NCBI RefSeq assembly: GCF_918814575.1
Contig: NZ_CAKKNS010000001.1
Coordinates: 520,182-584,181 of the forward strand
DNA: 64,000 bases
Direction: 5' to 3'
DNA from: Periweissella fabaria
GTDB taxonomy: Bacteria > Bacillota > Bacilli > Lactobacillales > Lactobacillaceae
The notes under the pieces were generated by a model. The model saw nothing but the letters and a program-made list of their open reading frames with translations. It did not search any database and was not told where the DNA came from. The position numbers and the translations under genes are program-made. The number at the start of each line of letters is the position of its first letter. Position 1 is the first letter of the stretch. Shown here one piece after another: positions 1 to 64,000 of this stretch.

Positions 1-11
1 CTCTTTTAATC

Positions 12-1553
12 TTACTTCAATGACAATGCCGCAACATCAATTTCCCATGGTAACCAATCCCGGAAGAATTCTCCTTCGTGGCTAACTAGAATCAGATTAC
101 CTTCAAATCGAATCAAGGCTTTTTTCAGCGCTTGCTTCGTATCTTCATCTAAGTGATTCGTTGGTTCATCCATGATTAAGAAGTTACTAGGAATTAATTC
201 CATCATTGCTAACTTAACTTTCGTTTGTTCCCCACCGGATAATAGGTGCATCGCTTTTTGGGCATTGGCGGCATTAATCCCGGCTGCACCAAGGCGTTGG
301 CGGGCCATCCGGGGTTCTAATTTAGGAAACGCATCAGCCATTACTTCAAGTGGCGTCATCTTATCGTCGTCCCAGTCTAAATCTTGATTAAAGTAGTTCA
401 CTTTAACCGCTGGCGCAAATTTACTTTCCCCATTCAGTGGCGTTATCTTGCCTAAAATTGATTTAATTAACGTTGACTTTCCGGCCCCATTAAAGCCTTT
501 TAGTAATAGTTTTTGCCCGTGGGTCATCGCAAAACTAACTGGGCTTAGCAAGGCGTGGGTATACCCAACTGTTAAATGCTTAACTTGTAACACTTCTTGT
601 GATTGCATTGGTACATATGGAAAATCAAAACTTGCGTGTAATTCTTCATCTGGAGCATCAACGATTTCCATTTTTTGCAGCATTTTTTCACGGGAACGCG
701 CTTGTTTTGATTTAGTACCCGCTTTATTTTTACTAATAAATTTTTCGGCTTTTGCAATCACAACTTGTTGCTTTTCAAAGCTACGTAATTGTTGTTCTCG
801 TTTTTCGGCCTTTTGACGCATTGCTTGTTGGAAACTCCCACGGTATTTAGTAATTTTCCCAAAGGCAATATCGGCAATCGTATTGGTCACTTGTTCTAAA
901 AATTCGTAATCATGGGAAATAATAATGGCACCACCATCAAAACCTTGTAAAAATTCGACGAGCCATTCAATATGGGCCGTGTCTAAATTATTCGTTGGTT
1001 CATCTAAAATAATGACATCATCGTTTTCAAGTAACAGTTTGGCTAAAATAACTTTTGAACGTTGCCCACCTGACATTTCACCAGTTAAGTGATCAACACC
1101 AATCGCATTCAAACCTAACCCGGTCACCACTTTATCAATTTTAGTATCTAATTCATAAAAATTAGCAGCTTCGAGCTGTTCTTGTAACTGGCCGGCCTTA
1201 ACTAATAATTCGTCATCGGCAGTTTCACCGTATTGCGCATATAAATCATTAATTTGTGCTTCTTTATCAAATAATTCTTGAAACGCGGTCTGGAGGAATT
1301 GATACATGGTCATGTCAGCTGGAACTTCTGCATATTGATCTAAATAACCCACTTTTAGGTTTTTCTGCCAGTTAATCATCCCCGCTACCGGTAATGTTTG
1401 GCCGGTTAAAATCTTAATTAATGTTGATTTCCCCGCACCATTTTGACCAACGATTCCCATGTGTTCGTGCTTATTTAATTGAAATTCTGCGTCATCATAT
1501 AATTGCTTATCAGCAAAACTCATTGATAAACCACTAACTTCTAATAATGCCAT
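12..1553 (-). CDS. ABC-F family ATPase (YfmM/YbiT-like)
   Basis: A 513-aa protein with two ABC ATPase cassettes and no membrane segments, the ABC-F layout. Members bind the ribosomal E site and act in translation rescue or antibiotic protection. The first cassette has Walker A GQNGAGKS (residues 36-43), signature MSGGQRSK and Walker B ending LDEPTNNLD. The second has GFNGAGKS (about residue 355), LSGGEQTK and MDEPTNHLD. A charged linker between the cassettes (about residues 245-300) fits the P-site tRNA-interaction motif. The ATG start follows AGAGGG. It is a close paralogue of the ABC-F gene at 3391-5004. Whether it gives drug resistance or has a housekeeping role cannot be told from sequence. 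Confidence 0.93.
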   Translation of the reverse strand: MALLEVSGLSMSFADKQLYDDAEFQLNKHEHMGIVGQNGAGKSTLIKILTGQTLPVAGMINWQKNLKVGYLDQYAEVPADMTMYQFLQTAFQELFDKEAQINDLYAQYGETADDELLVKAGQLQEQLEAANFYELDTKIDKVVTGLGLNAIGVDHLTGEMSGGQRSKVILAKLLLENDDVIILDEPTNNLDTAHIEWLVEFLQGFDGGAIIISHDYEFLEQVTNTIADIAFGKITKYRGSFQQAMRQKAEKREQQLRSFEKQQVVIAKAEKFISKNKAGTKSKQARSREKMLQKMEIVDAPDEELHASFDFPYVPMQSQEVLQVKHLTVGYTHALLSPVSFAMTHGQKLLLKGFNGAGKSTLIKSILGKITPLNGESKFAPAVKVNYFNQDLDWDDDKMTPLEVMADAFPKLEPRMARQRLGAAGINAANAQKAMHLLSGGEQTKVKLAMMELIPSNFLIMDEPTNHLDEDTKQALKKALIRFEGNLILVSHEGEFFRDWLPWEIDVAALSLK

Positions 1554-1649
1554 TGCGCCCTCTTTTCCATTGTATAAATTCCCAATATATCTAAATAATG
1601 CTACGCCCTTATGTCGGCTATTTCAACTATCAATTTCTAACGACCAAAA

Positions 1650-1674
1650 AACCAGCGCAACAATTGCACTGGTT
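1650..1674 (-). terminator. Rho-independent terminator
   Basis: An inverted repeat, AACCAGTGCAA pairing with TTGCGCTGGTT on the minus strand, is followed by a T run. It lies just after the 560-aa ORF and separates it from the downstream ABC-F gene, so the two ABC-F genes are probably in different transcription units. Confidence 0.8.
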
Positions 1675-1687
1675 TTCATTGTTTATT

Positions 1688-3370
1688 TCATTTACCAAAT
1701 TTTAACGCATATTTGGTGGCAGTTAATCGTTCAAAGGTAAGGGCATTGGTCCCAAACTGTTTTAAAGCGGCTAACGTAATAATCGTTTTCGGGGCTAGTT
1801 TTAAACTTCGCCGGATATATTCATAAATATTACCATCAATAAACGCGAGCCGTGCTTGGGCCCCTTGACCCGTTAGGCGGGCTGTTAATTTAGTCCCTTC
1901 CGGGGTATAAAATGTGACCACTTCATCGCTTGGAAAATACGTTGCTAAATCAAGCGGCGGCATTTGCATAATATATGGGTCCGCCCCTTGGGTCCAAGCA
2001 TTAATCCCAATTTTATCCCATGCAAATCGATTACTGTAGCGACCCCCAATCATTAAGTTGATGTTAAATTTTTGTTGGTATTGGGCTACTGGGTGAGCTT
2101 GTAAGGCTTGTAATTCCGGCAAGTAAGGGCCTAATTCTTGTTGGGTAATTCCTGTGGCTGATGGCGTTAAGGCCATTTTCATCACGGCATTGGGCGATAA
2201 TAATTGGTGTTTTTGGCGAGTAATTTCATGCTTAACTAATACCAGCAACTGATCTTCTAATTGCTTAAGAAATGCCTTGGCGGTACTTCTATGCTTACCG
2301 TTAGGGACGTTTTTGACATTTAATTTATTGGCCTTTTTATTCGCAAGACGCTTAATCATCGCCGTGGCATCGGCATCCGCAATCAAGACCGCCGTGTACC
2401 CATGTTCTTGGACTGGACTAAGGTCTAAATCAACTAATTTCAGACCAGATTTAGCAAAAATTCCCACCTTTCCACGGGTCTTTTCAGCATCGAGCCGCAC
2501 ATGCGCATTCAGTGTCGCTGGCGAATTATCGCCAATTTTAATTTCACGGGGCGTGGTGGCCTTATAGACTTGGAGGTACTGGGCTGCTTGAATGGCGTTA
2601 TCGGCAGCTTTGTTGACCAACACCTCCCGGTAATTAATTAACAAATCACGCAAAGTCGTTTCATCAAATACTTCCGGCTTTTGATTATGGATGACCGTTA
2701 CGACTAATTTTTGTTGTAAAATTGCTAACCACAGATTTTCAAAAATTGCCGTAACCAGAGTTTCACGTTCAATAAAATTACGCCGGACACATGGTAATAC
2801 GATTTGGAGTCCCGGCTCAGTAAGGTTAAATAATTCATTTTTAGCTGAACCTTTTGCGGTTAATTTACCTTGACCACCATATTTTTTACCAGCGAGCTCA
2901 TGATCAAATAAATCAATCCAACTGTTAATGGGTGCTAACTTATGTTTACTAGCCATCGTTTGTACGTATACTAAGTTTAATTCTGAACTAGCCATTAATT
3001 GGCGCCGGACCGCTTTTTTTAACTTCGGCAGCTGCACATTTGTCGCCGTTAGCATCATTGTTTGTACATTGGGTAATTGTTGCCAGCGGTCCATTTGCGC
3101 CACAATACCACTCGTATATGAGTCTTGGGCCTGCAAACTTTCAATGTGGGTAAATAACTCATCAAATCCTGGGAGTGCGGTATGGGCGACTGCATCTACT
3201 TGAATGGTTAAGTTAATCGGTTGGTCACGATTAATTGGGGATTCTAGTAACACCGTGCTTAATGCATTTAGCATCGTACCGACACCCATTTTGGCGGCTT
3301 GCAACAAGTGCTTATTAAAAACAACGCGGGGGTGTTGTTTGGGCGCTTTAAATTCATACATCTTTTTCAC
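1688..3370 (-). CDS. Unrecognised 560-aa protein with C-terminal NgoFVII/BfiI-like (B3-type) domain
   Basis: Starts at a GTG placed 7 nt after AAGGAG and lies 20 bp behind the ABC-F gene at 3391-5004, so the two look co-transcribed. I recognise no full-length family. From about residue 440 to the end the pattern is Trp-x-Gln-Gly, then PYIMQMPP, YFP, an F-TPEG turn, IYEYIRRSLKL, an IT-x-x-x-L helix, FGTNALTF and Y-LKF. This follows the order of conserved elements in the C-terminal B3-like DNA-recognition domain of NgoFVII/BfiI-type restriction enzymes. No phospholipase-D HxK nuclease motif is visible, so it is not a standard enzyme of that class. The first 250 residues (LPGFDELFTHIE, GSAKNELF, FENLWLAILQQKL) faintly recall GHKL-ATPase proteins of defence loci, but the Asn/Asp ATP-binding motifs are missing. 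The function is unknown. Confidence 0.7.
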   Translation of the reverse strand: MKKMYEFKAPKQHPRVVFNKHLLQAAKMGVGTMLNALSTVLLESPINRDQPINLTIQVDAVAHTALPGFDELFTHIESLQAQDSYTSGIVAQMDRWQQLPNVQTMMLTATNVQLPKLKKAVRRQLMASSELNLVYVQTMASKHKLAPINSWIDLFDHELAGKKYGGQGKLTAKGSAKNELFNLTEPGLQIVLPCVRRNFIERETLVTAIFENLWLAILQQKLVVTVIHNQKPEVFDETTLRDLLINYREVLVNKAADNAIQAAQYLQVYKATTPREIKIGDNSPATLNAHVRLDAEKTRGKVGIFAKSGLKLVDLDLSPVQEHGYTAVLIADADATAMIKRLANKKANKLNVKNVPNGKHRSTAKAFLKQLEDQLLVLVKHEITRQKHQLLSPNAVMKMALTPSATGITQQELGPYLPELQALQAHPVAQYQQKFNINLMIGGRYSNRFAWDKIGINAWTQGADPYIMQMPPLDLATYFPSDEVVTFYTPEGTKLTARLTGQGAQARLAFIDGNIYEYIRRSLKLAPKTIITLAALKQFGTNALTFERLTATKYALKFGK

Positions 3371-3390
3371 AGGGGAACTCCTTTATACCT

Positions 3391-5004
3391 TTAATCGGTT
3401 GGCGTATTTAGTGATAAATCACTGATGTCTAGCACATCTAATAACCAGTCTTGATAAAAATCAGCTTCATGACTAACTAAAATTAAGTTACCTGGAAATT
3501 GCTTTAACGCTCGTTGCAACGCTTGTTTACTTGCTTCATCCAAATGATTGGTTGGTTCATCCATAATTAAAAAATTACTAGGCGTTAACTTCATTAAAGC
3601 TAATTTAACTTTCGCTTGTTCACCACCGGATAGTAACGCCAACGGTTTTTGGGCATTTTGTTTGTTAATTCCGGCGTTATTTAGCGCGCGCCGAATCGCT
3701 TGTAGTTCAAGGTCTGGAAAGTGATCACGTAAAACATCCAAAGGCGTTAATTGCTCATTATCCCAGGCTAGATCTTGATTAAAGTAACTAATTACAACGT
3801 CATCACTAAAACTAGCATGCCCATTTAACGCCATTAATTGACCCAAAATCGTTTTAATTAGTGTTGATTTACCAGCACCATTAAACCCAACCAAGGCTAA
3901 TTTTTGCCCTGCTACCATTTCAAATGTCACTGGTTGCAGCAAGGCTTGCTCGTAACCGACGCACAACTCTTCAACCGTTAGCGTTGTGGCTGGAGGAACC
4001 GGTGCACTATCAAATGGTTCATCATAAATCGCGTATGGGTCTTCAACTTCCTGGCTCGGTGCTTCATATAATGGAAAGTCAAAATACGAGCGTAAACTTT
4101 GTTCTGGTGCTTCTACTAAGGTTAATTTATCCAACATCCGCCCACGTGATTTAGCCTGTTTAGCCTTTGTACCGGCTTGATTTTTATCAATAAATTTTTG
4201 GGTCTTTGCAATTAATTCTTGTTGTTGCGTAAATTCCCGTTGTTGCCGCTTACGGTTTTCATTTTTTTGGCGCATCGCCTCTTGGAAGCTCCCACGATAT
4301 TTCGTCATTTTACCAAACGCAATATCAACAATACTGTTGGTGACTTGTTCTAAAAAATCATAATCGTGTGAGACAATCAGCGTTGTCCCCGTAAAGGCTT
4401 GTAAAAAGCCAACTAACCATTCAATATGCGCCGTATCAAGATAATTCGTTGGTTCGTCTAACAATAAGACATCATCGTTAGCTAGGAGCAACTTGGCTAA
4501 AATTATTTTAGAACGTTGCCCACCCGATAACTCACTAGTCGTGCGTTCAGCTAATTCAGTCAATCCCAATCCCGTGATAACTTTTTGCACTTTAGTATCT
4601 AAATCATAAAAATCAGCTTGTTCAAGTTGTTCTTGAATTTGCCCCGCTTGGATTAATAATTGATCATCTCCATCAACCGCATATTGGTCATAATACGCCC
4701 CCATCTGCGCTTCCAATTGATAAAGCTCGGTAAATGCGGTTGCCAAAAATTCCCGGACTGTCAAGTGCTTATCGATTTGGGCATATTGGTCAAGATAACC
4801 GATTCGGGTATCTTTTTGCCACTTAATGGTGCCACTAATTGGTAAGATTTGTTCGGTAATCAACTTAATTAACGTTGATTTACCGGTTCCATTTTGGCCG
4901 ACAATTCCCAAATGTTCACCTGGCTGAAGTTCAAATTCAGCATCGTGATACAAGAGCTTTTCATCATAGCTCATTGATAAACCACTAACTTCTAATAATG
5001 CCAT
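3391..5004 (-). CDS. ABC-F family ATPase, second paralogue
   Basis: A 537-aa twin-cassette cytosolic ATPase closely related to the ABC-F protein at 12-1553. Both begin MALLEVSGLSMS and share GQNG-GKST, LSGGQRSK and DEPTNYLDTAHIEWL in cassette one, and GFNGAGKS, LSGGEQAK and MDEPTNHLD in cassette two. It differs by an insertion of about 20 acidic/proline-rich residues in the inter-domain linker (about residues 315-340, around YAIYDEPFDSAPVPP). The linker is the part that contacts tRNA or the peptidyl transferase centre in ABC-F proteins, so the two copies may have diverged in specificity. ATG follows AAAGGAGC. It is the first gene of a two-gene unit with the 560-aa ORF. Confidence 0.93.
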   Translation of the reverse strand: MALLEVSGLSMSYDEKLLYHDAEFELQPGEHLGIVGQNGTGKSTLIKLITEQILPISGTIKWQKDTRIGYLDQYAQIDKHLTVREFLATAFTELYQLEAQMGAYYDQYAVDGDDQLLIQAGQIQEQLEQADFYDLDTKVQKVITGLGLTELAERTTSELSGGQRSKIILAKLLLANDDVLLLDEPTNYLDTAHIEWLVGFLQAFTGTTLIVSHDYDFLEQVTNSIVDIAFGKMTKYRGSFQEAMRQKNENRKRQQREFTQQQELIAKTQKFIDKNQAGTKAKQAKSRGRMLDKLTLVEAPEQSLRSYFDFPLYEAPSQEVEDPYAIYDEPFDSAPVPPATTLTVEELCVGYEQALLQPVTFEMVAGQKLALVGFNGAGKSTLIKTILGQLMALNGHASFSDDVVISYFNQDLAWDNEQLTPLDVLRDHFPDLELQAIRRALNNAGINKQNAQKPLALLSGGEQAKVKLALMKLTPSNFLIMDEPTNHLDEASKQALQRALKQFPGNLILVSHEADFYQDWLLDVLDISDLSLNTPTD

Positions 5005-5276
5005 TTTATGCTCCTTTCACAATTCAACTATCTGTATCTGTAAAACTACCTTATAATAATTAACCATTCAATACTATTAAAAGAACATTGAATGGCTGTC
5101 GATTTAACATTTCATTACCTTGTGCGACTTACATGTCAGCTTAATGCCTTAAAATTTTAGGCAAGGTTATTAAATTATATCAAAAGCATCTCAATTATTA
5201 TATGCTTAGCTGGTAATCCCTATATTGATGATTTTCCTAAAAAGTCCTAAAGTTCGCCCCTCTAAAGCATCCCTAG
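5005..5276. other. Intergenic stretch without a gene
   Basis: AT-rich sequence between two divergent genes. It should hold the minus-strand promoter of the ABC-F gene. I see no coding ORF, repeat or RNA motif in it. Confidence 0.5.
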
Positions 5277-5305
5277 TTGAAAACCGCTTAAAAACACGTT
5301 AGAAT
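5277..5305 (+). promoter_or_regulatory. Sigma-70-type promoter for the small ORF
   Basis: TTGAAA (5277-5282) and TAGAAT (5300-5305) are separated by exactly 17 bp, about 30 bp upstream of the small ORF at 5336. Confidence 0.6.
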
Positions 5306-5335
5306 TAGGCTAAAGTATTGTCTGGGGGTTTTCAG

Positions 5336-5503
5336 ATGACATTAAAAAGAGTCAAGTTAGCAATTAATGTGTTAGCAATTCTCACGCTTCTCATTAGCTT
5401 AATCTTATATCATATCATTACCGTTCAAGCATTCATTTTAGCAATTGCGATAAAATTTCTTCCCAGCTTTTTTTTACCGAAGCATAAACCAAAAAACCAG
5501 TAA
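5336..5503 (+). CDS. Small hydrophobic membrane protein, 55 aa
   Basis: ATG at 5336 is 7 nt behind a GGGGG ribosome binding site; the TTG in the same frame at 5318 would overlap that site. The peptide has a basic N-terminus (MTLKRVK), one or two hydrophobic segments spanning residues 8-45 and a basic tail. It has its own promoter, and its stop codon lies inside the following terminator. It stands alone among minus-strand genes. I recognise no family; it could be a single-pass membrane peptide of unknown role. A type I toxin is conceivable, but no antisense RNA was identified. Confidence 0.55.
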   Translation: MTLKRVKLAINVLAILTLLISLILYHIITVQAFILAIAIKFLPSFFLPKHKPKNQ

Positions 5504-5519
5504 GCTAAGCTTACTGGTT
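5495..5519. terminator. Bidirectional terminator between small ORF and rbsB
   Basis: A near-perfect palindrome (AACCAGTAAGCT and its complement) is flanked by A and T runs. It can end both the plus-strand small ORF and the minus-strand ribose operon. Confidence 0.85.
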
Positions 5520-5524
5520 TTTTG

Positions 5525-6475
5525 CTAACGATATTTACTATTTACAACTAATTCTAATGGCGATTTGATATTTTTAGGTAAGGTCTTTTTATCAAAATGA
5601 TCATACACTGCTTGCATTGCCAGTTTACCCATTTGATATGGCTTTTGTGCAACCGTTGCGGCCATTTGACCATTTTTAACTGCTGTTAAAGCATCTTGGG
5701 AGCCGTCAAACCCAACTAACATAATATCGGGTTTATTACGTAACGCTTGTACTGCACCCAGGGCCATTTCGTCATTTTGTGAGAAAATTCCTTTGATATC
5801 GGGATGACCTTGAATAATATTTTCCGTAGTCGTCAACCCTTGCGCCCGATCAAAATTAGCCGTTTGTTTGGCCACAATATCTAATTTCCCTTTGACCGCA
5901 TTGTCAAATCCACGCCCACGTTCACGCGAAGCTGATGCACCAGGAATCCCTTGTAACTCAGCGATTTTGGCATCTGTCCCGAGTTGTTTTAGCATAAATT
6001 TAGCCGCCATGTTACCACCTTCAACTGAATTTGATGCCACTAACGTCAAGACCTTCCCACCACTCGATGAGCGATCAACTGTAATAACTGGAATGCCGGC
6101 ATTATTGGCCGCTTTCACTTCAGGTGTAATTGCATCTGAGTCAACCGGATTAATAATTAAAATATCAACTCCCCGTTGGATCATATCTTCAACATCATTG
6201 GTTTGCTTCGCCGTATTATTTTGCGCATCCGCAATTTGGACTTTCGTACCGTGCGCTTTGGCAGTATCATTGACACCATTTTTAACAGCGATAAAAAATG
6301 GGTTATTTAACGTTGATAACGATACCCCAACCCTAATTTCTTTAGGCTTTTTCTTCGCCGTATTATCAACTTTCTGGTATGGATTTTCTAACGTAATTAC
6401 GGAACAACCGGCTAATAATATTAAGGTTAAACTAGTCATTATACCTAAGATAAGATATTTAATCTGTTTACGCAT
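5525..6475 (-). CDS. rbsB: Ribose ABC transporter substrate-binding lipoprotein
   Basis: A 316-aa periplasmic-binding-protein-like sugar receptor. The N-terminal signal ends in the lipobox LLAGC (Cys at about residue 24), so it is a membrane-tethered lipoprotein. Typical RbsB landmarks are VGVSLSTLNNPFF, the INPVDSDA segment, VTVDRSSSGG and SQNDEMALGA. It is the last gene of rbsDACB, 11 bp after rbsC. It captures ribose outside the cell and hands it to RbsC. Family assignment is firm; ribose over a related pentose is inferred from the presence of rbsD in the operon. Confidence 0.92.
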   Translation of the reverse strand: MRKQIKYLILGIMTSLTLILLAGCSVITLENPYQKVDNTAKKKPKEIRVGVSLSTLNNPFFIAVKNGVNDTAKAHGTKVQIADAQNNTAKQTNDVEDMIQRGVDILIINPVDSDAITPEVKAANNAGIPVITVDRSSSGGKVLTLVASNSVEGGNMAAKFMLKQLGTDAKIAELQGIPGASASRERGRGFDNAVKGKLDIVAKQTANFDRAQGLTTTENIIQGHPDIKGIFSQNDEMALGAVQALRNKPDIMLVGFDGSQDALTAVKNGQMAATVAQKPYQMGKLAMQAVYDHFDKKTLPKNIKSPLELVVNSKYR

Positions 6476-6486
6476 ATTACTCCCCC

Positions 6487-7449
6487 CTAAACGGCTTTCT
6501 TACGGTCAATTAATACCGCAATGATAATGACGATTCCTTTAACGATTTGTTGGTAGAAACTAGATATTCCTAACAAGTTCATCCCGTTATTTAAAGTCCC
6601 AATAATTAATGCCCCTACAAGCGTGCCTAATAGCCGTCCTTTACCACCAGCTAATGATGTTCCCCCTAAGACAACGGCCGCAATGGCATCCATTTCATAT
6701 GTTACTCCCGCATCTGGTTGGGCCGAATTAAGCCGGGATGTTAAAATGAAGCCCGCAATTGAGGCCATAATGCCCGATAATGTATAAATCAAAATGGTGA
6801 TTTTATTGATTTTAATGCCCGATACAAATGCCGCTTTCGCATTTCCACCAATCGCATACGTCTTACGTCCAAAGGCCATTTTATGCAATAGTACATACAA
6901 AATAATGAACGCTACTAGCATTATCACAATTGGAAAAGGAATCCCCAAGAAATACCCGCGACCAATAACTTGAAAGAAGAAACTATTGGTCATCTTCGCT
7001 CCAGAAATGGGATTACCATCGGTTAAAACATACGTTGCCCCCCGATAGATTGTCATCGTTGCTAATGTCGCAATAAACGGTGCTGCGCCACCATAGGCAA
7101 TAATCACACCGTTTACACCACCTAAAATTGCCCCAATCAAGACACCCAATAAGAACGCAAATGCTGGATGAACGCCAGCAATAATCATTTGTGCGGTGAT
7201 TGCGCCCGTAAATGCCAAAATTGAACCAACTGATAAATCAATCCCGGCCGTCAAAATAACAAACGTCATCCCAAATGCAATTAGCGCATTGGTCGACACT
7301 TGCCGTAACAGATTCAAAAGATTATTAATATCTAAAAAACTATGGTTTAACAACGTTACTAAAAAAACCAAAAACGCTAATGCCAAAACTGGTCCTAATT
7401 TACCAATAAAATCCATCACATTGAATTGCTGACGCTTTGTGTTATCCAT
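6487..7449 (-). CDS. rbsC: Ribose ABC transporter permease
   Basis: A 320-aa polytopic inner-membrane protein of the sugar BPD-transport family with about 8-10 hydrophobic segments. The conserved core FGMTFVILTAGIDLSVGSI and the EMDAIAAVVLGGTSLAGGKG loop are the RbsC hallmark that docks on the ATPase. The start overlaps the end of rbsA by 8 bp, suggesting translational coupling. It forms the transmembrane channel with RbsA and RbsB. Confidence 0.93.
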   Translation of the reverse strand: MDNTKRQQFNVMDFIGKLGPVLALAFLVFLVTLLNHSFLDINNLLNLLRQVSTNALIAFGMTFVILTAGIDLSVGSILAFTGAITAQMIIAGVHPAFAFLLGVLIGAILGGVNGVIIAYGGAAPFIATLATMTIYRGATYVLTDGNPISGAKMTNSFFFQVIGRGYFLGIPFPIVIMLVAFIILYVLLHKMAFGRKTYAIGGNAKAAFVSGIKINKITILIYTLSGIMASIAGFILTSRLNSAQPDAGVTYEMDAIAAVVLGGTSLAGGKGRLLGTLVGALIIGTLNNGMNLLGISSFYQQIVKGIVIIIAVLIDRKKAV

Positions 7450-8932
7450 TGATTTGTCCCCCCGTAGCTAAAGTCATAACCGTTTCTTGTGTGGCATTTT
7501 TCGTGGCTAAGGTCCCCATAATCTTACCTTCGTACACGACATTAATTCGATCACTCATACCTAATACTTCTGGTAAATCACTTGAAATCATAATAATTGC
7601 GACGCCACGTGCCGTTAGTTCATTCATCAAATCATAAATTTCGCGTTTGGCCCCAACATCAACTCCGCGTGTTGGTTCATCTAATATCAAGACTTGCGAC
7701 CCCGCTCCAATCCATTTTGCCAAAACGACTTTTTGCTGATTTCCCCCTGATAAGCTACTTACCGCAATATCGGCCGTTTGGGTTTTGATTGTCAGCCGCT
7801 TGATTAATGCCTCCACAAAAATGCGATCATTATGTTCGTCAATTAAGCCGTATTTAGTAAAACTACGTAAACTCGCTAAATCGATATTATCAGCAATTGT
7901 CGCATCTAAAATCAGCCCTTCATCTTTACGATTTTCCGTCATAAACCCAATCCCGTGTTTAATGGCAGCGGCTGGCGAATGATTCTCAACAACTTTGCCA
8001 CTCACTTTAATTTGGCCATGATCTAAGCGATCAATCCCAAAAATAGCGCGCATGATTTCTGTCCGACCTGCCCCCATCAAACCCGCAAAGGCCACAATTT
8101 CACCGGAATGCACATCAAAGCTAACATCATTAAATACGCCTTGCCGACTCAAACCGTGCGCTTCAAAATAGACTTCGCCGACTTGCGTTGTCCGCTCTGG
8201 ATAAAATTCAGTTAAATCACGCCCCACCATAGCTTTAACAATTTGATTCACATTTGTATCGGCCACCTTTGTCGTTGTGACCGAAATACCATCTCGCATA
8301 ATTGTTATCGTGTCACATAGCGTCGTAATTTCTTCCATCCGGTGGGATATATAAATAAATCCTACGCCCGTTGCTTGGAGTTCTTTGACAATTTTAAAGA
8401 GCTTGTTGATTTCATTTTCTGTCAAAGCTGATGTCGGTTCATCCATAATGATAACTTGCGCATCCGTCATCAATGACTTAGCAATTTCAACTAGTTGCTG
8501 ATTACCAACACTTAAATCATGAATTGGCATATCCAAACCAAAGTCAGCCCCTAAATAATCAAGATATTTGCGGGCTTGTGTGCGCATAGCACTAGTTTTT
8601 AAAATCCCAAAACGGTTCGTGATTTCACGATTAATAAACATATTTTCCAAGACGGTCATTTCACCATAATTATTCATTTCTTGGTGAATGAAACTAATCC
8701 CATGCAATTCCGCATCCATGGCATTTTTAAAATGCGTTACCTGCCCATTAATTTTGATTTGACCACGCTCAATTGGTAAAATGCCAGTCAAAATATTCAT
8801 TAAAGTTGACTTACCAGCCCCATTTTCACCCATTAAGGCATGAATTTCCCCCGGTGCTAATGTGAAGTTAACTCCCTTCAAAACATGATTATCACCAAAG
8901 CTTTTGAAGATGTTTTGCATTGCAATTTCCAT
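7442..8932 (-). CDS. rbsA: Ribose ABC transporter ATP-binding protein
   Basis: A 496-aa protein with two fused ABC cassettes, as in all sugar CUT2 transporters. Cassette one has GENGAGKST, the LSVGNQQ signature and IIMDEPTSAL. Cassette two has the degenerate P-loop GLMGAGRTE typical of RbsA, then LSGGNQQK and LDEPTRGVD. The chosen ATG at 8932 sits 5 nt behind GGAGGGG; an upstream TTG (8956) would put that ribosome binding site inside the coding region. It energises import through RbsC. Confidence 0.94.
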   Translation of the reverse strand: MEIAMQNIFKSFGDNHVLKGVNFTLAPGEIHALMGENGAGKSTLMNILTGILPIERGQIKINGQVTHFKNAMDAELHGISFIHQEMNNYGEMTVLENMFINREITNRFGILKTSAMRTQARKYLDYLGADFGLDMPIHDLSVGNQQLVEIAKSLMTDAQVIIMDEPTSALTENEINKLFKIVKELQATGVGFIYISHRMEEITTLCDTITIMRDGISVTTTKVADTNVNQIVKAMVGRDLTEFYPERTTQVGEVYFEAHGLSRQGVFNDVSFDVHSGEIVAFAGLMGAGRTEIMRAIFGIDRLDHGQIKVSGKVVENHSPAAAIKHGIGFMTENRKDEGLILDATIADNIDLASLRSFTKYGLIDEHNDRIFVEALIKRLTIKTQTADIAVSSLSGGNQQKVVLAKWIGAGSQVLILDEPTRGVDVGAKREIYDLMNELTARGVAIIMISSDLPEVLGMSDRINVVYEGKIMGTLATKNATQETVMTLATGGQING

Positions 8933-8978
8933 AATACCCCTCCGTATTGATGGCAATATTGGATTTTCACTAGCTACT

Positions 8979-9374
8979 TTAGAAAGTTACCCCACTTTCC
9001 AAAATAATATTTGCATATGGTGCCATTTCCCCAGTTCGAATGAATGCATGGGTATTAGCTAACCGTTGCTTCATATCTTCGTGTGGAATAAAGGCTATTT
9101 CAATTTCAGGTAGCAACGTCTTAATTGCTTGTAATTGTCCGGGATTCGCCGTTTTTATCTCTTCGGCTAAATAGATTTTTTGTACTTCTAATTCTGTTAA
9201 GACATTTTGTAATACGACATTGAAGCTTGGCACATTATTAGTAACTGCCAAATCAATTTTTTCAGTTCCTTTGGGTACCGGCATCCCGGCATCACCAATT
9301 GCCAGCGTGTCAAAGTGCCCCATTTGGGCAACCACGCGGGAGATATCTGAATTAATAATACGGCCTTTTTTCAT
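8979..9374 (-). CDS. rbsD: D-ribose pyranase
   Basis: A 131-aa RbsD/FucU-family protein, full length for the family. It interconverts the pyranose and furanose forms of ribose so that the furanose form can be phosphorylated. Conserved segments include the start [43 protein letters not shown] and the ending [15 protein letters not shown]. It is the first gene of rbsDACB, with an AAAGGAAG ribosome binding site. No rbsK or rbsR lies adjacent, so the kinase and repressor must be elsewhere or are replaced by CcpA control. Confidence 0.95.
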
Positions 9375-9428
9375 GTTAACTTCCTTTCACTGTGAAAAAA
9401 TGTAATTAAACAATTAGTATCTGCTTCC

Positions 9429-9457
9429 ATTTTACCGATTTTTGATAGCGCTTTCAA
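9429..9457 (-). promoter_or_regulatory. rbs promoter overlapped by a CRE (CcpA) site
   Basis: On the minus strand TTGAAA (9452-9457) and TAAAAT (9429-9434) are 17 bp apart. On the plus strand the 14-mer TGATAGCGCTTTCA (9443-9456) matches the catabolite-responsive element consensus and covers the -35 box. CcpA binding would block polymerase, giving carbon catabolite repression of the ribose operon. Confidence 0.8.
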
Positions 9458-9500
9458 ACGATAGGACAGCAAACTTTACAACCTCATAATTACAAATAAA

Positions 9501-9540
9501 ACGCCAAAGGACTCGGAAAATTTTCCGGGCCCTTTGGCGT
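9501..9540 (-). terminator. Terminator of the adhesin gene
   Basis: A long hairpin with outer arms ACGCCAAAGG and CCTTTGGCGT and an inner GGAAAATTTTCC is followed on the minus strand by TTTATTT. Confidence 0.85.
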
Positions 9541-9569
9541 CTAAAATCAATCAATTATTTTTAAATTTA

Positions 9570-12500
9570 TTACTTCTCGTCCTCCTTCCGATGACGCAAA
9601 CCTAATCCTCCAATCAAACCAAGGATTGTTTCACCAATAATGGTTAAAATCGTTGCTGTTTGCGCTTGTTCATCTGTTTTAGGTAATTGCTTTTGTACAT
9701 GGGTACTTTCAGTGGGGGATTTTTCAATATTTTTAGCTGGCTTAGTTTTATTAATTACTGTAACTGGTACCACCTTAGTAGTATTTTTGGGGTGTTTTTT
9801 ATTAACTATTGTTGCATCTTGAGCAGCACTCTTCGTTGTACCGTTATCAACTCTGGCTTGACTAGCACTTACTGTAGCTGCACTTGCGTAATTTCCTGCT
9901 TCTGTTGCCGTTGATCCTGCTTCACTAGCTGTTGTTTGCGCATTATCAGCACTACTGTTGGCAGCGTGTACTGCATTAGCGGTGCTAGTTGCGACATTAT
10001 TTTCTGCTTCTGCTGTTGCTTGTGCTTGACTGGCAACTGCAGCGGCTGATGTCGCCGTACTTGCGGCACTCTTAGCGACTGCGGCATCACTTGCCGCCGT
10101 TGAGGCAGCCAATGATGCCACACTTTCAGCCGAGCTCGCCTTTGTTAATTGTTCTATTGCAGTACTTGCAGCTAAATTAGCACCTTCAATATCACCTTGT
10201 TGAGTAGCTAAAATTGCTTGACTATAAGCAGTTGAAGCTATGCTATTGGCGATGACAGCTTCACTTTCTGCACTCGAAGCTATTTGGCTTTGTACCTGAG
10301 CATTTTTAGTTGCATCAGCACCAATAGAAGCCGCAGCTGATGCAACTGATGCGGCTGATGTAGCTGTAGAACTTGCATTCATAGCAGCACTTGCAGCTGA
10401 CATAATTACCTGATTATCAGGATTTATTGCTGCAGTTGAGGATACTTCACTAGCTGCATTATTAGCTAAATTGGCATAACTAGTTGCAACTGCAGCATCA
10501 GAATCACCAACTTTGCTATATGACGTGGCCGTAGTAGCACTACTGTTAGCTGAGTTATAATCACCCTTTGTATTTTCTGTTACTTTATTTGTGCTATCTG
10601 CTGCTGACTTGGCCTTATCTACTGATACTTGACCAATTGCTTGTTGTTCCGCCAGCAGTGCATTTGAAGCCACACTTGCAGCACTAGCGGCAGTACTTGC
10701 ACTTGCTATCGCAGCCGATTGCTGCTCATTAGCAGTCGACATCGCTCTTGCAGCTACACTACTAGCAATTGCAACTTGCTTAGCATCTGCAGTCGCATTA
10801 TTAATAGCCACCGTTGCGGCGGCAGCATAACTAGTTGCTGCACTTGCAAATGATTTATAAGCAGAATCATTTGCATAACTGGCTGCACTGGCTGCGCTAG
10901 CTGCAGATTGAGCAGCACTTAAAGCTTCATTAGCCGTGCTTGTAGCACTTTGTTCGTTCTTTAAAGCTATAGATGCAACTGACGCGGCACTAGCAGCTAT
11001 AGCCGCAGCGTTATCAGCCATTGCTTGCTGAGTGACGGCAGTCGAAGCAGCAGTCGAAGCAACACTAGCTGCACTCATAGCAGTGTTAGCGTATGATTTT
11101 ACATTTGCTGTATCACTATATTCATTAGCTAAAGATTGTGCTGCCTTACTAAAACCATCTGCAGCACTAGCAGCACTAGCAGCATCATTGACACTGCTTG
11201 TTAAAGTTACAGCAGTTGCTGATGTAGCCTGCGCATTACTTTGAGTATTATTGTTATTATCAACAGATGTTTGGTCACCTACCACGACATCATAATTAAC
11301 TTTTACGTAATTCAAACTTGAGACAGCACGCAAAATGGTATTAGCTGTTAACGCAAATCCTGCTGGTAAAGTAATTGACCAGTTACCTTGACTATCTGCC
11401 TGAGCCATGTATTTAGTAGTATCTTGCCGATTTGCTACTAATGTCCCCGCTGGCAAACCAGTAATGCCATTACCATTTTGATCAGTCAAAGTAATAAAAC
11501 CCTCTGGTAATGTTTTACCAGTAACAACCGTTGTATGATCTGTCACTGCAGGTTCAATATTAACTTTATTATCCGCGGCGGTTACAAACTCGAGATATTT
11601 GGTTGTTGACAATGCAATTGCCAAGCTATTGATATCTTTTTCAGAATCAAGAGACATCCCTTGTGCAGTAGGTGACGAATATTGATAAACCGCACTATTC
11701 AACATCGGAATATTAAAAGATAAGTATGGTCCAATAGCCATCGCATTTGGTGTATTATATATAATTTTTTGAAGCTGTCCTTTAATATTTCCTTGATAGA
11801 CAAAATAAAAAACACTACTCTTCGGATTAGTATTTTGGGTTAAGTCAAATACAACCTTGTGCGCATGATACATTGTAATTACTGAATTAGCACCTTGTGT
11901 CTCCAACAACGTTACCTGACCATTACCATCTACTGTAACAGTTACATTCGCTCCATCTTCGAAATTAAAATTACTAGTACCAAATAAATTAATAATAATT
12001 GCATTTTGCGATCCAAGATTAGTAGCATCAACATTTAAAAAGCCACCGTTACCAACAACAAAAGTCCCACTACCATCTAGTTGGATGACACCAGTATTAG
12101 CAGTCCACAGCTGGCCATTTTGTTTAATATTAATTGTTCCATAATCATTAACCGTACCAGCACCTGTAATATATATTGCCTTATTTCCCGATGTATCTGC
12201 ATTATTTTGATTGTAATTAATTACTCCAGATTTACTTACTGTTAACACTCCCGTACCAGCTAAGAATATGCCAGAGAACCCGTTCATATTAAGTCCTTGT
12301 AAATTCAACGTCCCATCAACAATCACTGATCCACCTGCCGTGTAAATTAAGGCATTGGTTCCAGTTTCATTGGCTCCGTATGCGGTTGCCCGTGATAAAT
12401 TAACAGTTGCACCTTGGTCAATTTTGAAAACACCATTAGGTGCAAGGACAACTGCCGTACCCCCAGCAGTTGTCCCAGTAAAGTTCGCCCCCGCAAGGAC

Positions 12501-13967
12501 TTCAACATTACTTGACTCAAAAATTTCTTGGTCTAAAACACCGTTACCTGCGATTGAAACATTACTCCCGTCAACCGGTGATTTATAACTATAGCTAGTA
12601 AGTAGCTTTGTATTCACATCCCCAGAAATAAAGACCGGAATTCCATATGAACTAATCATCTGTGACCCATAGTAATTAACATTATTAAATGTTAATGATT
12701 GCACTTTAGGATCATTTGCTGACCCCATCAAATGAATCGGCCCCCACCAAGATGCTGCCCATAAATTGATATCCGTGAATTTTACATTAGCATTTTGAAC
12801 TCCAGCTGGCATATCAACAAAGTTATTTTGCCAATCTAACGTATAATATTTTCCAGCTGTTCCAGTGGTACCATTAATAGTTAAACTCCGTGTTGGAATA
12901 ACTGCCGCAGCAAATAGTGGAACATTAGCTGTAGATAAACTGATATCATTTTGTAAATTAATCTGGTTAATTTGACCGTTAAAGAGCGCATCATGGAATT
13001 CTTGGGCAGTCGAAACATTAGCCACATTATCTTGTTTCAAAAGGATATTAGGATTTAATTTACCTGTAATTCTATTCACTTGCTCATTAGTTTGTGAACT
13101 AATAGTACTCGTGTCGTTACTCAACGATAGATTAACCGTCTTTGCGATATCTGTAATCGCTAAACTGTTACCGATACTGGTATTGATATTGGTACTATTA
13201 GAAACTCTTATTGGAATAGCATTACTATTTATCACACCGCTGTTGGCAGTTTCACTAGCAGCACTATTTGTTGTTGCGCTACTATTGGCAGTTTCACTAG
13301 CAGCACTATTTGTTGTTGCGCTACTATTGGCAGTTTCACTAGCAGCACTACTTGTTACTGTGCTACTATTGGCAGTTTCACTAGCAGTACTACTTGTTAC
13401 TGCGCTACTATTGGCAGTTTCACTAGCAGCACTATTTGTTATTGCTTTACTATTGGCAGTTTCACTAGCAGCACTATTTGTTGTTGCTTTACTATTGGCA
13501 GTTTCACTAGCAGCACTATTTGTTATTGCTTTACTGTTGGCAGTTTCACTAGCAGCACTACTTGTTAGTGTGCTACTATTGGCAGTTTCACTAGCAGCAC
13601 TATTTGTTACTGCACTACTATTGGCAGTTTCACTAACAGCACTATTTGTTGTTGCTTTACTGTTGGCAGTTTCACTAGTAGCACTACTTGTTACTGTGCT
13701 ACTAGTGGCAGTTTCACTAGCAGCACTATTTGTTGTTGCGCTATTTACACCTTTATTATCAGAGGACGGTCTCTTTTGCGTATAAATACTTGCTGTTGCA
13801 GTATTATGTATCTCATCCGCTGCAGTATGACTAGGCATCCCCGCAATCAATCCCACTCCAATTCCCAAAAATATAATTGGTGCATAAAACCAATTTTTAC
13901 CAGCTTTATACATTTTATATCGTTTTTTGGCGATTATTTGATTATGGTTATTAATCCTTCTTTGCAT
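9570..13967 (-). CDS. Large repeat-rich, sortase-anchored surface adhesin
   Basis: A 1465-aa cell-wall protein. The start at 13967 follows GGGGGGAGC; an upstream in-frame ATG would swallow that site. The N-terminus carries the KxYKxGKxW motif (KMYKAGKNW) followed by a hydrophobic signal, as in serine-rich adhesins. Next come about twelve 14-residue Ser/Ala/Thr repeats around SETANS (roughly residues 80-250). Then follow a parallel beta-helix-like region resembling pectate-lyase-fold adhesive domains (about 320-770), an Ig-like domain (about 800-880) and a very long Ala/Ser-rich stalk (about 900-1385). The end has LPKTDE, a hydrophobic helix and a basic tail, a sortase signal with Asp in place of the usual Gly. 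Two glycosyltransferases upstream probably glycosylate the Ser/Thr-rich parts. The ligand is unknown. Confidence 0.88.
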   Translation of the reverse strand: MQRRINNHNQIIAKKRYKMYKAGKNWFYAPIIFLGIGVGLIAGMPSHTAADEIHNTATASIYTQKRPSSDNKGVNSATTNSAASETATSSTVTSSATSETANSKATTNSAVSETANSSAVTNSAASETANSSTLTSSAASETANSKAITNSAASETANSKATTNSAASETANSKAITNSAASETANSSAVTSSTASETANSSTVTSSAASETANSSATTNSAASETANSSATTNSAASETANSGVINSNAIPIRVSNSTNINTSIGNSLAITDIAKTVNLSLSNDTSTISSQTNEQVNRITGKLNPNILLKQDNVANVSTAQEFHDALFNGQINQINLQNDISLSTANVPLFAAAVIPTRSLTINGTTGTAGKYYTLDWQNNFVDMPAGVQNANVKFTDINLWAASWWGPIHLMGSANDPKVQSLTFNNVNYYGSQMISSYGIPVFISGDVNTKLLTSYSYKSPVDGSNVSIAGNGVLDQEIFESSNVEVLAGANFTGTTAGGTAVVLAPNGVFKIDQGATVNLSRATAYGANETGTNALIYTAGGSVIVDGTLNLQGLNMNGFSGIFLAGTGVLTVSKSGVINYNQNNADTSGNKAIYITGAGTVNDYGTINIKQNGQLWTANTGVIQLDGSGTFVVGNGGFLNVDATNLGSQNAIIINLFGTSNFNFEDGANVTVTVDGNGQVTLLETQGANSVITMYHAHKVVFDLTQNTNPKSSVFYFVYQGNIKGQLQKIIYNTPNAMAIGPYLSFNIPMLNSAVYQYSSPTAQGMSLDSEKDINSLAIALSTTKYLEFVTAADNKVNIEPAVTDHTTVVTGKTLPEGFITLTDQNGNGITGLPAGTLVANRQDTTKYMAQADSQGNWSITLPAGFALTANTILRAVSSLNYVKVNYDVVVGDQTSVDNNNNTQSNAQATSATAVTLTSSVNDAASAASAADGFSKAAQSLANEYSDTANVKSYANTAMSAASVASTAASTAVTQQAMADNAAAIAASAASVASIALKNEQSATSTANEALSAAQSAASAASAASYANDSAYKSFASAATSYAAAATVAINNATADAKQVAIASSVAARAMSTANEQQSAAIASASTAASAASVASNALLAEQQAIGQVSVDKAKSAADSTNKVTENTKGDYNSANSSATTATSYSKVGDSDAAVATSYANLANNAASEVSSTAAINPDNQVIMSAASAAMNASSTATSAASVASAAASIGADATKNAQVQSQIASSAESEAVIANSIASTAYSQAILATQQGDIEGANLAASTAIEQLTKASSAESVASLAASTAASDAAVAKSAASTATSAAAVASQAQATAEAENNVATSTANAVHAANSSADNAQTTASEAGSTATEAGNYASAATVSASQARVDNGTTKSAAQDATIVNKKHPKNTTKVVPVTVINKTKPAKNIEKSPTESTHVQKQLPKTDEQAQTATILTIIGETILGLIGGLGLRHRKEDEK
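13237..13740 (-). repeat. 42-bp tandem repeat array inside the adhesin gene
   Basis: About twelve in-frame copies of a 42-bp unit encode 14 residues centred on AASETANS. Copies differ mainly in the variable T/K/S-A/V/I positions. On the plus strand each copy begins around ttggcagtttcactagcagc. The high identity makes the array prone to slippage or recombination, which would change stalk length without a frameshift. Confidence 0.9.
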
Positions 13968-14343
13968 TATAGCTCCCCCCATAAAATAACTACTCATAAA
14001 TATTTTGATTTTATAACTCTAAGTTACACATTTCCTAAGCATTTTCATGCTCTTTTTGATTATACGAGGAATTTCCTAAGATATTAGCGTTGTAATATTC
14101 TGCTAATACTTATTTTGTCTTATCATTAAAGTAAGTATTACATTTATTTAAACCATCTTTATTTTGTAATTACTTAGTAATTAAATTCATATTAATTACG
14201 TATTTTAAATTTTAAAAATACTCATATTTTTAAAAAAATCAATACTGTAATTTATTTGTAAACTATACTAATTTCAAAACACTAAATAATCAGCATTCAG
14301 CGCGGTTTACTAAAAAAATATCCAGAAAGCTTTCACTTTGCTA
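13968..14343. other. Adhesin upstream region
   Basis: AT-rich intergenic DNA that should contain the adhesin promoter. It holds two direct copies of ATTTCCTAAG (14030-14039 and 14071-14080), start to start 41 bp, about four helical turns apart. No gene was found. Confidence 0.45.
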
Positions 14344-14350
14344 TGGTAGT

Positions 14351-14397
14351 CTCCTGGTTGACAAATGAAATAATAAATTTCATTTGTCAACCAGGAG
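14351..14397 (+). terminator. Perfect 21-bp palindrome at the left IS end
   Basis: Arms CTCCTGGTTGACAAATGAAAT and complement are separated by 5 bp (AATAA) and followed by GCTTTTTTAT. The hairpin contains two inverted copies of the terminal-repeat core. It would act as a terminator for transcription entering the element. Confidence 0.75.
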
Positions 14398-14442
14398 GCT
14401 TTTTTATACGCCAAGAAGTAAATACAGTGTTAGCGAAAAAGT

Positions 14443-15076
14443 AACAACACATACTCTGCGGAATTAAAGAATAAAGTTGTTGCTGAATACCTTGCTGGAC
14501 GAGGTAGTTTGAGATTTCTTACTCGTAAATTCGGTATTCGTATCAAGAAACGTAATCGTATTAAGCAAGCTGAACAATATCTTAAAGGTAACGTCTTGAA
14601 TCAAAATTTTAAGCAAGCCCAGCGGCCTGATGATATCTGGCTATCTGATTTTACCCACTTACAGTGGCTACTTAGTAGCCTATAACTTGAGTTTAACTGA
14701 AACAACCGAAGCGACGATTGATACTTTTAAACAAGCCTTCAACGTAGCTAATAATGCCGAGCCGCTGGTTCACACTGATCGTGGTGCGGCATACACTTCC
14801 AGCTTATTTAATGACTTTATGTTTCAAAAAAATACTATACGTAGTATGTCACGACCAGGTATACCTTACGATAATTCATTAATGGAACGGTATTGGAATG
14901 AGTTTAAAGTACGTTGGCTTAGAACTCATCCATGTCCCACTACATACGGTGAATTGGAAATGTTAGTTGCAGAAGGTGTTAAGTATTTTAATACTATTCG
15001 GCATTCTGAAAAAAGAAATGGCCTTACACCGGAAGAATTCCGGCATAAGGCCATTTCAAAACAGTTAATCGCATAA
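14443..15076 (+). pseudogene. IS3-family transposase remnant (OrfA/OrfB fused by deletion, frameshifted)
   Basis: The 5' part reads AELKNKVVAEYLAGRGSLRF, the helix-turn-helix start of an IS150-type OrfA. It runs directly into an OrfB segment (NQNFKQAQRPDDIWLSDFTHLQ), so the end of OrfA and the start of OrfB are missing. A frame change near 14660 leads into the rest of the DDE integrase core: YSGYLVAYNLSLTETT, HTDRGAAYTS, then PYDNSLMERYWNEFK with the catalytic Glu, ending at TAA 15076. The first Asp (WLSD) and the second Asp (HTDRG) lie in different frames, so no active transposase can be made. Confidence 0.82.
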
Positions 15077-15141
15077 CTATTTTATATTATTTCATTTGTC
15101 AACTTGACAGATACCAGTGCACTTTCTGGAGATTTTAATAA

Positions 15142-16632
15142 TTAATTTTTACCAATACTACGCCATTGTGTTACTAAACGATTAGCGTCAAATTTTTGTG
15201 CTGTTTTTAAAGCATTACTTTTTAATTTCTTAATTTTATTGACATCTTCAAATGTTGCTACGATTAATTTTGCTAAGTTATGTGGCGTGCGATTCGTAAT
15301 CGTAATGCCGTTTTCACCATTGATTACGAGATTTTTATTTATATAGTCAACAGCATAACAAGCTACCGGTACTCCATGGCTCATGCCTTCTAACGCGTTA
15401 ATCCCAAAACCTTCACTTTTAGCTGCCGTTAAAAATAAGGCGGCATCTTGATAAATGTCTCGATTATCAATACTATAGTCAAGGAAATGCACTGCATCAA
15501 CAATCTCAGTATTGTGAAGTTGATGTTCAATTTGTTGCTTATAATCTGTTGAAGAATAATATCCCTTCAAATACAATTCAGCGTCTGGTTTTTGTTCGTG
15601 AATACTTTGAAAAATGTCAATTAAACCGGAAATATTTTTATCTGGTGCTAATCGTCCAACGTATACAATTTTAGTTAAATCCGTTTGTTTACTAATATCT
15701 ATACTTGTATATGTAGCTGATTGCAACGTACAGGCATTAATACCAGTATAACCTTGTTTCAGATCTGCTGTCTGCGCATCCGTTGCAGTAGCAATTAAGT
15801 CAAAATGTTTACCTACGGGTGTCACAATTCCTGCATATGCTTGTTTCAGCATTTTTTCATCTGTAATTTGGTTCTTCTCTAAATGATTTTCGTGCAAATA
15901 TGCCACTGTCTTGACTGGATTAAGAACTCCTAAAACCGCCTCAACAACCCCAGGTCGATCTGCTACGAAAATCCCTGGTTCAGCTATATTTAGTTCATTT
16001 AAAAAGAACGTAAATAACTGCACTTGCGTATCAAAAACATAATCTTGACCATAAAAATTGAGTAACTTATACATCGTTGGTGTAACAACCCCATTAATAA
16101 ACATATGCACAATTTCAATGACTGACTTACCATTGACATCAAAAAATGTTTGTAATGCCACTGATCCATCAGGATGATAAGTCTCTTCCATTGAAAGGAA
16201 CCCCCGCCAATCGTAATACTGTGTTATTTCTTTATTACCAACGCGATCATAATACACAATATCTCCAACTAATCCAACCGTTCCAGGCATAACATTTATT
16301 TTGGCTAATTTACGCCCCATTGAATCAATAGTCGAATAGTTTGCATTAACACTTGTCACATGATAATCCCGTAATGGAATGGTTGATAAAAAACGGATAC
16401 TCGTTTCTTGACGTTCAATATTATTGGCGTGTTGAAAATAGTCATACATATTAATATATTGGGTGTTTTCAATTCCCATATTAATAATATCACGAGCCAA
16501 AAAGCGGTTATAATCCTGTGTCACAATTTTGGCAGCTTCTCCATTTGCTAATAAGCTTTGCGTCCGCTTTATTTGTACAAATTCAACACCTGAATTAAAG
16601 CCATAAATATTTTCACCAACTGAATATATCAT
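15142..16632 (-). CDS. GT4-type glycosyltransferase, second of a pair
   Basis: A 496-aa protein. The ATG at 16632 sits behind AAAAAGGAGGG; longer readings overlap the preceding gene. N-terminal MIYSVGENIYGFNSGVEF resembles the first residues of TagE/GtfA-type enzymes. The C-terminal half has the nucleotide-sugar fold with VYVGRLAPDKNISGLI and the EX7E motif in SEGFGINALEGMSHGVP, so it looks catalytically competent. It starts 13 bp after the sister glycosyltransferase. Such pairs in lactobacilli (TagE5/E6, GtfA/GtfB-like) attach GlcNAc or glucose to Ser/Thr of surface proteins. The nearby Ser-rich adhesin is the likely acceptor; poly(glycerol phosphate) teichoic acid is the alternative. Confidence 0.82.
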   Translation of the reverse strand: MIYSVGENIYGFNSGVEFVQIKRTQSLLANGEAAKIVTQDYNRFLARDIINMGIENTQYINMYDYFQHANNIERQETSIRFLSTIPLRDYHVTSVNANYSTIDSMGRKLAKINVMPGTVGLVGDIVYYDRVGNKEITQYYDWRGFLSMEETYHPDGSVALQTFFDVNGKSVIEIVHMFINGVVTPTMYKLLNFYGQDYVFDTQVQLFTFFLNELNIAEPGIFVADRPGVVEAVLGVLNPVKTVAYLHENHLEKNQITDEKMLKQAYAGIVTPVGKHFDLIATATDAQTADLKQGYTGINACTLQSATYTSIDISKQTDLTKIVYVGRLAPDKNISGLIDIFQSIHEQKPDAELYLKGYYSSTDYKQQIEHQLHNTEIVDAVHFLDYSIDNRDIYQDAALFLTAAKSEGFGINALEGMSHGVPVACYAVDYINKNLVINGENGITITNRTPHNLAKLIVATFEDVNKIKKLKSNALKTAQKFDANRLVTQWRSIGKN

Positions 16633-16645
16633 TATTCCCTCCTTT

Positions 16646-18205
16646 TTAACGCACATGTTTAACTTTAAGTGTCTTAGCATCATCCAATAATTGCTGCCAC
16701 GCTTGCCAAACATTTTCTTCAGAATAACGATGTGCTGATTCATAAGCACCATTACTCAAGCGCTGTAACGTTCTTTTGTGTGTAAGGACGCTAATTATTT
16801 TGGCCCCCATTGCCTTATAATCATTAAATGGGACCACGTATCCATTAATATTATCTTGTATAATTTCATTTGGTCCGTAATTGACATCATACGTAATCCC
16901 AACAACCCCATGTGAGATTGCTTCCATAATAGCCAAATTAAAGCCTTCCATTAATGAAGTCAGCCCAAAAATCTGGGCATCATCTAAGATACTTTGCACG
17001 TCATCAATATAACCTTTAAATGTCACAACATCTTCTAAATCAAGCTCTTTAATTAAAGCCGTAATTTTTCTCTTTTCGGCATAATTGTCAGTCGAATCTG
17101 CATAACCGTACAAATCTAAACTAACTTCTGGAAATTTTTCATGTGCAAGTGCGACTGCCCGTATAAGATCGCCTAGACGTTTTTCATATGCAATTCGAGC
17201 TACCGCCACAATTTTACCGAATGTTCGAGTATTCATTTTAATTCGTGTTTGTTCTAAAATTACTTCCGGTACCACACCTACCGGAATTACATAATTACGT
17301 TGAATTGTTGGAAAACGAGCTTTGACATCTTTAGCTTGTTTTTGGGTTGCCGAAACAACAGCCGAGTATTTATCGACATTTGTTAATGCATATTCGTAGT
17401 TATTATTCATAACTGAATTCATAGGATCTTGCGCATCCCCAGCTTGTGAACTGTGCAAATACATAACTGTAAATGCTGGTTTGTGCAAGCGCGTTAATGC
17501 TTGATCAGCCAGTGATGAACGATCGAGCACAAAAATATTCGTCTCTGAACTTTGCTCATTAATTTGATTCAAAAAGAATTCAAATAATTCATCAATTGTA
17601 TCAAATTGATGAATTGTCCCTCCATGCTCACTCAAAAGCCAACCTGTCTTTTCAACTTCATTAACTGCATTTTTGCGATTAAAGTTTCTTAGCACTATTT
17701 GTCCCCCTGGTGTATACCAAGTTTCAGTACCAATTTTATTATCAGGTGTATACCATTGCGACTTAGAGCAGAATCCCCTTTGATCATAAAAATCCACACG
17801 ATATAAGTTATTGAACCCATCAAACATCTCAACTGAATAAACTTGTTGACTTTCCTTAATATAATTAAAACGGGCAACCATTTGATTATTTGCCCGTTTA
17901 ACAATGAAGCGACTATTATCACTTTCATCGGTAAAGTGTAAATTCTTTAATCCAAACTCGATATCATTTACGTGTAGTTCTTTTGGTTCAACAAACAATG
18001 CTTGTTGATAAAAATCAAACATATTAATCATTTGTGAATCATTTATTCCCGCTTCGTGTGCTGTTACGTGTGAATCATAAACCCAATCCCGCGTTAAAAA
18101 ATAATATGCCGTTTTATTTTTATCAAACAAGTGCGCCCGCTTTAATTGTGCATGTTCTATCCCAGATTTTTTAGCTGGCATACCAAAATTAATAAAATAA
18201 ATCAT
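16646..18205 (-). CDS. GT4-type glycosyltransferase, first of a pair
   Basis: A 519-aa paralogue of the downstream enzyme. It starts MIYFINFGMPAKKSGIEHAQ, the TagE-like N-terminus, followed by a large beta-sheet insertion (about residues 80-230). The Rossmann-type C-terminal domain has VAVARIAYEKRLGDLIRAV and the EX7E motif in MEGFNLAIMEAISHGV. Both copies keep their catalytic motifs, unlike GtfA/GtfB pairs in which one partner is a chaperone. First gene of the two-gene unit. Substrate (adhesin or wall teichoic acid) is inferred from context only. No secA2/secY2 genes are in the window. Confidence 0.82.
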   Translation of the reverse strand: MIYFINFGMPAKKSGIEHAQLKRAHLFDKNKTAYYFLTRDWVYDSHVTAHEAGINDSQMINMFDFYQQALFVEPKELHVNDIEFGLKNLHFTDESDNSRFIVKRANNQMVARFNYIKESQQVYSVEMFDGFNNLYRVDFYDQRGFCSKSQWYTPDNKIGTETWYTPGGQIVLRNFNRKNAVNEVEKTGWLLSEHGGTIHQFDTIDELFEFFLNQINEQSSETNIFVLDRSSLADQALTRLHKPAFTVMYLHSSQAGDAQDPMNSVMNNNYEYALTNVDKYSAVVSATQKQAKDVKARFPTIQRNYVIPVGVVPEVILEQTRIKMNTRTFGKIVAVARIAYEKRLGDLIRAVALAHEKFPEVSLDLYGYADSTDNYAEKRKITALIKELDLEDVVTFKGYIDDVQSILDDAQIFGLTSLMEGFNLAIMEAISHGVVGITYDVNYGPNEIIQDNINGYVVPFNDYKAMGAKIISVLTHKRTLQRLSNGAYESAHRYSEENVWQAWQQLLDDAKTLKVKHVR

Positions 18206-18321
18206 CCTAATTCCCCCAATTTTGAATTTAAGAGCCTTCGCTTAAAATTGTTTTTTACTTATAATAAAAAAGTTATTTTTTAATAAAAAACAACTAGCTA
18301 ACTTAATTTTGAGCTACAAAA

Positions 18322-18354
18322 AAAGCTAAGTCAACCTAAATTGACTTAACTTTT
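18322..18354 (-). terminator. Terminator of the alkylsulfatase-like gene
   Basis: Minus-strand stem AAGTTAAGTCAA with TTGACTTAGCTT and a following T7 run, directly after the stop codon. Confidence 0.75.
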
Positions 18355-19626
18355 TCACTTATTTTCTAACATCGCTTTAGCATAACTAATATAATAATGG
18401 CGACCATTAGCACTTGTTTCTAACTCCGCTAATGCATATAGTGCGGTAATTTTTAAATCAACTGCTTCAGCCTCACCAAGGGCAATTAGTAAATCACATA
18501 ATTGTAAGGCCCATAAGTAATCACTTGCCGCGAGTGCTTGTTTGATTGCTACAATAACTTTTGCTTTTCCTCCAATCAAAGCGACCATCTTACCAGCATA
18601 TAAGTACTCCGGCATTTGGTGTAAGTTGGTCGGATTACCATCAAACCACCCCACATATGCTGCAAAGATTGCCCGTACCGTCCATTCAACACTGCCATAT
18701 ATTTCTTGTAAGTATGGTAAATTCCTTAAATGCTCCGGTAATTGGACTACTTCAACAATTGCTTGTACTGGTAAACCCGCATCAATATGGGCAAGAGTTT
18801 GATCAAAGACCGTTGCAATGGCATCACGATAATTAACTAAAGTTGTTTTAACAACTGTTGCGCCTTCCAAAGGTTGTAGATGCCCTGGTAAAACGGCAAC
18901 CGCATTATATTCAATCAACAAATCCAAGCTTTGAATCCATTGACCAATATCACGATACTGTCCACCCCGAATTGCCGCTAAATTCGGAAAAGCCCCATAA
19001 TAATTGTCACCCACACACATTATTTTTTGCTCGGGTAACCACACATAGCCCATATCACCATTTTCACCAGGTGCACTAATTAATTGCAAATGAATGCCAT
19101 CAATTACCCGATCAACCAACATATCACTGATTATTTCAGTTGGTGGTAATGGTGCATAGCCCCGTTGTCCTTGGGTGTGCCCTTCTCGCATGCCCACACC
19201 TTGTGTAAGTGCCTCCGCATCGTTAAGTTGGTACCCCATCTGATGTTGGGTCCGTTTTAATAAAACATCATTGACCTTTTGTGCATCGATTAATGCTTGG
19301 TCACGATTAGCAAAAGCGATTACTGACTGTGCAGTCGCTGCAAATGTACTGGCACCCCCTCGATGATCTGGATGCCCATGTGTATAAATAATTGTCCGAA
19401 CGGGTTTATTAGTAATTGCTTGTAAATCCGTCAGCATCAAGGCCGACCGATCTGGCGAGTCAAGGGTATCGACTAAGATAACACTTGTCCTCCCTTCAAT
19501 GGCAATCGCATTACTATGCCCATAGCCCACAAATTGATGAACGCCTTGACCAAAATGGTAAATATGTTTTTGTTCATTTTGTTGAGCAAATGCTTGTAAA
19601 AGCTTAGCCCCATTTTTTTGCAACAT
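18355..19626 (-). CDS. Alkylsulfatase-like metallo-beta-lactamase-fold hydrolase
   Basis: A 423-aa protein with a metallo-beta-lactamase core: the metal site THGHPDH (about residues 82-88), later SAPGENGDMGYVWLPE, CVGDNYYG and LPGHLQP. This is followed by YVGWFDGNPTNL, characteristic of the alkyl-sulfatase dimerisation domain. Full SdsA1/BDS1-type alkylsulfatases are about 650 aa with an SCP2-like C-terminal domain for substrate binding. Here that domain is missing and no signal peptide is seen, so this is a shorter cytosolic relative whose substrate is uncertain. It is a single-gene unit with a terminator after it. The ribosome binding site is weak (GGGGGA about 10 nt upstream). Confidence 0.8.
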   Translation of the reverse strand: MLQKNGAKLLQAFAQQNEQKHIYHFGQGVHQFVGYGHSNAIAIEGRTSVILVDTLDSPDRSALMLTDLQAITNKPVRTIIYTHGHPDHRGGASTFAATAQSVIAFANRDQALIDAQKVNDVLLKRTQHQMGYQLNDAEALTQGVGMREGHTQGQRGYAPLPPTEIISDMLVDRVIDGIHLQLISAPGENGDMGYVWLPEQKIMCVGDNYYGAFPNLAAIRGGQYRDIGQWIQSLDLLIEYNAVAVLPGHLQPLEGATVVKTTLVNYRDAIATVFDQTLAHIDAGLPVQAIVEVVQLPEHLRNLPYLQEIYGSVEWTVRAIFAAYVGWFDGNPTNLHQMPEYLYAGKMVALIGGKAKVIVAIKQALAASDYLWALQLCDLLIALGEAEAVDLKITALYALAELETSANGRHYYISYAKAMLENK

Positions 19627-19746
19627 CCAGCTTTGTCCCCCACGTTATGCATGATTTTGTTGTAGTATTATACTACATTTTAATATCTTAAATTATACGC
19701 CTTAACTAAATTATACACATTTCTAAAAACAATTAGCATACAAAAA

Positions 19747-19784
19747 GTCCTGCTACCCATGACTTAATTCATGAGTGGCAGGAC
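19747..19784 (-). terminator. guaC terminator
   Basis: Arms GTCCTGC and GCAGGAC with inner paired CATGA/TCATG, flanked by A and T runs just after the guaC stop. Confidence 0.82.
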
Positions 19785-19804
19785 CTTTTTTAATTAATTT
19801 AAGC

Positions 19805-20794
19805 TTAGTAAGTATCACCGTTAACAATTGAGTTTTTCACAATTACATAGTCAACTTGATGTAAGTCTTTAAGTACCCGACCACCAGCATATGAAATCGC
19901 TGATTGTAAATCTTCATGCATTTCTTGAAGTGTACTATTGATTGAACCACGATATGGCACCAATAATTTCTTACCTTCAACGTGACTGTAAGTGCCCTTT
20001 TGGAATTGTGAAGCAGACCCAAAGTAAGTCTTGAAAACTTCACCATTAATCTCAAGTTTATCCCCTGGCGTTTCATCATGACCGGCAAATAATGAACCGA
20101 TCATAACCATATCAGCACCAAAACGAATTGACTTAGCAATATCACCATTATAGCGGATACCACCGTCAGTTACGATTGGCTTACGCGCAGCTTTAGCACA
20201 TAAGCGTAAAGCCGCTAATTGCCAACCACCTGTCCCAAAGCCAGTCTTTAGCTTAGTAATACATGCTTTACCAGGGCCAACGCCGACTTTAGTTGCATCC
20301 GCACCGGCATCTTCTAGATCACGAACACCTTCGGGAGTAGCGACATTACCGGCAATTAAAAATGTTTCTGGTAAACGGGATTTAATAAATTTAATCATGT
20401 CCATCACAGTTTCTGAATGACCATGAGCAATATCAATTGTAATATATTCTGGCACAACACCATCATTAGCAAAGCGTTCGATTAACGCATGCTCGTCGTC
20501 TTTTACACCGATACTAATTGAAGCAAATAAACCTGCTGCATGCATTTTAACGACAAAATCATAGCGGGTCTCTGGTTCAAACCGGTGCATAACATAGAAA
20601 AAACCATTTTCAGCAAGTTGCTTTGCGAGGGGTTCGTCAATAACGGTTTGCATATTGGCTGGTACAACGGGAAGTTTAAAAGTTTTAGGACCAAACTTAA
20701 CTGACGTATCAGCTTGGGAACGACTTGTAATCACACATTTGCGTGGAACAAGTTGTACATCTTCGTAATCAAAAACTGTTAATCCATTATTCAT
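19805..20794 (-). CDS. guaC: GMP reductase
   Basis: A 329-aa IMPDH/GMPR-fold enzyme that reductively deaminates GMP to IMP with NADPH, feeding guanine nucleotides back to the adenine branch. It matches the Firmicutes GuaC type: [42 protein letters not shown], the catalytic loop [11 protein letters not shown] (Cys about residue 177), [21 protein letters not shown] and the flap SASQFQKG. It lacks the CBS domains of IMP dehydrogenase. Single-gene unit with CGAAC motifs upstream. Confidence 0.96.
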
Positions 20795-20824
20795 TATCTA
20801 TCCTCAAACTTTTTTATTTAAATT

Positions 20825-20982
20825 ATCAAAACACGAACTTTATACGATAACAAAGCCCCAAGAAAGTATTATACCGAACTTTAGATTAAAAACAAGCGAA
20901 ATATTTATTTTAAGACGAAAAATATCACATTTACAAAATAATCGTTCGTGTTTTGATGATATAAACATTTTAAAATCCGAAC
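20825..20982. promoter_or_regulatory. Possible PurR-type box cluster upstream of guaC
   Basis: Four CGAAC motifs occur: ACACGAACTTT at 20831-20841, ATACCGAACTTT at 20871-20882, the complement GTTCG at 20944-20948, and ATCCGAACATT at 20975-20985. The first and third form a perfect 14-bp inverted repeat, ATCAAAACACGAAC (20825-20838 and 20944-20957). The core resembles the Bacillus PurBox (CCGAACWWT), but the spacing is wider than the usual 16-17 bp between paired boxes, so this is tentative. Confidence 0.35.
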
Positions 20983-21032
20983 ATTGTAGTAAACACCCCC
21001 CTCTCAAACGGTGCTTAGCAGCCAATAAAAAA

Positions 21033-21060
21033 AGGCCTGAATTTTTAACAATTCAGGCCT
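21033..21060. terminator. aspS terminator (symmetrical)
   Basis: Arms AGGCCTGAAT and ATTCAGGCCT with T runs on both strands; it ends the hisS-aspS operon. Confidence 0.85.
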
Positions 21061-21107
21061 TTTTCTAGTTTTATCATGTATTTACAGAGCGATTAGCACA
21101 CTCAAAA

Positions 21108-22913
21108 TTATTCTTCAGCCATGTTAGGTTGATCATTTTCAGCATACACTGGTGCTTTCAAACCTAAATCAATTTCAATTTGTTGTTTTGAAACTGGTTG
21201 GGGTGCTTCAGTCATTGGTTCAGAAGCCTTACTATTTTTAGGGAAGGCAATCACTTCACGAATGTTGTCTTGACCAGCAAGAATCATTGCTAAACGGTCA
21301 AGTCCAAGGGCGATTCCACCAAGTGGTGGGAACCCAAATTCCATGGCATCAAGCAAGAAACCAAACGCTTCATGCGCTGATTCTGCTGTAAACCCAAGTG
21401 CTTTGAGCATTTTTTCTTGAATGTCCATTGTGTGAATACGAATTGAGCCAGAACCAAGTTCGTAACCATTCAACACTAAGTCATAGCTTTGGGCATGGGC
21501 TTGGTGCGGATCTTCACCTTCGTTAAAGAAGTGTAAATCTTCTTCATTAGGCATTGTGAATGGGTGGTGAGCCGCAATCCAACGGTCATCTTCTTCTTGA
21601 TGTTCAAAGAGTGGCCAGTTAACAATCCAAGCAAAGCCCCATTTTGATTCATCAATCAAGCCAAGTGTTTTGGCCGTATCACGACGTAAGTAATCAAGAC
21701 TACCTGCGACAACATCAGCTTTAGCAGCGACAAAGAGTAGTAAGTCACCCACTTTAGCATCCATTGCGGCTGTGATTTCAGCAAATTGCGTGTTCAAGAA
21801 CTTCGCCACTGGGCCGTTGAAACCCTCTTCCGTAACTTTAACCCACGCAAGCCCCTTAGCACCGAAGCGTTCGATGTATTGGGTGTACTTGTCTAAATCT
21901 TTACGAGAGTAGTGATCAGCTCCGCCAGGCACGGTAATCCCTTTCACGACACCACCATTAGCAACGGTGTTTGCAAAGACCCCAAATTCTGATTTAGCAG
22001 CGATTTCATTCAAACTAACTAATTCGTAGGCAATTCGTAAATCAGGCTTATCTGTTCCGAAACGTTCCATCGCTTCAGCCCATTCAAGAACTGGGAAGGC
22101 AGCTGGATCAACGGTTACCCCCGCTGCGTCTTGCATAATCCGCGCAACCCAACGACCAACTAATTCACGAATTTCATCTTGGTCCATAAATGACATTTCC
22201 ACATCAAGTTGGGTAAATTCTGGTTGACGGTCACCACGTAAATCTTCATCACGAAAGGCCCGCGCAACTTGGTAGTAACGATCAAAACCAGCCCCCATCA
22301 ACAATTGCTTAAACAATTGGGGTGATTGTGGTAAGGCATAGAAACTACCTGGGTAAACCCGTGAAGGTACTAAGTAATCACGCGCTCCTTCAGGTGTTGA
22401 TTTAGCAAGGTATGGTGTTTCAATATCAATAAAGCCTTCACCATCAAGGAAATCATGCGTTGCCTTGGTAATCTTTGACCGCATCAAAATATTACGTTGC
22501 ATTACTGGCCGGCGTAAATCCAAGTAACGGTATTTTAACCGTAATTCATCAGAAACACTGATTTCATCTTCAATATCAAATGGGGCTGTTTTGGCTTCTG
22601 CCAAGATCTTAGCACCGTGGACTTCAACTTCAACTTTACCAGTTTTCATATCAGCATTGATGGTCTTAGCATCCCGCGCTTTAACAGTTCCTTGAATTTC
22701 AATGACGTATTCTGAACGCATTTGATCAGCAACTGCCAAGGCATCCGCACTAAATTCTTCAGAAAATACTAATTGGACAATTCCTTCACGGTCACGTAAA
22801 GAAATAAAAATTAAAGCGCCCAAATCACGCCGTTTTTGTACCCATCCTTTTAATACAACTTCTTGGCCGACAAATGATTCATCAACCAATCCCGCATATG
22901 TTGTCCGTTTCAT
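21108..22913 (-). CDS. aspS: Aspartyl-tRNA synthetase
   Basis: A 601-aa class II synthetase. The ATG at 22913 lies behind AGGAGA; a start further upstream would overlap hisS. An N-terminal OB-fold anticodon-binding domain ([18 protein letters not shown], residues 11-28) precedes the catalytic core. The core shows motif 2 ([18 protein letters not shown]), the bacterial GAD insertion in the middle, and motif 3 ([18 protein letters not shown]). It charges tRNA-Asp. Second gene of the T-box-controlled hisS-aspS operon. The protein ends in a short acidic tail. Confidence 0.97.
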
Positions 22914-22923
22914 AACTAATCTC

Positions 22924-24252
22924 CTACTCTGCGTCATCGGCTAAGTTAGCCAATGCATCTTCTTCATTTTCAATTAAAAATGGTAATTCTGTGTAAATTT
23001 TAGCCAATGGTACTTTAACTTGTTCACCAGTTTCCATGTTTTTCAAGTTAACTTCTTGGTTAGCTAATTCATCTGGACCGATTGTTACTACGTATAAGGC
23101 ATTTAACCGGTCAGCAGCTTTAAATTGCGCCTTTGGTTTGCGGTCTAAGTAATCTCGTTCAGCGGTGTAACCGTATGAACGGATCCCTTGGACTAACTTC
23201 AAGGCTTCGACATCAGTTTCTTCACCAATATTTGCCACATAAAAATCAAGTGGTTCAACTTCAGGCAATGGTGTTTGTTCGCTTTCAAGCAAGAGCATCA
23301 AACGTTCTAAACCAATCCCAAAACCAATTCCTGATGTTTCAGGGCCACCAAGTTCTTCAACCAAGCCATTGTAACGACCACCACCAGAGATAGTTGTCCA
23401 ACCGTGACCAAGTGCTTTTGAATTAGTCATGATTTCAAAAATTGTGTGGTTGTAGTAATCCAAACCACGCACCATTGATGCATCAATTTCATAATCCAAA
23501 CCAAGTGCATCAAGCATTGTTTTTAACTTATCCCAGTGCGTTTGTGCTGCGGGTGTTAAGTAATCTAAGATTGATGGTGCGTTTGCAACAAATGCTTGGT
23601 CTTTGGCATCTTTTGAATCTAACACACGTAATGGATTTTTGTGCAAGCGTTCTTGTGAATCAGCACTTAATTCCGCTGCGTGTGGTTCTAAGTAATCAAT
23701 CAATGCTTGGCGGTAAGCAGCCCGTGATTCAGCATCCCCCAATGTATTAACCGCTACTTTTAAGCTTGTTAAGCCTAATGATTGGAAGAAATCAATTGCC
23801 ATAGCAATCACTTCAGCATCTAAAGCTGGTGAGTCAGCCCCAAAAGCTTCGACCCCGATTTGGTGGAATTGACGCATCCGGCCAGCTTGAGGACGTTCAT
23901 AACGAAACATTGGTCCGATGTAAAATACCTTGTAAGGTTTTACTTGTTCGGGAGCAAATAATTTGTTTTCAACAAAGGCCCGGACAACCCCAGCGGTTCC
24001 TTCTGGACGTAATGCAATGTGTCGGTCACCTTTATCATGGAAATCGTACATTTCTTTAGTCACAACATCGGAAGTATCACCGGCTGAACGTGAGAAAACT
24101 TCAAAGTTTTCAAACAATGGTGTCCGAATTTCGTTGTATTGGTAGTTGTTAAATAATAACCGCGCGGTTTCTTCAACATAGTGCCATTTAAGACTGTCAC
24201 CAGGCAAAAGATCTGCGGTTCCTTTTGGTTTTTGGAATGATTGTTTAGCCAT
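22924..24252 (-). CDS. hisS: Histidyl-tRNA synthetase
   Basis: A 442-aa class II synthetase with the HisRS signatures: [14 protein letters not shown], the motif 2 region [18 protein letters not shown], histidine-specific [39 protein letters not shown] and a C-terminal anticodon-binding domain ending in an acidic tail. The ribosome binding site is AGAAAGG. It is the first gene of the operon with aspS (gap 10 bp) and is preceded by a T-box leader whose terminator sits about 40 bp upstream of the start. Confidence 0.97.
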
Positions 24253-24282
24253 TGCTTTACCTTTCTATATGAGCGACTGGAC

Positions 24283-24530
24283 AAAAAAACACCCTCACTA
24301 GCAAAATTGCCAGTAAGGGCGCTAAAAAGCACGGTACCACCTTAGTTTATTACTTACCTCGTAACGCGAGGACACGCAGCCTAAGCTGGACTTCAAAAGT
24401 GTCTTTCAAGTAATCGTTAGCTTGGTTCACAGCAACCACCAATTTTCTGCACCTAACTTTTACCGTACTTTTCTTTATCTTCAGTCATCAGTTATTAAAC
24501 ATAAATATAACTTGTTTGAACATTTATTGC
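24283..24530 (-). promoter_or_regulatory. T-box leader of hisS-aspS
   Basis: The leader reads 5' to 3' on the minus strand. Stem I contains an AAAGTACGG (AGTA-type) bulge and the specifier region GAAAGACACTTT. The T-box sequence AAGGTGGTACCGTGC lies at 24329-24343. A terminator hairpin (24290-24321) with T7 (24283-24289) precedes the gene. Uncharged tRNA pairing with the T-box would favour the antiterminator and let transcription into hisS and aspS. The sequence GACAC (24399-24403) holds overlapping GAC (Asp) and CAC (His) codons. Confidence 0.9.
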
Positions 24531-24537
24531 AAGTAGA

Positions 24538-26382
24538 TTAATGACCCTTTTTAAAATCCTCGTCATCATCGGTCTTAAGCACCGCCATAAAGGCTTCTTG
24601 TGGTACTTCAACTGTTCCGACAGACTTCATCCGAGCCTTACCACGCTTTTGCTTATCAAGCAACTTCGCCCGACGATCGGGATCCCCAGTGTGAATCTTT
24701 GAGGTAACGTCTTTCCGGTAAGCCTTAATATTAGTCCGGGCAATAATTTTAGCACCAATCGCTGCTTGGACTGGAATTTCAAAGTTTTGCCGAGGGATAA
24801 TATTCTTTAATTTACCAGTAATAATCCGGCCCCGTTCTGCCGCAAAGTCCCGGTGAACAATGAAGCTAAGCGCATCAATTTTTTGAGCATTTAGCAAGAT
24901 ATCAATCGTTACCAAGTCACTTTGACGGTAGCCGGCTGGTTCATAATCCAATGAAGCATAACCACGTGTACCTGATTTTAACTTATCAAAGAAATCAAAA
25001 ATAATTTCTGACAATGGCATGTAGTACTTAACATTGACCCGGGCAGCATCAATATAATCCATGGTGTCAAATTCACCCCGTTTACGTTGGGCAAGTTCCA
25101 TAACTGTACCAACATAATCATTAGGCACCATAATACTTGCATGAACATATGGTTCCTCAATGAAGCGAATAGCTGATACTTCTGGCATTTCGGCAGGGTT
25201 TGAAACCTCAACTTGTTCACCATCAGTCTTAGTAACATGGTACGTTACCGATGGCGCAGTCGTAATCAAGTCTAAATCAAACTCCCGTTCCAACCGTTCT
25301 TGAATAACATCCATGTGTAGCAAGCCCAAGAAACCAGTTCGGAAACCAAAGCCCAACGCTTGTGATGTTTCCGGCTCAAATTCTAACGCCGCATCATTAA
25401 GTTGTAACTTTTCCAAAGCTTCACGTAAATCAGTAAACTTAGCATTATCCGTTGGGTATAACCCAGAGTACACCATTGGCGTCATTTGACGGTACCCTTC
25501 CAATGGTTCACTAGCTGGATTATTAGCTAACGTAATTGTATCCCCAGATTGCGTGCTCTTAATATCTTTGATTGCGGCTGTGATGTAACCAACATCCCCG
25601 GCACCTAAGAAATCACGAGCGACTGCTTTAGGTGAGTTAACCCCTACTTCAGTCACTTCATATTCAGCACCAGAGTGCATCATCTTAATCTTATCCCCAA
25701 CTTTAACGACCCCTTCACGCACCCGGACTGTCAAGACAACCCCACGGTATGGGTCATAGGCTGAATCAAAAATCAACGCTTTTAGTGGTGCATCAAGTTC
25801 ACCATCAGGTGCGGGAACGGTTTTAACGATTTGTTCAAGTAATTCTTGAATCCCAATTCCTTGCTTAGCTGAAGCTAATACTGCTTCGGAAGCATCAATT
25901 CCGATAACATCTTCAATTTCTTCCCGGACCACTTCTGGTTGCGCCGCTGGTAAATCGATTTTGTTAATCAATGGGACAATTTCAAGATCATTATCCAACG
26001 CTAAATAAACATTTGATAATGTTTGTGCTTCAACCCCTTGGGCCGCATCAACAACTAAAACAGCGCCTTCACCGGCTGCTAAAGCCCGTGATACTTCATA
26101 TTGGAAATCAACGTGTCCAGGTGTATCAATTAAGTGGAAAATATATGTTTCACCATCTTCAGAATCATAATGTAATTCAACTGAGTTCATCTTAATAGTA
26201 ATTCCACGTTCACGTTCCAATTCCATCGAATCAAGCAATTGATCTTGCATTTCCCGAGCAGTAACTGTATGTGTTAATTCTAAAATTCGGTCCGCAATTG
26301 TTGATTTACCGTGATCGATATGGGCAACAATACTAAAGTTCCGAATATTTTTTTGGCGTTCTCGCATTTCTTCTAAGTTCAT
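24538..26382 (-). CDS. lepA: Elongation factor 4 (LepA), ribosomal back-translocase
   Basis: A 614-aa translational GTPase. G1 is AHIDHGKST (residues 20-28), switch [10 protein letters not shown] and G4 NKIDLP; domain II and EF-G-like domains follow. It has the LepA-specific C-terminal domain ([36 protein letters not shown]) and the [13 protein letters not shown] tail. It binds stalled ribosomes and promotes reverse translocation. Length and motifs match the family. Single-gene unit. Confidence 0.97.
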
Positions 26383-26496
26383 TATCGAGTCCGTCCTTTC
26401 TATCTTCCATCATTTATCTGGATTTAACGACCCTTATGCATACTGCAAAGCGGTTTAAATCTATCCTATTAATTCTACCAGTAATGGCAACAAAAA

Positions 26497-26519
26497 AGAA
26501 CTAGCAAGCGCTAGTTCTT
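26497..26519. terminator. Bidirectional terminator after the ABC exporter operon
   Basis: Stem AGAACTAGC/GCTAGTTCT with A and T runs, between lepA's promoter side and the ABC permease stop. Confidence 0.82.
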
Positions 26520-26526
26520 TTTTATT

Positions 26527-27687
26527 TTAATTAATTGACTTGAATGGGTGCCGGAGTGTTTGGGGCGTAAAAATGAAGTAATACATCGTAATGTTAATCA
26601 CTAACCATAAGACAATTACAATAATATTGGCTTCAGTTGGTGTACCTGCATCTCTTGTAGTTGCGAAGAAAACATATCCGGTATAGATAACTGATATCCA
26701 CCACAATGGCCACCGAAACTTACTAAACATCACAAAGCGGTCATTTCTTTCCAATGATAAATGACTAAAGACACGCATTGTTATTGCCGCAATGATTAGC
26801 GCAACAACGATTAATGCTACCCCAACTTGTGGTGATTGGATAAATTTATTAAATGTATGCATACCTTGGTACTTAACGCCTATGGTATGTGCGATTGCTT
26901 GTGATAACAATTGTAATGATAACAAGAATAATGTACTCAAAATCGCACTACCAAAACGCTTCCCAATAACAACACTTGATAAACAAACTATCATACTTGC
27001 AAATAAGCCCCAGCCAAAAGCATTAAATAATTGACCAAAATCAGCCACCTTACTACCAATGTTGTAGTACTCAGTTGGGATTGCAAAGTAGACACTTGCA
27101 AAATAAATTCCATAACCAAGGGCAATCGCCACAATTGGTAGCCCAACTAACAGTGTCATTTTAGCTAACATTACCTTTGAACGTTTAAAGCGGGTACTTG
27201 CTAGGAACAAATTGAAGTTTTGGGCGTTGTCTTCTGCCAATAAAGACATCAGCACGACAATACAAATGAGCCCGATTGGAATAATCATTTCAGCGACAAA
27301 CCAACCGTTATCCCGCATGCCACCATTTTCAAGATAACTATAGCTTGGATGTGGCTGCAAGTGAGCGTATGGTGTGAAAAATTGTAGACCACGTTTAACA
27401 AATTGTGCTTCTGATAACGGGTGATTTGCTTCATTATCAGCCAAAATAAAATTCCGATTATCATTAATGCGTTCACGTTGGCGTTGTGTCTTATGCGCAT
27501 AGCCATTTAATGCTTTTAAATCATTCGCATAGCCATCTTTGAAAGTTTGTGACTGCATAAAGCGGTTGGTACTGTGCCACTCATTAATTTGTGAACTTGT
27601 TTGGTAAATAAATATTCCCAAAATCAATACCATGCCCGTTACGAGAGTTTTATAATACCGGCGCCATAATAAATTATAAATATTCAT
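26527..27687 (-). CDS. ABC transporter permease (ABC-2-like)
   Basis: A 386-aa polytopic membrane protein. One N-terminal membrane segment (residues 15-30) is followed by an extracytoplasmic loop of about 100 residues. The rest has five to seven segments, including WFVAEMIIPIGLICIVVLMSLL. This is the layout of ABC-2 exporter permeases that work with a separate ATPase. It starts 8 bp after the ATPase gene, and a GntR regulator heads the operon. Substrate unknown; YtrA-type operons in Firmicutes often respond to cell-wall-active compounds. Confidence 0.75.
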   Translation of the reverse strand: MNIYNLLWRRYYKTLVTGMVLILGIFIYQTSSQINEWHSTNRFMQSQTFKDGYANDLKALNGYAHKTQRQRERINDNRNFILADNEANHPLSEAQFVKRGLQFFTPYAHLQPHPSYSYLENGGMRDNGWFVAEMIIPIGLICIVVLMSLLAEDNAQNFNLFLASTRFKRSKVMLAKMTLLVGLPIVAIALGYGIYFASVYFAIPTEYYNIGSKVADFGQLFNAFGWGLFASMIVCLSSVVIGKRFGSAILSTLFLLSLQLLSQAIAHTIGVKYQGMHTFNKFIQSPQVGVALIVVALIIAAITMRVFSHLSLERNDRFVMFSKFRWPLWWISVIYTGYVFFATTRDAGTPTEANIIVIVLWLVINITMYYFIFTPQTLRHPFKSIN

Positions 27688-27695
27688 AATAACTC

Positions 27696-28586
27696 CTATT
27701 TCTTAAGAATAAAATCAGCTTCGTCTACCAATTGCGAACGGAACATATCTTCCAACGAAAGTGGCAATTGTTCATAAAGTAACGGTGCTGAAATTGCAAT
27801 TTTTTCATCAATTTCGTGCGTATAGTTTTCAAAAATCATCACGGAAACGCGACCACGTTCTTCAACAACCGTCCCATAACGCTTTAATTCTTCAGGTAGG
27901 CCGTCTTTGAAAACCAATTGGATTTTACGAGCATTTTCTCGCAAGTTTTCCAACGAATATTCACTACTGATGGTTGTATCTTTTAAAATAATCGCCCGAT
28001 CAATTAGCGTATCTAATTCTGTGAGATTATGTGATGAAATAATTAGACTAATTTGGTTTAATTGCACCGCATTAATCAAAATACGCTTAACGTTTTCACG
28101 AATCAAAACATCTAGTCCATCAAAAGGTTCATCTAAAATGATAAATTGGGCTCGCGTCGCTAATGCCAGCAAGACATTAAAGAGTCCTTGCATCCCTTTC
28201 GAATAATTCTTAATACGTTGTTTAATAGGCAAGTTATGTTTAGCGACTGCTGCTAAAAACTCATCACGATTAAATTTAGAATACGTGATGGCATACATCT
28301 TAGCAATCTCAATCGGCGTGTAGTTAATGTAGAAATTATTCAATGGATCAACAAAGAATATATCTTGTTTTAAGTTCAACTCGTCCTCAATTGGTTGTTC
28401 ATCAATTGATACTTGGCCGGCATCCGCTAAATATACGCCTGTCATTGTCTTAAATAAAGTTGTTTTACCAACCCCATTACGTCCAACAACCCCAACAATT
28501 TGGCCAGGAGCGATACTAAAATTAATATTTTCAAAGATGGTGTGATTATTAATCACTTTTTTTAGATTATTAACGGTTAATTCCAT
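27696..28586 (-). CDS. ABC transporter ATP-binding protein
   Basis: A 296-aa single-cassette ATPase: Walker A GRNGVGKTT (about residues 36-44), signature-like YSKGMQG, Walker B FIILDEPFDGLD and switch His in ISSHNLTELD. YSKGMQ replaces the canonical LSGGQ, as is common in exporter ATPases of the YtrB/EcsA kind. ATG at 28586 follows GGAGGGA and overlaps the end of the GntR gene, indicating translational coupling. Partner of the downstream permease. Confidence 0.85.
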   Translation of the reverse strand: MELTVNNLKKVINNHTIFENINFSIAPGQIVGVVGRNGVGKTTLFKTMTGVYLADAGQVSIDEQPIEDELNLKQDIFFVDPLNNFYINYTPIEIAKMYAITYSKFNRDEFLAAVAKHNLPIKQRIKNYSKGMQGLFNVLLALATRAQFIILDEPFDGLDVLIRENVKRILINAVQLNQISLIISSHNLTELDTLIDRAIILKDTTISSEYSLENLRENARKIQLVFKDGLPEELKRYGTVVEERGRVSVMIFENYTHEIDEKIAISAPLLYEQLPLSLEDMFRSQLVDEADFILKK

Positions 28587-28956
28587 GTGTCCCTCCATAC
28601 CATTCATTCATTAAATCAGTAATTTCTTGCCGTGATAAGCCGATATACATTCCTTCCGTCAGTAAATCGTTTAATTGGCGTTTGAATTGATTCATTTGTT
28701 GTCGATCAGGTCCTAAATCACTGGACTCTTGAGCAACAAAGGTTCCGCGTCCAAGGACTGTATCAATTACCCCTTGACCTTCTAAAGCTTTATAGGCCTT
28801 CGCAACGGTATTTGGATTAACAAGTTGCTGTTGGGCCATTTCACGCACTGATGGTAATTTATCACCAGGCCGCAAGATGCCTAACAAAATATCTTGTTTA
28901 ATCCCAAACATTAACTGTTCGTAGAGTGGTCGTCCACCGGTTGGGTTGATATTCAT
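28570..28956 (-). CDS. GntR-family (YtrA subfamily) transcriptional regulator
   Basis: A 128-aa protein with an N-terminal winged helix-turn-helix: PLYEQLMFGIKQDILLG, KLPSVREMAQQQLVNPNTVAKAYKALEGQGVI. The short C-terminal helical tail of about 50 residues defines the YtrA subfamily. ATG at 28956 follows AAAGGTAGGG. It heads the ABC exporter operon, which such regulators usually repress. A strong inverted repeat lies at the promoter just upstream. Confidence 0.88.
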   Translation of the reverse strand: MNINPTGGRPLYEQLMFGIKQDILLGILRPGDKLPSVREMAQQQLVNPNTVAKAYKALEGQGVIDTVLGRGTFVAQESSDLGPDRQQMNQFKRQLNDLLTEGMYIGLSRQEITDLMNEWYGGTHGINR

Positions 28957-28991
28957 GTTAGCCCTACCTTTCTTATTTTTATGTATATTAC

Positions 28992-29014
28992 ATGTACTAC
29001 TATACATAGTACAT
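28992..29014. promoter_or_regulatory. Likely operator of the YtrA-type regulator
   Basis: Inverted repeat ATGTACTA-N7-TAGTACAT, about 35 bp upstream of the regulator start and overlapping TATA-rich promoter sequence. Location and symmetry fit autorepression. Confidence 0.6.
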
Positions 29015-29104
29015 CATCATTTGTAAACCATCTGCAATTAAAAAAATTAAATTATTTTAAATGATTATTACTAGTTAAGATTTAATCAATTTGTTATGCT
29101 TCGA

Positions 29105-29133
29105 TTGTTTTTGTTAGCGCTTTCATCTAAAAT
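29105..29133 (+). promoter_or_regulatory. Promoter with internal CRE site for the OsmC-like gene
   Basis: TTGTTT (29105-29110) and TAAAAT (29128-29133) are 17 bp apart. The spacer carries TGTTAGCGCTTTCA (29112-29125), a full match to the CRE consensus. CcpA binding here would repress. Confidence 0.7.
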
Positions 29134-29165
29134 TAAGGTACTTAATAGAAGTCGGAGGATTTTGT

Positions 29166-29594
29166 ATGGATAAGCGATGGGAAAACCCCTTATATGTAAC
29201 TACTGCCATCAATGATGAAGGTCTTGAAGGCCACGCCTACGTTCCAGATGGAATTAAAATCCAAGTAAGTAACCCTTTAAATGACCATCCGGGGACTAAT
29301 CCGGAACAATTATTGGGGCTGTCTTTAGCCACTTGTCTCAAAGCTACTTTACAAGCGGTTGAAAACGAACATCATGTACCACAAAGTGCGCAAGTTCACG
29401 TCAATGTTGCCTTTGTTGGCCAACGAGCAGTTTTTGAATTTTTAGTGCATGTCCAGATCCGAATTCCCGCTGTTGATTTTGCAACTGCAACAGCGTTCGT
29501 CAAAGAAGCTGAAGGACGTTGCCCCGTCTCCAAATTACTCAGTGGTAATAGTACCTATACGATTGAAACGGTTACCGAATTTCATTCAATTTAA
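29166..29594 (+). CDS. OsmC/Ohr-family peroxide-resistance protein
   Basis: A 142-aa OsmC-fold protein. The two cysteines expected for thiol-dependent hydroperoxide reduction are present, in LSLATCLKATL (about residue 59) and EGRCPVSKLL (about residue 121). Conserved ends are also seen: NPEQLLGLSLA and the final YTIETVTEF. It would detoxify organic hydroperoxides in the cytosol with a dithiol reductant. ATG follows GGAGGA. It is one of the few plus-strand genes here and stands alone between a CRE-bearing promoter and a terminator. Confidence 0.87.
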   Translation: MDKRWENPLYVTTAINDEGLEGHAYVPDGIKIQVSNPLNDHPGTNPEQLLGLSLATCLKATLQAVENEHHVPQSAQVHVNVAFVGQRAVFEFLVHVQIRIPAVDFATATAFVKEAEGRCPVSKLLSGNSTYTIETVTEFHSI

Positions 29595-29628
29595 ACCATA
29601 ATCGTCGTTGCTAATCACATATCTAAAA

Positions 29629-29661
29629 AGCCTGACCGCATATTTTACATGCAGTCAGGCT
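29629..29661. terminator. Bidirectional terminator between OsmC-like and aldehyde dehydrogenase genes
   Basis: Stem AGCCTGAC/GTCAGGCT with inner GCAT/ATGC pairing, flanked by A5 and T6, between convergent genes. Confidence 0.85.
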
Positions 29662-29694
29662 TTTTTAGTTTTATATCAGCGGTATACGTTATTT

Positions 29695-31101
29695 TTAAAC
29701 AAATCCACCACCGGCATTATTTAGATCAATTGGTTGTTGGCGTGTAACAATCAGTTCTTGGTTAACAAAGGTTTTAATCCCCTCTTCTCCAAGTTCTCGA
29801 CCATAACCAGAGTTCTTAACACCACCAAAGATCAATTCGGGCAATGTTCCACCGTATGAGTTAACAAATACCGCCCCTGTTTCAATTTGGCTGGCCACTT
29901 CAGTACCGTGCTTAGCATCACCGCTAAAGACAATTCCGCTAAGACCATAGTGTGAATCATTTGCTAATTTAATGGCGGCTGCCTCATCAGCTACTTCATA
30001 GACTTGACCAACCGGACCAAAGAATTCTGTATCATACATTGGATTATCCGGAGTCACATTGGTTAAAATAATCGGATCAAAATGCGCCGTTTCTAAGTCC
30101 GTATCAACCGTCCCAAAAGCAAGCTTAGCACCACCATCAAGGGCTTTTTGAACTTGTTCAACTAGTAATTTTTTCGCTTTAACGGTGCTCAATGGGGCGA
30201 GCTTAGTTGCGGGGTCAAGTGGATCACCAACATGCACACCCGTAAATTTTTCAGTTAATAAAGCGAGTACTTTTTGATAGTTTTGCTTCGTTACAATAAA
30301 GCGTTTTGAAGATGTGCAGACTTGTCCAGCATTATATAAACGGGCTTGACCAATAATTTTATCAAGTTCTACAAAGTTTGCATCATCTAAAATGATAAAC
30401 GCATCATTACCCCCAAGTTCAAGCGAACTCTTCTTCAAGTTAGCACCGGCTTCTTTGGCTAAAATACGACCACCCGCTTCTGAACCCGTAAAGGCTAATC
30501 CCTGGACCCGATCATCGGCTAAAATATCCGCAATTTGATCATGCGTTACAAAGAGGTTTTTGAAAGCGCCTTTTGGAGCACCAATCGCTTCAACAACCTT
30601 TTCAAAAGCATCAGCTGAACCTGGTGTATTAGCAGCGTGCTTTAAAATCACAGGATTACCGGCCATAAAGTTTGGGGCAAATACCCGAATGATTTGGTAG
30701 TATGGGAAATTCCATGGTTCAACAGCTAAGATTACTCCGAGTGGGCGGTTGATAATTTGTGCATCCCCCATCACAGATTCAACTTGCGCGGGTTGTAAAA
30801 TCTGTTCGGCATTTTTAGCATAGTAACGGGCAATCATTGCCGTCAAGGCAACTTCACCTTTGGCTTCAACGATGCGTTTACCCATTTCTTTCGTTAATAC
30901 TTCGGCAAGTTCTTGTTCGTGTGCTTCAAAGTAGTCCGCCAACTTATTTAGTAAGGCTTGGCGTGAATTAACAGCGTCATTACGCCATTGTTTATACAAC
31001 GCATGCCCTTGGGCAATTGCGGTTTCAACTTCATCAGCGGTTGCATTGTCATAACTGTGCAATAGTTCGTTATTATAAGGATTAATTGATTTATAAGCCA
31101 T
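29695..31101 (-). CDS. NAD(P)-dependent aldehyde (succinate-semialdehyde-type) dehydrogenase
   Basis: A 468-aa ALDH-superfamily enzyme: LGVILAVEPWNFPYYQ (cofactor binding), catalytic Glu in SLELGGNDAFI (about residue 233), catalytic Cys in NAGQVCTSSKRF (about residue 267), and EFFGPVGQVYEV near the end. Of ALDH groups it is nearest to GabD/Sad-type succinate-semialdehyde dehydrogenases (KNSGYGRELGEEGIKTFVN). Substrate is inferred. Single gene, transcribed towards the OsmC-like gene. Confidence 0.85.
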   Translation of the reverse strand: MAYKSINPYNNELLHSYDNATADEVETAIAQGHALYKQWRNDAVNSRQALLNKLADYFEAHEQELAEVLTKEMGKRIVEAKGEVALTAMIARYYAKNAEQILQPAQVESVMGDAQIINRPLGVILAVEPWNFPYYQIIRVFAPNFMAGNPVILKHAANTPGSADAFEKVVEAIGAPKGAFKNLFVTHDQIADILADDRVQGLAFTGSEAGGRILAKEAGANLKKSSLELGGNDAFIILDDANFVELDKIIGQARLYNAGQVCTSSKRFIVTKQNYQKVLALLTEKFTGVHVGDPLDPATKLAPLSTVKAKKLLVEQVQKALDGGAKLAFGTVDTDLETAHFDPIILTNVTPDNPMYDTEFFGPVGQVYEVADEAAAIKLANDSHYGLSGIVFSGDAKHGTEVASQIETGAVFVNSYGGTLPELIFGGVKNSGYGRELGEEGIKTFVNQELIVTRQQPIDLNNAGGGFV

Positions 31102-31532
31102 TTAAAAACCTTCTTTCAAACATGCATGAATGTTACCTATCGACAATGCCATTATAACCCTTTTTGGTCTAATAACTATGCGAATATGCTTACGAAAAAC
31201 AAGTAACAAACTAAGATTAGTCGTGCGATTTTCATTTCACACCTAGTAAAAAATGGGACCATGATTAATCTTTTGCACATCGTTAACCTGTTATTACATA
31301 AACAAAAGACCACGAAATATAATTTCACGGCCTTTTATTTATGGACAGATATTTTAGATGGAAAATCATGAAGATATGGAATAACTCCATGCACTTATAG
31401 TACTCCACTAGCAAGCAAATTACAACCTTCACAAACAAAAAAAGATAAAAAAGTTTTTAAATTAGCATTTAACATTGTTACTTAAGTTAAAACACTTAAT
31501 TTTGCTCAATAAAAAACTTAATTTCTAACAAA
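31102..31532. other. Intergenic stretch without a gene
   Basis: About 430 bp of AT-rich DNA. It holds the aldehyde dehydrogenase promoter region and a weak imperfect hairpin (about 31303-31332) followed by TTTTATTT on the plus strand. No ORF with a ribosome binding site was found; a small RNA is possible but unsupported. Confidence 0.4.
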
Positions 31533-31569
31533 AATAGAGTACCGGCCCAAGCTAGCCGGTACTCTATTT
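31533..31569. terminator. csbD terminator
   Basis: Long stem AAATAGAGTACCGGC with GCCGGTACTCTATTT, then a T run. Confidence 0.88.
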
Positions 31570-31574
31570 TTCAG

Positions 31575-31847
31575 TTATTTGTCGGTTTTGTCGTCGTGAT
31601 CAGCTTTCTTTTCACGGAGGTCATCAACGGTATCATTAAATTTTTCAGCAACTGCTTCTGAAACGTCAGCAAGCTTTTCAGAGGCCTTATCTTTAGCATC
31701 CGCTAGGGCTTCTTTAGCTTTACCAAAGAGGCCTTCTGCTTTTCCTTCTGCTTCTAATTTTTGATTGTCCGTTAATTCGCCCGTTACTTCCTTAACCTTA
31801 CCAGTAACTTGATCTTTTGTATTTGTTAATTTTTCTTCTAATGACAT
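31575..31847 (-). CDS. CsbD-like general stress protein
   Basis: A 90-aa, highly charged, helix-rich soluble protein. The N-terminus KLTNTKDQVTGKVKEVTGEL with DNQKLEAEGKAEGLFGKAKE is the CsbD family signature. The C-terminal half is an Ala/Lys/Glu/Asp amphipathic repeat. CsbD proteins accumulate under general stress; the biochemical role is unknown. Single gene with a strong terminator. Confidence 0.85.
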   Translation of the reverse strand: MSLEEKLTNTKDQVTGKVKEVTGELTDNQKLEAEGKAEGLFGKAKEALADAKDKASEKLADVSEAVAEKFNDTVDDLREKKADHDDKTDK

Positions 31848-31929
31848 TTTAGTAGTCCCCCTTTAAATTGTGCTTCCATTATATCGGGGGACTTGTTAAA
31901 GAAACAAATCATCTGCTCACTAATATATC

Positions 31930-32325
31930 TTAAAGCTCGCCGGTTAAAAATTGCGCCGTTCCATTAGCAAAACTCCAATCAGCATCTGTATTTTCAACCA
32001 TGTTAATCATAATATCAGTTGCCGCAATTCCTAATTTAACATTGACGGCCGCCACAAACTCGCGATAAAAAGTTTGTTTCTCGACAATTGTTCGTGGCCG
32101 GGTGGTAATTGATAAAACAATGACATCTTCCGTCCGTTTAAAACCTAGACCAGTATCCTCAATGATCAATTCTTCTGGTTGGTGCAAGTTTACTACTTGG
32201 TAACGATCACCCTCAGGCGCACCGAAAGCTGATAGCGTTATGTCATATGCAATATCAAGCAGTTTTTGCCGTCGCCGTGTATCTGACCAAGCATTAGCAT
32301 TCAAATCAAATCGTAAAAGTGGCAT
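31930..32325 (-). CDS. Tautomerase-family protein
   Basis: A 131-aa protein. Pro2 follows the initiator Met (MPLLRFDL) and would become the catalytic N-terminal proline after Met removal, as in 4-oxalocrotonate tautomerase/MIF relatives. YRQ-type and VLSITTRPRTIVEKQTFY segments fit the double beta-alpha-beta tautomerase of the YrdN/YusQ size class. Substrate unknown. Confidence 0.78.
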   Translation of the reverse strand: MPLLRFDLNANAWSDTRRRQKLLDIAYDITLSAFGAPEGDRYQVVNLHQPEELIIEDTGLGFKRTEDVIVLSITTRPRTIVEKQTFYREFVAAVNVKLGIAATDIMINMVENTDADWSFANGTAQFLTGEL

Positions 32326-32401
32326 CCGTTAACCCTCATTTCAAATTATAGTTATATCCTAGCATCAATGCTTATTTATTGTAAGTTATCCGCTAAATTC
32401 T

Positions 32402-33112
32402 TTAAACATTATTTACGGTTGGTAAAATTTGCTGATACGGAATTTCTTGAATCGTTGGATAAATGTATTCTGTTAAATCAGTAAAGTTCTCACTTCGACT
32501 AGTACCAGATAACACCGCTACCCCCGCCTTTGCTAAGTTACCTAACTGAATATCCATTCGTGAATCACCTACAACGATTACATCAGTTAATTCTAATCCA
32601 TAGCGTTTGCAAAAAGCAATTAAGGACGTCGGATTAGGTTTAGTTGGGTATTCATCAGCCGTCGCAATAAAATCAAATAACTCAGCTACCTTGGCATATT
32701 TCAACGTTGCCATCGTCGAATTGGTTTCATCAGAGGTCGCAATGCCCAGATAATACCCTTCCGCTTTAAGTCGCGTTAATAAACCAATTAGGTCCCCGAC
32801 GGGCTTAACATTATCTAAATGTTGCACTAAAAATTCATAGAAAAATGCTTTTACAAATTGTTCTGCTTCGTCGGTGGTTGCAAATGCATGATACGCCACT
32901 AATATGGCTGCAACATCCCCTGGGGTTCCCGAAGTCAGTGCGGAATCACTTAATAACTCGCCATCCACCATCCCTAAAGCAATTTTTACTTGTTCATTAT
33001 CTTGAGTTCGTGCATCTACTGCCGCCAGAAATTCCAGCGTGGCTTGTAGCCAAATTGGCCCAAACTCAAATAATGTTCCATCCTTATCAAACAGAATTCC
33101 TTTTCCCATCAT
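32402..33112 (-). CDS. HAD-superfamily phosphatase (phosphoglycolate-phosphatase-like)
   Basis: A 236-aa HAD hydrolase with motif I FDKDGTLFEF (nucleophile Asp about residue 8), cap domain, motif II ATSDET, and motifs III/IV KPNPTSLIAF and VVGDSRMDIQLG. It closely resembles the HAD gene at 33213-33905. Two adjacent ATG codons follow GGAGG; either may be used. It has its own transcription unit, because a terminator separates it from the upstream operon. Confidence 0.87.
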   Translation of the reverse strand: MMGKGILFDKDGTLFEFGPIWLQATLEFLAAVDARTQDNEQVKIALGMVDGELLSDSALTSGTPGDVAAILVAYHAFATTDEAEQFVKAFFYEFLVQHLDNVKPVGDLIGLLTRLKAEGYYLGIATSDETNSTMATLKYAKVAELFDFIATADEYPTKPNPTSLIAFCKRYGLELTDVIVVGDSRMDIQLGNLAKAGVAVLSGTSRSENFTDLTEYIYPTIQEIPYQQILPTVNNV

Positions 33113-33177
33113 GTTACCTCCACCAACATCTATTAGCCTAATTTTACCATCTCACCTAATTAGCATGGTACAAAAAA

Positions 33178-33204
33178 GAAATTAGCCGTTTAGACTAATT
33201 TCTT
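33178..33204 (-). terminator. Terminator of the Ugp-like operon
   Basis: Stem AGAAATTAG with CTAATTTCT and a minus-strand T6, after the last operon gene. Confidence 0.75.
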
Positions 33205-33212
33205 TAATAAAA

Positions 33213-33905
33213 CTATTTTAATAAGACGGTATAAGGAATTGCTTGCACATCTGGATAAATCATTGTTGTCAGATCAGATAATTCTGTGGCACTACCCACA
33301 CCGGATAATACCCCAACCCCACCTTTACCAACATTACCTAACTCTAAATCCATCCGTGAATCACCAACCATTATTACATCGTTTAATTCCAAACCAAATT
33401 GTTGGCAAAATGCGACTAATGGTGCTGGATCTGGCTTGCGTGGATAGCGATCACCACTAGCAATGAAATCAACTAAATCGGCAATTCCGGCATGTTCCAA
33501 GCTAATAACAGTTGCCTCGTAGTCATCTGATGTAACGATACCAACCTTAATATCTTCATTGTGTAATCCTTGCATTAATGCCCGTAAATCCCCGATTGGT
33601 TTTAATTGTGCGAGATGTTTTTTTAAAAACTCCAGGAAAAATACGCGTACAAATTCTTCGGCAGCATCGTGCGTGGTAAAGACAGCATTGTCATATAATA
33701 CCGTTGCGATGTCTTTAATCGTCCCCGATGATAATGCTGAATCAGGTTGCACTTGGCCATTTTTAACCCCTAATGCTTGTGCTAAACGATCAGCATGCTC
33801 GGCTTTAACTAGCACTTGGTGCATGAATTCTTCAATCGCATTCGTCCACATTGAATCAAATTCAAACAACGTCCCATCCTTATCGAATAATACCCCTTTA
33901 GTCAT
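33213..33905 (-). CDS. HAD-superfamily phosphatase, operon copy
   Basis: A 230-aa HAD hydrolase with FDKDGTLFEF, VTSDDYEATV, KPDPAPLVAF and MVGDSRMDLELG, the four HAD motifs, and a helical cap after motif I. Paralogue of the downstream 236-aa HAD. Its start overlaps the end of the PHP gene by 8 bp, so it is translationally coupled and is the last gene of the Ugp-like operon. It probably dephosphorylates a small phosphate ester made available by the upstream phosphoesterase and importer. Confidence 0.87.
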   Translation of the reverse strand: MTKGVLFDKDGTLFEFDSMWTNAIEEFMHQVLVKAEHADRLAQALGVKNGQVQPDSALSSGTIKDIATVLYDNAVFTTHDAAEEFVRVFFLEFLKKHLAQLKPIGDLRALMQGLHNEDIKVGIVTSDDYEATVISLEHAGIADLVDFIASGDRYPRKPDPAPLVAFCQQFGLELNDVIMVGDSRMDLELGNVGKGGVGVLSGVGSATELSDLTTMIYPDVQAIPYTVLLK

Positions 33906-35289
33906 TAACTAAAACCTCTTGATATGTTGTGATAGTTGGTTGCCGGTGACCCCAAAAGACGGGCGTAAACGTTGCTTGTTGAACCCCATTTTGGTCTTTG
34001 ACATCTGCGCGTAACCAGTGGTAGTCATTCAAATCAATATCACTAGTAATTGTATATGTTGACGTCAAGTCAGTTGATGTCGCCACAACTGTACCATCTA
34101 AAATCCATTCAGTTAGATAACCGGCTGGCGTTGTTGCTGGTAATTGGAGTTCAAAGTTACGGACATTGGTTGTCAGTTGTTCACCAGGTAAAATGTCGCC
34201 TTTGTCCTGACTTACTAAGTTAATTTCACCAAAACGACTAACTTTCGTATGTTTAGCCTTAATACCGACTAAGACATTATCCCGCGTCAAGGTTTCAACA
34301 AACACATACGTAGCCGGATCGCCAATCAATGATGGCATGTCAGCATCTGGATACTTATCGTCGGGAAGTAAATGACTATCTGAACCACCGATACCGGTAA
34401 TTTGCCATCCATGGTTCCACAATGCACTCCAGAGGTCAAACGCTTTAATCGTTGCCGCATCATTATCCCGATACGTTGGATCATTAATCAACTCCATGGA
34501 ACTAACATATGCTAGTGGTACGTCAAGTGTCCAAGCCCATGGGTCAAGAAACGGATGATTAATTGACATAATCCCATTACCTTGATTAGCTTCAATAACT
34601 GCCATTAGCGCCTGTTCGTCGACAAACCCTGGCATACCAGTTGCATCTAGTAAGGGGCGATCAATTCCTAAAAAGTTAGTATGACCAAATGGCGTTGTCA
34701 GTTCACACCCACCATAGACCGCCACTTCATCTTGGCGGGGCCATAAAGCCGTTACCACATTATGTTCGGTGGTAACAAAGAAATCTAACGCTTGGTTTTT
34801 AGCACTTTCAAGATTGGCTTGGCGGGTCATCATCCCATCACTGTAAATCGTATGGGTATGAAAATCGCCTTTTAACCAACCAGTCTTATTCAAATTACTG
34901 GCCAGTTCATGAACAACGTCTTGCTGACTTTCACCATCAACTAGCGGTGCATTAAGATGATCTGTTCGTGAAATTGTTAATTCTTCAATCTCGGCATCAA
35001 TTTGTGATGCAAAAAATTTAATCTCCCAATGGCCAACCAAGGATAATGATGGAAAAACAGTCGCACTTGAAGTCGCGACTGTTTTTCCGATTAACACTTG
35101 GCGCGCATTTTGTTTATGGGTGATTAGGATTTGTCCGACTTGCTTACCTTCATGAATCACAAATAAGTGATACCAAGGTTTAAGGCTTGTCGTCAAGTTA
35201 AGTTCAATTTGTGCTAAATCTTCGTTAACATCAAATTCATAACTACCAAATGAGTTGGTTGCTGTTACTTGATACTTAATCTCTACCAT
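33898..35289 (-). CDS. PHP-domain metallo-phosphoesterase (CehA/McbA-like)
   Basis: A 463-aa protein. Residues 1-140 form a beta-rich N-terminal domain. The PHP core then begins with GDFHTHTIYSDG (metal ligands His-x-His), followed by TTEHN, SINHPFLDPW and GIGGSDSHL, the remaining metal-binding motifs. The last about 100 residues form another beta-sandwich. No signal peptide, so cytosolic. The family hydrolyses phosphodiesters or carbamates. Being inside a glycerol-phosphate-type uptake operon and fused by overlap to a HAD phosphatase suggests glycerophosphodiester breakdown, but that is inference. Confidence 0.83.
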   Translation of the reverse strand: MVEIKYQVTATNSFGSYEFDVNEDLAQIELNLTTSLKPWYHLFVIHEGKQVGQILITHKQNARQVLIGKTVATSSATVFPSLSLVGHWEIKFFASQIDAEIEELTISRTDHLNAPLVDGESQQDVVHELASNLNKTGWLKGDFHTHTIYSDGMMTRQANLESAKNQALDFFVTTEHNVVTALWPRQDEVAVYGGCELTTPFGHTNFLGIDRPLLDATGMPGFVDEQALMAVIEANQGNGIMSINHPFLDPWAWTLDVPLAYVSSMELINDPTYRDNDAATIKAFDLWSALWNHGWQITGIGGSDSHLLPDDKYPDADMPSLIGDPATYVFVETLTRDNVLVGIKAKHTKVSRFGEINLVSQDKGDILPGEQLTTNVRNFELQLPATTPAGYLTEWILDGTVVATSTDLTSTYTITSDIDLNDYHWLRADVKDQNGVQQATFTPVFWGHRQPTITTYQEVLVND

Positions 35290-35310
35290 ATTTATCTGCC
35301 GTCCAAATTA

Positions 35311-36630
35311 TTATTTACTTGCGAGTGATTGATCTAAAGCTTGTTGGGCTGTTTTGGCAGCTTCATCCAAGGCCTTTTTAGCGGGTACGTTTTGAATTTC
35401 AACTTGATCAGCGGCCTTTTGTAAAGCAGCTAAAATCTTACCACCAGTTGGATCGATGAATTCTGGTGACGCATTTTGCGCTTGTTCAAAGGCAACGTTC
35501 GCATATGGATTAGCTGTTACAAACTTCTTGTAACTTGCATCTTCTGAAACTGATTTACGAACAGGCACGTAACCAATTTTTTCTGACCATTGAGCTTGGC
35601 GTTCTTTATTAGTGAAGTATTCAATCCACTTGAAGGCCGCTTTAGCTTGCGCATCAGTTGCTGATTTAGGAATTGCCATGTTTAATGCTTGGGCTTGTGG
35701 TTTAGCTGGATTGTTGTTAAAGCCTGGTTGTGGTAAAGCGTTAATGTATGAGAAGTCCAAGTTAGCTCGGTCACCTGATGAACCAGTGTATGAACCGGCT
35801 TGGTCATGCATTACCGTATCAATTGTTTTGTACCAGTATGTCCAACCTTGACCACCTGAAATAGTACTCATGTTCTTCGTGTCAAATAATTGTTGGCGGG
35901 CAAATTCCCATGATTCCACCCACGCTTTAGAGTTAATCGCAACTTTCTTACCACCGGCTGTCAAGAATTGACCACCATTACTCAATGCCATATCAGTAAG
36001 GTTATCTGGGCCCCACATGATCATGTGACCATTTGGAACACCCGCTTTTTCTTTTATTTCTTTACTTGCAGTTGCCAAGTTTTGCCAAGTTGAGTAAGCC
36101 GTTTTTGGATCAACCCCAGCCTTTTTCAAAACTTTTTCATTATAGTATTCAATTTGCGTGGTTCCGTATGCTGGAACCGCATATGTGTCACCTTTGATTT
36201 GGTCATCTTTAGTAAATACTGGCAAGAAGTCTGCTTTATTAAAACTTGCTTGATTAACCATTGGTGTCAAATCACGTAAAACCCCTTTAGAACCACCAAA
36301 TGCTTGAATTGTATTTGATTGGGCTAAGAAGACTGCTGGCGCCGTATGTGCTGCTAAACCAGCTTGAACTTTTTGCCAAGTAGTTGGGTAATCGGCTTGT
36401 TGCACCCCTTTAACAACGACTTGCTTTTGTGACTTATTAAAATCAGCAATCATTTGTTGCATTTGTTTACCAGCACCTGATCCTAAACCATACCAGAATT
36501 CAATTTGGACTGGTTTGCCACTATCGGCGTTATTGGCAGAGCCGTTTGAACAACCAGCCATCAACGTTAAAGCTGACGCAGCCGATACAGTAAGTGCAAG
36601 GTATTTTAAAGTTCGTTTACTAAAACGCAT
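35311..36630 (-). CDS. Extracellular solute-binding lipoprotein (UgpB/family 1)
   Basis: A 439-aa substrate-binding protein. ATG at 36630 follows TAGGAGA. The signal peptide ends in LMAGC (Cys about residue 25), so it is a lipoprotein. Landmarks are IEFWYGLGSGAGKQMQQMI, YAVPAYGTTQIEYYN and ALNMAIPKSATDAQAKAAFKWIEYFT, typical of UgpB-type receptors for glycerol-3-phosphate and glycerophosphodiesters. Other oligosaccharide receptors share this fold. Fourth gene of the importer operon. Confidence 0.85.
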   Translation of the reverse strand: MRFSKRTLKYLALTVSAASALTLMAGCSNGSANNADSGKPVQIEFWYGLGSGAGKQMQQMIADFNKSQKQVVVKGVQQADYPTTWQKVQAGLAAHTAPAVFLAQSNTIQAFGGSKGVLRDLTPMVNQASFNKADFLPVFTKDDQIKGDTYAVPAYGTTQIEYYNEKVLKKAGVDPKTAYSTWQNLATASKEIKEKAGVPNGHMIMWGPDNLTDMALSNGGQFLTAGGKKVAINSKAWVESWEFARQQLFDTKNMSTISGGQGWTYWYKTIDTVMHDQAGSYTGSSGDRANLDFSYINALPQPGFNNNPAKPQAQALNMAIPKSATDAQAKAAFKWIEYFTNKERQAQWSEKIGYVPVRKSVSEDASYKKFVTANPYANVAFEQAQNASPEFIDPTGGKILAALQKAADQVEIQNVPAKKALDEAAKTAQQALDQSLASK

Positions 36631-36646
36631 ATTGATAATTCTCCTA

Positions 36647-37483
36647 TTATCCTTTAATACTTGATGTTTTTGATGACTGCACAAAATACTTTTGTAAAAT
36701 TACATAGACAATTATTAATGGCACCACGGCAATTGTCGTTCCGGCCATGATAATTGGGAATGTCTGATTAAATGCTCCTTGGGTATTTGAAAATGAATTC
36801 AACCCTACTGAAATGACTTGTTTTTTCGTATCATTCAATAGTAGTGATGGCCATAGATAACCATTAAAGTTAGTAATAAAGCCAATCAACGTTGCATTTA
36901 AAATCGAATTCTTATTCATTGGTACCACAATTTGCCAAAGAATCGTCCATTCGCTCGCTCCATCTGAACGGGCAGCTTCGATAATCCCTTTTGGAACTGA
37001 CATAAAACTTTGACGTAACAAGAAGATCACAAACACATTGGCTAAGTTGGAAACTACTAACCCTACTAATGAATTAATCAGGTTCATTTTTCCTAAAATT
37101 ACGTAACTAGGAATGTAAGTTGTAGCGGATGGTAACATGTATGTCGCCAAAATAATGGCAAACAAAACATTCCGCCCCATGAACTTAAACTGCGTCAAGG
37201 CATAAGCAATCAAACTTGAGAAGAACAATTGCATAAAGACAATCACCACAGTCGTCCATGTACTATTCCAGAGCCATTGCATAAATGGAGCTGCTTTTAG
37301 TGCATTCGTGAAATTTTCAAAATGCAACGTGCGGGGAATCAATTGTAATGGTTGATTCAAAATTTCATTAGCTGACTTAACCGAACTAGCCAACATCCAA
37401 ATCATTGGATAAACCATTAAAAGACCAATGATTAGTAAGATTATAAACAGGACATAGCCTTGAATTTTTTGGACTTTTTTCAT
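36647..37483 (-). CDS. ABC importer permease (UgpE/MalG type)
   Basis: A 278-aa CUT1 permease with six hydrophobic segments and the EAA loop EAARSDGASEWTILWQIVVPM (about residues 165-185) that contacts the ATPase. It pairs with the upstream UgpA-like permease to form the channel. Gap to the binding-protein gene is 16 bp. Confidence 0.88.
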   Translation of the reverse strand: MKKVQKIQGYVLFIILLIIGLLMVYPMIWMLASSVKSANEILNQPLQLIPRTLHFENFTNALKAAPFMQWLWNSTWTTVVIVFMQLFFSSLIAYALTQFKFMGRNVLFAIILATYMLPSATTYIPSYVILGKMNLINSLVGLVVSNLANVFVIFLLRQSFMSVPKGIIEAARSDGASEWTILWQIVVPMNKNSILNATLIGFITNFNGYLWPSLLLNDTKKQVISVGLNSFSNTQGAFNQTFPIIMAGTTIAVVPLIIVYVILQKYFVQSSKTSSIKG

Positions 37484-37498
37484 TACAAACCTCCATGC

Positions 37499-38371
37499 CT
37501 AGTAGTAAGTATGCTTACGTGACATGCGGATTGAAATGTAAGCTAAAATTGCTGAGATAACTAAAATAATAATTGATAAGGCGGTAGCACTACCCATCTG
37601 GAATTGTTTAAATCCTAATTGGTAATACAAGTATAGTAAGGTGGTCGTTGAACCCGCGGGACCCCCTTGTGTTAACACCGTAATCTGGTCATAAGCTTGT
37701 AGACATTCCAAAATCATCACAATTACTAAAAACAACGTTGTTGGTGATACAAGTGGAATTAAGACATACCAAATTTTTTGCCACCAAGATAACCCTTCCA
37801 TGTCGGATACTTCAAACAAACTAGCGGGAATCTTTGCCAAGGCATCTGAGAAAAATAACGCCGCCCAACCTGCATTCTTCCAAATTGTGACAATAATGAT
37901 GGTCCACATGGCTGCTGTTGGATTGGTTAACCATTGGGGTTCAGGTAAGTGTAAGAGATGTAAAATTTGGTTAATCGGCCCAACTTTACTATTGAAGATC
38001 CACCCCCAAACAATTGACATCCCAATCAATGGGGTCACCCATGGGGCAAATAAAAGAGCTTGAATAAATTTATAACTGCGCTTTAGTTTATTTAAACCAA
38101 CCGCTAATAAGAAGCCCAACACAATTATTGGCACAACACTAAAGAACGTAAAATATGCGGTGTGCGCAAGGGCTTGTTTAAATTCTTGACTGGTGAACAA
38201 TTGCGTGTAATTTTTAATACCAACATAGTTAAATGTTGGACTAATATAATTCCAGTCAGTGAAACTTAACCACAGCGAAACGATTAATGGAATAATCCAA
38301 AAGACAATCAGTGGGAGCAATGGAATAACCACAAACAATAATAATTGTCGTTTGCTAGCCTTTATTTCCAT
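37499..38371 (-). CDS. ABC importer permease (UgpA/MalF type)
   Basis: A 290-aa CUT1 permease with six membrane segments and the EAA-like loop EVSDMEGLSWWQKIWYVLIP (about residues 190-210). It overlaps the ATPase gene by 10 bp and precedes the second permease by 15 bp. Confidence 0.88.
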   Translation of the reverse strand: MEIKASKRQLLLFVVIPLLPLIVFWIIPLIVSLWLSFTDWNYISPTFNYVGIKNYTQLFTSQEFKQALAHTAYFTFFSVVPIIVLGFLLAVGLNKLKRSYKFIQALLFAPWVTPLIGMSIVWGWIFNSKVGPINQILHLLHLPEPQWLTNPTAAMWTIIIVTIWKNAGWAALFFSDALAKIPASLFEVSDMEGLSWWQKIWYVLIPLVSPTTLFLVIVMILECLQAYDQITVLTQGGPAGSTTTLLYLYYQLGFKQFQMGSATALSIIILVISAILAYISIRMSRKHTYY

Positions 38372-39423
38372 AAGTTATCCTCCACCCGATTAGTTGATAC
38401 TTGGTCAAAGAAGCTAACTTGTTGGGCGGTAAACCCAACCCCAATTTCTTGATCAACTTGGTAATCATTAACGGAACTGTCACGTAACGTAAACTTCGTC
38501 CCATTAACTAATCCGTGCACATAGCGATCAGCTCCCATGTCTTCAATGTAGGTAACTTTCATCTTCAATGGTGCGCTTTCATCGACAAAGGCATCCTCTG
38601 GACGGACCCCAAAAACTAATTGTTGGTCAATATCTGCTTTCAAACTTAGTTCAGCATCTTCTAAATAAAATTTACCCGCCACATTTTTTAACGGAATTAA
38701 ATTCATTGGTGGAATACCAATAAAGCTCGCAACAAACATATTTTGTGGTCGTTGGTAAACTTCTTTGGGTGACCCAATTTGTTGAATATCACCATGATTC
38801 AAGATCACAATCCGATCAGCCATAGTCATCGCTTCGGTTTGATCATGGGTCACATAAATCGTCGTGGCAGCCATCTGATTGTGTAGCGTTACAATTTCTT
38901 CACGCATAACTGCTCGTAACTTGGCATCTAAGTTTGATAATGGTTCATCCATTAAGTAAATTTCAGATTCACGCACAATTGCTCGACCAAGCGCAACCCG
39001 TTGTTGTTGACCACCTGATAAGTTCCCTGGGAATTTATCAAGATAATCAGTTAAATTCAAAATTTTAGCGGCATCGGCGACTTTTTGTTTGATAACTTGT
39101 TTATCAATGCCCCGCATTTTTAAACCAAAGCCCATATTCTTTTCAACTGACATGTGCGGATAAAGGGCATAGTTTTGGAAGACCATCGCAATGTCACGTT
39201 CTTTTGGTGGTAAATTATTTTGCAATTCACCGTTAATTAAAAGTTCACCAGCAGAAATCTTTTCTAATCCAGCAATCATTCGTAATAACGTTGACTTACC
39301 ACATCCCGAAGGTCCGAGAAAAACCGTAAAGTCACCTTTTTGGATATTCAAATCAAAATCTTCGATCACCTTTTCTTTATTTTCATACTGCTTGTTAATA
39401 CGTTTCAATTCAATCAAATCCAT
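38362..39423 (-). CDS. ABC importer ATPase (UgpC/MsmK type)
   Basis: A 353-aa ATPase: GPSGCGKST Walker A (about residues 37-45), LSGGQQQRVA signature, YLMDEPLSNLD Walker B and H-loop VTHDQTEAMT. A C-terminal TOBE-like regulatory domain (FGVRPEDAFV, MGADRYVHGLVNG) follows. It is the first gene of the seven-gene minus-strand operon running to 33213. MsmK-type ATPases can serve several CUT1 importers. Confidence 0.92.
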   Translation of the reverse strand: MDLIELKRINKQYENKEKVIEDFDLNIQKGDFTVFLGPSGCGKSTLLRMIAGLEKISAGELLINGELQNNLPPKERDIAMVFQNYALYPHMSVEKNMGFGLKMRGIDKQVIKQKVADAAKILNLTDYLDKFPGNLSGGQQQRVALGRAIVRESEIYLMDEPLSNLDAKLRAVMREEIVTLHNQMAATTIYVTHDQTEAMTMADRIVILNHGDIQQIGSPKEVYQRPQNMFVASFIGIPPMNLIPLKNVAGKFYLEDAELSLKADIDQQLVFGVRPEDAFVDESAPLKMKVTYIEDMGADRYVHGLVNGTKFTLRDSSVNDYQVDQEIGVGFTAQQVSFFDQVSTNRVEDNLWK

Positions 39424-39682
39424 GTAACAGGTTCCTTCCTTTACTAACTGAAAATAATCTTAGCATGGTAGTTTTTAATATTTGTAAATTGAATGTATCG
39501 TTTAAGTTATTAATTATTTATTTATAAACCCTTACATATCAACAACTTTTAGCATTTCAAGTAAATAATTGGTAATCTTTGGTAAAATGTGCTTCATAAA
39601 TAATACGTAAGATAAGTAATATTTACTTTTTATCTACATTGGTAACCCCCTCGCACTAGTTCATGCACTTTTGTAAAACAAA
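39424..39682. other. Promoter region of the Ugp-like operon
   Basis: AT-rich DNA upstream of the ATPase gene. I looked for CRE and Pho boxes and found no convincing match, so the inducing signal cannot be read. Confidence 0.4.
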
Positions 39683-39684
39683 AA

Positions 39685-39723
39685 AATTCCAGCTAGCCAT
39701 GGTATTCATGTCCATCTGGAATT
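39685..39723 (-). terminator. Terminator of the sulfur amino acid operon
   Basis: Arms AATTCCAG and CTGGAATT with a minus-strand T run, after the PLP enzyme gene. Confidence 0.7.
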
Positions 39724-39745
39724 TTGCTTTAAACAATTGTTATTT

Positions 39746-40885
39746 TTAATTAGTAAATGCTTGATCAATATCAGCAACTAAATCATGCCCATCTTCAATC
39801 CCGACCGCGAAGCGAACTAATTGTGGTGTAATCCCCAATCGTAAACGTTCTGCTACTGGTAGTTCAGCATGTGACATATTGTATGGTGTTTCCACCAAGC
39901 TTTCAACTGACCCCAAACTCACCGCTAGCTTAAAAATTTTGAGCTTTTCAATTGCTGCGGACACATCAACCGTATCGGTAAAGGTAACCGTCACCACACC
40001 ACCCCCATCACGTAACTCTTCGTTAGCAATCTGGTCACTAGCGTCATTTTGCAAGCCCGGATAGTGGACTTTTTTAACATAGCTTTGGTGACTAAAGAAC
40101 TCAACCAACTGATGGGTATTAGCTAAATGCCGATCCATCCGAACTGATAATGTCTGAATCCCACGGCGTAACAAGTTCGCATTTTCAGGAGATAACGTGC
40201 CACCAATCGCATTTTGGGTAAAGTAAACTTTCGTAGCTAATGCTGCACTATCGACGACAACTAAACCAGCCGTATTATCAGAGTGCCCGTTTAAGTACTT
40301 AGTCGCTGAGTGAATAACAATATTAGCCCCAAGTTTTAATGGTTGTTGTAAGTAGGGAGTTAGGAACGTATTATCGACAATGGTCGTAATGGCATGTTGC
40401 TTAGCAATTGCCGCAATTTGCTTAACACTAGCCACTCGCAGCAAGGGATTATCAACAACTTCAAAATAAATCCCCTTCGTATTAGGCTTAATGGCCGCCG
40501 TAATTGCTGCTAAATCTTGAATATTAACTTCGGTAAATTCAATATCGAACTCTTTTAAATATTCATTGACCAAGCGGAAAGTTCCACCATAGATCGAGTT
40601 TGAAATAATAATGTGGTCCCCTGGCCGAAAAGTAGCAAAGACTGCGTGAATGGCTGCCATCCCTGATGAAAAGGCAAAGCCCTGGTAACCACCTTCTAGT
40701 TCGGTGATTTGCTTTTCAACAAATTCTCGGGTCGGATTCCCGGAACGGGCATAATCCCAACGTGGTAATTCATTAGGCTTGGCAAATTGGTATGTTGTGG
40801 CTGAATATACTGGCATGATAACGGCACCAGTATTATTGTCATCAATATCAATTCCGTGGACTAATTTCGTGTTAAATTCTGTCAT
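39746..40885 (-). CDS. PLP-dependent trans-sulfuration enzyme (cystathionine gamma-synthase/lyase type)
   Basis: A 379-aa Cys/Met-metabolism PLP enzyme: YSATTYQF, YARSGNPTREF, SSGMAAIHAVF, PLP-binding Asp in VVDNTFLTPYLQQPL, and the Schiff-base Lys in HSATKYLNGHSD (about residue 197). Synthase (MetB), beta-lyase (MetC) and gamma-lyase (MccB) cannot be separated by eye. Last gene of the T-box-controlled operon with an amino acid importer, so it handles sulfur amino acids made or imported when methionine is scarce. Confidence 0.88.
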   Translation of the reverse strand: MTEFNTKLVHGIDIDDNNTGAVIMPVYSATTYQFAKPNELPRWDYARSGNPTREFVEKQITELEGGYQGFAFSSGMAAIHAVFATFRPGDHIIISNSIYGGTFRLVNEYLKEFDIEFTEVNIQDLAAITAAIKPNTKGIYFEVVDNPLLRVASVKQIAAIAKQHAITTIVDNTFLTPYLQQPLKLGANIVIHSATKYLNGHSDNTAGLVVVDSAALATKVYFTQNAIGGTLSPENANLLRRGIQTLSVRMDRHLANTHQLVEFFSHQSYVKKVHYPGLQNDASDQIANEELRDGGGVVTVTFTDTVDVSAAIEKLKIFKLAVSLGSVESLVETPYNMSHAELPVAERLRLGITPQLVRFAVGIEDGHDLVADIDQAFTN

Positions 40886-40899
40886 CTTGTCAGCTCCTT

Positions 40900-41712
40900 T
40901 TAGTTGGCTTTGGTAATATCACTACCGAAATATTTTTCTGATAATTTAGTTAATGTGCCGTCTTGGCGTAACTCTTGAATGGCCGTGTTAACTTTGGCTA
41001 ATAGCTGTGGGGCTTGTTTATTCAACATTGGTTGCACCGCAGTTGGCGTTAAGGTCTTTGATAAATCAACATATTTCAAATCACTCGTTGGATTACTCTT
41101 GGCATATGCTAAGAACGCTTCTCGTGAATTAATCGTTGCGTCTACGCGTCCTTGCCGTATTAAACCAAGCGCTGTTGGAAAATCACCATTCGGTACAACG
41201 GTCGCCCCATATTTGGTTGCGACATTGAAGTTATCCGTTCCGGTTCCTTCAACAAGTTTCTTACCCTTAATATCATTGACGGTTTGGAAGCCCTTTTCAT
41301 CATGTCGGCTAATTAAGACATACCGTGAATAAATATATGGGTTGGCAAAGGCATATACTTTCGCTCGCTGAGGGGTCTTATTAATGTTATTTAAAATAAC
41401 ATCATAGCGACCACTACCTAAACCAGCGATTAAGCTATCCCACTTAGTTGGCACAAATACCGGTTTAACACCGATCTTTTTCGCAATATCATTCCCCAAC
41501 TCAACCTCAAAACCAGTTAATTTACCATTATCCCGATAAGAATATGGTGCAAACGTCCCTTCTAGACCGATAGTCAGTGAACCTTTTTTAACGAGTTCAC
41601 TTTGATAACTAGTCCCTTTACTAGCAGAACCTTGCTTATTACTCCCACAACCAGCTAATACGATGGCCGTAATAATTGCGGTCGCTGCAAAAATGTGCTT
41701 TTTAAATTTCAT
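40900..41712 (-). CDS. Polar amino acid (cystine-type) ABC substrate-binding lipoprotein
   Basis: A 270-aa family 3 solute-binding protein. Lipobox IVLAGC (Cys about residue 22), then LTIGLEGTFAPYSYRDNGKLTGFEVEL, VKPVFVPTKWDSLIAGL and DVILNNI, the TcyA/TcyJ-type pattern. It delivers an amino acid, probably cystine or methionine given the T-box and PLP enzyme, to the permease. Confidence 0.88.
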   Translation of the reverse strand: MKFKKHIFAATAIITAIVLAGCGSNKQGSASKGTSYQSELVKKGSLTIGLEGTFAPYSYRDNGKLTGFEVELGNDIAKKIGVKPVFVPTKWDSLIAGLGSGRYDVILNNINKTPQRAKVYAFANPYIYSRYVLISRHDEKGFQTVNDIKGKKLVEGTGTDNFNVATKYGATVVPNGDFPTALGLIRQGRVDATINSREAFLAYAKSNPTSDLKYVDLSKTLTPTAVQPMLNKQAPQLLAKVNTAIQELRQDGTLTKLSEKYFGSDITKAN

Positions 41713-41732
41713 GCTTTATCCTCCAATTAATA

Positions 41733-42476
41733 TCAAATATCCGTAAATGTCATTGCCGAAATAAAATCATTGATCCGTTGGTTATCTGAATGGAAAAAGG
41801 TTTCTTTAGGTCCATCAAATAAAATTTCACCGTTTTCGACAAACACAATCTTGTCGGCAATTTTTTGCGCAAACGCCATATTATGAGTCACGATAATCAT
41901 CGAACGTTTTTCTTTGGCGATGGTCACTAATACTTTTAACACTTCTAATTCCAATTCTGGATCCAAGGCACTTGTCGGTTCATCTAACAAAATGTATTTG
42001 GGATTCATCGCCAATGAACGCGCAATTGCTACTCGTTGGGCCTGCCCACCTGATAACTGGCTAGGATACTTATTTTCATGCCCAGCCAAACCGACTTTGG
42101 CCAATAAAGCATGTGCATTTTCGGTGGCACTTGCTTTAGGTTGCTTTAGGACTTGTACTGGTCCTTCGGTAATATTTTTAGTGATTGTTAAATGTGGAAA
42201 TAAATTATAGTTTTGAAAAACCATTTCCGTTTCACGGCGAATTCGAAAAATATCTTTTTCAGATACGTGCTTACTTAGATCAAGGACGGTCCCATCAAAG
42301 TCATACGTTCCACTTTCAGGTCTTTCTAAAAAGTTAAGTGACCGTAATAAGGTTGATTTACCAGACCCGGATGGTCCAAGAATGACGGTGGTCTCATGCT
42401 CGTTAAAGGTGATATTAATATTTTTAAGCGCTTGATGTTGACCGAATGTCTTATTGATATTGGTTAGTTTTAACAC
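41733..42476 (-). CDS. Polar amino acid ABC transporter ATPase
   Basis: A 247-aa ATPase with GPSGSGKST (about residues 34-42), LSGGQAQRVAIARSL, LLDEPTSALDPELE and THNMAFAQ. It closely follows the PAAT family (GlnQ/TcyC/TcyN). It lies 12 bp after the permease gene and 20 bp before the binding protein. Confidence 0.92.
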   Translation of the reverse strand: MLKLTNINKTFGQHQALKNINITFNEHETTVILGPSGSGKSTLLRSLNFLERPESGTYDFDGTVLDLSKHVSEKDIFRIRRETEMVFQNYNLFPHLTITKNITEGPVQVLKQPKASATENAHALLAKVGLAGHENKYPSQLSGGQAQRVAIARSLAMNPKYILLDEPTSALDPELELEVLKVLVTIAKEKRSMIIVTHNMAFAQKIADKIVFVENGEILFDGPKETFFHSDNQRINDFISAMTFTDI

Positions 42477-42488
42477 AGTATTTCTCCT

Positions 42489-43178
42489 TTAGGCAATCGT
42501 GTAGCGGGACGTGACTTTTTCAAGATAACCTTGTATAAACGTTAATACGGTACAAAATACCGCATAAATTATGGCCACCAAAGAATACATTAACAACGGT
42601 TGAAAATTAGCCGCCGCAATCTGCTGACTAACTTCAAATAATTCAATAATCGTTATGGAAGCCGCTAATGACGTATCTTTAACTAAGCTGATAAAGCTGT
42701 TAGCTAGTGGTGGTACAGATGTTCGTAATGCTTGTGGTAAGATAATTCGTTGCAATGCTTGTCGGCGCGTCATGCCAATAGTAGCTGCCGCTTCCCACTG
42801 CCCTTTTGGAATTGCAATAATGGCCGCCCGGATAATCTCAGAACAATACGCTCCGGTGTTCAATGAAAATGTTAAAATTCCGGCTGTAAATGGTGCTAAC
42901 TTAATACCATCAGGCGCAATCCCTGCAATCTTTAAGTATGGTAAGCCAAAATAGACAATGAATAACTGGACTAATAACGGTGTTGTCCGGAAAATCCATA
43001 CGTAAAAACGAAAAATTGCTTTGATAACTAAGACAAATCCCCGCTTGTTTGAAATTCTAATTAAGGCCGTGATCAAGGCAATAATCATCCCAATTACAAA
43101 AGAGATAATCGCGATTGGCAACGTGTATTTAAAAGCCGCTCCTAATAATTGTGGTAAATACTGTAAAATATTATGCAA
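42489..43178 (-). CDS. Polar amino acid ABC transporter permease
   Basis: A 229-aa His/Glu/Gln/Arg-family permease with five membrane segments and the EAA loop GQWEAAATIGMTRRQALQRI. I place the start at the TTG of 43178, behind GGAGGAAGG. The in-frame reading from 43217 would begin inside the T-box terminator and overlap that ribosome binding site. First gene of the permease-ATPase-receptor-PLP enzyme operon. Confidence 0.88.
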   Translation of the reverse strand: MHNILQYLPQLLGAAFKYTLPIAIISFVIGMIIALITALIRISNKRGFVLVIKAIFRFYVWIFRTTPLLVQLFIVYFGLPYLKIAGIAPDGIKLAPFTAGILTFSLNTGAYCSEIIRAAIIAIPKGQWEAAATIGMTRRQALQRIILPQALRTSVPPLANSFISLVKDTSLAASITIIELFEVSQQIAAANFQPLLMYSLVAIIYAVFCTVLTFIQGYLEKVTSRYTIA

Positions 43179-43206
43179 ATTTCCTTCCTCCGACAAAAAA
43201 TGACAA

Positions 43207-43500
43207 TAAAAAAACATCCGTCCTTAAACAAGGACGGATGTTAATCCGTGGTACCACCTTAATTCACACTGCTACTATCAACAATGCCTCTGCGTGCCAA
43301 AATAAAGTTACCAAAAAAAGGTCACCAAACTAAATTTCAACCCCAGCAGCGATAACGTGCGCAACCCCGTTGGTAGTTCAATCTAATTCACTACCACCAT
43401 TCCAGACCCATTTTCCTAATCATTCATCCACCTTTTCACACCATCCAAAGGCTCTCTGAGAATTGCAAACTAGTACTCTGTCTTTCGTTATGTTTTTATT
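43207..43500 (-). promoter_or_regulatory. T-box leader, probably methionine-specific
   Basis: On the minus strand: an AGAGTACTAG bulge, the conserved CAGAGAGCC, a candidate specifier ATG (43409-43411) in AAAATGGGTCTGGAATGG, then T-box AAGGTGGTACCACGG (43246-43260). A terminator hairpin with arms ACATCCGTCCTT and AAGGACGGATGT (43214-43241) and a T7 run follow. The AUG specifier assignment is by position relative to the CTGGAAT segment and needs folding; the T-box itself is certain. Confidence 0.88.
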
Positions 43501-43620
43501 GTTGCATTAATAATATAATATTAAATGAGAATGTCAACATTTAATTTTAATCTAATTAAAATTTTTAGATTATACACAAAACGACCACCGCAAAATGCAG
43601 TGGTCGTTAACTTACTAATA

Positions 43621-44661
43621 TTATTTTAAGGTCATAAATGAAAATTCTTTTTTCCAGTAAATGTTCTTAAAGTATAAGACGATTATTCCAATAATTAAGT
43701 AGGCAATTCCTAAAACAATCAAGTGTGGTGTTTGACTGAATTTATCCGTAAAGCCAAAAATAATGGCTGTGGTATCTTTAACACTTGAGTACATTGGGAA
43801 GATTGACGTCACTAATTTTCGAATTGGCGTCAAAGTTGAATATGGTACGATACTGCCTGACGTTACAAACTGTGAGAGCATGATTGGTACCGCCACTGCC
43901 ATCGCATATTGTTCTAATAGCAAGAAGACAATATGGAGGAGTAAGAAACTGACATACATAAACAACATACCATGCAGGATTAAATCAATCGTTACCCCGT
44001 TAGAAATATGGTTAATATGTTGCAACGTTACTGCACCAACAACTGGTGAAAATACTGAAATAATAATGAACGCCAATTGTAAGGCGACATAATCCATCCA
44101 GATTTTCTTCTCGTTCATAATCTTGGCTCTAAAGACCCCAACAATCACAATCCCTGATGAGAGTGCTCCGATAAAGGTCGCAATTGTAAGGAAAAACGGT
44201 GACATAATCTCATTAATATTAGAATTATTTTGATTTATATCAACAATGTGTGGGGTAGCGGCATCACTAATTTGCCGCACGTTCGCTGGCAATAAGGCAT
44301 CATTAATCTTCTCAGCGGCCTTATCTGCGACTTGGCGAGAGAAGACATCACTACCACTATTCACATAGTACTTAACGTGATTACTCTTATCAACATCGAC
44401 AACCATAATCGCTTGGTGTTTTTGTAATGCTTGTTCGCCTTGGTGCTTGTCACTAACATACGTTGACTTAAACTTAAAATCTGTACTGTTCTTAAAGCCA
44501 TCATACACTTGACGATTACCGGTGAAGGCAATTTCCAATTGATCTAACTTGTGAACGGACTGCTTATATGTACCGATGTAAATTCCCACCATAAACAAAG
44601 GATAAATAATACCTAAAAAGATTGAAAAAATAACTGGTTTTTTTGAAAAAAATGCTTTCAT
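43621..44661 (-). CDS. ABC-2/YhgE-like membrane protein
   Basis: A 346-aa protein. One N-terminal membrane helix (residues 9-27) precedes an extracytoplasmic domain of about 130 residues, then five or six membrane helices (about 155-340). This is the ABC-2 permease/YhgE-Pip topology. No ATPase gene is adjacent, so a partner, if any, is elsewhere. Function unknown; relatives act in export or as phage/bacteriocin receptors. Confidence 0.7.
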   Translation of the reverse strand: MKAFFSKKPVIFSIFLGIIYPLFMVGIYIGTYKQSVHKLDQLEIAFTGNRQVYDGFKNSTDFKFKSTYVSDKHQGEQALQKHQAIMVVDVDKSNHVKYYVNSGSDVFSRQVADKAAEKINDALLPANVRQISDAATPHIVDINQNNSNINEIMSPFFLTIATFIGALSSGIVIVGVFRAKIMNEKKIWMDYVALQLAFIIISVFSPVVGAVTLQHINHISNGVTIDLILHGMLFMYVSFLLLHIVFLLLEQYAMAVAVPIMLSQFVTSGSIVPYSTLTPIRKLVTSIFPMYSSVKDTTAIIFGFTDKFSQTPHLIVLGIAYLIIGIIVLYFKNIYWKKEFSFMTLK

Positions 44662-44820
44662 AAACCCTCCCTAAAATTAAATTACACAATAGTGAAAAAT
44701 TATACGCCTATTTATCACTAAACTAAAGCAATTATTAATTACAGCTTTTAATTTATATCTTTTTTAATATATCAAAACAACAATAGCGTATTCACATCCG
44801 TCAAACGGGTAAATTAACAT

Positions 44821-45060
44821 TTATTCATCGCTCCCCTTTTGCTTATCATCGGTATTTTTTACGACACCAATAACCGCTAAAAAGGTCAAAATCGCACTTA
44901 TCAGTAATTGAATTTGGCCCCAATCACCCCGAAATTCAATCTTAAAAACAGCTAAAGCTGATTGAATAACCATTAATAGCGCTGTAATCGCAGCCATTAA
45001 GACTTGAGCGTTAATACTTCCATCCGTATTAAGAAGTTGCTTTTTAATCAGTTTAATCAT
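44821..45060 (-). CDS. Holin-like small membrane protein
   Basis: A 79-aa protein. ATG at 45060 follows AGGGA. It has two hydrophobic helices (about residues 16-36 and 46-64), a short loop and a charged tail (KNTDDKQKGSDE). The pattern IQLLISAILTFLAVIGVVKNTDD resembles the phi-LC3-type phage holin family. No lysin or other phage structural gene is nearby. It diverges from an XRE-ImmA operon across a palindrome-rich region, so it may be controlled by that repressor. Alternative: an unrelated small membrane protein. Confidence 0.6.
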   Translation of the reverse strand: MIKLIKKQLLNTDGSINAQVLMAAITALLMVIQSALAVFKIEFRGDWGQIQLLISAILTFLAVIGVVKNTDDKQKGSDE

Positions 45061-45083
45061 TGTTGTCCCTGCTTTCATCGTAT

Positions 45084-45270
45084 TGTAGAAATTCATTGCA
45101 CTGTTGTAGAAAGTATTCTACAATATAAACATAGCTAAATAAGTACCTATGTTTATCCTTAGATACCTGTATCTAACCCTATCCATAACGGATGGTAGTA
45201 ACGTATAACGTAGTGTATTATTGCAGATAATTTTCTGCGAGTCAAATAAAATATAGAATATTTTTCTACA
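45084..45270. promoter_or_regulatory. Divergent control region with five palindromes
   Basis: In order: TGTAGAA-N4-TTCTACA at 45105-45122 (a further TGTAGAA half-site at 45084-45090); ATAAACATAG-N12-CTATGTTTAT at 45125-45156; TTAGATAC-N2-GTATCTAA at 45159-45176; GCAGA-N6-TCTGC at 45223-45238; TATAGAA-N5-TTCTACA at 45252-45270. The first and last share the TTCTACA half-site, one near each divergent gene start. They are the natural operators for the XRE repressor encoded at 45287. Confidence 0.75.
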
Positions 45271-45286
45271 CAGCAGGAGAAATGTT

Positions 45287-45619
45287 ATGAATTTCGAAGA
45301 AAAACTTATTGCTATTTGGTCGGCTAAGCGCCCCGATATCAAGAGCGGGCGGGAATTAGAACGCGCCATCGGACTATCTAATGGTCAAATTTCCAAATGG
45401 CGTACTAGTAACCCTAGTCAAAAAACCATGCAGAAAATTGCTGATTTTTTCCATATTAGTGTCGATAGCCTATTAAGTGGTCGCATTGAAAGTACCGCTA
45501 ACCAACCAGTAAGCAATACCGACCTTGCCAGTGAAGGCGTCTTTTTCTATGAAGGTCGTGAAATCTCAGAAGATACGATGAACTTCATTCGGGAAACGTT
45601 AAAACGGATTCAAAAATAA
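45287..45619 (+). CDS. XRE-family repressor (ImmR/CI-like)
   Basis: A 110-aa protein. Its N-terminal helix-turn-helix (SGRELERAIGLSNGQISKWRTSNPSQKTMQKIADFF, about residues 20-55) is followed by a short C-terminal region with no LexA-type peptidase domain. ATG follows CAGGAGA. The downstream gene encodes an ImmA-type metallopeptidase, the classic partner that cleaves ImmR-like repressors in ICEBs1 and phi105-type elements. An operator-like TTCTACA palindrome sits just before the ribosome binding site, suggesting autoregulation. Confidence 0.87.
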   Translation: MNFEEKLIAIWSAKRPDIKSGRELERAIGLSNGQISKWRTSNPSQKTMQKIADFFHISVDSLLSGRIESTANQPVSNTDLASEGVFFYEGREISEDTMNFIRETLKRIQK

Positions 45620-45637
45620 ATAATAGGACGTACATGT

Positions 45638-46060
45638 ATGGATTATATCTACGAATTATTAAATTATGCACTCGAACATGGTATCGGGGTGCAATTAGAT
45701 AGTGCGCATCTTGCTCCTGATGAACCTTCTTGGTGTGTTCCTGAAGCGCGATTCATTATGGTCAACATGAACGCCGCTAACCAATATGAGATATCCTTTC
45801 AGTTCTCACATGAGTTAGCACACATCATCAATGGCGACACTGCCGAAAGTCGCCTCGCATTTCAAAGCCGCGGGTACTCAAAGACTGAGTACGCTGCACA
45901 CGCCACAGCAATTAAGTTACTTATGTCGCTGTACGCAAAAAAAGATCCTGAACTCAATTATGTGAAGTTCATGGACTCGTTTGTTATCCCTGATCGCATG
46001 GAAGATGTGGTGAAGGAAGAAATTAAAAACTACTACATTGGAGGTCAAGGTAATGAGTAA
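45638..46060 (+). CDS. ImmA/IrrE-family metallopeptidase
   Basis: A 140-aa M78-type peptidase with the zinc motif HExxH in FSHELAHIINGD (about residues 64-75). The third ligand region is probably EYAAHATAIKLLM (YAAHA is the usual ExxAN/A-x-x-A helix). It begins 18 bp after the repressor gene. By family precedent it cleaves the repressor when activated and derepresses the element. Its last codons overlap the start of hsdS (ATGAGTAA), so both are translationally coupled. Confidence 0.86.
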   Translation: MDYIYELLNYALEHGIGVQLDSAHLAPDEPSWCVPEARFIMVNMNAANQYEISFQFSHELAHIINGDTAESRLAFQSRGYSKTEYAAHATAIKLLMSLYAKKDPELNYVKFMDSFVIPDRMEDVVKEEIKNYYIGGQGNE

Positions 46061-47267
46061 TGTACCTAAGGTTAGATTTAAAGGATTTACGGATGAATGG
46101 GAAGAACGTAAGTTGAAAGAGTTATTTCAACCAACAAAAAACAAAAATAATAATGGGTTATATAACCAAAATGATATTCTAGCTGCATCTTTGGGAACAG
46201 AGCTAATTCCAAAAAGAATATTTTTTGGTTTAAAATCAACCGAAGAATCTGTAAAAAATTATCGTATTGTTGAAAACGGAGATTTGATATATACAAAATC
46301 TCCTATAAAAGGATTTCCAAACGGAATTATTAGAACCAATAAAGGTAATGTAGGGATAGTACCTTCTCTCTACTGTGTTTATACATTACAAAAAGATATT
46401 AACTCTAGTATTATTCAATTCTATTTTGAAGATAAAAATAGATTAGATTTCTATTTATTTCCACTTGTAAATGTTGGTGCACGAAATAATGTTAACATTA
46501 CTGACTTAGAATTCTTAGAAGGGAAAGTTATTATTCCTAAATCGTACGAGGAACAAAGTAAGATTGTTCAATTTATGGAAAAACTTAACACAACTATCGA
46601 TCTTTCTCAGCGCCAATTAAATTTACTCAAGAAACAGAAAAAAGCCATGCTCCAAAAAATGTTACCTCAAAAAGGTGAAACAGTTCCGAAACTTCGCTTT
46701 GATGGCTTTGATGGTGATTGGGAAGAAACAACAATTAACGATGTGTCCACATCGTTTTCTGGTGGAACTCCTAGTGCCACTAACTCTAAATACTATAAGG
46801 GTGATATACCCTTTATACGGTCTGGAGAAATACACGATAAGAAGACAGAATTATTTTTGACTAAATTAGGATTAACTAATTCTTCCGCAAAGTTAGTTAA
46901 ACAAGGCGATATATTGTATGCCATGTATGGGGCTACAAGTGGTGAGGTAGACATCTCAAAGATAAATGGTGCTATTAATCAAGCAACTTTAGCCATCATA
47001 CCAAATAATGATATTGATTCTTATTTTCTAAAAGAAATATTATCAAAAGACAAAAATCATATTCTAGGAACATATTTGCAAGGTGGTCAAGGAAATTTGT
47101 CGGGAAATATAATTAAATCTCTCCAGATTATGATTCCCATCCTACCAGAACAAAAAAAAATAGGCACCTTCTTCAAGTCGCTTGATAATCAGATTACCGA
47201 ACTTGAACGGCAACTTGAACACACTAAGCAAATGAAGAAAGCGCTGCTTCAGAAGATGTTTGTATAA
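46053..47267 (+). CDS. hsdS: Orphan type I restriction specificity subunit
   Basis: A 404-aa HsdS; ATG at 46053 follows TTGGAGG. It contains two target-recognition domains, each starting with the same motif (VPKVRFKGFTDEWEER and VPKLRFDGFDGDWEET) and each ending in a conserved spacer helix (KKQKKAMLQKM about residue 205, TKQMKKALLQKMF at the C-terminus). Length and symmetry are those of a complete subunit recognising a bipartite site. No hsdR or hsdM is in the window, so it must pair with subunits encoded elsewhere or be an allele donor for recombination. The TRDs are more AT-rich than surrounding genes, a sign of horizontal transfer. Confidence 0.92.
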   Translation: MSNVPKVRFKGFTDEWEERKLKELFQPTKNKNNNGLYNQNDILAASLGTELIPKRIFFGLKSTEESVKNYRIVENGDLIYTKSPIKGFPNGIIRTNKGNVGIVPSLYCVYTLQKDINSSIIQFYFEDKNRLDFYLFPLVNVGARNNVNITDLEFLEGKVIIPKSYEEQSKIVQFMEKLNTTIDLSQRQLNLLKKQKKAMLQKMLPQKGETVPKLRFDGFDGDWEETTINDVSTSFSGGTPSATNSKYYKGDIPFIRSGEIHDKKTELFLTKLGLTNSSAKLVKQGDILYAMYGATSGEVDISKINGAINQATLAIIPNNDIDSYFLKEILSKDKNHILGTYLQGGQGNLSGNIIKSLQIMIPILPEQKKIGTFFKSLDNQITELERQLEHTKQMKKALLQKMFV

Positions 47268-47322
47268 ATCATTTCCATCAAAGATTCATATTAAAACTAT
47301 TTAGTAACATAAATCTTGTTTC

Positions 47323-47349
47323 AAGCCCGACTAATATATTAGCGGGCTT
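47323..47349 (+). terminator. Terminator of the repressor-immA-hsdS operon
   Basis: Stem AAGCCCG/CGGGCTT with inner CTAAT/ATTAG, then T5. Confidence 0.82.
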
Positions 47350-47498
47350 TTTATTATGCCAATTTCTAAAATAATATTTTACGCTGCCCTTTTACATTTG
47401 TATATCACAGTTCTTAATCCCCAGACGAACTAAAAACCTATTCACCCATCTATTGGATTTATGCCAATTAGACGAGTCAGTTCAGATATCATTTTAAA

Positions 47499-47825
47499 CT
47501 ACATTTTTTCTTTAACGTTAGTAAACCATATATTTTTCACCGTAATATATTCCCTCAATTTTTGTATAAGTGTTTTATCACGGGTTATTTCTAAGTGTGA
47601 AAAATAATTTTTATATATCGTTAAATGCTTGTGAGCATAAACAATATTTTTATTTTTTTCCAGAATTTTTTCTTCCGTATCGCTAAAGCTTTTTAGGTCT
47701 TTAAATTTTTCTTTTAATTCAAAGTAATCGCACTTTAAAATTTCTTCTGCACGTTCAGCAAACCAATTAACTCGTTCTATAATTTCTTTACTATTCGGTA
47801 TTGGGTCTAATTTAATATGCTCCAT
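47499..47825 (-). CDS. Hypothetical protein, 108 aa
   Basis: Not recognised. ATG at 47825 follows AGAGG; an in-frame GTG just upstream is less well placed. The protein is soluble, charged and probably all-helical (EIIERVNWFAERAEEIL, ELKEKFKDLKSFSDTEEKIL), with two Trp and aromatic-rich ends and only one Cys. Codon use is AT-rich like hsdS, and it lies convergent to the hsdS operon, so it probably came with the same accessory segment. Confidence 0.6.
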   Translation of the reverse strand: MEHIKLDPIPNSKEIIERVNWFAERAEEILKCDYFELKEKFKDLKSFSDTEEKILEKNKNIVYAHKHLTIYKNYFSHLEITRDKTLIQKLREYITVKNIWFTNVKEKM

Positions 47826-48096
47826 ATTCACCTCTTAAGCTTTTATATTTTTTCATCTTTAATCAAATTCAATTATACCTGTTATGTACAATACTTTTAA
47901 GTATCCTCTAACATTTCACTAAAAAAGCATATACTTCAATCTACCTAAACGTGATCATAAAAACTTTTTGATTACTGATTATATTCAAAATGCATATACT
48001 TGTCGACCATTGCACTTTCTGCGCTAAAATTCTTTTAAAATTTTTCTCATGTCCCCAAATATCCCCAAGCATCTAAAACACCAAAAATTTGCACAC
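47826..48096. other. Intergenic stretch without a gene
   Basis: AT-rich DNA between the hypothetical gene and the rpmA terminator. No ORF with a ribosome binding site, repeat or RNA motif was identified. It probably marks the boundary between the accessory segment and the core ribosomal protein operon. Confidence 0.4.
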
Positions 48097-48133
48097 AAAA
48101 AAGCCGTAATCCCTAAGGATGTACGGCTTTTTC
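48097..48133. terminator. rpmA terminator
   Basis: Stem AAAAAGCCGTA with TACGGCTTTTT and flanking A/T runs after the L27 gene. Confidence 0.85.
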
Positions 48134-48144
48134 ACAAAGTTCAA

Positions 48145-48456
48145 TTACTTAGCAATGATTGCGTTGTATTGTTCACGAGTGTAAACAGATACTTGACGCT
48201 TGTCACGGCCTTTACGTTCAAACTTAACAACACCGTCAGCAACGGCGTATAAAGTATCATCGTTACCACGACGTACGTTCACACCTGGGTAGATGTGAGT
48301 TCCACGTTGACGGTAGATGATTGAACCGGCAGTCAATGATTGACCGTCAGCAACTTTAGTTCCAAGACGACGACCAGCAGAGTCACGTCCGTTGGCAGAT
48401 GATCCACCCCCCTTGTGGTGGGAGAACATTGTAAGGCTTTCCATGTTCAATAACAT
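48145..48456 (-). CDS. rpmA: 50S ribosomal protein L27
   Basis: A 103-aa protein. The ATG at 48456 gives [18 protein letters not shown]; the more upstream ATG is part of the GGAGGTG ribosome binding site. The core [20 protein letters not shown] and [15 protein letters not shown] is canonical. L27's N-terminus reaches the peptidyl transferase centre. The extension [12 protein letters not shown] before HHKGGG is of the Firmicutes type that must be removed by the Prp cysteine protease. Second gene of the rplU-rpmA operon. Confidence 0.97.
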
Positions 48457-48504
48457 TTTGAGCACCTCCATGATTTAGTTTAATTTTGATTTAGTAAAAT
48501 TGAA

Positions 48505-48822
48505 TTAGTCAGCAATGATGTCACTGATAACAACCTTAGTGTATGGTTGACGGTGACCTTGCTTAGTATGCATGTGCTTCTTAGGCTTGTATTTGAAAGT
48601 AACAACTTTCTTTTGCTTGCCTTGCTTTTCTACAGTACCTTCAACCTTAACACCAGCAACGAATGGTTCACCAATCTTTGCAGTGCGGTTCTTGTAAAGA
48701 ACAACCTTGTCAAAAGTAACTTTTTCACCTGCTTCAACGTCAAGCTTTTCAACGTAGATGGCATCACCCTTTTCTACTTTGTATTGCTTGCCGCCAGTTT
48801 CAATAATTGCGTACACAGCCAT
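48505..48822 (-). CDS. rplU: 50S ribosomal protein L21
   Basis: A 102-aa protein, canonical length and sequence: [37 protein letters not shown], the C-terminal [23 protein letters not shown] follows AAAGGAGGTG. It lies only about 48 bp upstream of rpmA, leaving no room for prp. Confidence 0.97.
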
Positions 48823-48935
48823 ATTGTGCACCTCCTTTGTGTTTTTCTTAGACTCGCCATAACACGCGCTATGCTTAAATACGTGATCCGTGCGGTTGTA
48901 GCAACACGTTAAAAACGTGAAACACAACATAGGTT
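48823..48935 (-). promoter_or_regulatory. Probable L21 leader (rplU autoregulatory mRNA)
   Basis: The leader upstream of rplU contains paired segments (GCATAGCGCGTGTTATGG region and the repeated GTTTTTAACGTGTTGC) in the position of the conserved Firmicutes L21 leader. Assigned mainly by location; folding was not computed. Confidence 0.4.
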
Positions 48936-48990
48936 ATATTATCAGATTTCAGCAACCTGGTCAACCTAAAATCTGATTTTTTATTAGCGA

Positions 48991-49968
48991 TTATAATTGA
49001 ACGTCGAGATTGTCTTTTGAACGCAATAAATCTTCAATTGGTTCATTATTGTGAATCCGTTCAATTGCTAAGGCAAACAATGGTCCGACTGATAATTGCG
49101 TTAATTTACTGAATTGCTTATTATCAGGTACATTGATGGTATCTGTGGTAATAAGTTCCTTAATTGGGGCGTTGCGTAAGATATCAACTGAGTCAGCTGA
49201 CAAGACTGCGTGTGTTGCCACTCCGTAGACTTCTTTAGCACCCGCAAAGGCCAATGCTTGTGATGAAGTTGACATTGATACCCCAGTATCAATAATATCG
49301 TCAACGATAATTGCCCGTTTACCAGCAACATCCCCAATAATTGATGATGGACCGGCTTCATTATTCGCATCATCCCGGTTATCAATAATCGCAATTGGTG
49401 CTTTGAGTAATTCGGCAAACTTACGTGCCCGACTTACGCCTGAGTGTGATGGTGAAACGACCACAAGATCATCATCAACTAACTTACGACTGAAGAAGTA
49501 GTTAGCAAGTAATGGTGCCCCTATTAAGTGGTCAATTGGAATATTAAAGAAACCTTGTACTTGGTCAGCATGTAAATCGATTGTAATTAAACGATCAATC
49601 CCATTCATTTCAAGTAAACTAGCAATTAATTTGGCAGTAATTGGTTCACGTGAACGAGCTTTACGGTCTTGGCGTGCGTAACCATAGTATGGCATTACCA
49701 CGTTAATTGTAGCCGCACTGGCCCGACGTAACGCATCAACCATAATCATCAATTCCATCAATGATGTATTTACGGGATCAGCAACAGATTGAATTACGTA
49801 TACTTCTGCCCCACGTACTGATTCACCAATTTGAATTTGAATTTCACCATCGGCAAAGTGGTTCACTTCGGCTTCACTTATTGAAAGGTCCAATTCTTCC
49901 GCAATTTTGTGGGCTAATGGTAAATTAGAATTAAGCGCAAAAAGCTTAACCTGTTTTTCTTCTGACAT
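48991..49968 (-). CDS. prs: Ribose-phosphate pyrophosphokinase
   Basis: A 325-aa class I PRPP synthetase: FADGEIQIQIGESVRGAEVY, PYYGYARQDRKARSREPITAKL, DLHADQVQGFFNIPIDHL (metal/ATP loop) and the PRPP-binding motif RAIIVDDIIDTGVSM. It makes PRPP from ribose 5-phosphate for purine, pyrimidine, His and NAD synthesis, and thus links to the ribose operon and guaC in the same window. Confidence 0.97.
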   Translation of the reverse strand: MSEEKQVKLFALNSNLPLAHKIAEELDLSISEAEVNHFADGEIQIQIGESVRGAEVYVIQSVADPVNTSLMELMIMVDALRRASAATINVVMPYYGYARQDRKARSREPITAKLIASLLEMNGIDRLITIDLHADQVQGFFNIPIDHLIGAPLLANYFFSRKLVDDDLVVVSPSHSGVSRARKFAELLKAPIAIIDNRDDANNEAGPSSIIGDVAGKRAIIVDDIIDTGVSMSTSSQALAFAGAKEVYGVATHAVLSADSVDILRNAPIKELITTDTINVPDNKQFSKLTQLSVGPLFALAIERIHNNEPIEDLLRSKDNLDVQL

Positions 49969-50036
49969 TTTCCTACCTCAATTTCACTTTATAACAACTA
50001 CAATTATCGCAAGCTCAACGACGTCTTGCAACAAAC

Positions 50037-52667
50037 TTAATCAATTTTTTCAATAAAATCATATGGTGAAACATTATTCATCCCAATCATAGGATCAATC
50101 TGCTCACCTTGGACCATCTCAGGTGTTAAAACCGTTCCAAAAACTGCGACGGGTTCACTGACTTGTTTAACCTTATCATCTGTAACGGGTACTTGATAAC
50201 TACTTGGTTCATCAAACAAACTTAATGACGTATTAGCCGCTAATTGCTCACTCACACTGCCTGTTGGTTGCTTAATTTGTGGCTGTGCTGGTTGGGCTAG
50301 TGGCGGTTGCTCCGGTGTCGCCTCTTTAGTGGGCGTATCATTGCTTTTTACTAATTCTGTAACCACCTGACTAGTAATCACACTTTCTTCACCACTTTGA
50401 ACTTGCTGGATTCGTTGTTGTAATGTACTTGCCCGGTGTGCACCTAAGTTATTAACCCCCCGTTCAAATGCGGCTGGTTCACCAATTAGAATCAGCATCT
50501 CACTAGCTCGTGTAATTCCCGTATAGATTAAATTACGCTGCAACATAACTGAATATTGTTGCACCATCGGCATAATCACTAACTTGAATTCACTCCCTTG
50601 TGCTTTATGAATTGACGTTGCATATGCGAGCGTCAAGCGTTTCCATTCAGAACGAGGATACGTAATTTCACCCGCATCAAAGGCAATTGTTAATTGATCA
50701 ACTTTTTCGGCATTTCCTTTATCCGTTTTTAACGTAATTCCCACAATTTTACCAATATCCCCGTTAAAAACGTTACTTTCGGGACTATTAACTAGATGTA
50801 AGACTTTATCACCAACTCGGAATTTTTGTTGATTAAATTCAACTTCCCGCTTTTTTTGCGCATTTAACGGATTCAAAATATCTTGCATGACTTGATTCAG
50901 GTGATCAATCCCAGCTGAGCCCCGATACATCGGTGCCAACACTTGCATGTCATTAAAGGCAAATCCCTTATCCTGAGCCCGTTTAACGACTTTTTCAATC
51001 ACACCTGGAATCTGATTAGCATGGGCGGCAATAAAGGTTCTATCAGGCTGATTAACAGTTAAATTAGCCGGCAACTCACCATCTTTGATTGCATGGGCTA
51101 ACGGAATAATCGAACTTTCATTAGCCTGGCGATAAATGCGTGTTAACTCAACTTGCTTGAAGGCTTGTCCGGCTAATAAATCGGCAAAAACTTGCCCCGG
51201 GCCAACTGATGGTAATTGGTCTTTATCACCAACAAAAATGACTTGCATCTTCGCTGGCACCGCCCCCATCAATGTATTGAAGAGTAAGATATCAACCATC
51301 GACATTTCATCAACAATTAACAACAACCCTTTGAGCGCTTCAACATCGGGCGTCTCATTACGTTCACGTCCGGTTAACCCTAATAAACGGTGAATCGTCT
51401 TGGCGGGTAAGCCCGTTGTTTCAGTCATCCGTTTCGCAGCTCGACCAGTCGGAGCCGCTAATAGAATGGGAAAGTTATCTTCTTTATACGCATTAACATC
51501 CAAATCAATCTCATGTAGTAACGCAAACGTCGCTACCAAGCCATTAACAATGGTCGTTTTCCCCGTTCCTGGTCCCCCAGTTAAAACAAAGACCGGCGCA
51601 TTGATACCATCAATAATTGCTTGCTTTTGTAGGTCATCATACGTAATTTTAAACATTTTTTCGACTTTTTTAATCGTTGTTAAAATGCGTTCATCACTAT
51701 ACATTATTAGATTTTTTTGTTGGGCCGTCTGAACTAGTTGGGTGGCACTTTCCCACTCCGCTAAGTATAGACTAGCTAAATATATCCGTTCACCATCTGC
51801 AACCACCCGTTGGTCAGCGACTAGCTGCAATAACGCCTGTTGGACTTGTTCAAGCGATATATCAACCCGCGTCCCGGCCATTAATAACTGCCGTGTCCCT
51901 TGCAAGACACTATTTACATCACTGTAAACATCCCCACTATTAAAGCTTTGTTGGTCCAACGTTGCTAGAATCCCGGCTTCAATTCGGACACTACTATCCA
52001 TCTCAATCCCAATAATTTGGGCCACTTGGTCTGCTTTTTTAAAGCTAATTCCTTCAATATCAGCTGCCAATTGATATGGATTAGCATGAATGATTGCGAG
52101 CGCATCCATTTGATACTTTTGATAAATCGCCGTTGCTAACGTGGAACCAAAGCCATACTGGTTTAAGCCAATCACTACTTGTTCCATCCCGTTATTTAAT
52201 CGCAACTGTTCCACTAAATTCGTAACGACATCTGCTTTTAAATGCAAGGCATCTAGTTTACTAGCATCGACTAAAATTTCATTAATCGCATCTAGCCCTA
52301 ATAAATCAACAATTCGTTCGGCGGTTTTTTCACCAATACCGGTAAAGGCATCCCCCGCCAGATAACTTATCAAGCCACTTTCCGTGGTTGGCCCTTCTGA
52401 TTGGTAATTTGTAACTTGAAATTGCTGACCGTATTTTGCATGTTGCACCACTTTACCAAAAAAGCGGTATGTACTTTCTTCCCGTAGTTCACCAAATGAA
52501 CCGGTGGCAACGATTTCAGGTTCAGCCCAATCAAAATTATTCTCCAACACTTTTAATAAGACGACTTTATAAAAACTATCAGCCGCCGCAAAAAAAACCG
52601 TCGTAACCTTACCTAATAAGTAAGGTTGCTCCGTTTGGTCTTCAAATAATGATAATTCATCGTTCAT
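50037..52667 (-). CDS. recD2: RecD2-type ATP-dependent DNA helicase
   Basis: An 876-aa SF1B 5'-3' helicase. An N-terminal OB-like/HhH region (GIGEKTAERIVDLLG, about residues 115-130) distinguishes RecD2 from RecBCD-associated RecD. Walker A is LTGGPGTGKTTI (about residue 360). DEMSMVD, VGDKDQLPSVGPG, LTRIYRQ and YATSIHKAQGSEF are motifs II, III, IV and VI. A Pro/Gln-rich C-terminal tail of about 110 residues is unusual. It acts in mismatch repair/replication fork maintenance independently of RecBC. Last gene after a phosphatase and a TPR gene. Confidence 0.95.
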   Translation of the reverse strand: MNDELSLFEDQTEQPYLLGKVTTVFFAAADSFYKVVLLKVLENNFDWAEPEIVATGSFGELREESTYRFFGKVVQHAKYGQQFQVTNYQSEGPTTESGLISYLAGDAFTGIGEKTAERIVDLLGLDAINEILVDASKLDALHLKADVVTNLVEQLRLNNGMEQVVIGLNQYGFGSTLATAIYQKYQMDALAIIHANPYQLAADIEGISFKKADQVAQIIGIEMDSSVRIEAGILATLDQQSFNSGDVYSDVNSVLQGTRQLLMAGTRVDISLEQVQQALLQLVADQRVVADGERIYLASLYLAEWESATQLVQTAQQKNLIMYSDERILTTIKKVEKMFKITYDDLQKQAIIDGINAPVFVLTGGPGTGKTTIVNGLVATFALLHEIDLDVNAYKEDNFPILLAAPTGRAAKRMTETTGLPAKTIHRLLGLTGRERNETPDVEALKGLLLIVDEMSMVDILLFNTLMGAVPAKMQVIFVGDKDQLPSVGPGQVFADLLAGQAFKQVELTRIYRQANESSIIPLAHAIKDGELPANLTVNQPDRTFIAAHANQIPGVIEKVVKRAQDKGFAFNDMQVLAPMYRGSAGIDHLNQVMQDILNPLNAQKKREVEFNQQKFRVGDKVLHLVNSPESNVFNGDIGKIVGITLKTDKGNAEKVDQLTIAFDAGEITYPRSEWKRLTLAYATSIHKAQGSEFKLVIMPMVQQYSVMLQRNLIYTGITRASEMLILIGEPAAFERGVNNLGAHRASTLQQRIQQVQSGEESVITSQVVTELVKSNDTPTKEATPEQPPLAQPAQPQIKQPTGSVSEQLAANTSLSLFDEPSSYQVPVTDDKVKQVSEPVAVFGTVLTPEMVQGEQIDPMIGMNNVSPYDFIEKID

Positions 52668-52692
52668 GGTGACTCCTTTTAAAGTAATTCAT

Positions 52693-53361
52693 CTATTTAT
52701 TTTGCTGATTTTGAATAACGGTTGCAATCTCATCAACACGTTGTTTATTATCAGCATAATATTTACTATCCAACTGTTCAACTTGGGCAAATAAGGCGGC
52801 ACTTGGCTGTCCAAGGGTCAAAGCAATAATGCCCCGCCCAAATAATGCCGCCACATTATCGGCCGCTTGATTGAGCACTTCGGCATACATCGCATCGGCT
52901 TGTTTGAAGTCACCTAAAGCTAACCAAATGTCACCGATTAAGACCATCACACTAATATCATTAGGCACATTCTCATGGGCGGTTAAGGCATACACCAATG
53001 CTTGTTGATATTGTTGTTGTTGCATAAAACTTTGGGCCAACATCACAAACGCATCCCCTTTAATATCGGCTCTAGTGATTTGTTGATAATACGTCACCGC
53101 TTTTGGATATTCACCCGCACCGTAATAAACATTTCCTAACGTATATAGTAAAGTTTGGTGGGCAACTTCATCTTGTGATCCAAAGAGTCCCAGAGCCTTC
53201 ATAATTAGTTCTTCTGCTGAGTTAAAATCACTAATTTGCGTCAACACGACCCCCAAATCATTATAATTACGCCAATCTTTTGGTTGTGTGTTAATTTTAT
53301 TAATCAACGTTTTAATCGTTTGGTCAACTTCATTAGCGAGAGCACTTCTCTTATCTGACAT
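52693..53361 (-). CDS. Tetratricopeptide-repeat protein
   Basis: A 222-aa soluble protein with about five TPR-like units (NDLGVVLTQISDFNSAEELI, YTLGNVYYGAGEYPKAVTYY, VMLAQSFMQQQQYQQALVYA, VLIGDIWLALGDFKQADAMY). A scaffold for protein interaction, frequently found next to recD2 in Lactobacillales. No enzymatic motif. Gap to recD2 is 25 bp. Confidence 0.85.
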   Translation of the reverse strand: MSDKRSALANEVDQTIKTLINKINTQPKDWRNYNDLGVVLTQISDFNSAEELIMKALGLFGSQDEVAHQTLLYTLGNVYYGAGEYPKAVTYYQQITRADIKGDAFVMLAQSFMQQQQYQQALVYALTAHENVPNDISVMVLIGDIWLALGDFKQADAMYAEVLNQAADNVAALFGRGIIALTLGQPSAALFAQVEQLDSKYYADNKQRVDEIATVIQNQQNK

Positions 53362-53378
53362 TTTCCATTCTACCTACT

Positions 53379-54041
53379 TTAAATTGTATCCGTTGCACTT
53401 TGGGCAGCACTTAGATAATCGGTTTGATTCCGAATAATCTCAGTATAGTGCTCATTATCTGTTGTTTCTAAAATTGTTAGTGACGTGTTACTAATTCCAC
53501 CGCGGGCACGCACTTGCGCCAATGGCACATCTAGTAACGCTCCTACCCCGGCTGTGATTGCTGCCCCGTGGGATACAAATAATAAATTCGCATCCGGTTG
53601 ATTAGCTGCTACGGCCGTTTTTACGGTACTTGTAAACCGTTGCATCACATCTTCAAATGATTCAGCATCAATTACCGCACCATCCCAGAGTTCCGGATTC
53701 TCACGAAAACCTAGATATAATTGTGGATATTGCGCCTTAACATCTTCAAATTTTTGGCCTTCCCATTTACCTAGGGCGAATTCCTTTAGACCACTTTTTA
53801 ACGTTAATGATGGGTTGCCAGCTAAATATGGCCACACGCCAAATGCCGTCTGACGAGCGCGCTTAATTGGACTAGCATAAACATGATCAAAAACGATTCC
53901 TGCATCACGCAGATAAGCGCCTAATTGCTTAATTTGTTGCCAACTTTCGTTCAGAAGTTCAGAGTCCCCATTGGCACCTTGGTAACGGCCTTCTAAATTC
54001 CATTCAGTTTTACCGTGTCGTACGAAATACACTTTTGTCAT
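53379..54041 (-). CDS. Histidine phosphatase (phosphoglycerate-mutase family)
   Basis: A 220-aa protein with the catalytic FVRHGKTEWNLEGRYQG (His about residue 9), YASPIKRARQTA and second His in FVSHGAAI. It resembles the broad-specificity phosphatases of Lactobacillales rather than glycolytic dPGM. First gene of a unit with the TPR protein and recD2 (gap 17 bp). Confidence 0.88.
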   Translation of the reverse strand: MTKVYFVRHGKTEWNLEGRYQGANGDSELLNESWQQIKQLGAYLRDAGIVFDHVYASPIKRARQTAFGVWPYLAGNPSLTLKSGLKEFALGKWEGQKFEDVKAQYPQLYLGFRENPELWDGAVIDAESFEDVMQRFTSTVKTAVAANQPDANLLFVSHGAAITAGVGALLDVPLAQVRARGGISNTSLTILETTDNEHYTEIIRNQTDYLSAAQSATDTI

Positions 54042-54136
54042 CGCTAATCCTCCGCTTTGATATTAATAATTAGTATATCATATATCAAAATTACAATACT
54101 TACCGAAGTGAAATTCAATAAATTCTGTCGCACACC

Positions 54137-54170
54137 AAAAGAAGCTAGGAAAAATTTTCCTAGCTTCTTT
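54137..54170. terminator. mprF terminator
   Basis: Perfect stem AAAGAAGCTAGGAAAA with TTTTCCTAGCTTCTTT, flanked by T/A runs. Confidence 0.88.
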
Positions 54171-54181
54171 TTAATCTTTTG

Positions 54182-56767
54182 TTAGTTATTCCGATTAAAT
54201 CTAAATATACCAAAGCGGTGACCGGTTTGTGGTTCAACCGATGAATTATCCGCTACTAAAAGCGCAATCATCACATACAGAATAAAACTAGTCTTTGAAT
54301 ATGACGTATAGCGTGCCCGCCATTCATCAGCATACTTAGCCTTAAAACGACGTAACCCTTGGAATGAATAGAAGTTCGTACCAAATTGATACACTAAATT
54401 AGCAATTCGTTCTTCCGTAAAACTACGGTAGTATGTTCCAACATTAGCTAATGGTGCCATCCCCAAGTTGAAGTCAATATACCCTTGTTCTTGCATATGT
54501 GTGAATAACTTGATAAACATGTAATCCATCACCCCAGAAGGTGCAGCACTAGTAAAGCGCATCAAATCAATTGAAATTTCAACCGCATTATTACTATCCA
54601 TAATCGTTGTAAAGGCCACAATCTTACCTTCCGGATCTTGGACAATTGCGATAGGTTCTTTTTGCAAGTAGCTTTCCTTGAAGAAACCTAATGAGAACCC
54701 TTTTTCTTTACGACCATGTAACCACGCATCAGACACGACCCGTAAGTCTTGCATAAATTCTTCATCAAACGGTGGTTGGACAACGCTAAACTTAAAGCCT
54801 TCACGTTCAAGCTTATTACACATCGTCCGTTCCGCTTTCCGTTTCTTACCCGCTAAAGTAAATTCAGGCAATTCAACGTGCGCTTCTTCACCCATTTTGA
54901 TAAAGTTAAACCCAAATTCATGGGCCAACATCGCAATTTCTTGCGAAACTTCATAGAAGACTGGATCATATCCTAAATCATCACTTTCATGAATGAATTG
55001 TTCAACGGCCATCGGAAAATCAAGTGGATTACCGATTAAGTCTCCCATCACAATTAATTTATTATTAACTGGTCGGAATTGAATTGCAACAGTGTCTTCG
55101 TGCTCCGCATTTTGATAAAAATACAACCGCTTATCGCCTAAGTAAGCTAATTGACTAGTTGCATTCCCGTTAAACGTCGTAATGATTTGATCAAGCCGCG
55201 CTTCATTACCTTGCAATTTTTCACCAGGGACCACGCGATGCCCTTCAAAGAATCGCTCGATAACGACTGTAGAGATGGCAACAATCACAATCGCCATGGC
55301 TCCAGAAATCCAGACACTCATTGATGGGAATAAAATAAAATCAAGGTGCTGAGGGCGAATAAACCGAATATTTTTAATTCCTGGTAAGCTATAAACCCCA
55401 ATCACAACATAGATAATTACGAGAGTTGCCCAGATAATACCATCAATTGTCCGCGCTTCCCATGAGTAGACAAACTGTTTGCGGAATAGGCGTTTGCGAC
55501 TTAACCATACTAATAGCATTAAAATAACCGCAAATGCTACTGATAAATATGATACTTCATGATAAATCATATAAATAAGCGTCAACACTAAGATTATCAG
55601 CGTTGGATATAACGCCCGTTTTACTTTGGAAGTAATTCCCCGGGCCGCCATTAATAACATAAACCCTAATAATATACTTGGAAATTCAGAAATAATATTG
55701 GCTGACCATGGATTCAAGCGTCGTAACCAATCCCAATACTCAAAGGCATCTGGGACCGTCGCATATAAAACCATAATGACACCTGAAAAATACAGCAATG
55801 CACTGACAATCCGGTGGCCGACTGACATTAGAATCTCACCAGGCACCTTGTTGTAACGCTCATTAAAAGTCGTACCAAACGTGTGCACAAGCAGCACTAA
55901 CCCAATTGCAAAAGGAATAAAGTAATAAGCAATCCGGTACAATAGCAACCAGGCTAACGCAAGTTCTCGATTAACCCCTAATTCACTTAAACCAAGGATC
56001 ATAATAACATCGAAACTACCAATAGAACCGGGAATCAATGAACAAATCCCAATGATTGTTGCGGCAATTAAGAGTGGTAACACTTGATGGAATGGCACGG
56101 GCATCCCAAGTGCCCAGCCAGCTGTGAAGAACGTTACGACCACTCCGGTCCACTCCATGATTGAGATTCCGGTAACTTGGAGCTTGAATTTGTTAGTAAT
56201 CACATTTTTGTTCAACGTTGACGTTACCCATACAAAAGGAATGTACAAAGTCCCACCAACTAACCAAATCCAGAAATTACCAACATAATCAGTCGCAACC
56301 CCGGTGAAAATCATAATTAACGCCACTAAACTATAAAAAGATAGTCCGGACATAATAAACATAAACAACCGGGTTAACGTTGCGGCAAATTGTTTGTTTT
56401 CAATTTTCTTACCATAAAACTCTGTTCGTAACCCAACACTAACAAAACCACCAAAACCAGCTAAGTTATTAATCGTATTAATCACCCAACTACTCTCAAA
56501 CAAATACATAAATTTGAGCTTGTTGTCCAGGGTCTTATTAAGTAAATAATCATAGGCCACCATTGGTGAAACCCCAATTAACCCAATCACAATTACAACA
56601 ATAAGTTTCCATAGTGCAACATCACCAAATTGTCTAGCTAAGGCCCCTGGTGAAATCGACTTACTAATTGAAATAATTTCAACAAAAACCGCCAGTGTCA
56701 CCGTTGCCAAAAAGATTATTTCTAGCCACTTGGAATATTTGTGGAATAAAGCTTTTATTTTCTTCAT
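54182..56767 (-). CDS. mprF: Phosphatidylglycerol lysyltransferase (multipeptide resistance factor)
   Basis: An 861-aa bifunctional membrane protein. The N-terminal about 540 residues contain about 14 membrane helices, with the flippase core (NLAGFGGFVSVGLRTEFYGK, SLIPGSIGSFDVIM). The cytosolic C-terminal about 300 residues are the DUF2156/GNAT-like aminoacyl transferase (GDLIGNPLDFP, FNFIKMGEEAHVEL, KGFSLGFF, NLGMAPLANVG). It adds Lys from Lys-tRNA to phosphatidylglycerol and flips the product, making the surface less negative and resisting cationic peptides. It overlaps the start of the upstream hydrolase gene by 4 bp. Confidence 0.95.
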   Translation of the reverse strand: MKKIKALFHKYSKWLEIIFLATVTLAVFVEIISISKSISPGALARQFGDVALWKLIVVIVIGLIGVSPMVAYDYLLNKTLDNKLKFMYLFESSWVINTINNLAGFGGFVSVGLRTEFYGKKIENKQFAATLTRLFMFIMSGLSFYSLVALIMIFTGVATDYVGNFWIWLVGGTLYIPFVWVTSTLNKNVITNKFKLQVTGISIMEWTGVVVTFFTAGWALGMPVPFHQVLPLLIAATIIGICSLIPGSIGSFDVIMILGLSELGVNRELALAWLLLYRIAYYFIPFAIGLVLLVHTFGTTFNERYNKVPGEILMSVGHRIVSALLYFSGVIMVLYATVPDAFEYWDWLRRLNPWSANIISEFPSILLGFMLLMAARGITSKVKRALYPTLIILVLTLIYMIYHEVSYLSVAFAVILMLLVWLSRKRLFRKQFVYSWEARTIDGIIWATLVIIYVVIGVYSLPGIKNIRFIRPQHLDFILFPSMSVWISGAMAIVIVAISTVVIERFFEGHRVVPGEKLQGNEARLDQIITTFNGNATSQLAYLGDKRLYFYQNAEHEDTVAIQFRPVNNKLIVMGDLIGNPLDFPMAVEQFIHESDDLGYDPVFYEVSQEIAMLAHEFGFNFIKMGEEAHVELPEFTLAGKKRKAERTMCNKLEREGFKFSVVQPPFDEEFMQDLRVVSDAWLHGRKEKGFSLGFFKESYLQKEPIAIVQDPEGKIVAFTTIMDSNNAVEISIDLMRFTSAAPSGVMDYMFIKLFTHMQEQGYIDFNLGMAPLANVGTYYRSFTEERIANLVYQFGTNFYSFQGLRRFKAKYADEWRARYTSYSKTSFILYVMIALLVADNSSVEPQTGHRFGIFRFNRNN

Positions 56768-57489
56768 CTACTTCCCCTAAATTTAATAAACTCTACGACT
56801 TTTTTGGCAAATAAAATTGGATATGTTTTCCCATACGAATGATGACCACCACTAATAATTTTCAACTCACTATTTGGTAGTTCAGCCGCAATCCGGCGGG
56901 TATGCGACAAGCGCACAACATCGTGATTACCACTAATAACTAACGTTGGTACTTGAATTGCACGTAGGTCCGTCCATGCTAATGGAATATCTTGCATTAA
57001 TAATTTTTGAATCTGCACATAGCGTCTAAATTTCGGTGCAATCACACTGAGAATTTTAGTTAGCCAATACATAATTTCATCAACAATGCGTACCCACAAA
57101 AGCAATCCCGATGTCCTTAAATTACCAGCGTTCAAAACTAAACTCGAAATTAAATTAGGATACTTTTTAGCAAAAACTAAGGCAACATTGGCCCCGTCAC
57201 TAAAACCCATTATCGCTGTTTTAGGGATGCTTTCAGCTGATAACAAAGCGGCTACATCATCAGCAATCTGCTCAAACGTTAGATTTTTAGCGGTATTATT
57301 TGACTGTCCGTGTGCCCGACTATCAAACGCAATTACTTGAAAATCACGTTGATACACTGCTAATTGGGCATCAAAATAATGCCGATTACTGGCATTGCCA
57401 TGAATTAAGACTAAGTTTTGGGCATTACTGCGTGGATAAAAATCATAAATAATTCGTGATCCATCGTCAGTTATTAAAACTTTTTCCAC
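56764..57489 (-). CDS. Alpha/beta hydrolase
   Basis: A 241-aa alpha/beta-hydrolase: oxyanion motif LIHGNASNRHYF, nucleophile elbow GFSDGAN (Ser about residue 90), an acid in SGNHDVVRL and the His in SGGHHSYG. I choose the GTG at 57489 behind GAGGTAAGG; the TTG at 57543 lies inside the terminator of the upstream gene. Translationally coupled to mprF, a pairing that suggests a role in lipid or envelope handling, but the substrate is unknown. Confidence 0.82.
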   Translation of the reverse strand: MEKVLITDDGSRIIYDFYPRSNAQNLVLIHGNASNRHYFDAQLAVYQRDFQVIAFDSRAHGQSNNTAKNLTFEQIADDVAALLSAESIPKTAIMGFSDGANVALVFAKKYPNLISSLVLNAGNLRTSGLLLWVRIVDEIMYWLTKILSVIAPKFRRYVQIQKLLMQDIPLAWTDLRAIQVPTLVISGNHDVVRLSHTRRIAAELPNSELKIISGGHHSYGKTYPILFAKKVVEFIKFRGSR

Positions 57490-57522
57490 TATCCTTACCT
57501 CATCCGTTTTTAAACCAAAAAA

Positions 57523-57552
57523 AGGGCGTTTGTCAACTGACAAAACGCCCTT
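57523..57552 (-). terminator. Terminator of the rhodanese-like gene
   Basis: Stem AAGGGCGTTTTGTC/GACAAACGCCCTT with a minus-strand T7 run. Confidence 0.82.
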
Positions 57553-57559
57553 CTAAACA

Positions 57560-57940
57560 TTAATGCTTAGATGCTTTTTTACCATGCCAACCTGTGAAAC
57601 CACCTTTAAGAATGTATACTTCAGTATAACCTTCTTTATGTAATTTTACTGCTGCACGAGTTGAAAGCCGTGTGGTTGTATCGTAAAGTAAAACTGGTCG
57701 ATCTTTACGTAAAGCAGCCAAACTTTGCGCAAACATTTGATAAGAAATGTTTCGTGAACCCATAATGTGGGCGTTACGATAATCAGCGCTTTCACGCAAA
57801 TCGATTACCTGACCATTCGAAATTAACTCACCAAATTGTGCTTCATCTACATATTTAGCCGCGCGGCGACCAACTACATACCAGTATACATAATATACAA
57901 CAAACAAAATAATGATAATACTCAACAATAAGTTTAACAT
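57560..57940 (-). CDS. Membrane-anchored rhodanese-like protein lacking the catalytic cysteine
   Basis: A 126-aa protein. An N-terminal membrane helix (residues 3-22) is followed by a rhodanese domain: VIDLRESADYRNAHIMGSRN and LKGGFTGWHGK. The active-site loop reads LLYDTTTRLSTRAA, with Asp where sulfurtransferases have the persulfide-forming Cys. It therefore should not be a sulfurtransferase, though it may keep a structural or binding role. Single gene downstream of glcK. Confidence 0.85.
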   Translation of the reverse strand: MLNLLLSIIIILFVVYYVYWYVVGRRAAKYVDEAQFGELISNGQVIDLRESADYRNAHIMGSRNISYQMFAQSLAALRKDRPVLLYDTTTRLSTRAAVKLHKEGYTEVYILKGGFTGWHGKKASKH

Positions 57941-58026
57941 CTATCTATAAGTTCCTCTCAAAAAAATATCAATAAAACTATTATACCAATAATTATACCT
58001 TTACAACATGTTTCTTGAAAATAAAA

Positions 58027-58058
58027 AAGCTGCCTAAGAAAATTTCTTTGGCAGCTTT
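58027..58058. terminator. glcK terminator
   Basis: Stem AAAGCTGCC/GGCAGCTTT with inner AAGAAA/TTTCTT and flanking A/T runs. Confidence 0.82.
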
Positions 58059-58072
58059 ATCTTTAATAATTA

Positions 58073-59038
58073 TTAGTTACGGGCAAGTGATGCGGCTCCA
58101 ATAACACCGGCATCATTTCCAAGTTCAGCAAGTTTAACCTTTGTTGAAGTCCGAACAGTTGCAAATGCAAATTGTTTGAAGTTTTCTTCAATGCGGTTAC
58201 GTAAGAATTCACCTGCAGCTGAAACACCACCACCGATAACAACTGATGAAGGGTTCAAGATGTTTGAAATGTTTGCTGAAGCAAAACCTAAGTAGTAAGC
58301 AACCTTGTTAACTACTTCATTAGCTAAGAAATCGCCATCTTTAGCTAAGTCAAAAACGATTTTTGAAGTAACTTCATCACCGTTATCAACTAATGCTTTA
58401 AGTTGAGACTTACCAGCATATTGTTCTGCAAAGTCATGTGCCAAGTGAACAACCCCAGTAGCTGAAGCGTATTGTTCAAGACAACCGTGGTTTCCACAAG
58501 TACACAAGTAACCATTAGGTTCAACGATCATGTGACCAACTTCACCACCAGCACCGGCAACCCCGTGAATTAATTCACCGTTAGCAATTAAACCACCACC
58601 AACACCTGTTCCAAGTGTAATGAATGCAACGTCTTGAGCATTGTTACCAGCACCACGCCATTGTTCACCTAATCCAGCAACGTTAGCATCGTTATCGATT
58701 GTCAATGGTAAACCTGTACCAGCTTCGATGTCTGATTTAACGTTTTGTACCTTTTCAGCACTCCAGTTCAAGTTGAACGCACCTGAAACAGTACCGTTTT
58801 CACGGTTTACTGTTCCGGGAGTTCCCATACCAATACCAATAATTCGTTCTTTATCTAATTGGTAAAGGTCAAGGTGGTGGTTAATTGAGTCAACAATATC
58901 AGGAACGATGTGAGAACCATCTTCCAATACGTTTGTTTTAACACTCCACTTTTGTTGAATTTCACCTTCAGCAGTTAAAATTGCGAACTTGATGGTTGTA
59001 CCACCAAGGTCCACACCAATGAGTTTGTCTTTAGCCAT
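58073..59038 (-). CDS. glcK: ROK-family glucokinase
   Basis: A 321-aa sugar kinase: phosphate-binding GVDLGGTTIKFAIL (residues 8-21), catalytic Asp in TIDNDANVAGLGE, GTGVGGGLIANG, HMIVEPNG and the zinc motif CTCGNHGCLEQYAS. It phosphorylates intracellular glucose with ATP. Length and motifs are typical of Gram-positive GlcK. Confidence 0.95.
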   Translation of the reverse strand: MAKDKLIGVDLGGTTIKFAILTAEGEIQQKWSVKTNVLEDGSHIVPDIVDSINHHLDLYQLDKERIIGIGMGTPGTVNRENGTVSGAFNLNWSAEKVQNVKSDIEAGTGLPLTIDNDANVAGLGEQWRGAGNNAQDVAFITLGTGVGGGLIANGELIHGVAGAGGEVGHMIVEPNGYLCTCGNHGCLEQYASATGVVHLAHDFAEQYAGKSQLKALVDNGDEVTSKIVFDLAKDGDFLANEVVNKVAYYLGFASANISNILNPSSVVIGGGVSAAGEFLRNRIEENFKQFAFATVRTSTKVKLAELGNDAGVIGAASLARN

Positions 59039-59117
59039 AATCTAAACTTTTCCTTCTCTGTAAATAAAAATGCTTATACGAAAATTGAAATTTTCAATAC
59101 TCTCATTATCGCATGGA

Positions 59118-59133
59118 TGAAAGCGCTTTTTCA
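59118..59133. promoter_or_regulatory. CRE-like palindrome upstream of glcK
   Basis: TGAAAGCGCTTTTTCA is a CRE-like palindrome two bases longer than the consensus. On the minus strand TTGAAA and GATAAT nearby form a possible promoter with 18-bp spacing, with the palindrome over the -35 side. The match is imperfect. Confidence 0.4.
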
Positions 59134-59202
59134 AGTTATTTTCATAAAAAAACTTTTTTATCGTAATGTATTAATTAATTATACTTCGCTATAACTTAGT
59201 TA

Positions 59203-61362
59203 CTAGCGCTTATTTTTGATCTTCAAATTCGTCGCATTAATGATAATGCCGACCGTTACCGCCGTTGTTAAAATCGCTGCAATAACAGGATTTAAGATGA
59301 TGCCAAACGGCTTCAATACTCCGGCAGCAACAATTAAAGCAATGATATTATAAATCGTTAACCACCGTAAATTTTGACGCATTTTAGTGTTACTTGCTTT
59401 AGCCAACTCTAACAGCGTCAAGATATCGGCCGGGTTGGAGTTTACTAAGACAACATCCGCAGTATCAATGGCAATATCTGTCCCAGCACCAATGGCAATT
59501 CCTAAGTCTGCTTGTACTAGCGCCGGACTATCATTGACCCCATCCCCAATCATCATGACCGCGCCTTTTTGCTGATATTCACGGACAATCCGGGCTTTAT
59601 CATCCGGTTTCAATTGCGCTTGGACATCTGTAATTTCTAAACTCTTAGCCACTCGTTTAGCCATTACAGGGTTATCACCGGTTAACATAACGGGGATAAT
59701 ACCTCTTTTTTTGAGCTCGCGGACAAACTTAATTGCATCGACTTTAATTCCGTCCCCTTGTGCTACAATCCCAACGACTTTTTGAGTTGTTACTAAGAAA
59801 CTCACTGAATTGCCAGCATCGGCTAACTTATCAAAATAATCCTGATCAAACGGAACATTATTTTCACGTAAATAATCAATTGAAACTAAAGCGAACCGTT
59901 GATTATTAATTACCCCATCAACCCCAACACCTGGGACACTTTCAATTTCTGAACCATTCATTAAGCCTACTTGCTTGGCTTTAGCTAAGGCAATAATTCC
60001 TTGCGCCAATGGATGGGTTGAACCATCTTCTAACGTCGCCATAATCGCTAAAATATCTGAATCACTATATTCTGAGGAAACGGACTTCAACGTGCGAATT
60101 TTAAAATTCCCTTCTGTTAAGGTTCCCGTTTTATCCATCAAGGCATACTTAATTTTGTTAACCTTTTCCAGTGGCGCCCGTTGTTGAATTAATAAGCCGC
60201 GCTTAGCCGCTAAACTTGTCAGCCGGGCTGTGACAACTGGCACAGCTAACCCAAGCGCATGCGGACAAGCAATCACTAACACCGTCACAGCAATTGGTAA
60301 GGCAACATTAAACCCAGCAATAATTAACCAAACTACAAACGCTAAGATACTCGTCATAATCGCCAAATAAAACAATCGTTTGGCTACCTTATCAGCTAAC
60401 GTTTCCGTAGTTGTATTTTGAACTTGGGCTTGTGTAACCATCGCTTGCACCCGAGTAAGAAATCTATCATCATGCGCCTTGGTGATCTTAATGGTGATTT
60501 CACCAGTGTTGTTAGTTGATCCGCCAAGAACATAGTCATCGACTTGCTTAATAACTTGTGTCGCTTCGCCGGTTAACATGGCTTCATCAGTCGTTGTTTC
60601 ACCAGCAATTATGATTCCATCAGCCGGAATTTTTTCAGCTGCTCGGACCACAACATGATCTCCCACTTGTAACTCAGCAATTGCCACATCGGTTGTGGTT
60701 TTCTGATTATCGATTCGGTGAGCTACTTTAGGCAATAACGCATCAAAGGTATCGATAACGGAATCAGCTTTCATCAACGCCTTGGTTTCGATAATTAGCC
60801 CCACGAGCATAATATCAATCAACGATACTAAGCCCCAGAAAAAGTCCGTAAGCCCACTAGCTGGATGTAGATAGTTCATCACCGTCGCATAAACACTGTA
60901 CCCATATGCGGTCAAACTTGCCAAAGTTACTAAAAGCATCGTAGCTGGTTTCTTATTTTTCAATTCATACCAAGCGCCTTTAAAAAATGGCCCCCCACTG
61001 TATAAAAAGACAACCGTTGCCAATGCTAAGACAACCCATGCCTGATGGGGGATATTTTTTAGCGTGAATGGCAATGTCATCCCCATTACCTTAGATAATA
61101 AAATGACGGGAATTGTTAAAATAATTGCGACCGCTAATTTTAGCTTTAAGTTACGATACTTTTGCATCGTCCCTTTCATTATTGGTGGCTGCGTTTCTGA
61201 CATAGTTGCCTCGCCAGTTGGTGTTTCGCTTATTTGTGAATGTCCCCTTTCACGCTGGTCGTCAGCACTTCCTAGCTCATCCGTTACTGCTACCGGCTTA
61301 TCACGTTTTAAATCATTAATTAACTGTTTCATTTGCTCATCAGTTAATTTATTTTTGGCCAT
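59203..61362 (-). CDS. copB: CopB-type copper P1B-ATPase
   Basis: A 719-aa P-type ATPase. ATG at 61362 follows TTGGAGG. The membrane metal motif is ACPHALGLAVP (CPH, the P1B-3/CopB class). It has actuator TGEAT, phosphorylation DKTGTLTEG (Asp about residue 410), HP dipeptide STHPLAQG, ATP-binding MLTGDNP and hinge MIGDGVNDSPAL. The N-terminal about 70 residues are polar with no CxxC domain and only one His, unlike the His-rich CopB of enterococci. It exports copper or silver. The CopY-type operator at its promoter supports copper. Confidence 0.92.
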   Translation of the reverse strand: MAKNKLTDEQMKQLINDLKRDKPVAVTDELGSADDQRERGHSQISETPTGEATMSETQPPIMKGTMQKYRNLKLKLAVAIILTIPVILLSKVMGMTLPFTLKNIPHQAWVVLALATVVFLYSGGPFFKGAWYELKNKKPATMLLVTLASLTAYGYSVYATVMNYLHPASGLTDFFWGLVSLIDIMLVGLIIETKALMKADSVIDTFDALLPKVAHRIDNQKTTTDVAIAELQVGDHVVVRAAEKIPADGIIIAGETTTDEAMLTGEATQVIKQVDDYVLGGSTNNTGEITIKITKAHDDRFLTRVQAMVTQAQVQNTTTETLADKVAKRLFYLAIMTSILAFVVWLIIAGFNVALPIAVTVLVIACPHALGLAVPVVTARLTSLAAKRGLLIQQRAPLEKVNKIKYALMDKTGTLTEGNFKIRTLKSVSSEYSDSDILAIMATLEDGSTHPLAQGIIALAKAKQVGLMNGSEIESVPGVGVDGVINNQRFALVSIDYLRENNVPFDQDYFDKLADAGNSVSFLVTTQKVVGIVAQGDGIKVDAIKFVRELKKRGIIPVMLTGDNPVMAKRVAKSLEITDVQAQLKPDDKARIVREYQQKGAVMMIGDGVNDSPALVQADLGIAIGAGTDIAIDTADVVLVNSNPADILTLLELAKASNTKMRQNLRWLTIYNIIALIVAAGVLKPFGIILNPVIAAILTTAVTVGIIINATNLKIKNKR

Positions 61363-61438
61363 GGTTTTGTCCTCCAAAATTCCCTCATTAATTTATTTTA
61401 CTGACAAAAGCACGTCCGACTAGCAATCACAGCTAGTT

Positions 61439-61461
61439 TACAATTGTAGTTTATCATTATA
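61439..61461 (-). promoter_or_regulatory. cop-box operator and promoter of the copper ATPase
   Basis: TACAATTGTA (61439-61448) is an exact match to the CopY operator TACANNTGTA. A perfect -10 box TATAAT lies just upstream on the minus strand (61456-61461), so a bound repressor would block transcription start. No copY gene lies in the window. Confidence 0.82.
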
Positions 61462-61819
61462 TTTTAGCGAATTAATGCTTGTTCGTAAACTAGCAATAGC
61501 ATACATATATCGCCATAAAACGCTGATTTACTATGGTGTTCTCACTTATAAGATTACTGGCTGTTCTAATTTACGAACCCATTCATATATTGTTGCTGAA
61601 CCTTTTATCTGCTATTTACGCATTAGCTGTGAAATTGGAAGATCATTTTGGCACTCAAAACTTGCGGATAATTTTATTTTTTTAAGAAAAATACAAAAGA
61701 AAACTCCCTCGATTCGATTTACTCCAATTCGAGGTGGTATATGTATTCGTTTTTAATAATCAGGCTTAGAAAAAATGTTGCTAGTTATTTACGCAAAAAA
61801 ATCTTATGTTATAATCAAT
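61462..61819. other. Intergenic stretch without a convincing gene
   Basis: A 93-codon open frame at 61475-61756 lacks a ribosome binding site, and its residues show no protein-like pattern. An imperfect hairpin around 61712-61740 (CTCGA.../TCGAG) followed on the minus strand by GGAGTTTTCTTTT could be a leftover terminator. This may be a decayed region left of the bacteriocin-associated gene. Confidence 0.4.
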
Positions 61820-61889
61820 TTAGTTTATAAAAAATATATTTATTTATAAACTAATCTAAACTAATCTAAACTAATTTAAACTAATTAGA
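61820..61889. repeat. Inverted repeat plus four 10-bp direct repeats
   Basis: TTAGTTTATAAA (61820-61831) and TTTATAAACTAA (61843-61854) form a perfect 12-bp inverted repeat with an 11-bp gap. The right arm begins an array of four head-to-tail copies of TAAACTAATC/T with 10-bp period, ending at about 61886. Copies in phase with the DNA helix suggest a multi-site regulator binding array at the promoter of the downstream gene. Confidence 0.75.
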
Positions 61890-61924
61890 TGTGATCAACA
61901 TATATTATACTAAGGAGCGCATGC

Positions 61925-61960
61925 ATGAAATTATTATTGGTGGATTGTTTAAGAATGTAA
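61925..61960 (+). CDS. Possible 11-codon leader peptide
   Basis: AAGGAG is optimally placed (7 nt) for an ATG at 61925 that encodes MKLLLVDCLRM and stops 6 nt before the next ATG. The larger gene has no ribosome binding site of its own, so translation of this mini-ORF may couple into it. It could also be a degraded gene start. Confidence 0.4.
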   Translation: MKLLLVDCLRM

Positions 61961-61966
61961 AATACT

Positions 61967-64000
61967 ATGAAAATAATAAAATATATTGGTATTATCGTCG
62001 CAAGTTTAGCTTTATGTATTGCGGCGGTTTTATTTATACAGTTCAATGAATCGCAAAACTGGTCAGTCAATGGTGATCAATATAATACACCTAAACAAAC
62101 CATTTATTTAAATACTAATGATGATCCAAAAATTCAAAAAAAAGTTATTAATGCAATTGGGGAAGTTACCCAACAATATCATTTGGGTGTGATGCGCATT
62201 GATGATCAGGTTAATCAAGCAGGCACCTATTTAATTGGAGTATATGATCCGGGGAACCAGATTAAATTTACTGATGAACATAATGACCTTGTAAATTCTG
62301 GCTTTGCAACGTTGGATACTCAATTAAAGTGGTCAACTCAAAGACTCGATACCAATCATAAAACGTTGTTTAACTTATTGAGAAATAGCAATGTTACGGT
62401 TGTATCAATTAAATCATTGTTAAATCACACGCAAACAGTAAATGGCACATATCAATTTTTGGGTAGCAATCATATTGTTTATCAAAATGTATTGCATGAT
62501 ATAGCTAGCAAGAGTGGTATATCAGAAAAAAATTTAACAACACAACATGCATTTAAAAAACACAGCATTTCGATGTACTTTAATTTAACCCTATTACTAG
62601 TGTCATTGATGTTTATTGTTATTATTATTACTAGCCTCTTTTCTATCTATCATAGTAGTGAAGCTATTGGGATTAAAAAAATGATGGGCTACTCTACTTG
62701 GTCAATTATTGGCATTGATTTGGGTAATATTTTCTTGGTTATATTGTTATCTATAATGTTTGAAATCAGTGTTATTAATTGCCTTTTAGGTCCAGTTTTA
62801 ATATCCGTGTATCCAACTATGTTATTATTCCAATGTCCATTAGTTGGAGTTGTTATTTTGAGTCTTTTATTCCAATACATAATTGTAAGACGTCAAAAAT
62901 TAGCGGCGTTTATCAAAGGGCAAATTAAGGCGACATTTATGCTTGTAACTATTTTTATGGTATTTACTCTGGTAACTGTGATTACAGCCTACACCCTGAA
63001 AGTAGTTGATTATCAGGCCTCTCAATTGTATCTGAATAACAAAAAAATAGATAACTGGCATAATAAAGAGCGCTATCAAGTTCTTTCAGAAATTAGCACG
63101 GGAAATGATTCGGCTAGTTTTACTTTCCAATCTAGTAAGTTAGCACAAGACTTAAAAAGTTTCTATGGTAAAATAGCGAATAAACCTGGTGTCTTATGGG
63201 CATCATCAACCTGGTTTTATAACGATCATCAACAGCGGGCAGATTTGTATAATTTTTGGTGACTACCTAATATTTCAACTTTTGCTTTGTTACAATTGTC
63301 TCCATCTGGGGTTAGCCAACAGAATCTGACCTATGAGTATGGGCATTCCATTACTACCCAAAATAACGATGAACATCGGTATTATCTATTACCGAAAAAA
63401 GATAAGCAGAATGAAAAATTCAAACAATTTTTCGAATATTATCCAATTTTAGGAAGCTCTGTTGACCCTAAAAACTCACAAGCGGTCAATAAATTTTTAG
63501 CAAATCAACATATTAAGATACTCTATTATAATACACCCAAGCAGTTTGAATCATGGGATGATAGTAATAGTACACCTTTAAAGCAGCCAGTAATTGAAGT
63601 AATTACAAGTAAAAATATGACAAACATTGATGCTACTAATATGATGGTAATTGGTTTAGAAAATCCATTGCGGCTAACTAAAAACGTTATTCAAACGAAA
63701 GCGTTTCAAGAAGCCCTTAATTCATCAAATCTAGCTGATAATCACCTCGTCTTTAGTAGCATAAAAGATACGCTTTCATTTAATCAGGCAATCTTTTATA
63801 AGTCACTGTCCGTTGGTGCTGCCTTTTTGTTAATTTTTGTGATTATTATTTGCTACAATATCATTACACTCAATGAAATTTGGCAAATAGCAAATAAGAA
63901 AAAAATTACGGTAAAGCGCTTTTTGGGTTATAAAGATCAACACAAGTATCTTAATTTGTATCTCATACTGAGTTGTTTGAACTTATTAATTATCTTAGTG
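61967..64000 (+). pseudogene. Bacteriocin-associated integral membrane protein, interrupted by in-frame TGA, partial
   Basis: The frame opens MKIIKYIGIIVASLALCIAA and shows the layout of the about 650-aa bacteriocin-associated integral membrane (putative immunity) family often found beside lactococcin-972-like genes. It has an N-terminal helix, an extracellular domain of about 180 residues, several membrane helices (about 200-360), a second extracellular domain, and another helix group near 63800 (LSVGAAFLLIFVIIICYN). A single TGA at 63260-63262 splits it; the same frame stays open from there to the window edge (about 245 codons). The C-terminus is outside the window. It is either a recent nonsense mutation, readthrough or a sequencing error. 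Confidence 0.78.

What the first reader, a model, noticed from the sequence alone, without database searches (positions are those of the whole stretch)
1688..5004. ABC-F ATPase in one operon with an unknown protein carrying a restriction-enzyme-type DNA-binding domain
Seen: an ABC-F gene is followed 20 bp later by a 560-aa ORF with GTG start and good ribosome binding site, and a terminator closes the pair. The ORF's last about 120 residues follow the motif order of the B3-like C-terminal domain of NgoFVII/BfiI enzymes, yet no PLD nuclease motif is present. Its N-terminal half faintly recalls GHKL-type proteins of defence loci without their ATP-binding residues. Known: ABC-F proteins act on the ribosome. 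Inference: this could be a defence or stress module linking translation and DNA sensing.
Basis: partly seen in the sequence, partly recalled or inferred. Interest (0 to 1): 0.68.

Follow-up and report, generated by a model that had tools for sequence, protein, structure and literature searches.

The report
ATP-less MORC-like protein with B3 reader
A bacterial gene next to a ribosome-acting ABC-F gene encodes a protein that joins a dead MORC/MutL-type ATPase to the DNA-reading part of a restriction enzyme; it looks like a restriction-system offshoot kept without any cutting or ATP-burning parts, and what it does is untested.

Summary
ORF X (1688-3370, minus strand, 560 aa, GTG) follows ABC-F2 (3391-5004) by 20 bp and ends in a terminator hairpin. 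Its last ~130 residues are a B3 DNA-binding domain: R.NgoAVII-B3/DNA complexes are the top structural matches, and a profile of NgoFVII C-termini built without X scores X at 94 bits (best of 996 shuffles, 12). Its first ~390 residues form a GHKL+S5 module (predicted structure close to Hsp90, MORC and topo VI-B). It is homologous to PADLOC PDC-M33A GHKL proteins, but the N-, D- and G-box ATP-site residues are all lost. Both parent domains occur side by side in restriction-modification operons (Z1 helicase, GHKL, NgoFVII nuclease, C5-methylase, Vsr). X occurs in 3 of 5 genomes of the genus and in none of 296 other family genomes. It is under purifying selection, and its B3 part is the most conserved. 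Best reading: a non-catalytic, sequence-specific DNA-binding descendant of a restriction system, co-expressed with a diverged ABC-F. Coupling of DNA sensing to translation is possible but untested. New variant of a known kind.

The parts
3391..5004 (-). ABC-F2, 537 aa, diverged tandem copy of the conserved Lactobacillaceae ABC-F; first gene of the two-gene unit
   Evidence: Pfam ABC_tran x2 + ABC_tran_Xtn; NF000355 369.9 bits, just under its cut-off of 380; tree: groups with ABC-F1 of the same species, 100/98, on a long branch of 0.64
1688..3370 (-). ORF X, 560 aa: degenerate GHKL-S5 module fused to a B3 domain
2201..3370 (-). GHKL + S5 module with lost ATP site (residues about 1-390)
   Evidence: AF2 pLDDT 88.2, pTM 0.84; VIA-align Z 16.2 Hsc82, 14.7 MORC4, 14.6 MORC3, 14.2 topo VI-B; N/D/G-box residues lost
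1691..2083 (-). B3-type DNA-binding domain (residues 430-560)
   Evidence: HMM of NgoFVII C-termini without X: 94 bits, E 4.6e-28; Foldseek top five all R.NgoAVII; VIA-align Z 9.1, first 25 rows all B3, next unrelated row 3.0
1647..1678 (-). terminator hairpin that closes the ABC-F2/X unit
   Evidence: -18.1 kcal/mol, z -4.2; hairpins at the same place in G056 and G114
12..1553 (-). ABC-F1, 513 aa, the conserved family ABC-F; lies beyond the terminator hairpin
   Evidence: orthologue at E <= 1e-130 in 109 of 121 family genomes
5062..5097 (-). 14-bp inverted repeat upstream of ABC-F2, overlapping a promoter-like site; possible operator, not conserved in siblings
   Evidence: only copy in the genome

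Best explanation
X is a non-catalytic DNA-reading protein derived from a restriction-modification operon of the paraMORC/PDC-M33/Mza kind. Shown by computation: its N-terminal half has the GHKL+S5 fold but none of the ATP-binding motifs, its C-terminal part is the B3 target-recognition domain of NgoFVII/NgoAVII-type restriction proteins, and it lies behind a diverged ABC-F copy in one short unit. Inferred: the B3 domain binds a short specific double-stranded DNA site; the ATP-less GHKL-S5 part no longer clamps DNA by ATP-driven dimerisation but serves as a scaffold; and with no nuclease, methylase or helicase partner found beside it, X regulates or senses DNA rather than cutting it. ABC-F2, expected to be made from the same mRNA, acts on the ribosome.
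For: GHKL homology: tblastn 1e-15 to an Enterococcus plasmid protein and 127 bits against a subfamily HMM built without X. Structure. ATP site lost: X keeps 11 of 42 columns that are at least 85% conserved in 47 relatives, and the N-box E/Q/N/D, the D-box D and G and the GG.GIGK stretch are changed or deleted. B3. Both parent domains are adjacent genes in RM operons. Retained by selection: dN/dS about 0.13 between G056 and G114. B3 is the best-kept part, with dN 0.19 against 0.35-0.41 elsewhere. X is basic, pI 9.65. B3 domains alone bind cognate DNA specifically in CglI/NgoAVII (PMC4267653).
Against: No DNA site is known and no binding was tested. X056 is less basic than X (pI 8.5). G114 carries lesions in X and ABC-F1. 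No regulatory site is conserved upstream of ABC-F2. The region of X's B3 domain at residues 453-465 is modelled with low confidence.
Confidence: 0.6

Rival explanations
1. X and ABC-F2 form a working anti-phage or stress unit: the B3 domain recognises foreign or unmethylated DNA and X changes ABC-F2 action on the ribosome, slowing translation.
For: Parent domains come from defence operons. Two-gene unit with 20-21-bp spacing kept in three species. ABC-F2 evolves fast after duplication. In G114 an McrBC-like operon lies two genes downstream.
Against: The pair is limited to one genus. No phage record encodes a relative of X, and plasmids hold only distant GHKL relatives. Searches of the held papers for ABC-F with defence terms found no ABC-F defence system. 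Nothing shows contact between X and ABC-F2.
Confidence: 0.2
2. X is an autoregulator: B3 binds near the promoter of the unit and represses ABC-F2/X.
For: B3 domains are also plant transcription factors. A 14-bp inverted repeat overlaps a promoter-like site upstream of ABC-F2 and is unique in the genome.
Against: The repeat is not conserved in G056 or G114. B3 of restriction proteins binds asymmetric sites as a monomer (PMC4267653).
Confidence: 0.2
3. X is a decaying relic of a restriction system, carried along beside a duplicated ABC-F.
For: ATP site and partners lost. X is frameshifted in G114.
Against: dN/dS about 0.13 on an unsaturated pair, over a stretch open in both. Full-length ORF in G000 and G056 at 59% identity with no indel.
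Confidence: 0.15

Closest known systems
PDC-M33A / paraMORC GHKL ATPases of RM operons (PADLOC PDLC04582; Iyer, Abhiman and Aravind 2008, PMC2292703)
   Same: Same GHKL-S5 order and clear sequence homology: PADLOC E 1.6e-6, subfamily HMM 127 bits
   Different: X has no ATP-site motifs and no M33B/M33C partner genes beside it; it carries a B3 domain that was not seen on any of the sampled GHKL relatives
NgoFVII/NgoAVII/CglI/BfiI PLD restriction proteins, C-terminal B3 domain (Pfam PF20731)
   Same: The C-terminal domain aligns end to end: 94 bits, hhalign 99.4%; B3 structure
   Different: No PLD nuclease domain, no methylase and no Z1 helicase beside it
Mza-like loci (MzaC/Z1 helicase + GHKL + NgoFVII + C5-methylase)
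   Same: Contain both parent domains as separate genes in one operon
   Different: X is a single fused protein without the rest of the system
ABC-F proteins EttA/Uup/YheS/YbiT
   Same: ABC-F1 and ABC-F2 have two ABC domains and the ABC-F linker
   Different: Not over the cut-off of any named ABC-F equivalog; ABC-F2 is genus-specific

Membership tests
GHKL ATPase (MORC/paraMORC/PDC-M33A) | GHKL + S5 fold | tested here: met
   AF2 pTM 0.84; VIA-align Z 14-16 to Hsp90, MORC3, MORC4, SMCHD1 and topo VI-B
GHKL ATPase (MORC/paraMORC/PDC-M33A) | N, D and G boxes for ATP binding | tested here: not met
   N-box E/Q/N/D, D-box D and G, and GG.GIGK changed or deleted in X; same columns changed in the G056 orthologue
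GHKL ATPase (MORC/paraMORC/PDC-M33A) | PDC-M33B partner gene nearby | tested here: not met
   No M33B in the genome (no positive control in that run) and none beside X; present in 73 loci of the set by phmmer
NgoFVII-type restriction endonuclease | C-terminal B3 recognition domain | tested here: met
NgoFVII-type restriction endonuclease | N-terminal PLD nuclease domain | tested here: not met
   No RE_NgoFVII or PLD match; that position is occupied by GHKL-S5
NgoFVII-type restriction endonuclease | cognate methyltransferase in the operon | tested here: not met
   None in the unit or beside it
B3 DNA-binding domain | binds specific double-stranded DNA | not testable with these tools
   Fold only; needs a binding assay
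ABC-F (ABC-F1, ABC-F2) | two ABC domains, ABC-F linker, no transmembrane part | tested here: met
Known anti-phage defence system | complete gene set of a described system at the locus | tested here: not met
   Only a partial PDC-M33A match among PADLOC families for X

The most novel reading that the evidence does not exclude
An ATP-independent MORC-like DNA reader whose target recognition controls a dedicated ABC-F, so that detection of foreign DNA is turned directly into a change in translation: a restriction system rebuilt as a ribosome-directed response.
Probability: 0.12. Interest if true: 0.8.

Novelty: new variant of a known kind. Interest (0 to 1): 0.45.

Why it matters
It shows the ATPase module and the DNA-reading module of one class of restriction operon fused in one protein after loss of both enzymatic activities, yet kept by selection. 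That gives a testable case of a restriction system turned into a DNA-binding factor, and the bacterial paraMORC side bears on how MORC proteins came to act on DNA without restriction. If X also acts through its ABC-F partner, it would link DNA recognition to the ribosome.

Tried and rejected
Pfam and NCBIfam gave nothing significant for X. phmmer of X and a 4-row B3 profile against PDB sequences gave nothing significant; a profile with X plus NgoFVII relatives found R.NgoAVII at 4.6e-8, which is not independent of the relatives in it. A genome-contig scan with X alone found no relative. Phage records and viral contigs with the B3 profile gave no match.

I first read the neighbouring 302/304-aa genes of G056 and G114 as miniature GHKL-B3 copies, i.e. 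a tandem duplication of the whole unit. Their B3 part is certain, but the GHKL part is not significant by hhalign, so this is dropped.

The G043 hit to the B3 profile (708 aa, E 5.7e-4) lies in an ORF that looks by eye like a membrane protein and was set aside as chance. ABC-F hits near GHKL loci at about 1e-8 have E-values typical of ordinary ABC transporter ATPases and were not counted. The upstream inverted repeat as an operator is not conserved. No search could show that X lacks ATPase activity; that rests on motif loss.

Full report
Observation. On the minus strand, ABC-F2 (5004-3391) is followed after 20 bp by ORF X (3370-1688, 560 aa, GTG, AAGGAG upstream). Nearly the same spacing (20-21 bp) and the AAGGAG occur in two sibling genomes, G056 and G114. 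A hairpin after X folds at -18.1 kcal/mol (no shuffle as good), and both siblings have a hairpin at the same place. Beyond it lies a second ABC-F, ABC-F1 (1553-12), which the finding did not include.

The C-terminal domain. Pfam finds nothing in X. A profile of the C-terminal part of X, its orthologue and two neighbouring B3 genes (A2) finds, across 395 genomes of the order, proteins in restriction operons. One of these (L038:7766-8761) has Pfam RE_NgoFVII and RE_NgoFVII_C, the 'B3-like DNA-binding domain'. In the reverse direction, an HMM of the C-termini of six such proteins, without X, scores X at 94 bits over residues 428-558; the best of 996 shuffled copies reaches 11.8. hhalign gives 99.4% probability. 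An AlphaFold2 model (pLDDT 74.7) has R.NgoAVII B3-DNA complexes as its best Foldseek matches. On VIA-align the first 25 rows are all B3 or B3-like domains (Z 9.1 to 5.8) and the next row is unrelated at Z 3.0.

The N-terminal half. tblastn links residues 2-371 to an Enterococcus faecalis plasmid protein (1e-15) and an Acetoanaerobium protein, both PADLOC PDC-M33A. An HMM of that subfamily built without X scores X at 127 bits. The AlphaFold2 model (pLDDT 88.2, pTM 0.84) matches Hsp90, MORC4, MORC3, SMCHD1 and topo VI-B (Z 14-16), i.e. GHKL plus S5. The model was built on an alignment of GHKL relatives, so the fold match depends on that homology. X keeps only 11 of 42 columns that are at least 85% conserved in 47 relatives. 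The N-box E/Q/N/D, the D-box D and G, and the GG.GIGK lid are changed or deleted. The G056 orthologue is altered in the same way.

Where the parts come from. In other genomes of the same order, operons encode a Z1 helicase (MzaC-like), a GHKL ATPase, two unknown proteins, an NgoFVII-type nuclease, a C5-methylase and sometimes Vsr. In Clostridia, a PDC-M33-type triad sits with an NgoFVII protein and a methylase. Iyer et al. 2008 (PMC2292703) described MORC and paraMORC ATPases in RM operons, including some neighbourhoods with a VP1/RAV (B3) protein. So both halves of X are neighbours in one kind of operon, and X is best read as their fusion after loss of the rest. I found no other protein with GHKL and B3 joined in the 80 loci or the order search.

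Distribution and evolution. X is in 3 of 5 genomes of the genus and in none of 296 others of the family sampled. ABC-F1 has an orthologue in 109 of 121 family genomes. ABC-F2 groups with ABC-F1 of the same species (100/98) on a long branch, i.e. a tandem copy that evolved fast. Between G056 and G114, dN/dS of the comparable part of X is about 0.13. B3 is the best-kept part: dN 0.19 against 0.35-0.41 in the others for G000-G056, where dS is near saturation. In G114, X has two single-base deletions and ABC-F1 an in-frame stop; these may be real decay or assembly error. No GHKL protein of this family other than X was found in the five genus genomes, nor was M33B.

Mechanism. Shown by computation: fold, homology, loss of the ATP site, co-directional unit, purifying selection. 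Inferred: specific DNA binding by B3 (as shown for isolated B3 domains of CglI/NgoAVII, PMC4267653), scaffolding by the GHKL-S5 part, no cutting, and ribosome action by ABC-F2. Whether X senses foreign DNA, represses its own unit or does something else is open. A unique inverted repeat overlaps a promoter-like site upstream of ABC-F2 but is not conserved.

Verdict. Its functional idea is possible but untested, and the ABC-F pairing is narrow in distribution. From memory, the set of five species with one 3.0-Mb closed genome resembles Periweissella; this was not tested.

Noticed in passing
window 45287-47267 (+): HTH regulator, ImmA/IrrE-like protein and a lone type I specificity subunit (HsdS, PF01420) with no hsdM/hsdR listed beside it, near a holin-like ORF (44821-45096): looks like a prophage remnant with an orphan HsdS.
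   Followed up: partly
window 9570-13997 (-) and 15142-18205 (-): Large LPXTG surface protein of 1475 aa with KxYKxGKxW-type signal and TNSAASETANS repeats, next to two group-1 glycosyltransferases: resembles a serine-rich-repeat adhesin locus.
   Followed up: no
L019 12473-17393: In G114, downstream of the ABC-F/X block, a 349-aa coiled-coil protein, an AAA protein matching PADLOC PDC-M26A (1e-45) and a DUF2357 + PD-(D/E)XK_7 protein: an McrBC-like operon.
   Followed up: partly
L018 6505-7413 and L019 11351-12265: 302/304-aa proteins downstream of ABC-F1 with a certain B3 domain and an unassigned N-terminal part; absent from the window's genome.
   Followed up: partly
L020 11364-13913, L018 2592-5150: Large Hsp70-like protein (about 850 aa) next to the ABC-F block, only 56% identical between siblings, much faster than the neighbouring ABC-F1.
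   Followed up: no
L085, L125: NgoFVII nuclease apparently fused in one frame to a C5-methylase in Clostridia loci that also carry a PDC-M33-type GHKL.
   Followed up: no
window 5062-5097: 14-bp inverted repeat upstream of ABC-F2, present once in the genome, overlapping a promoter-like site.
   Followed up: partly
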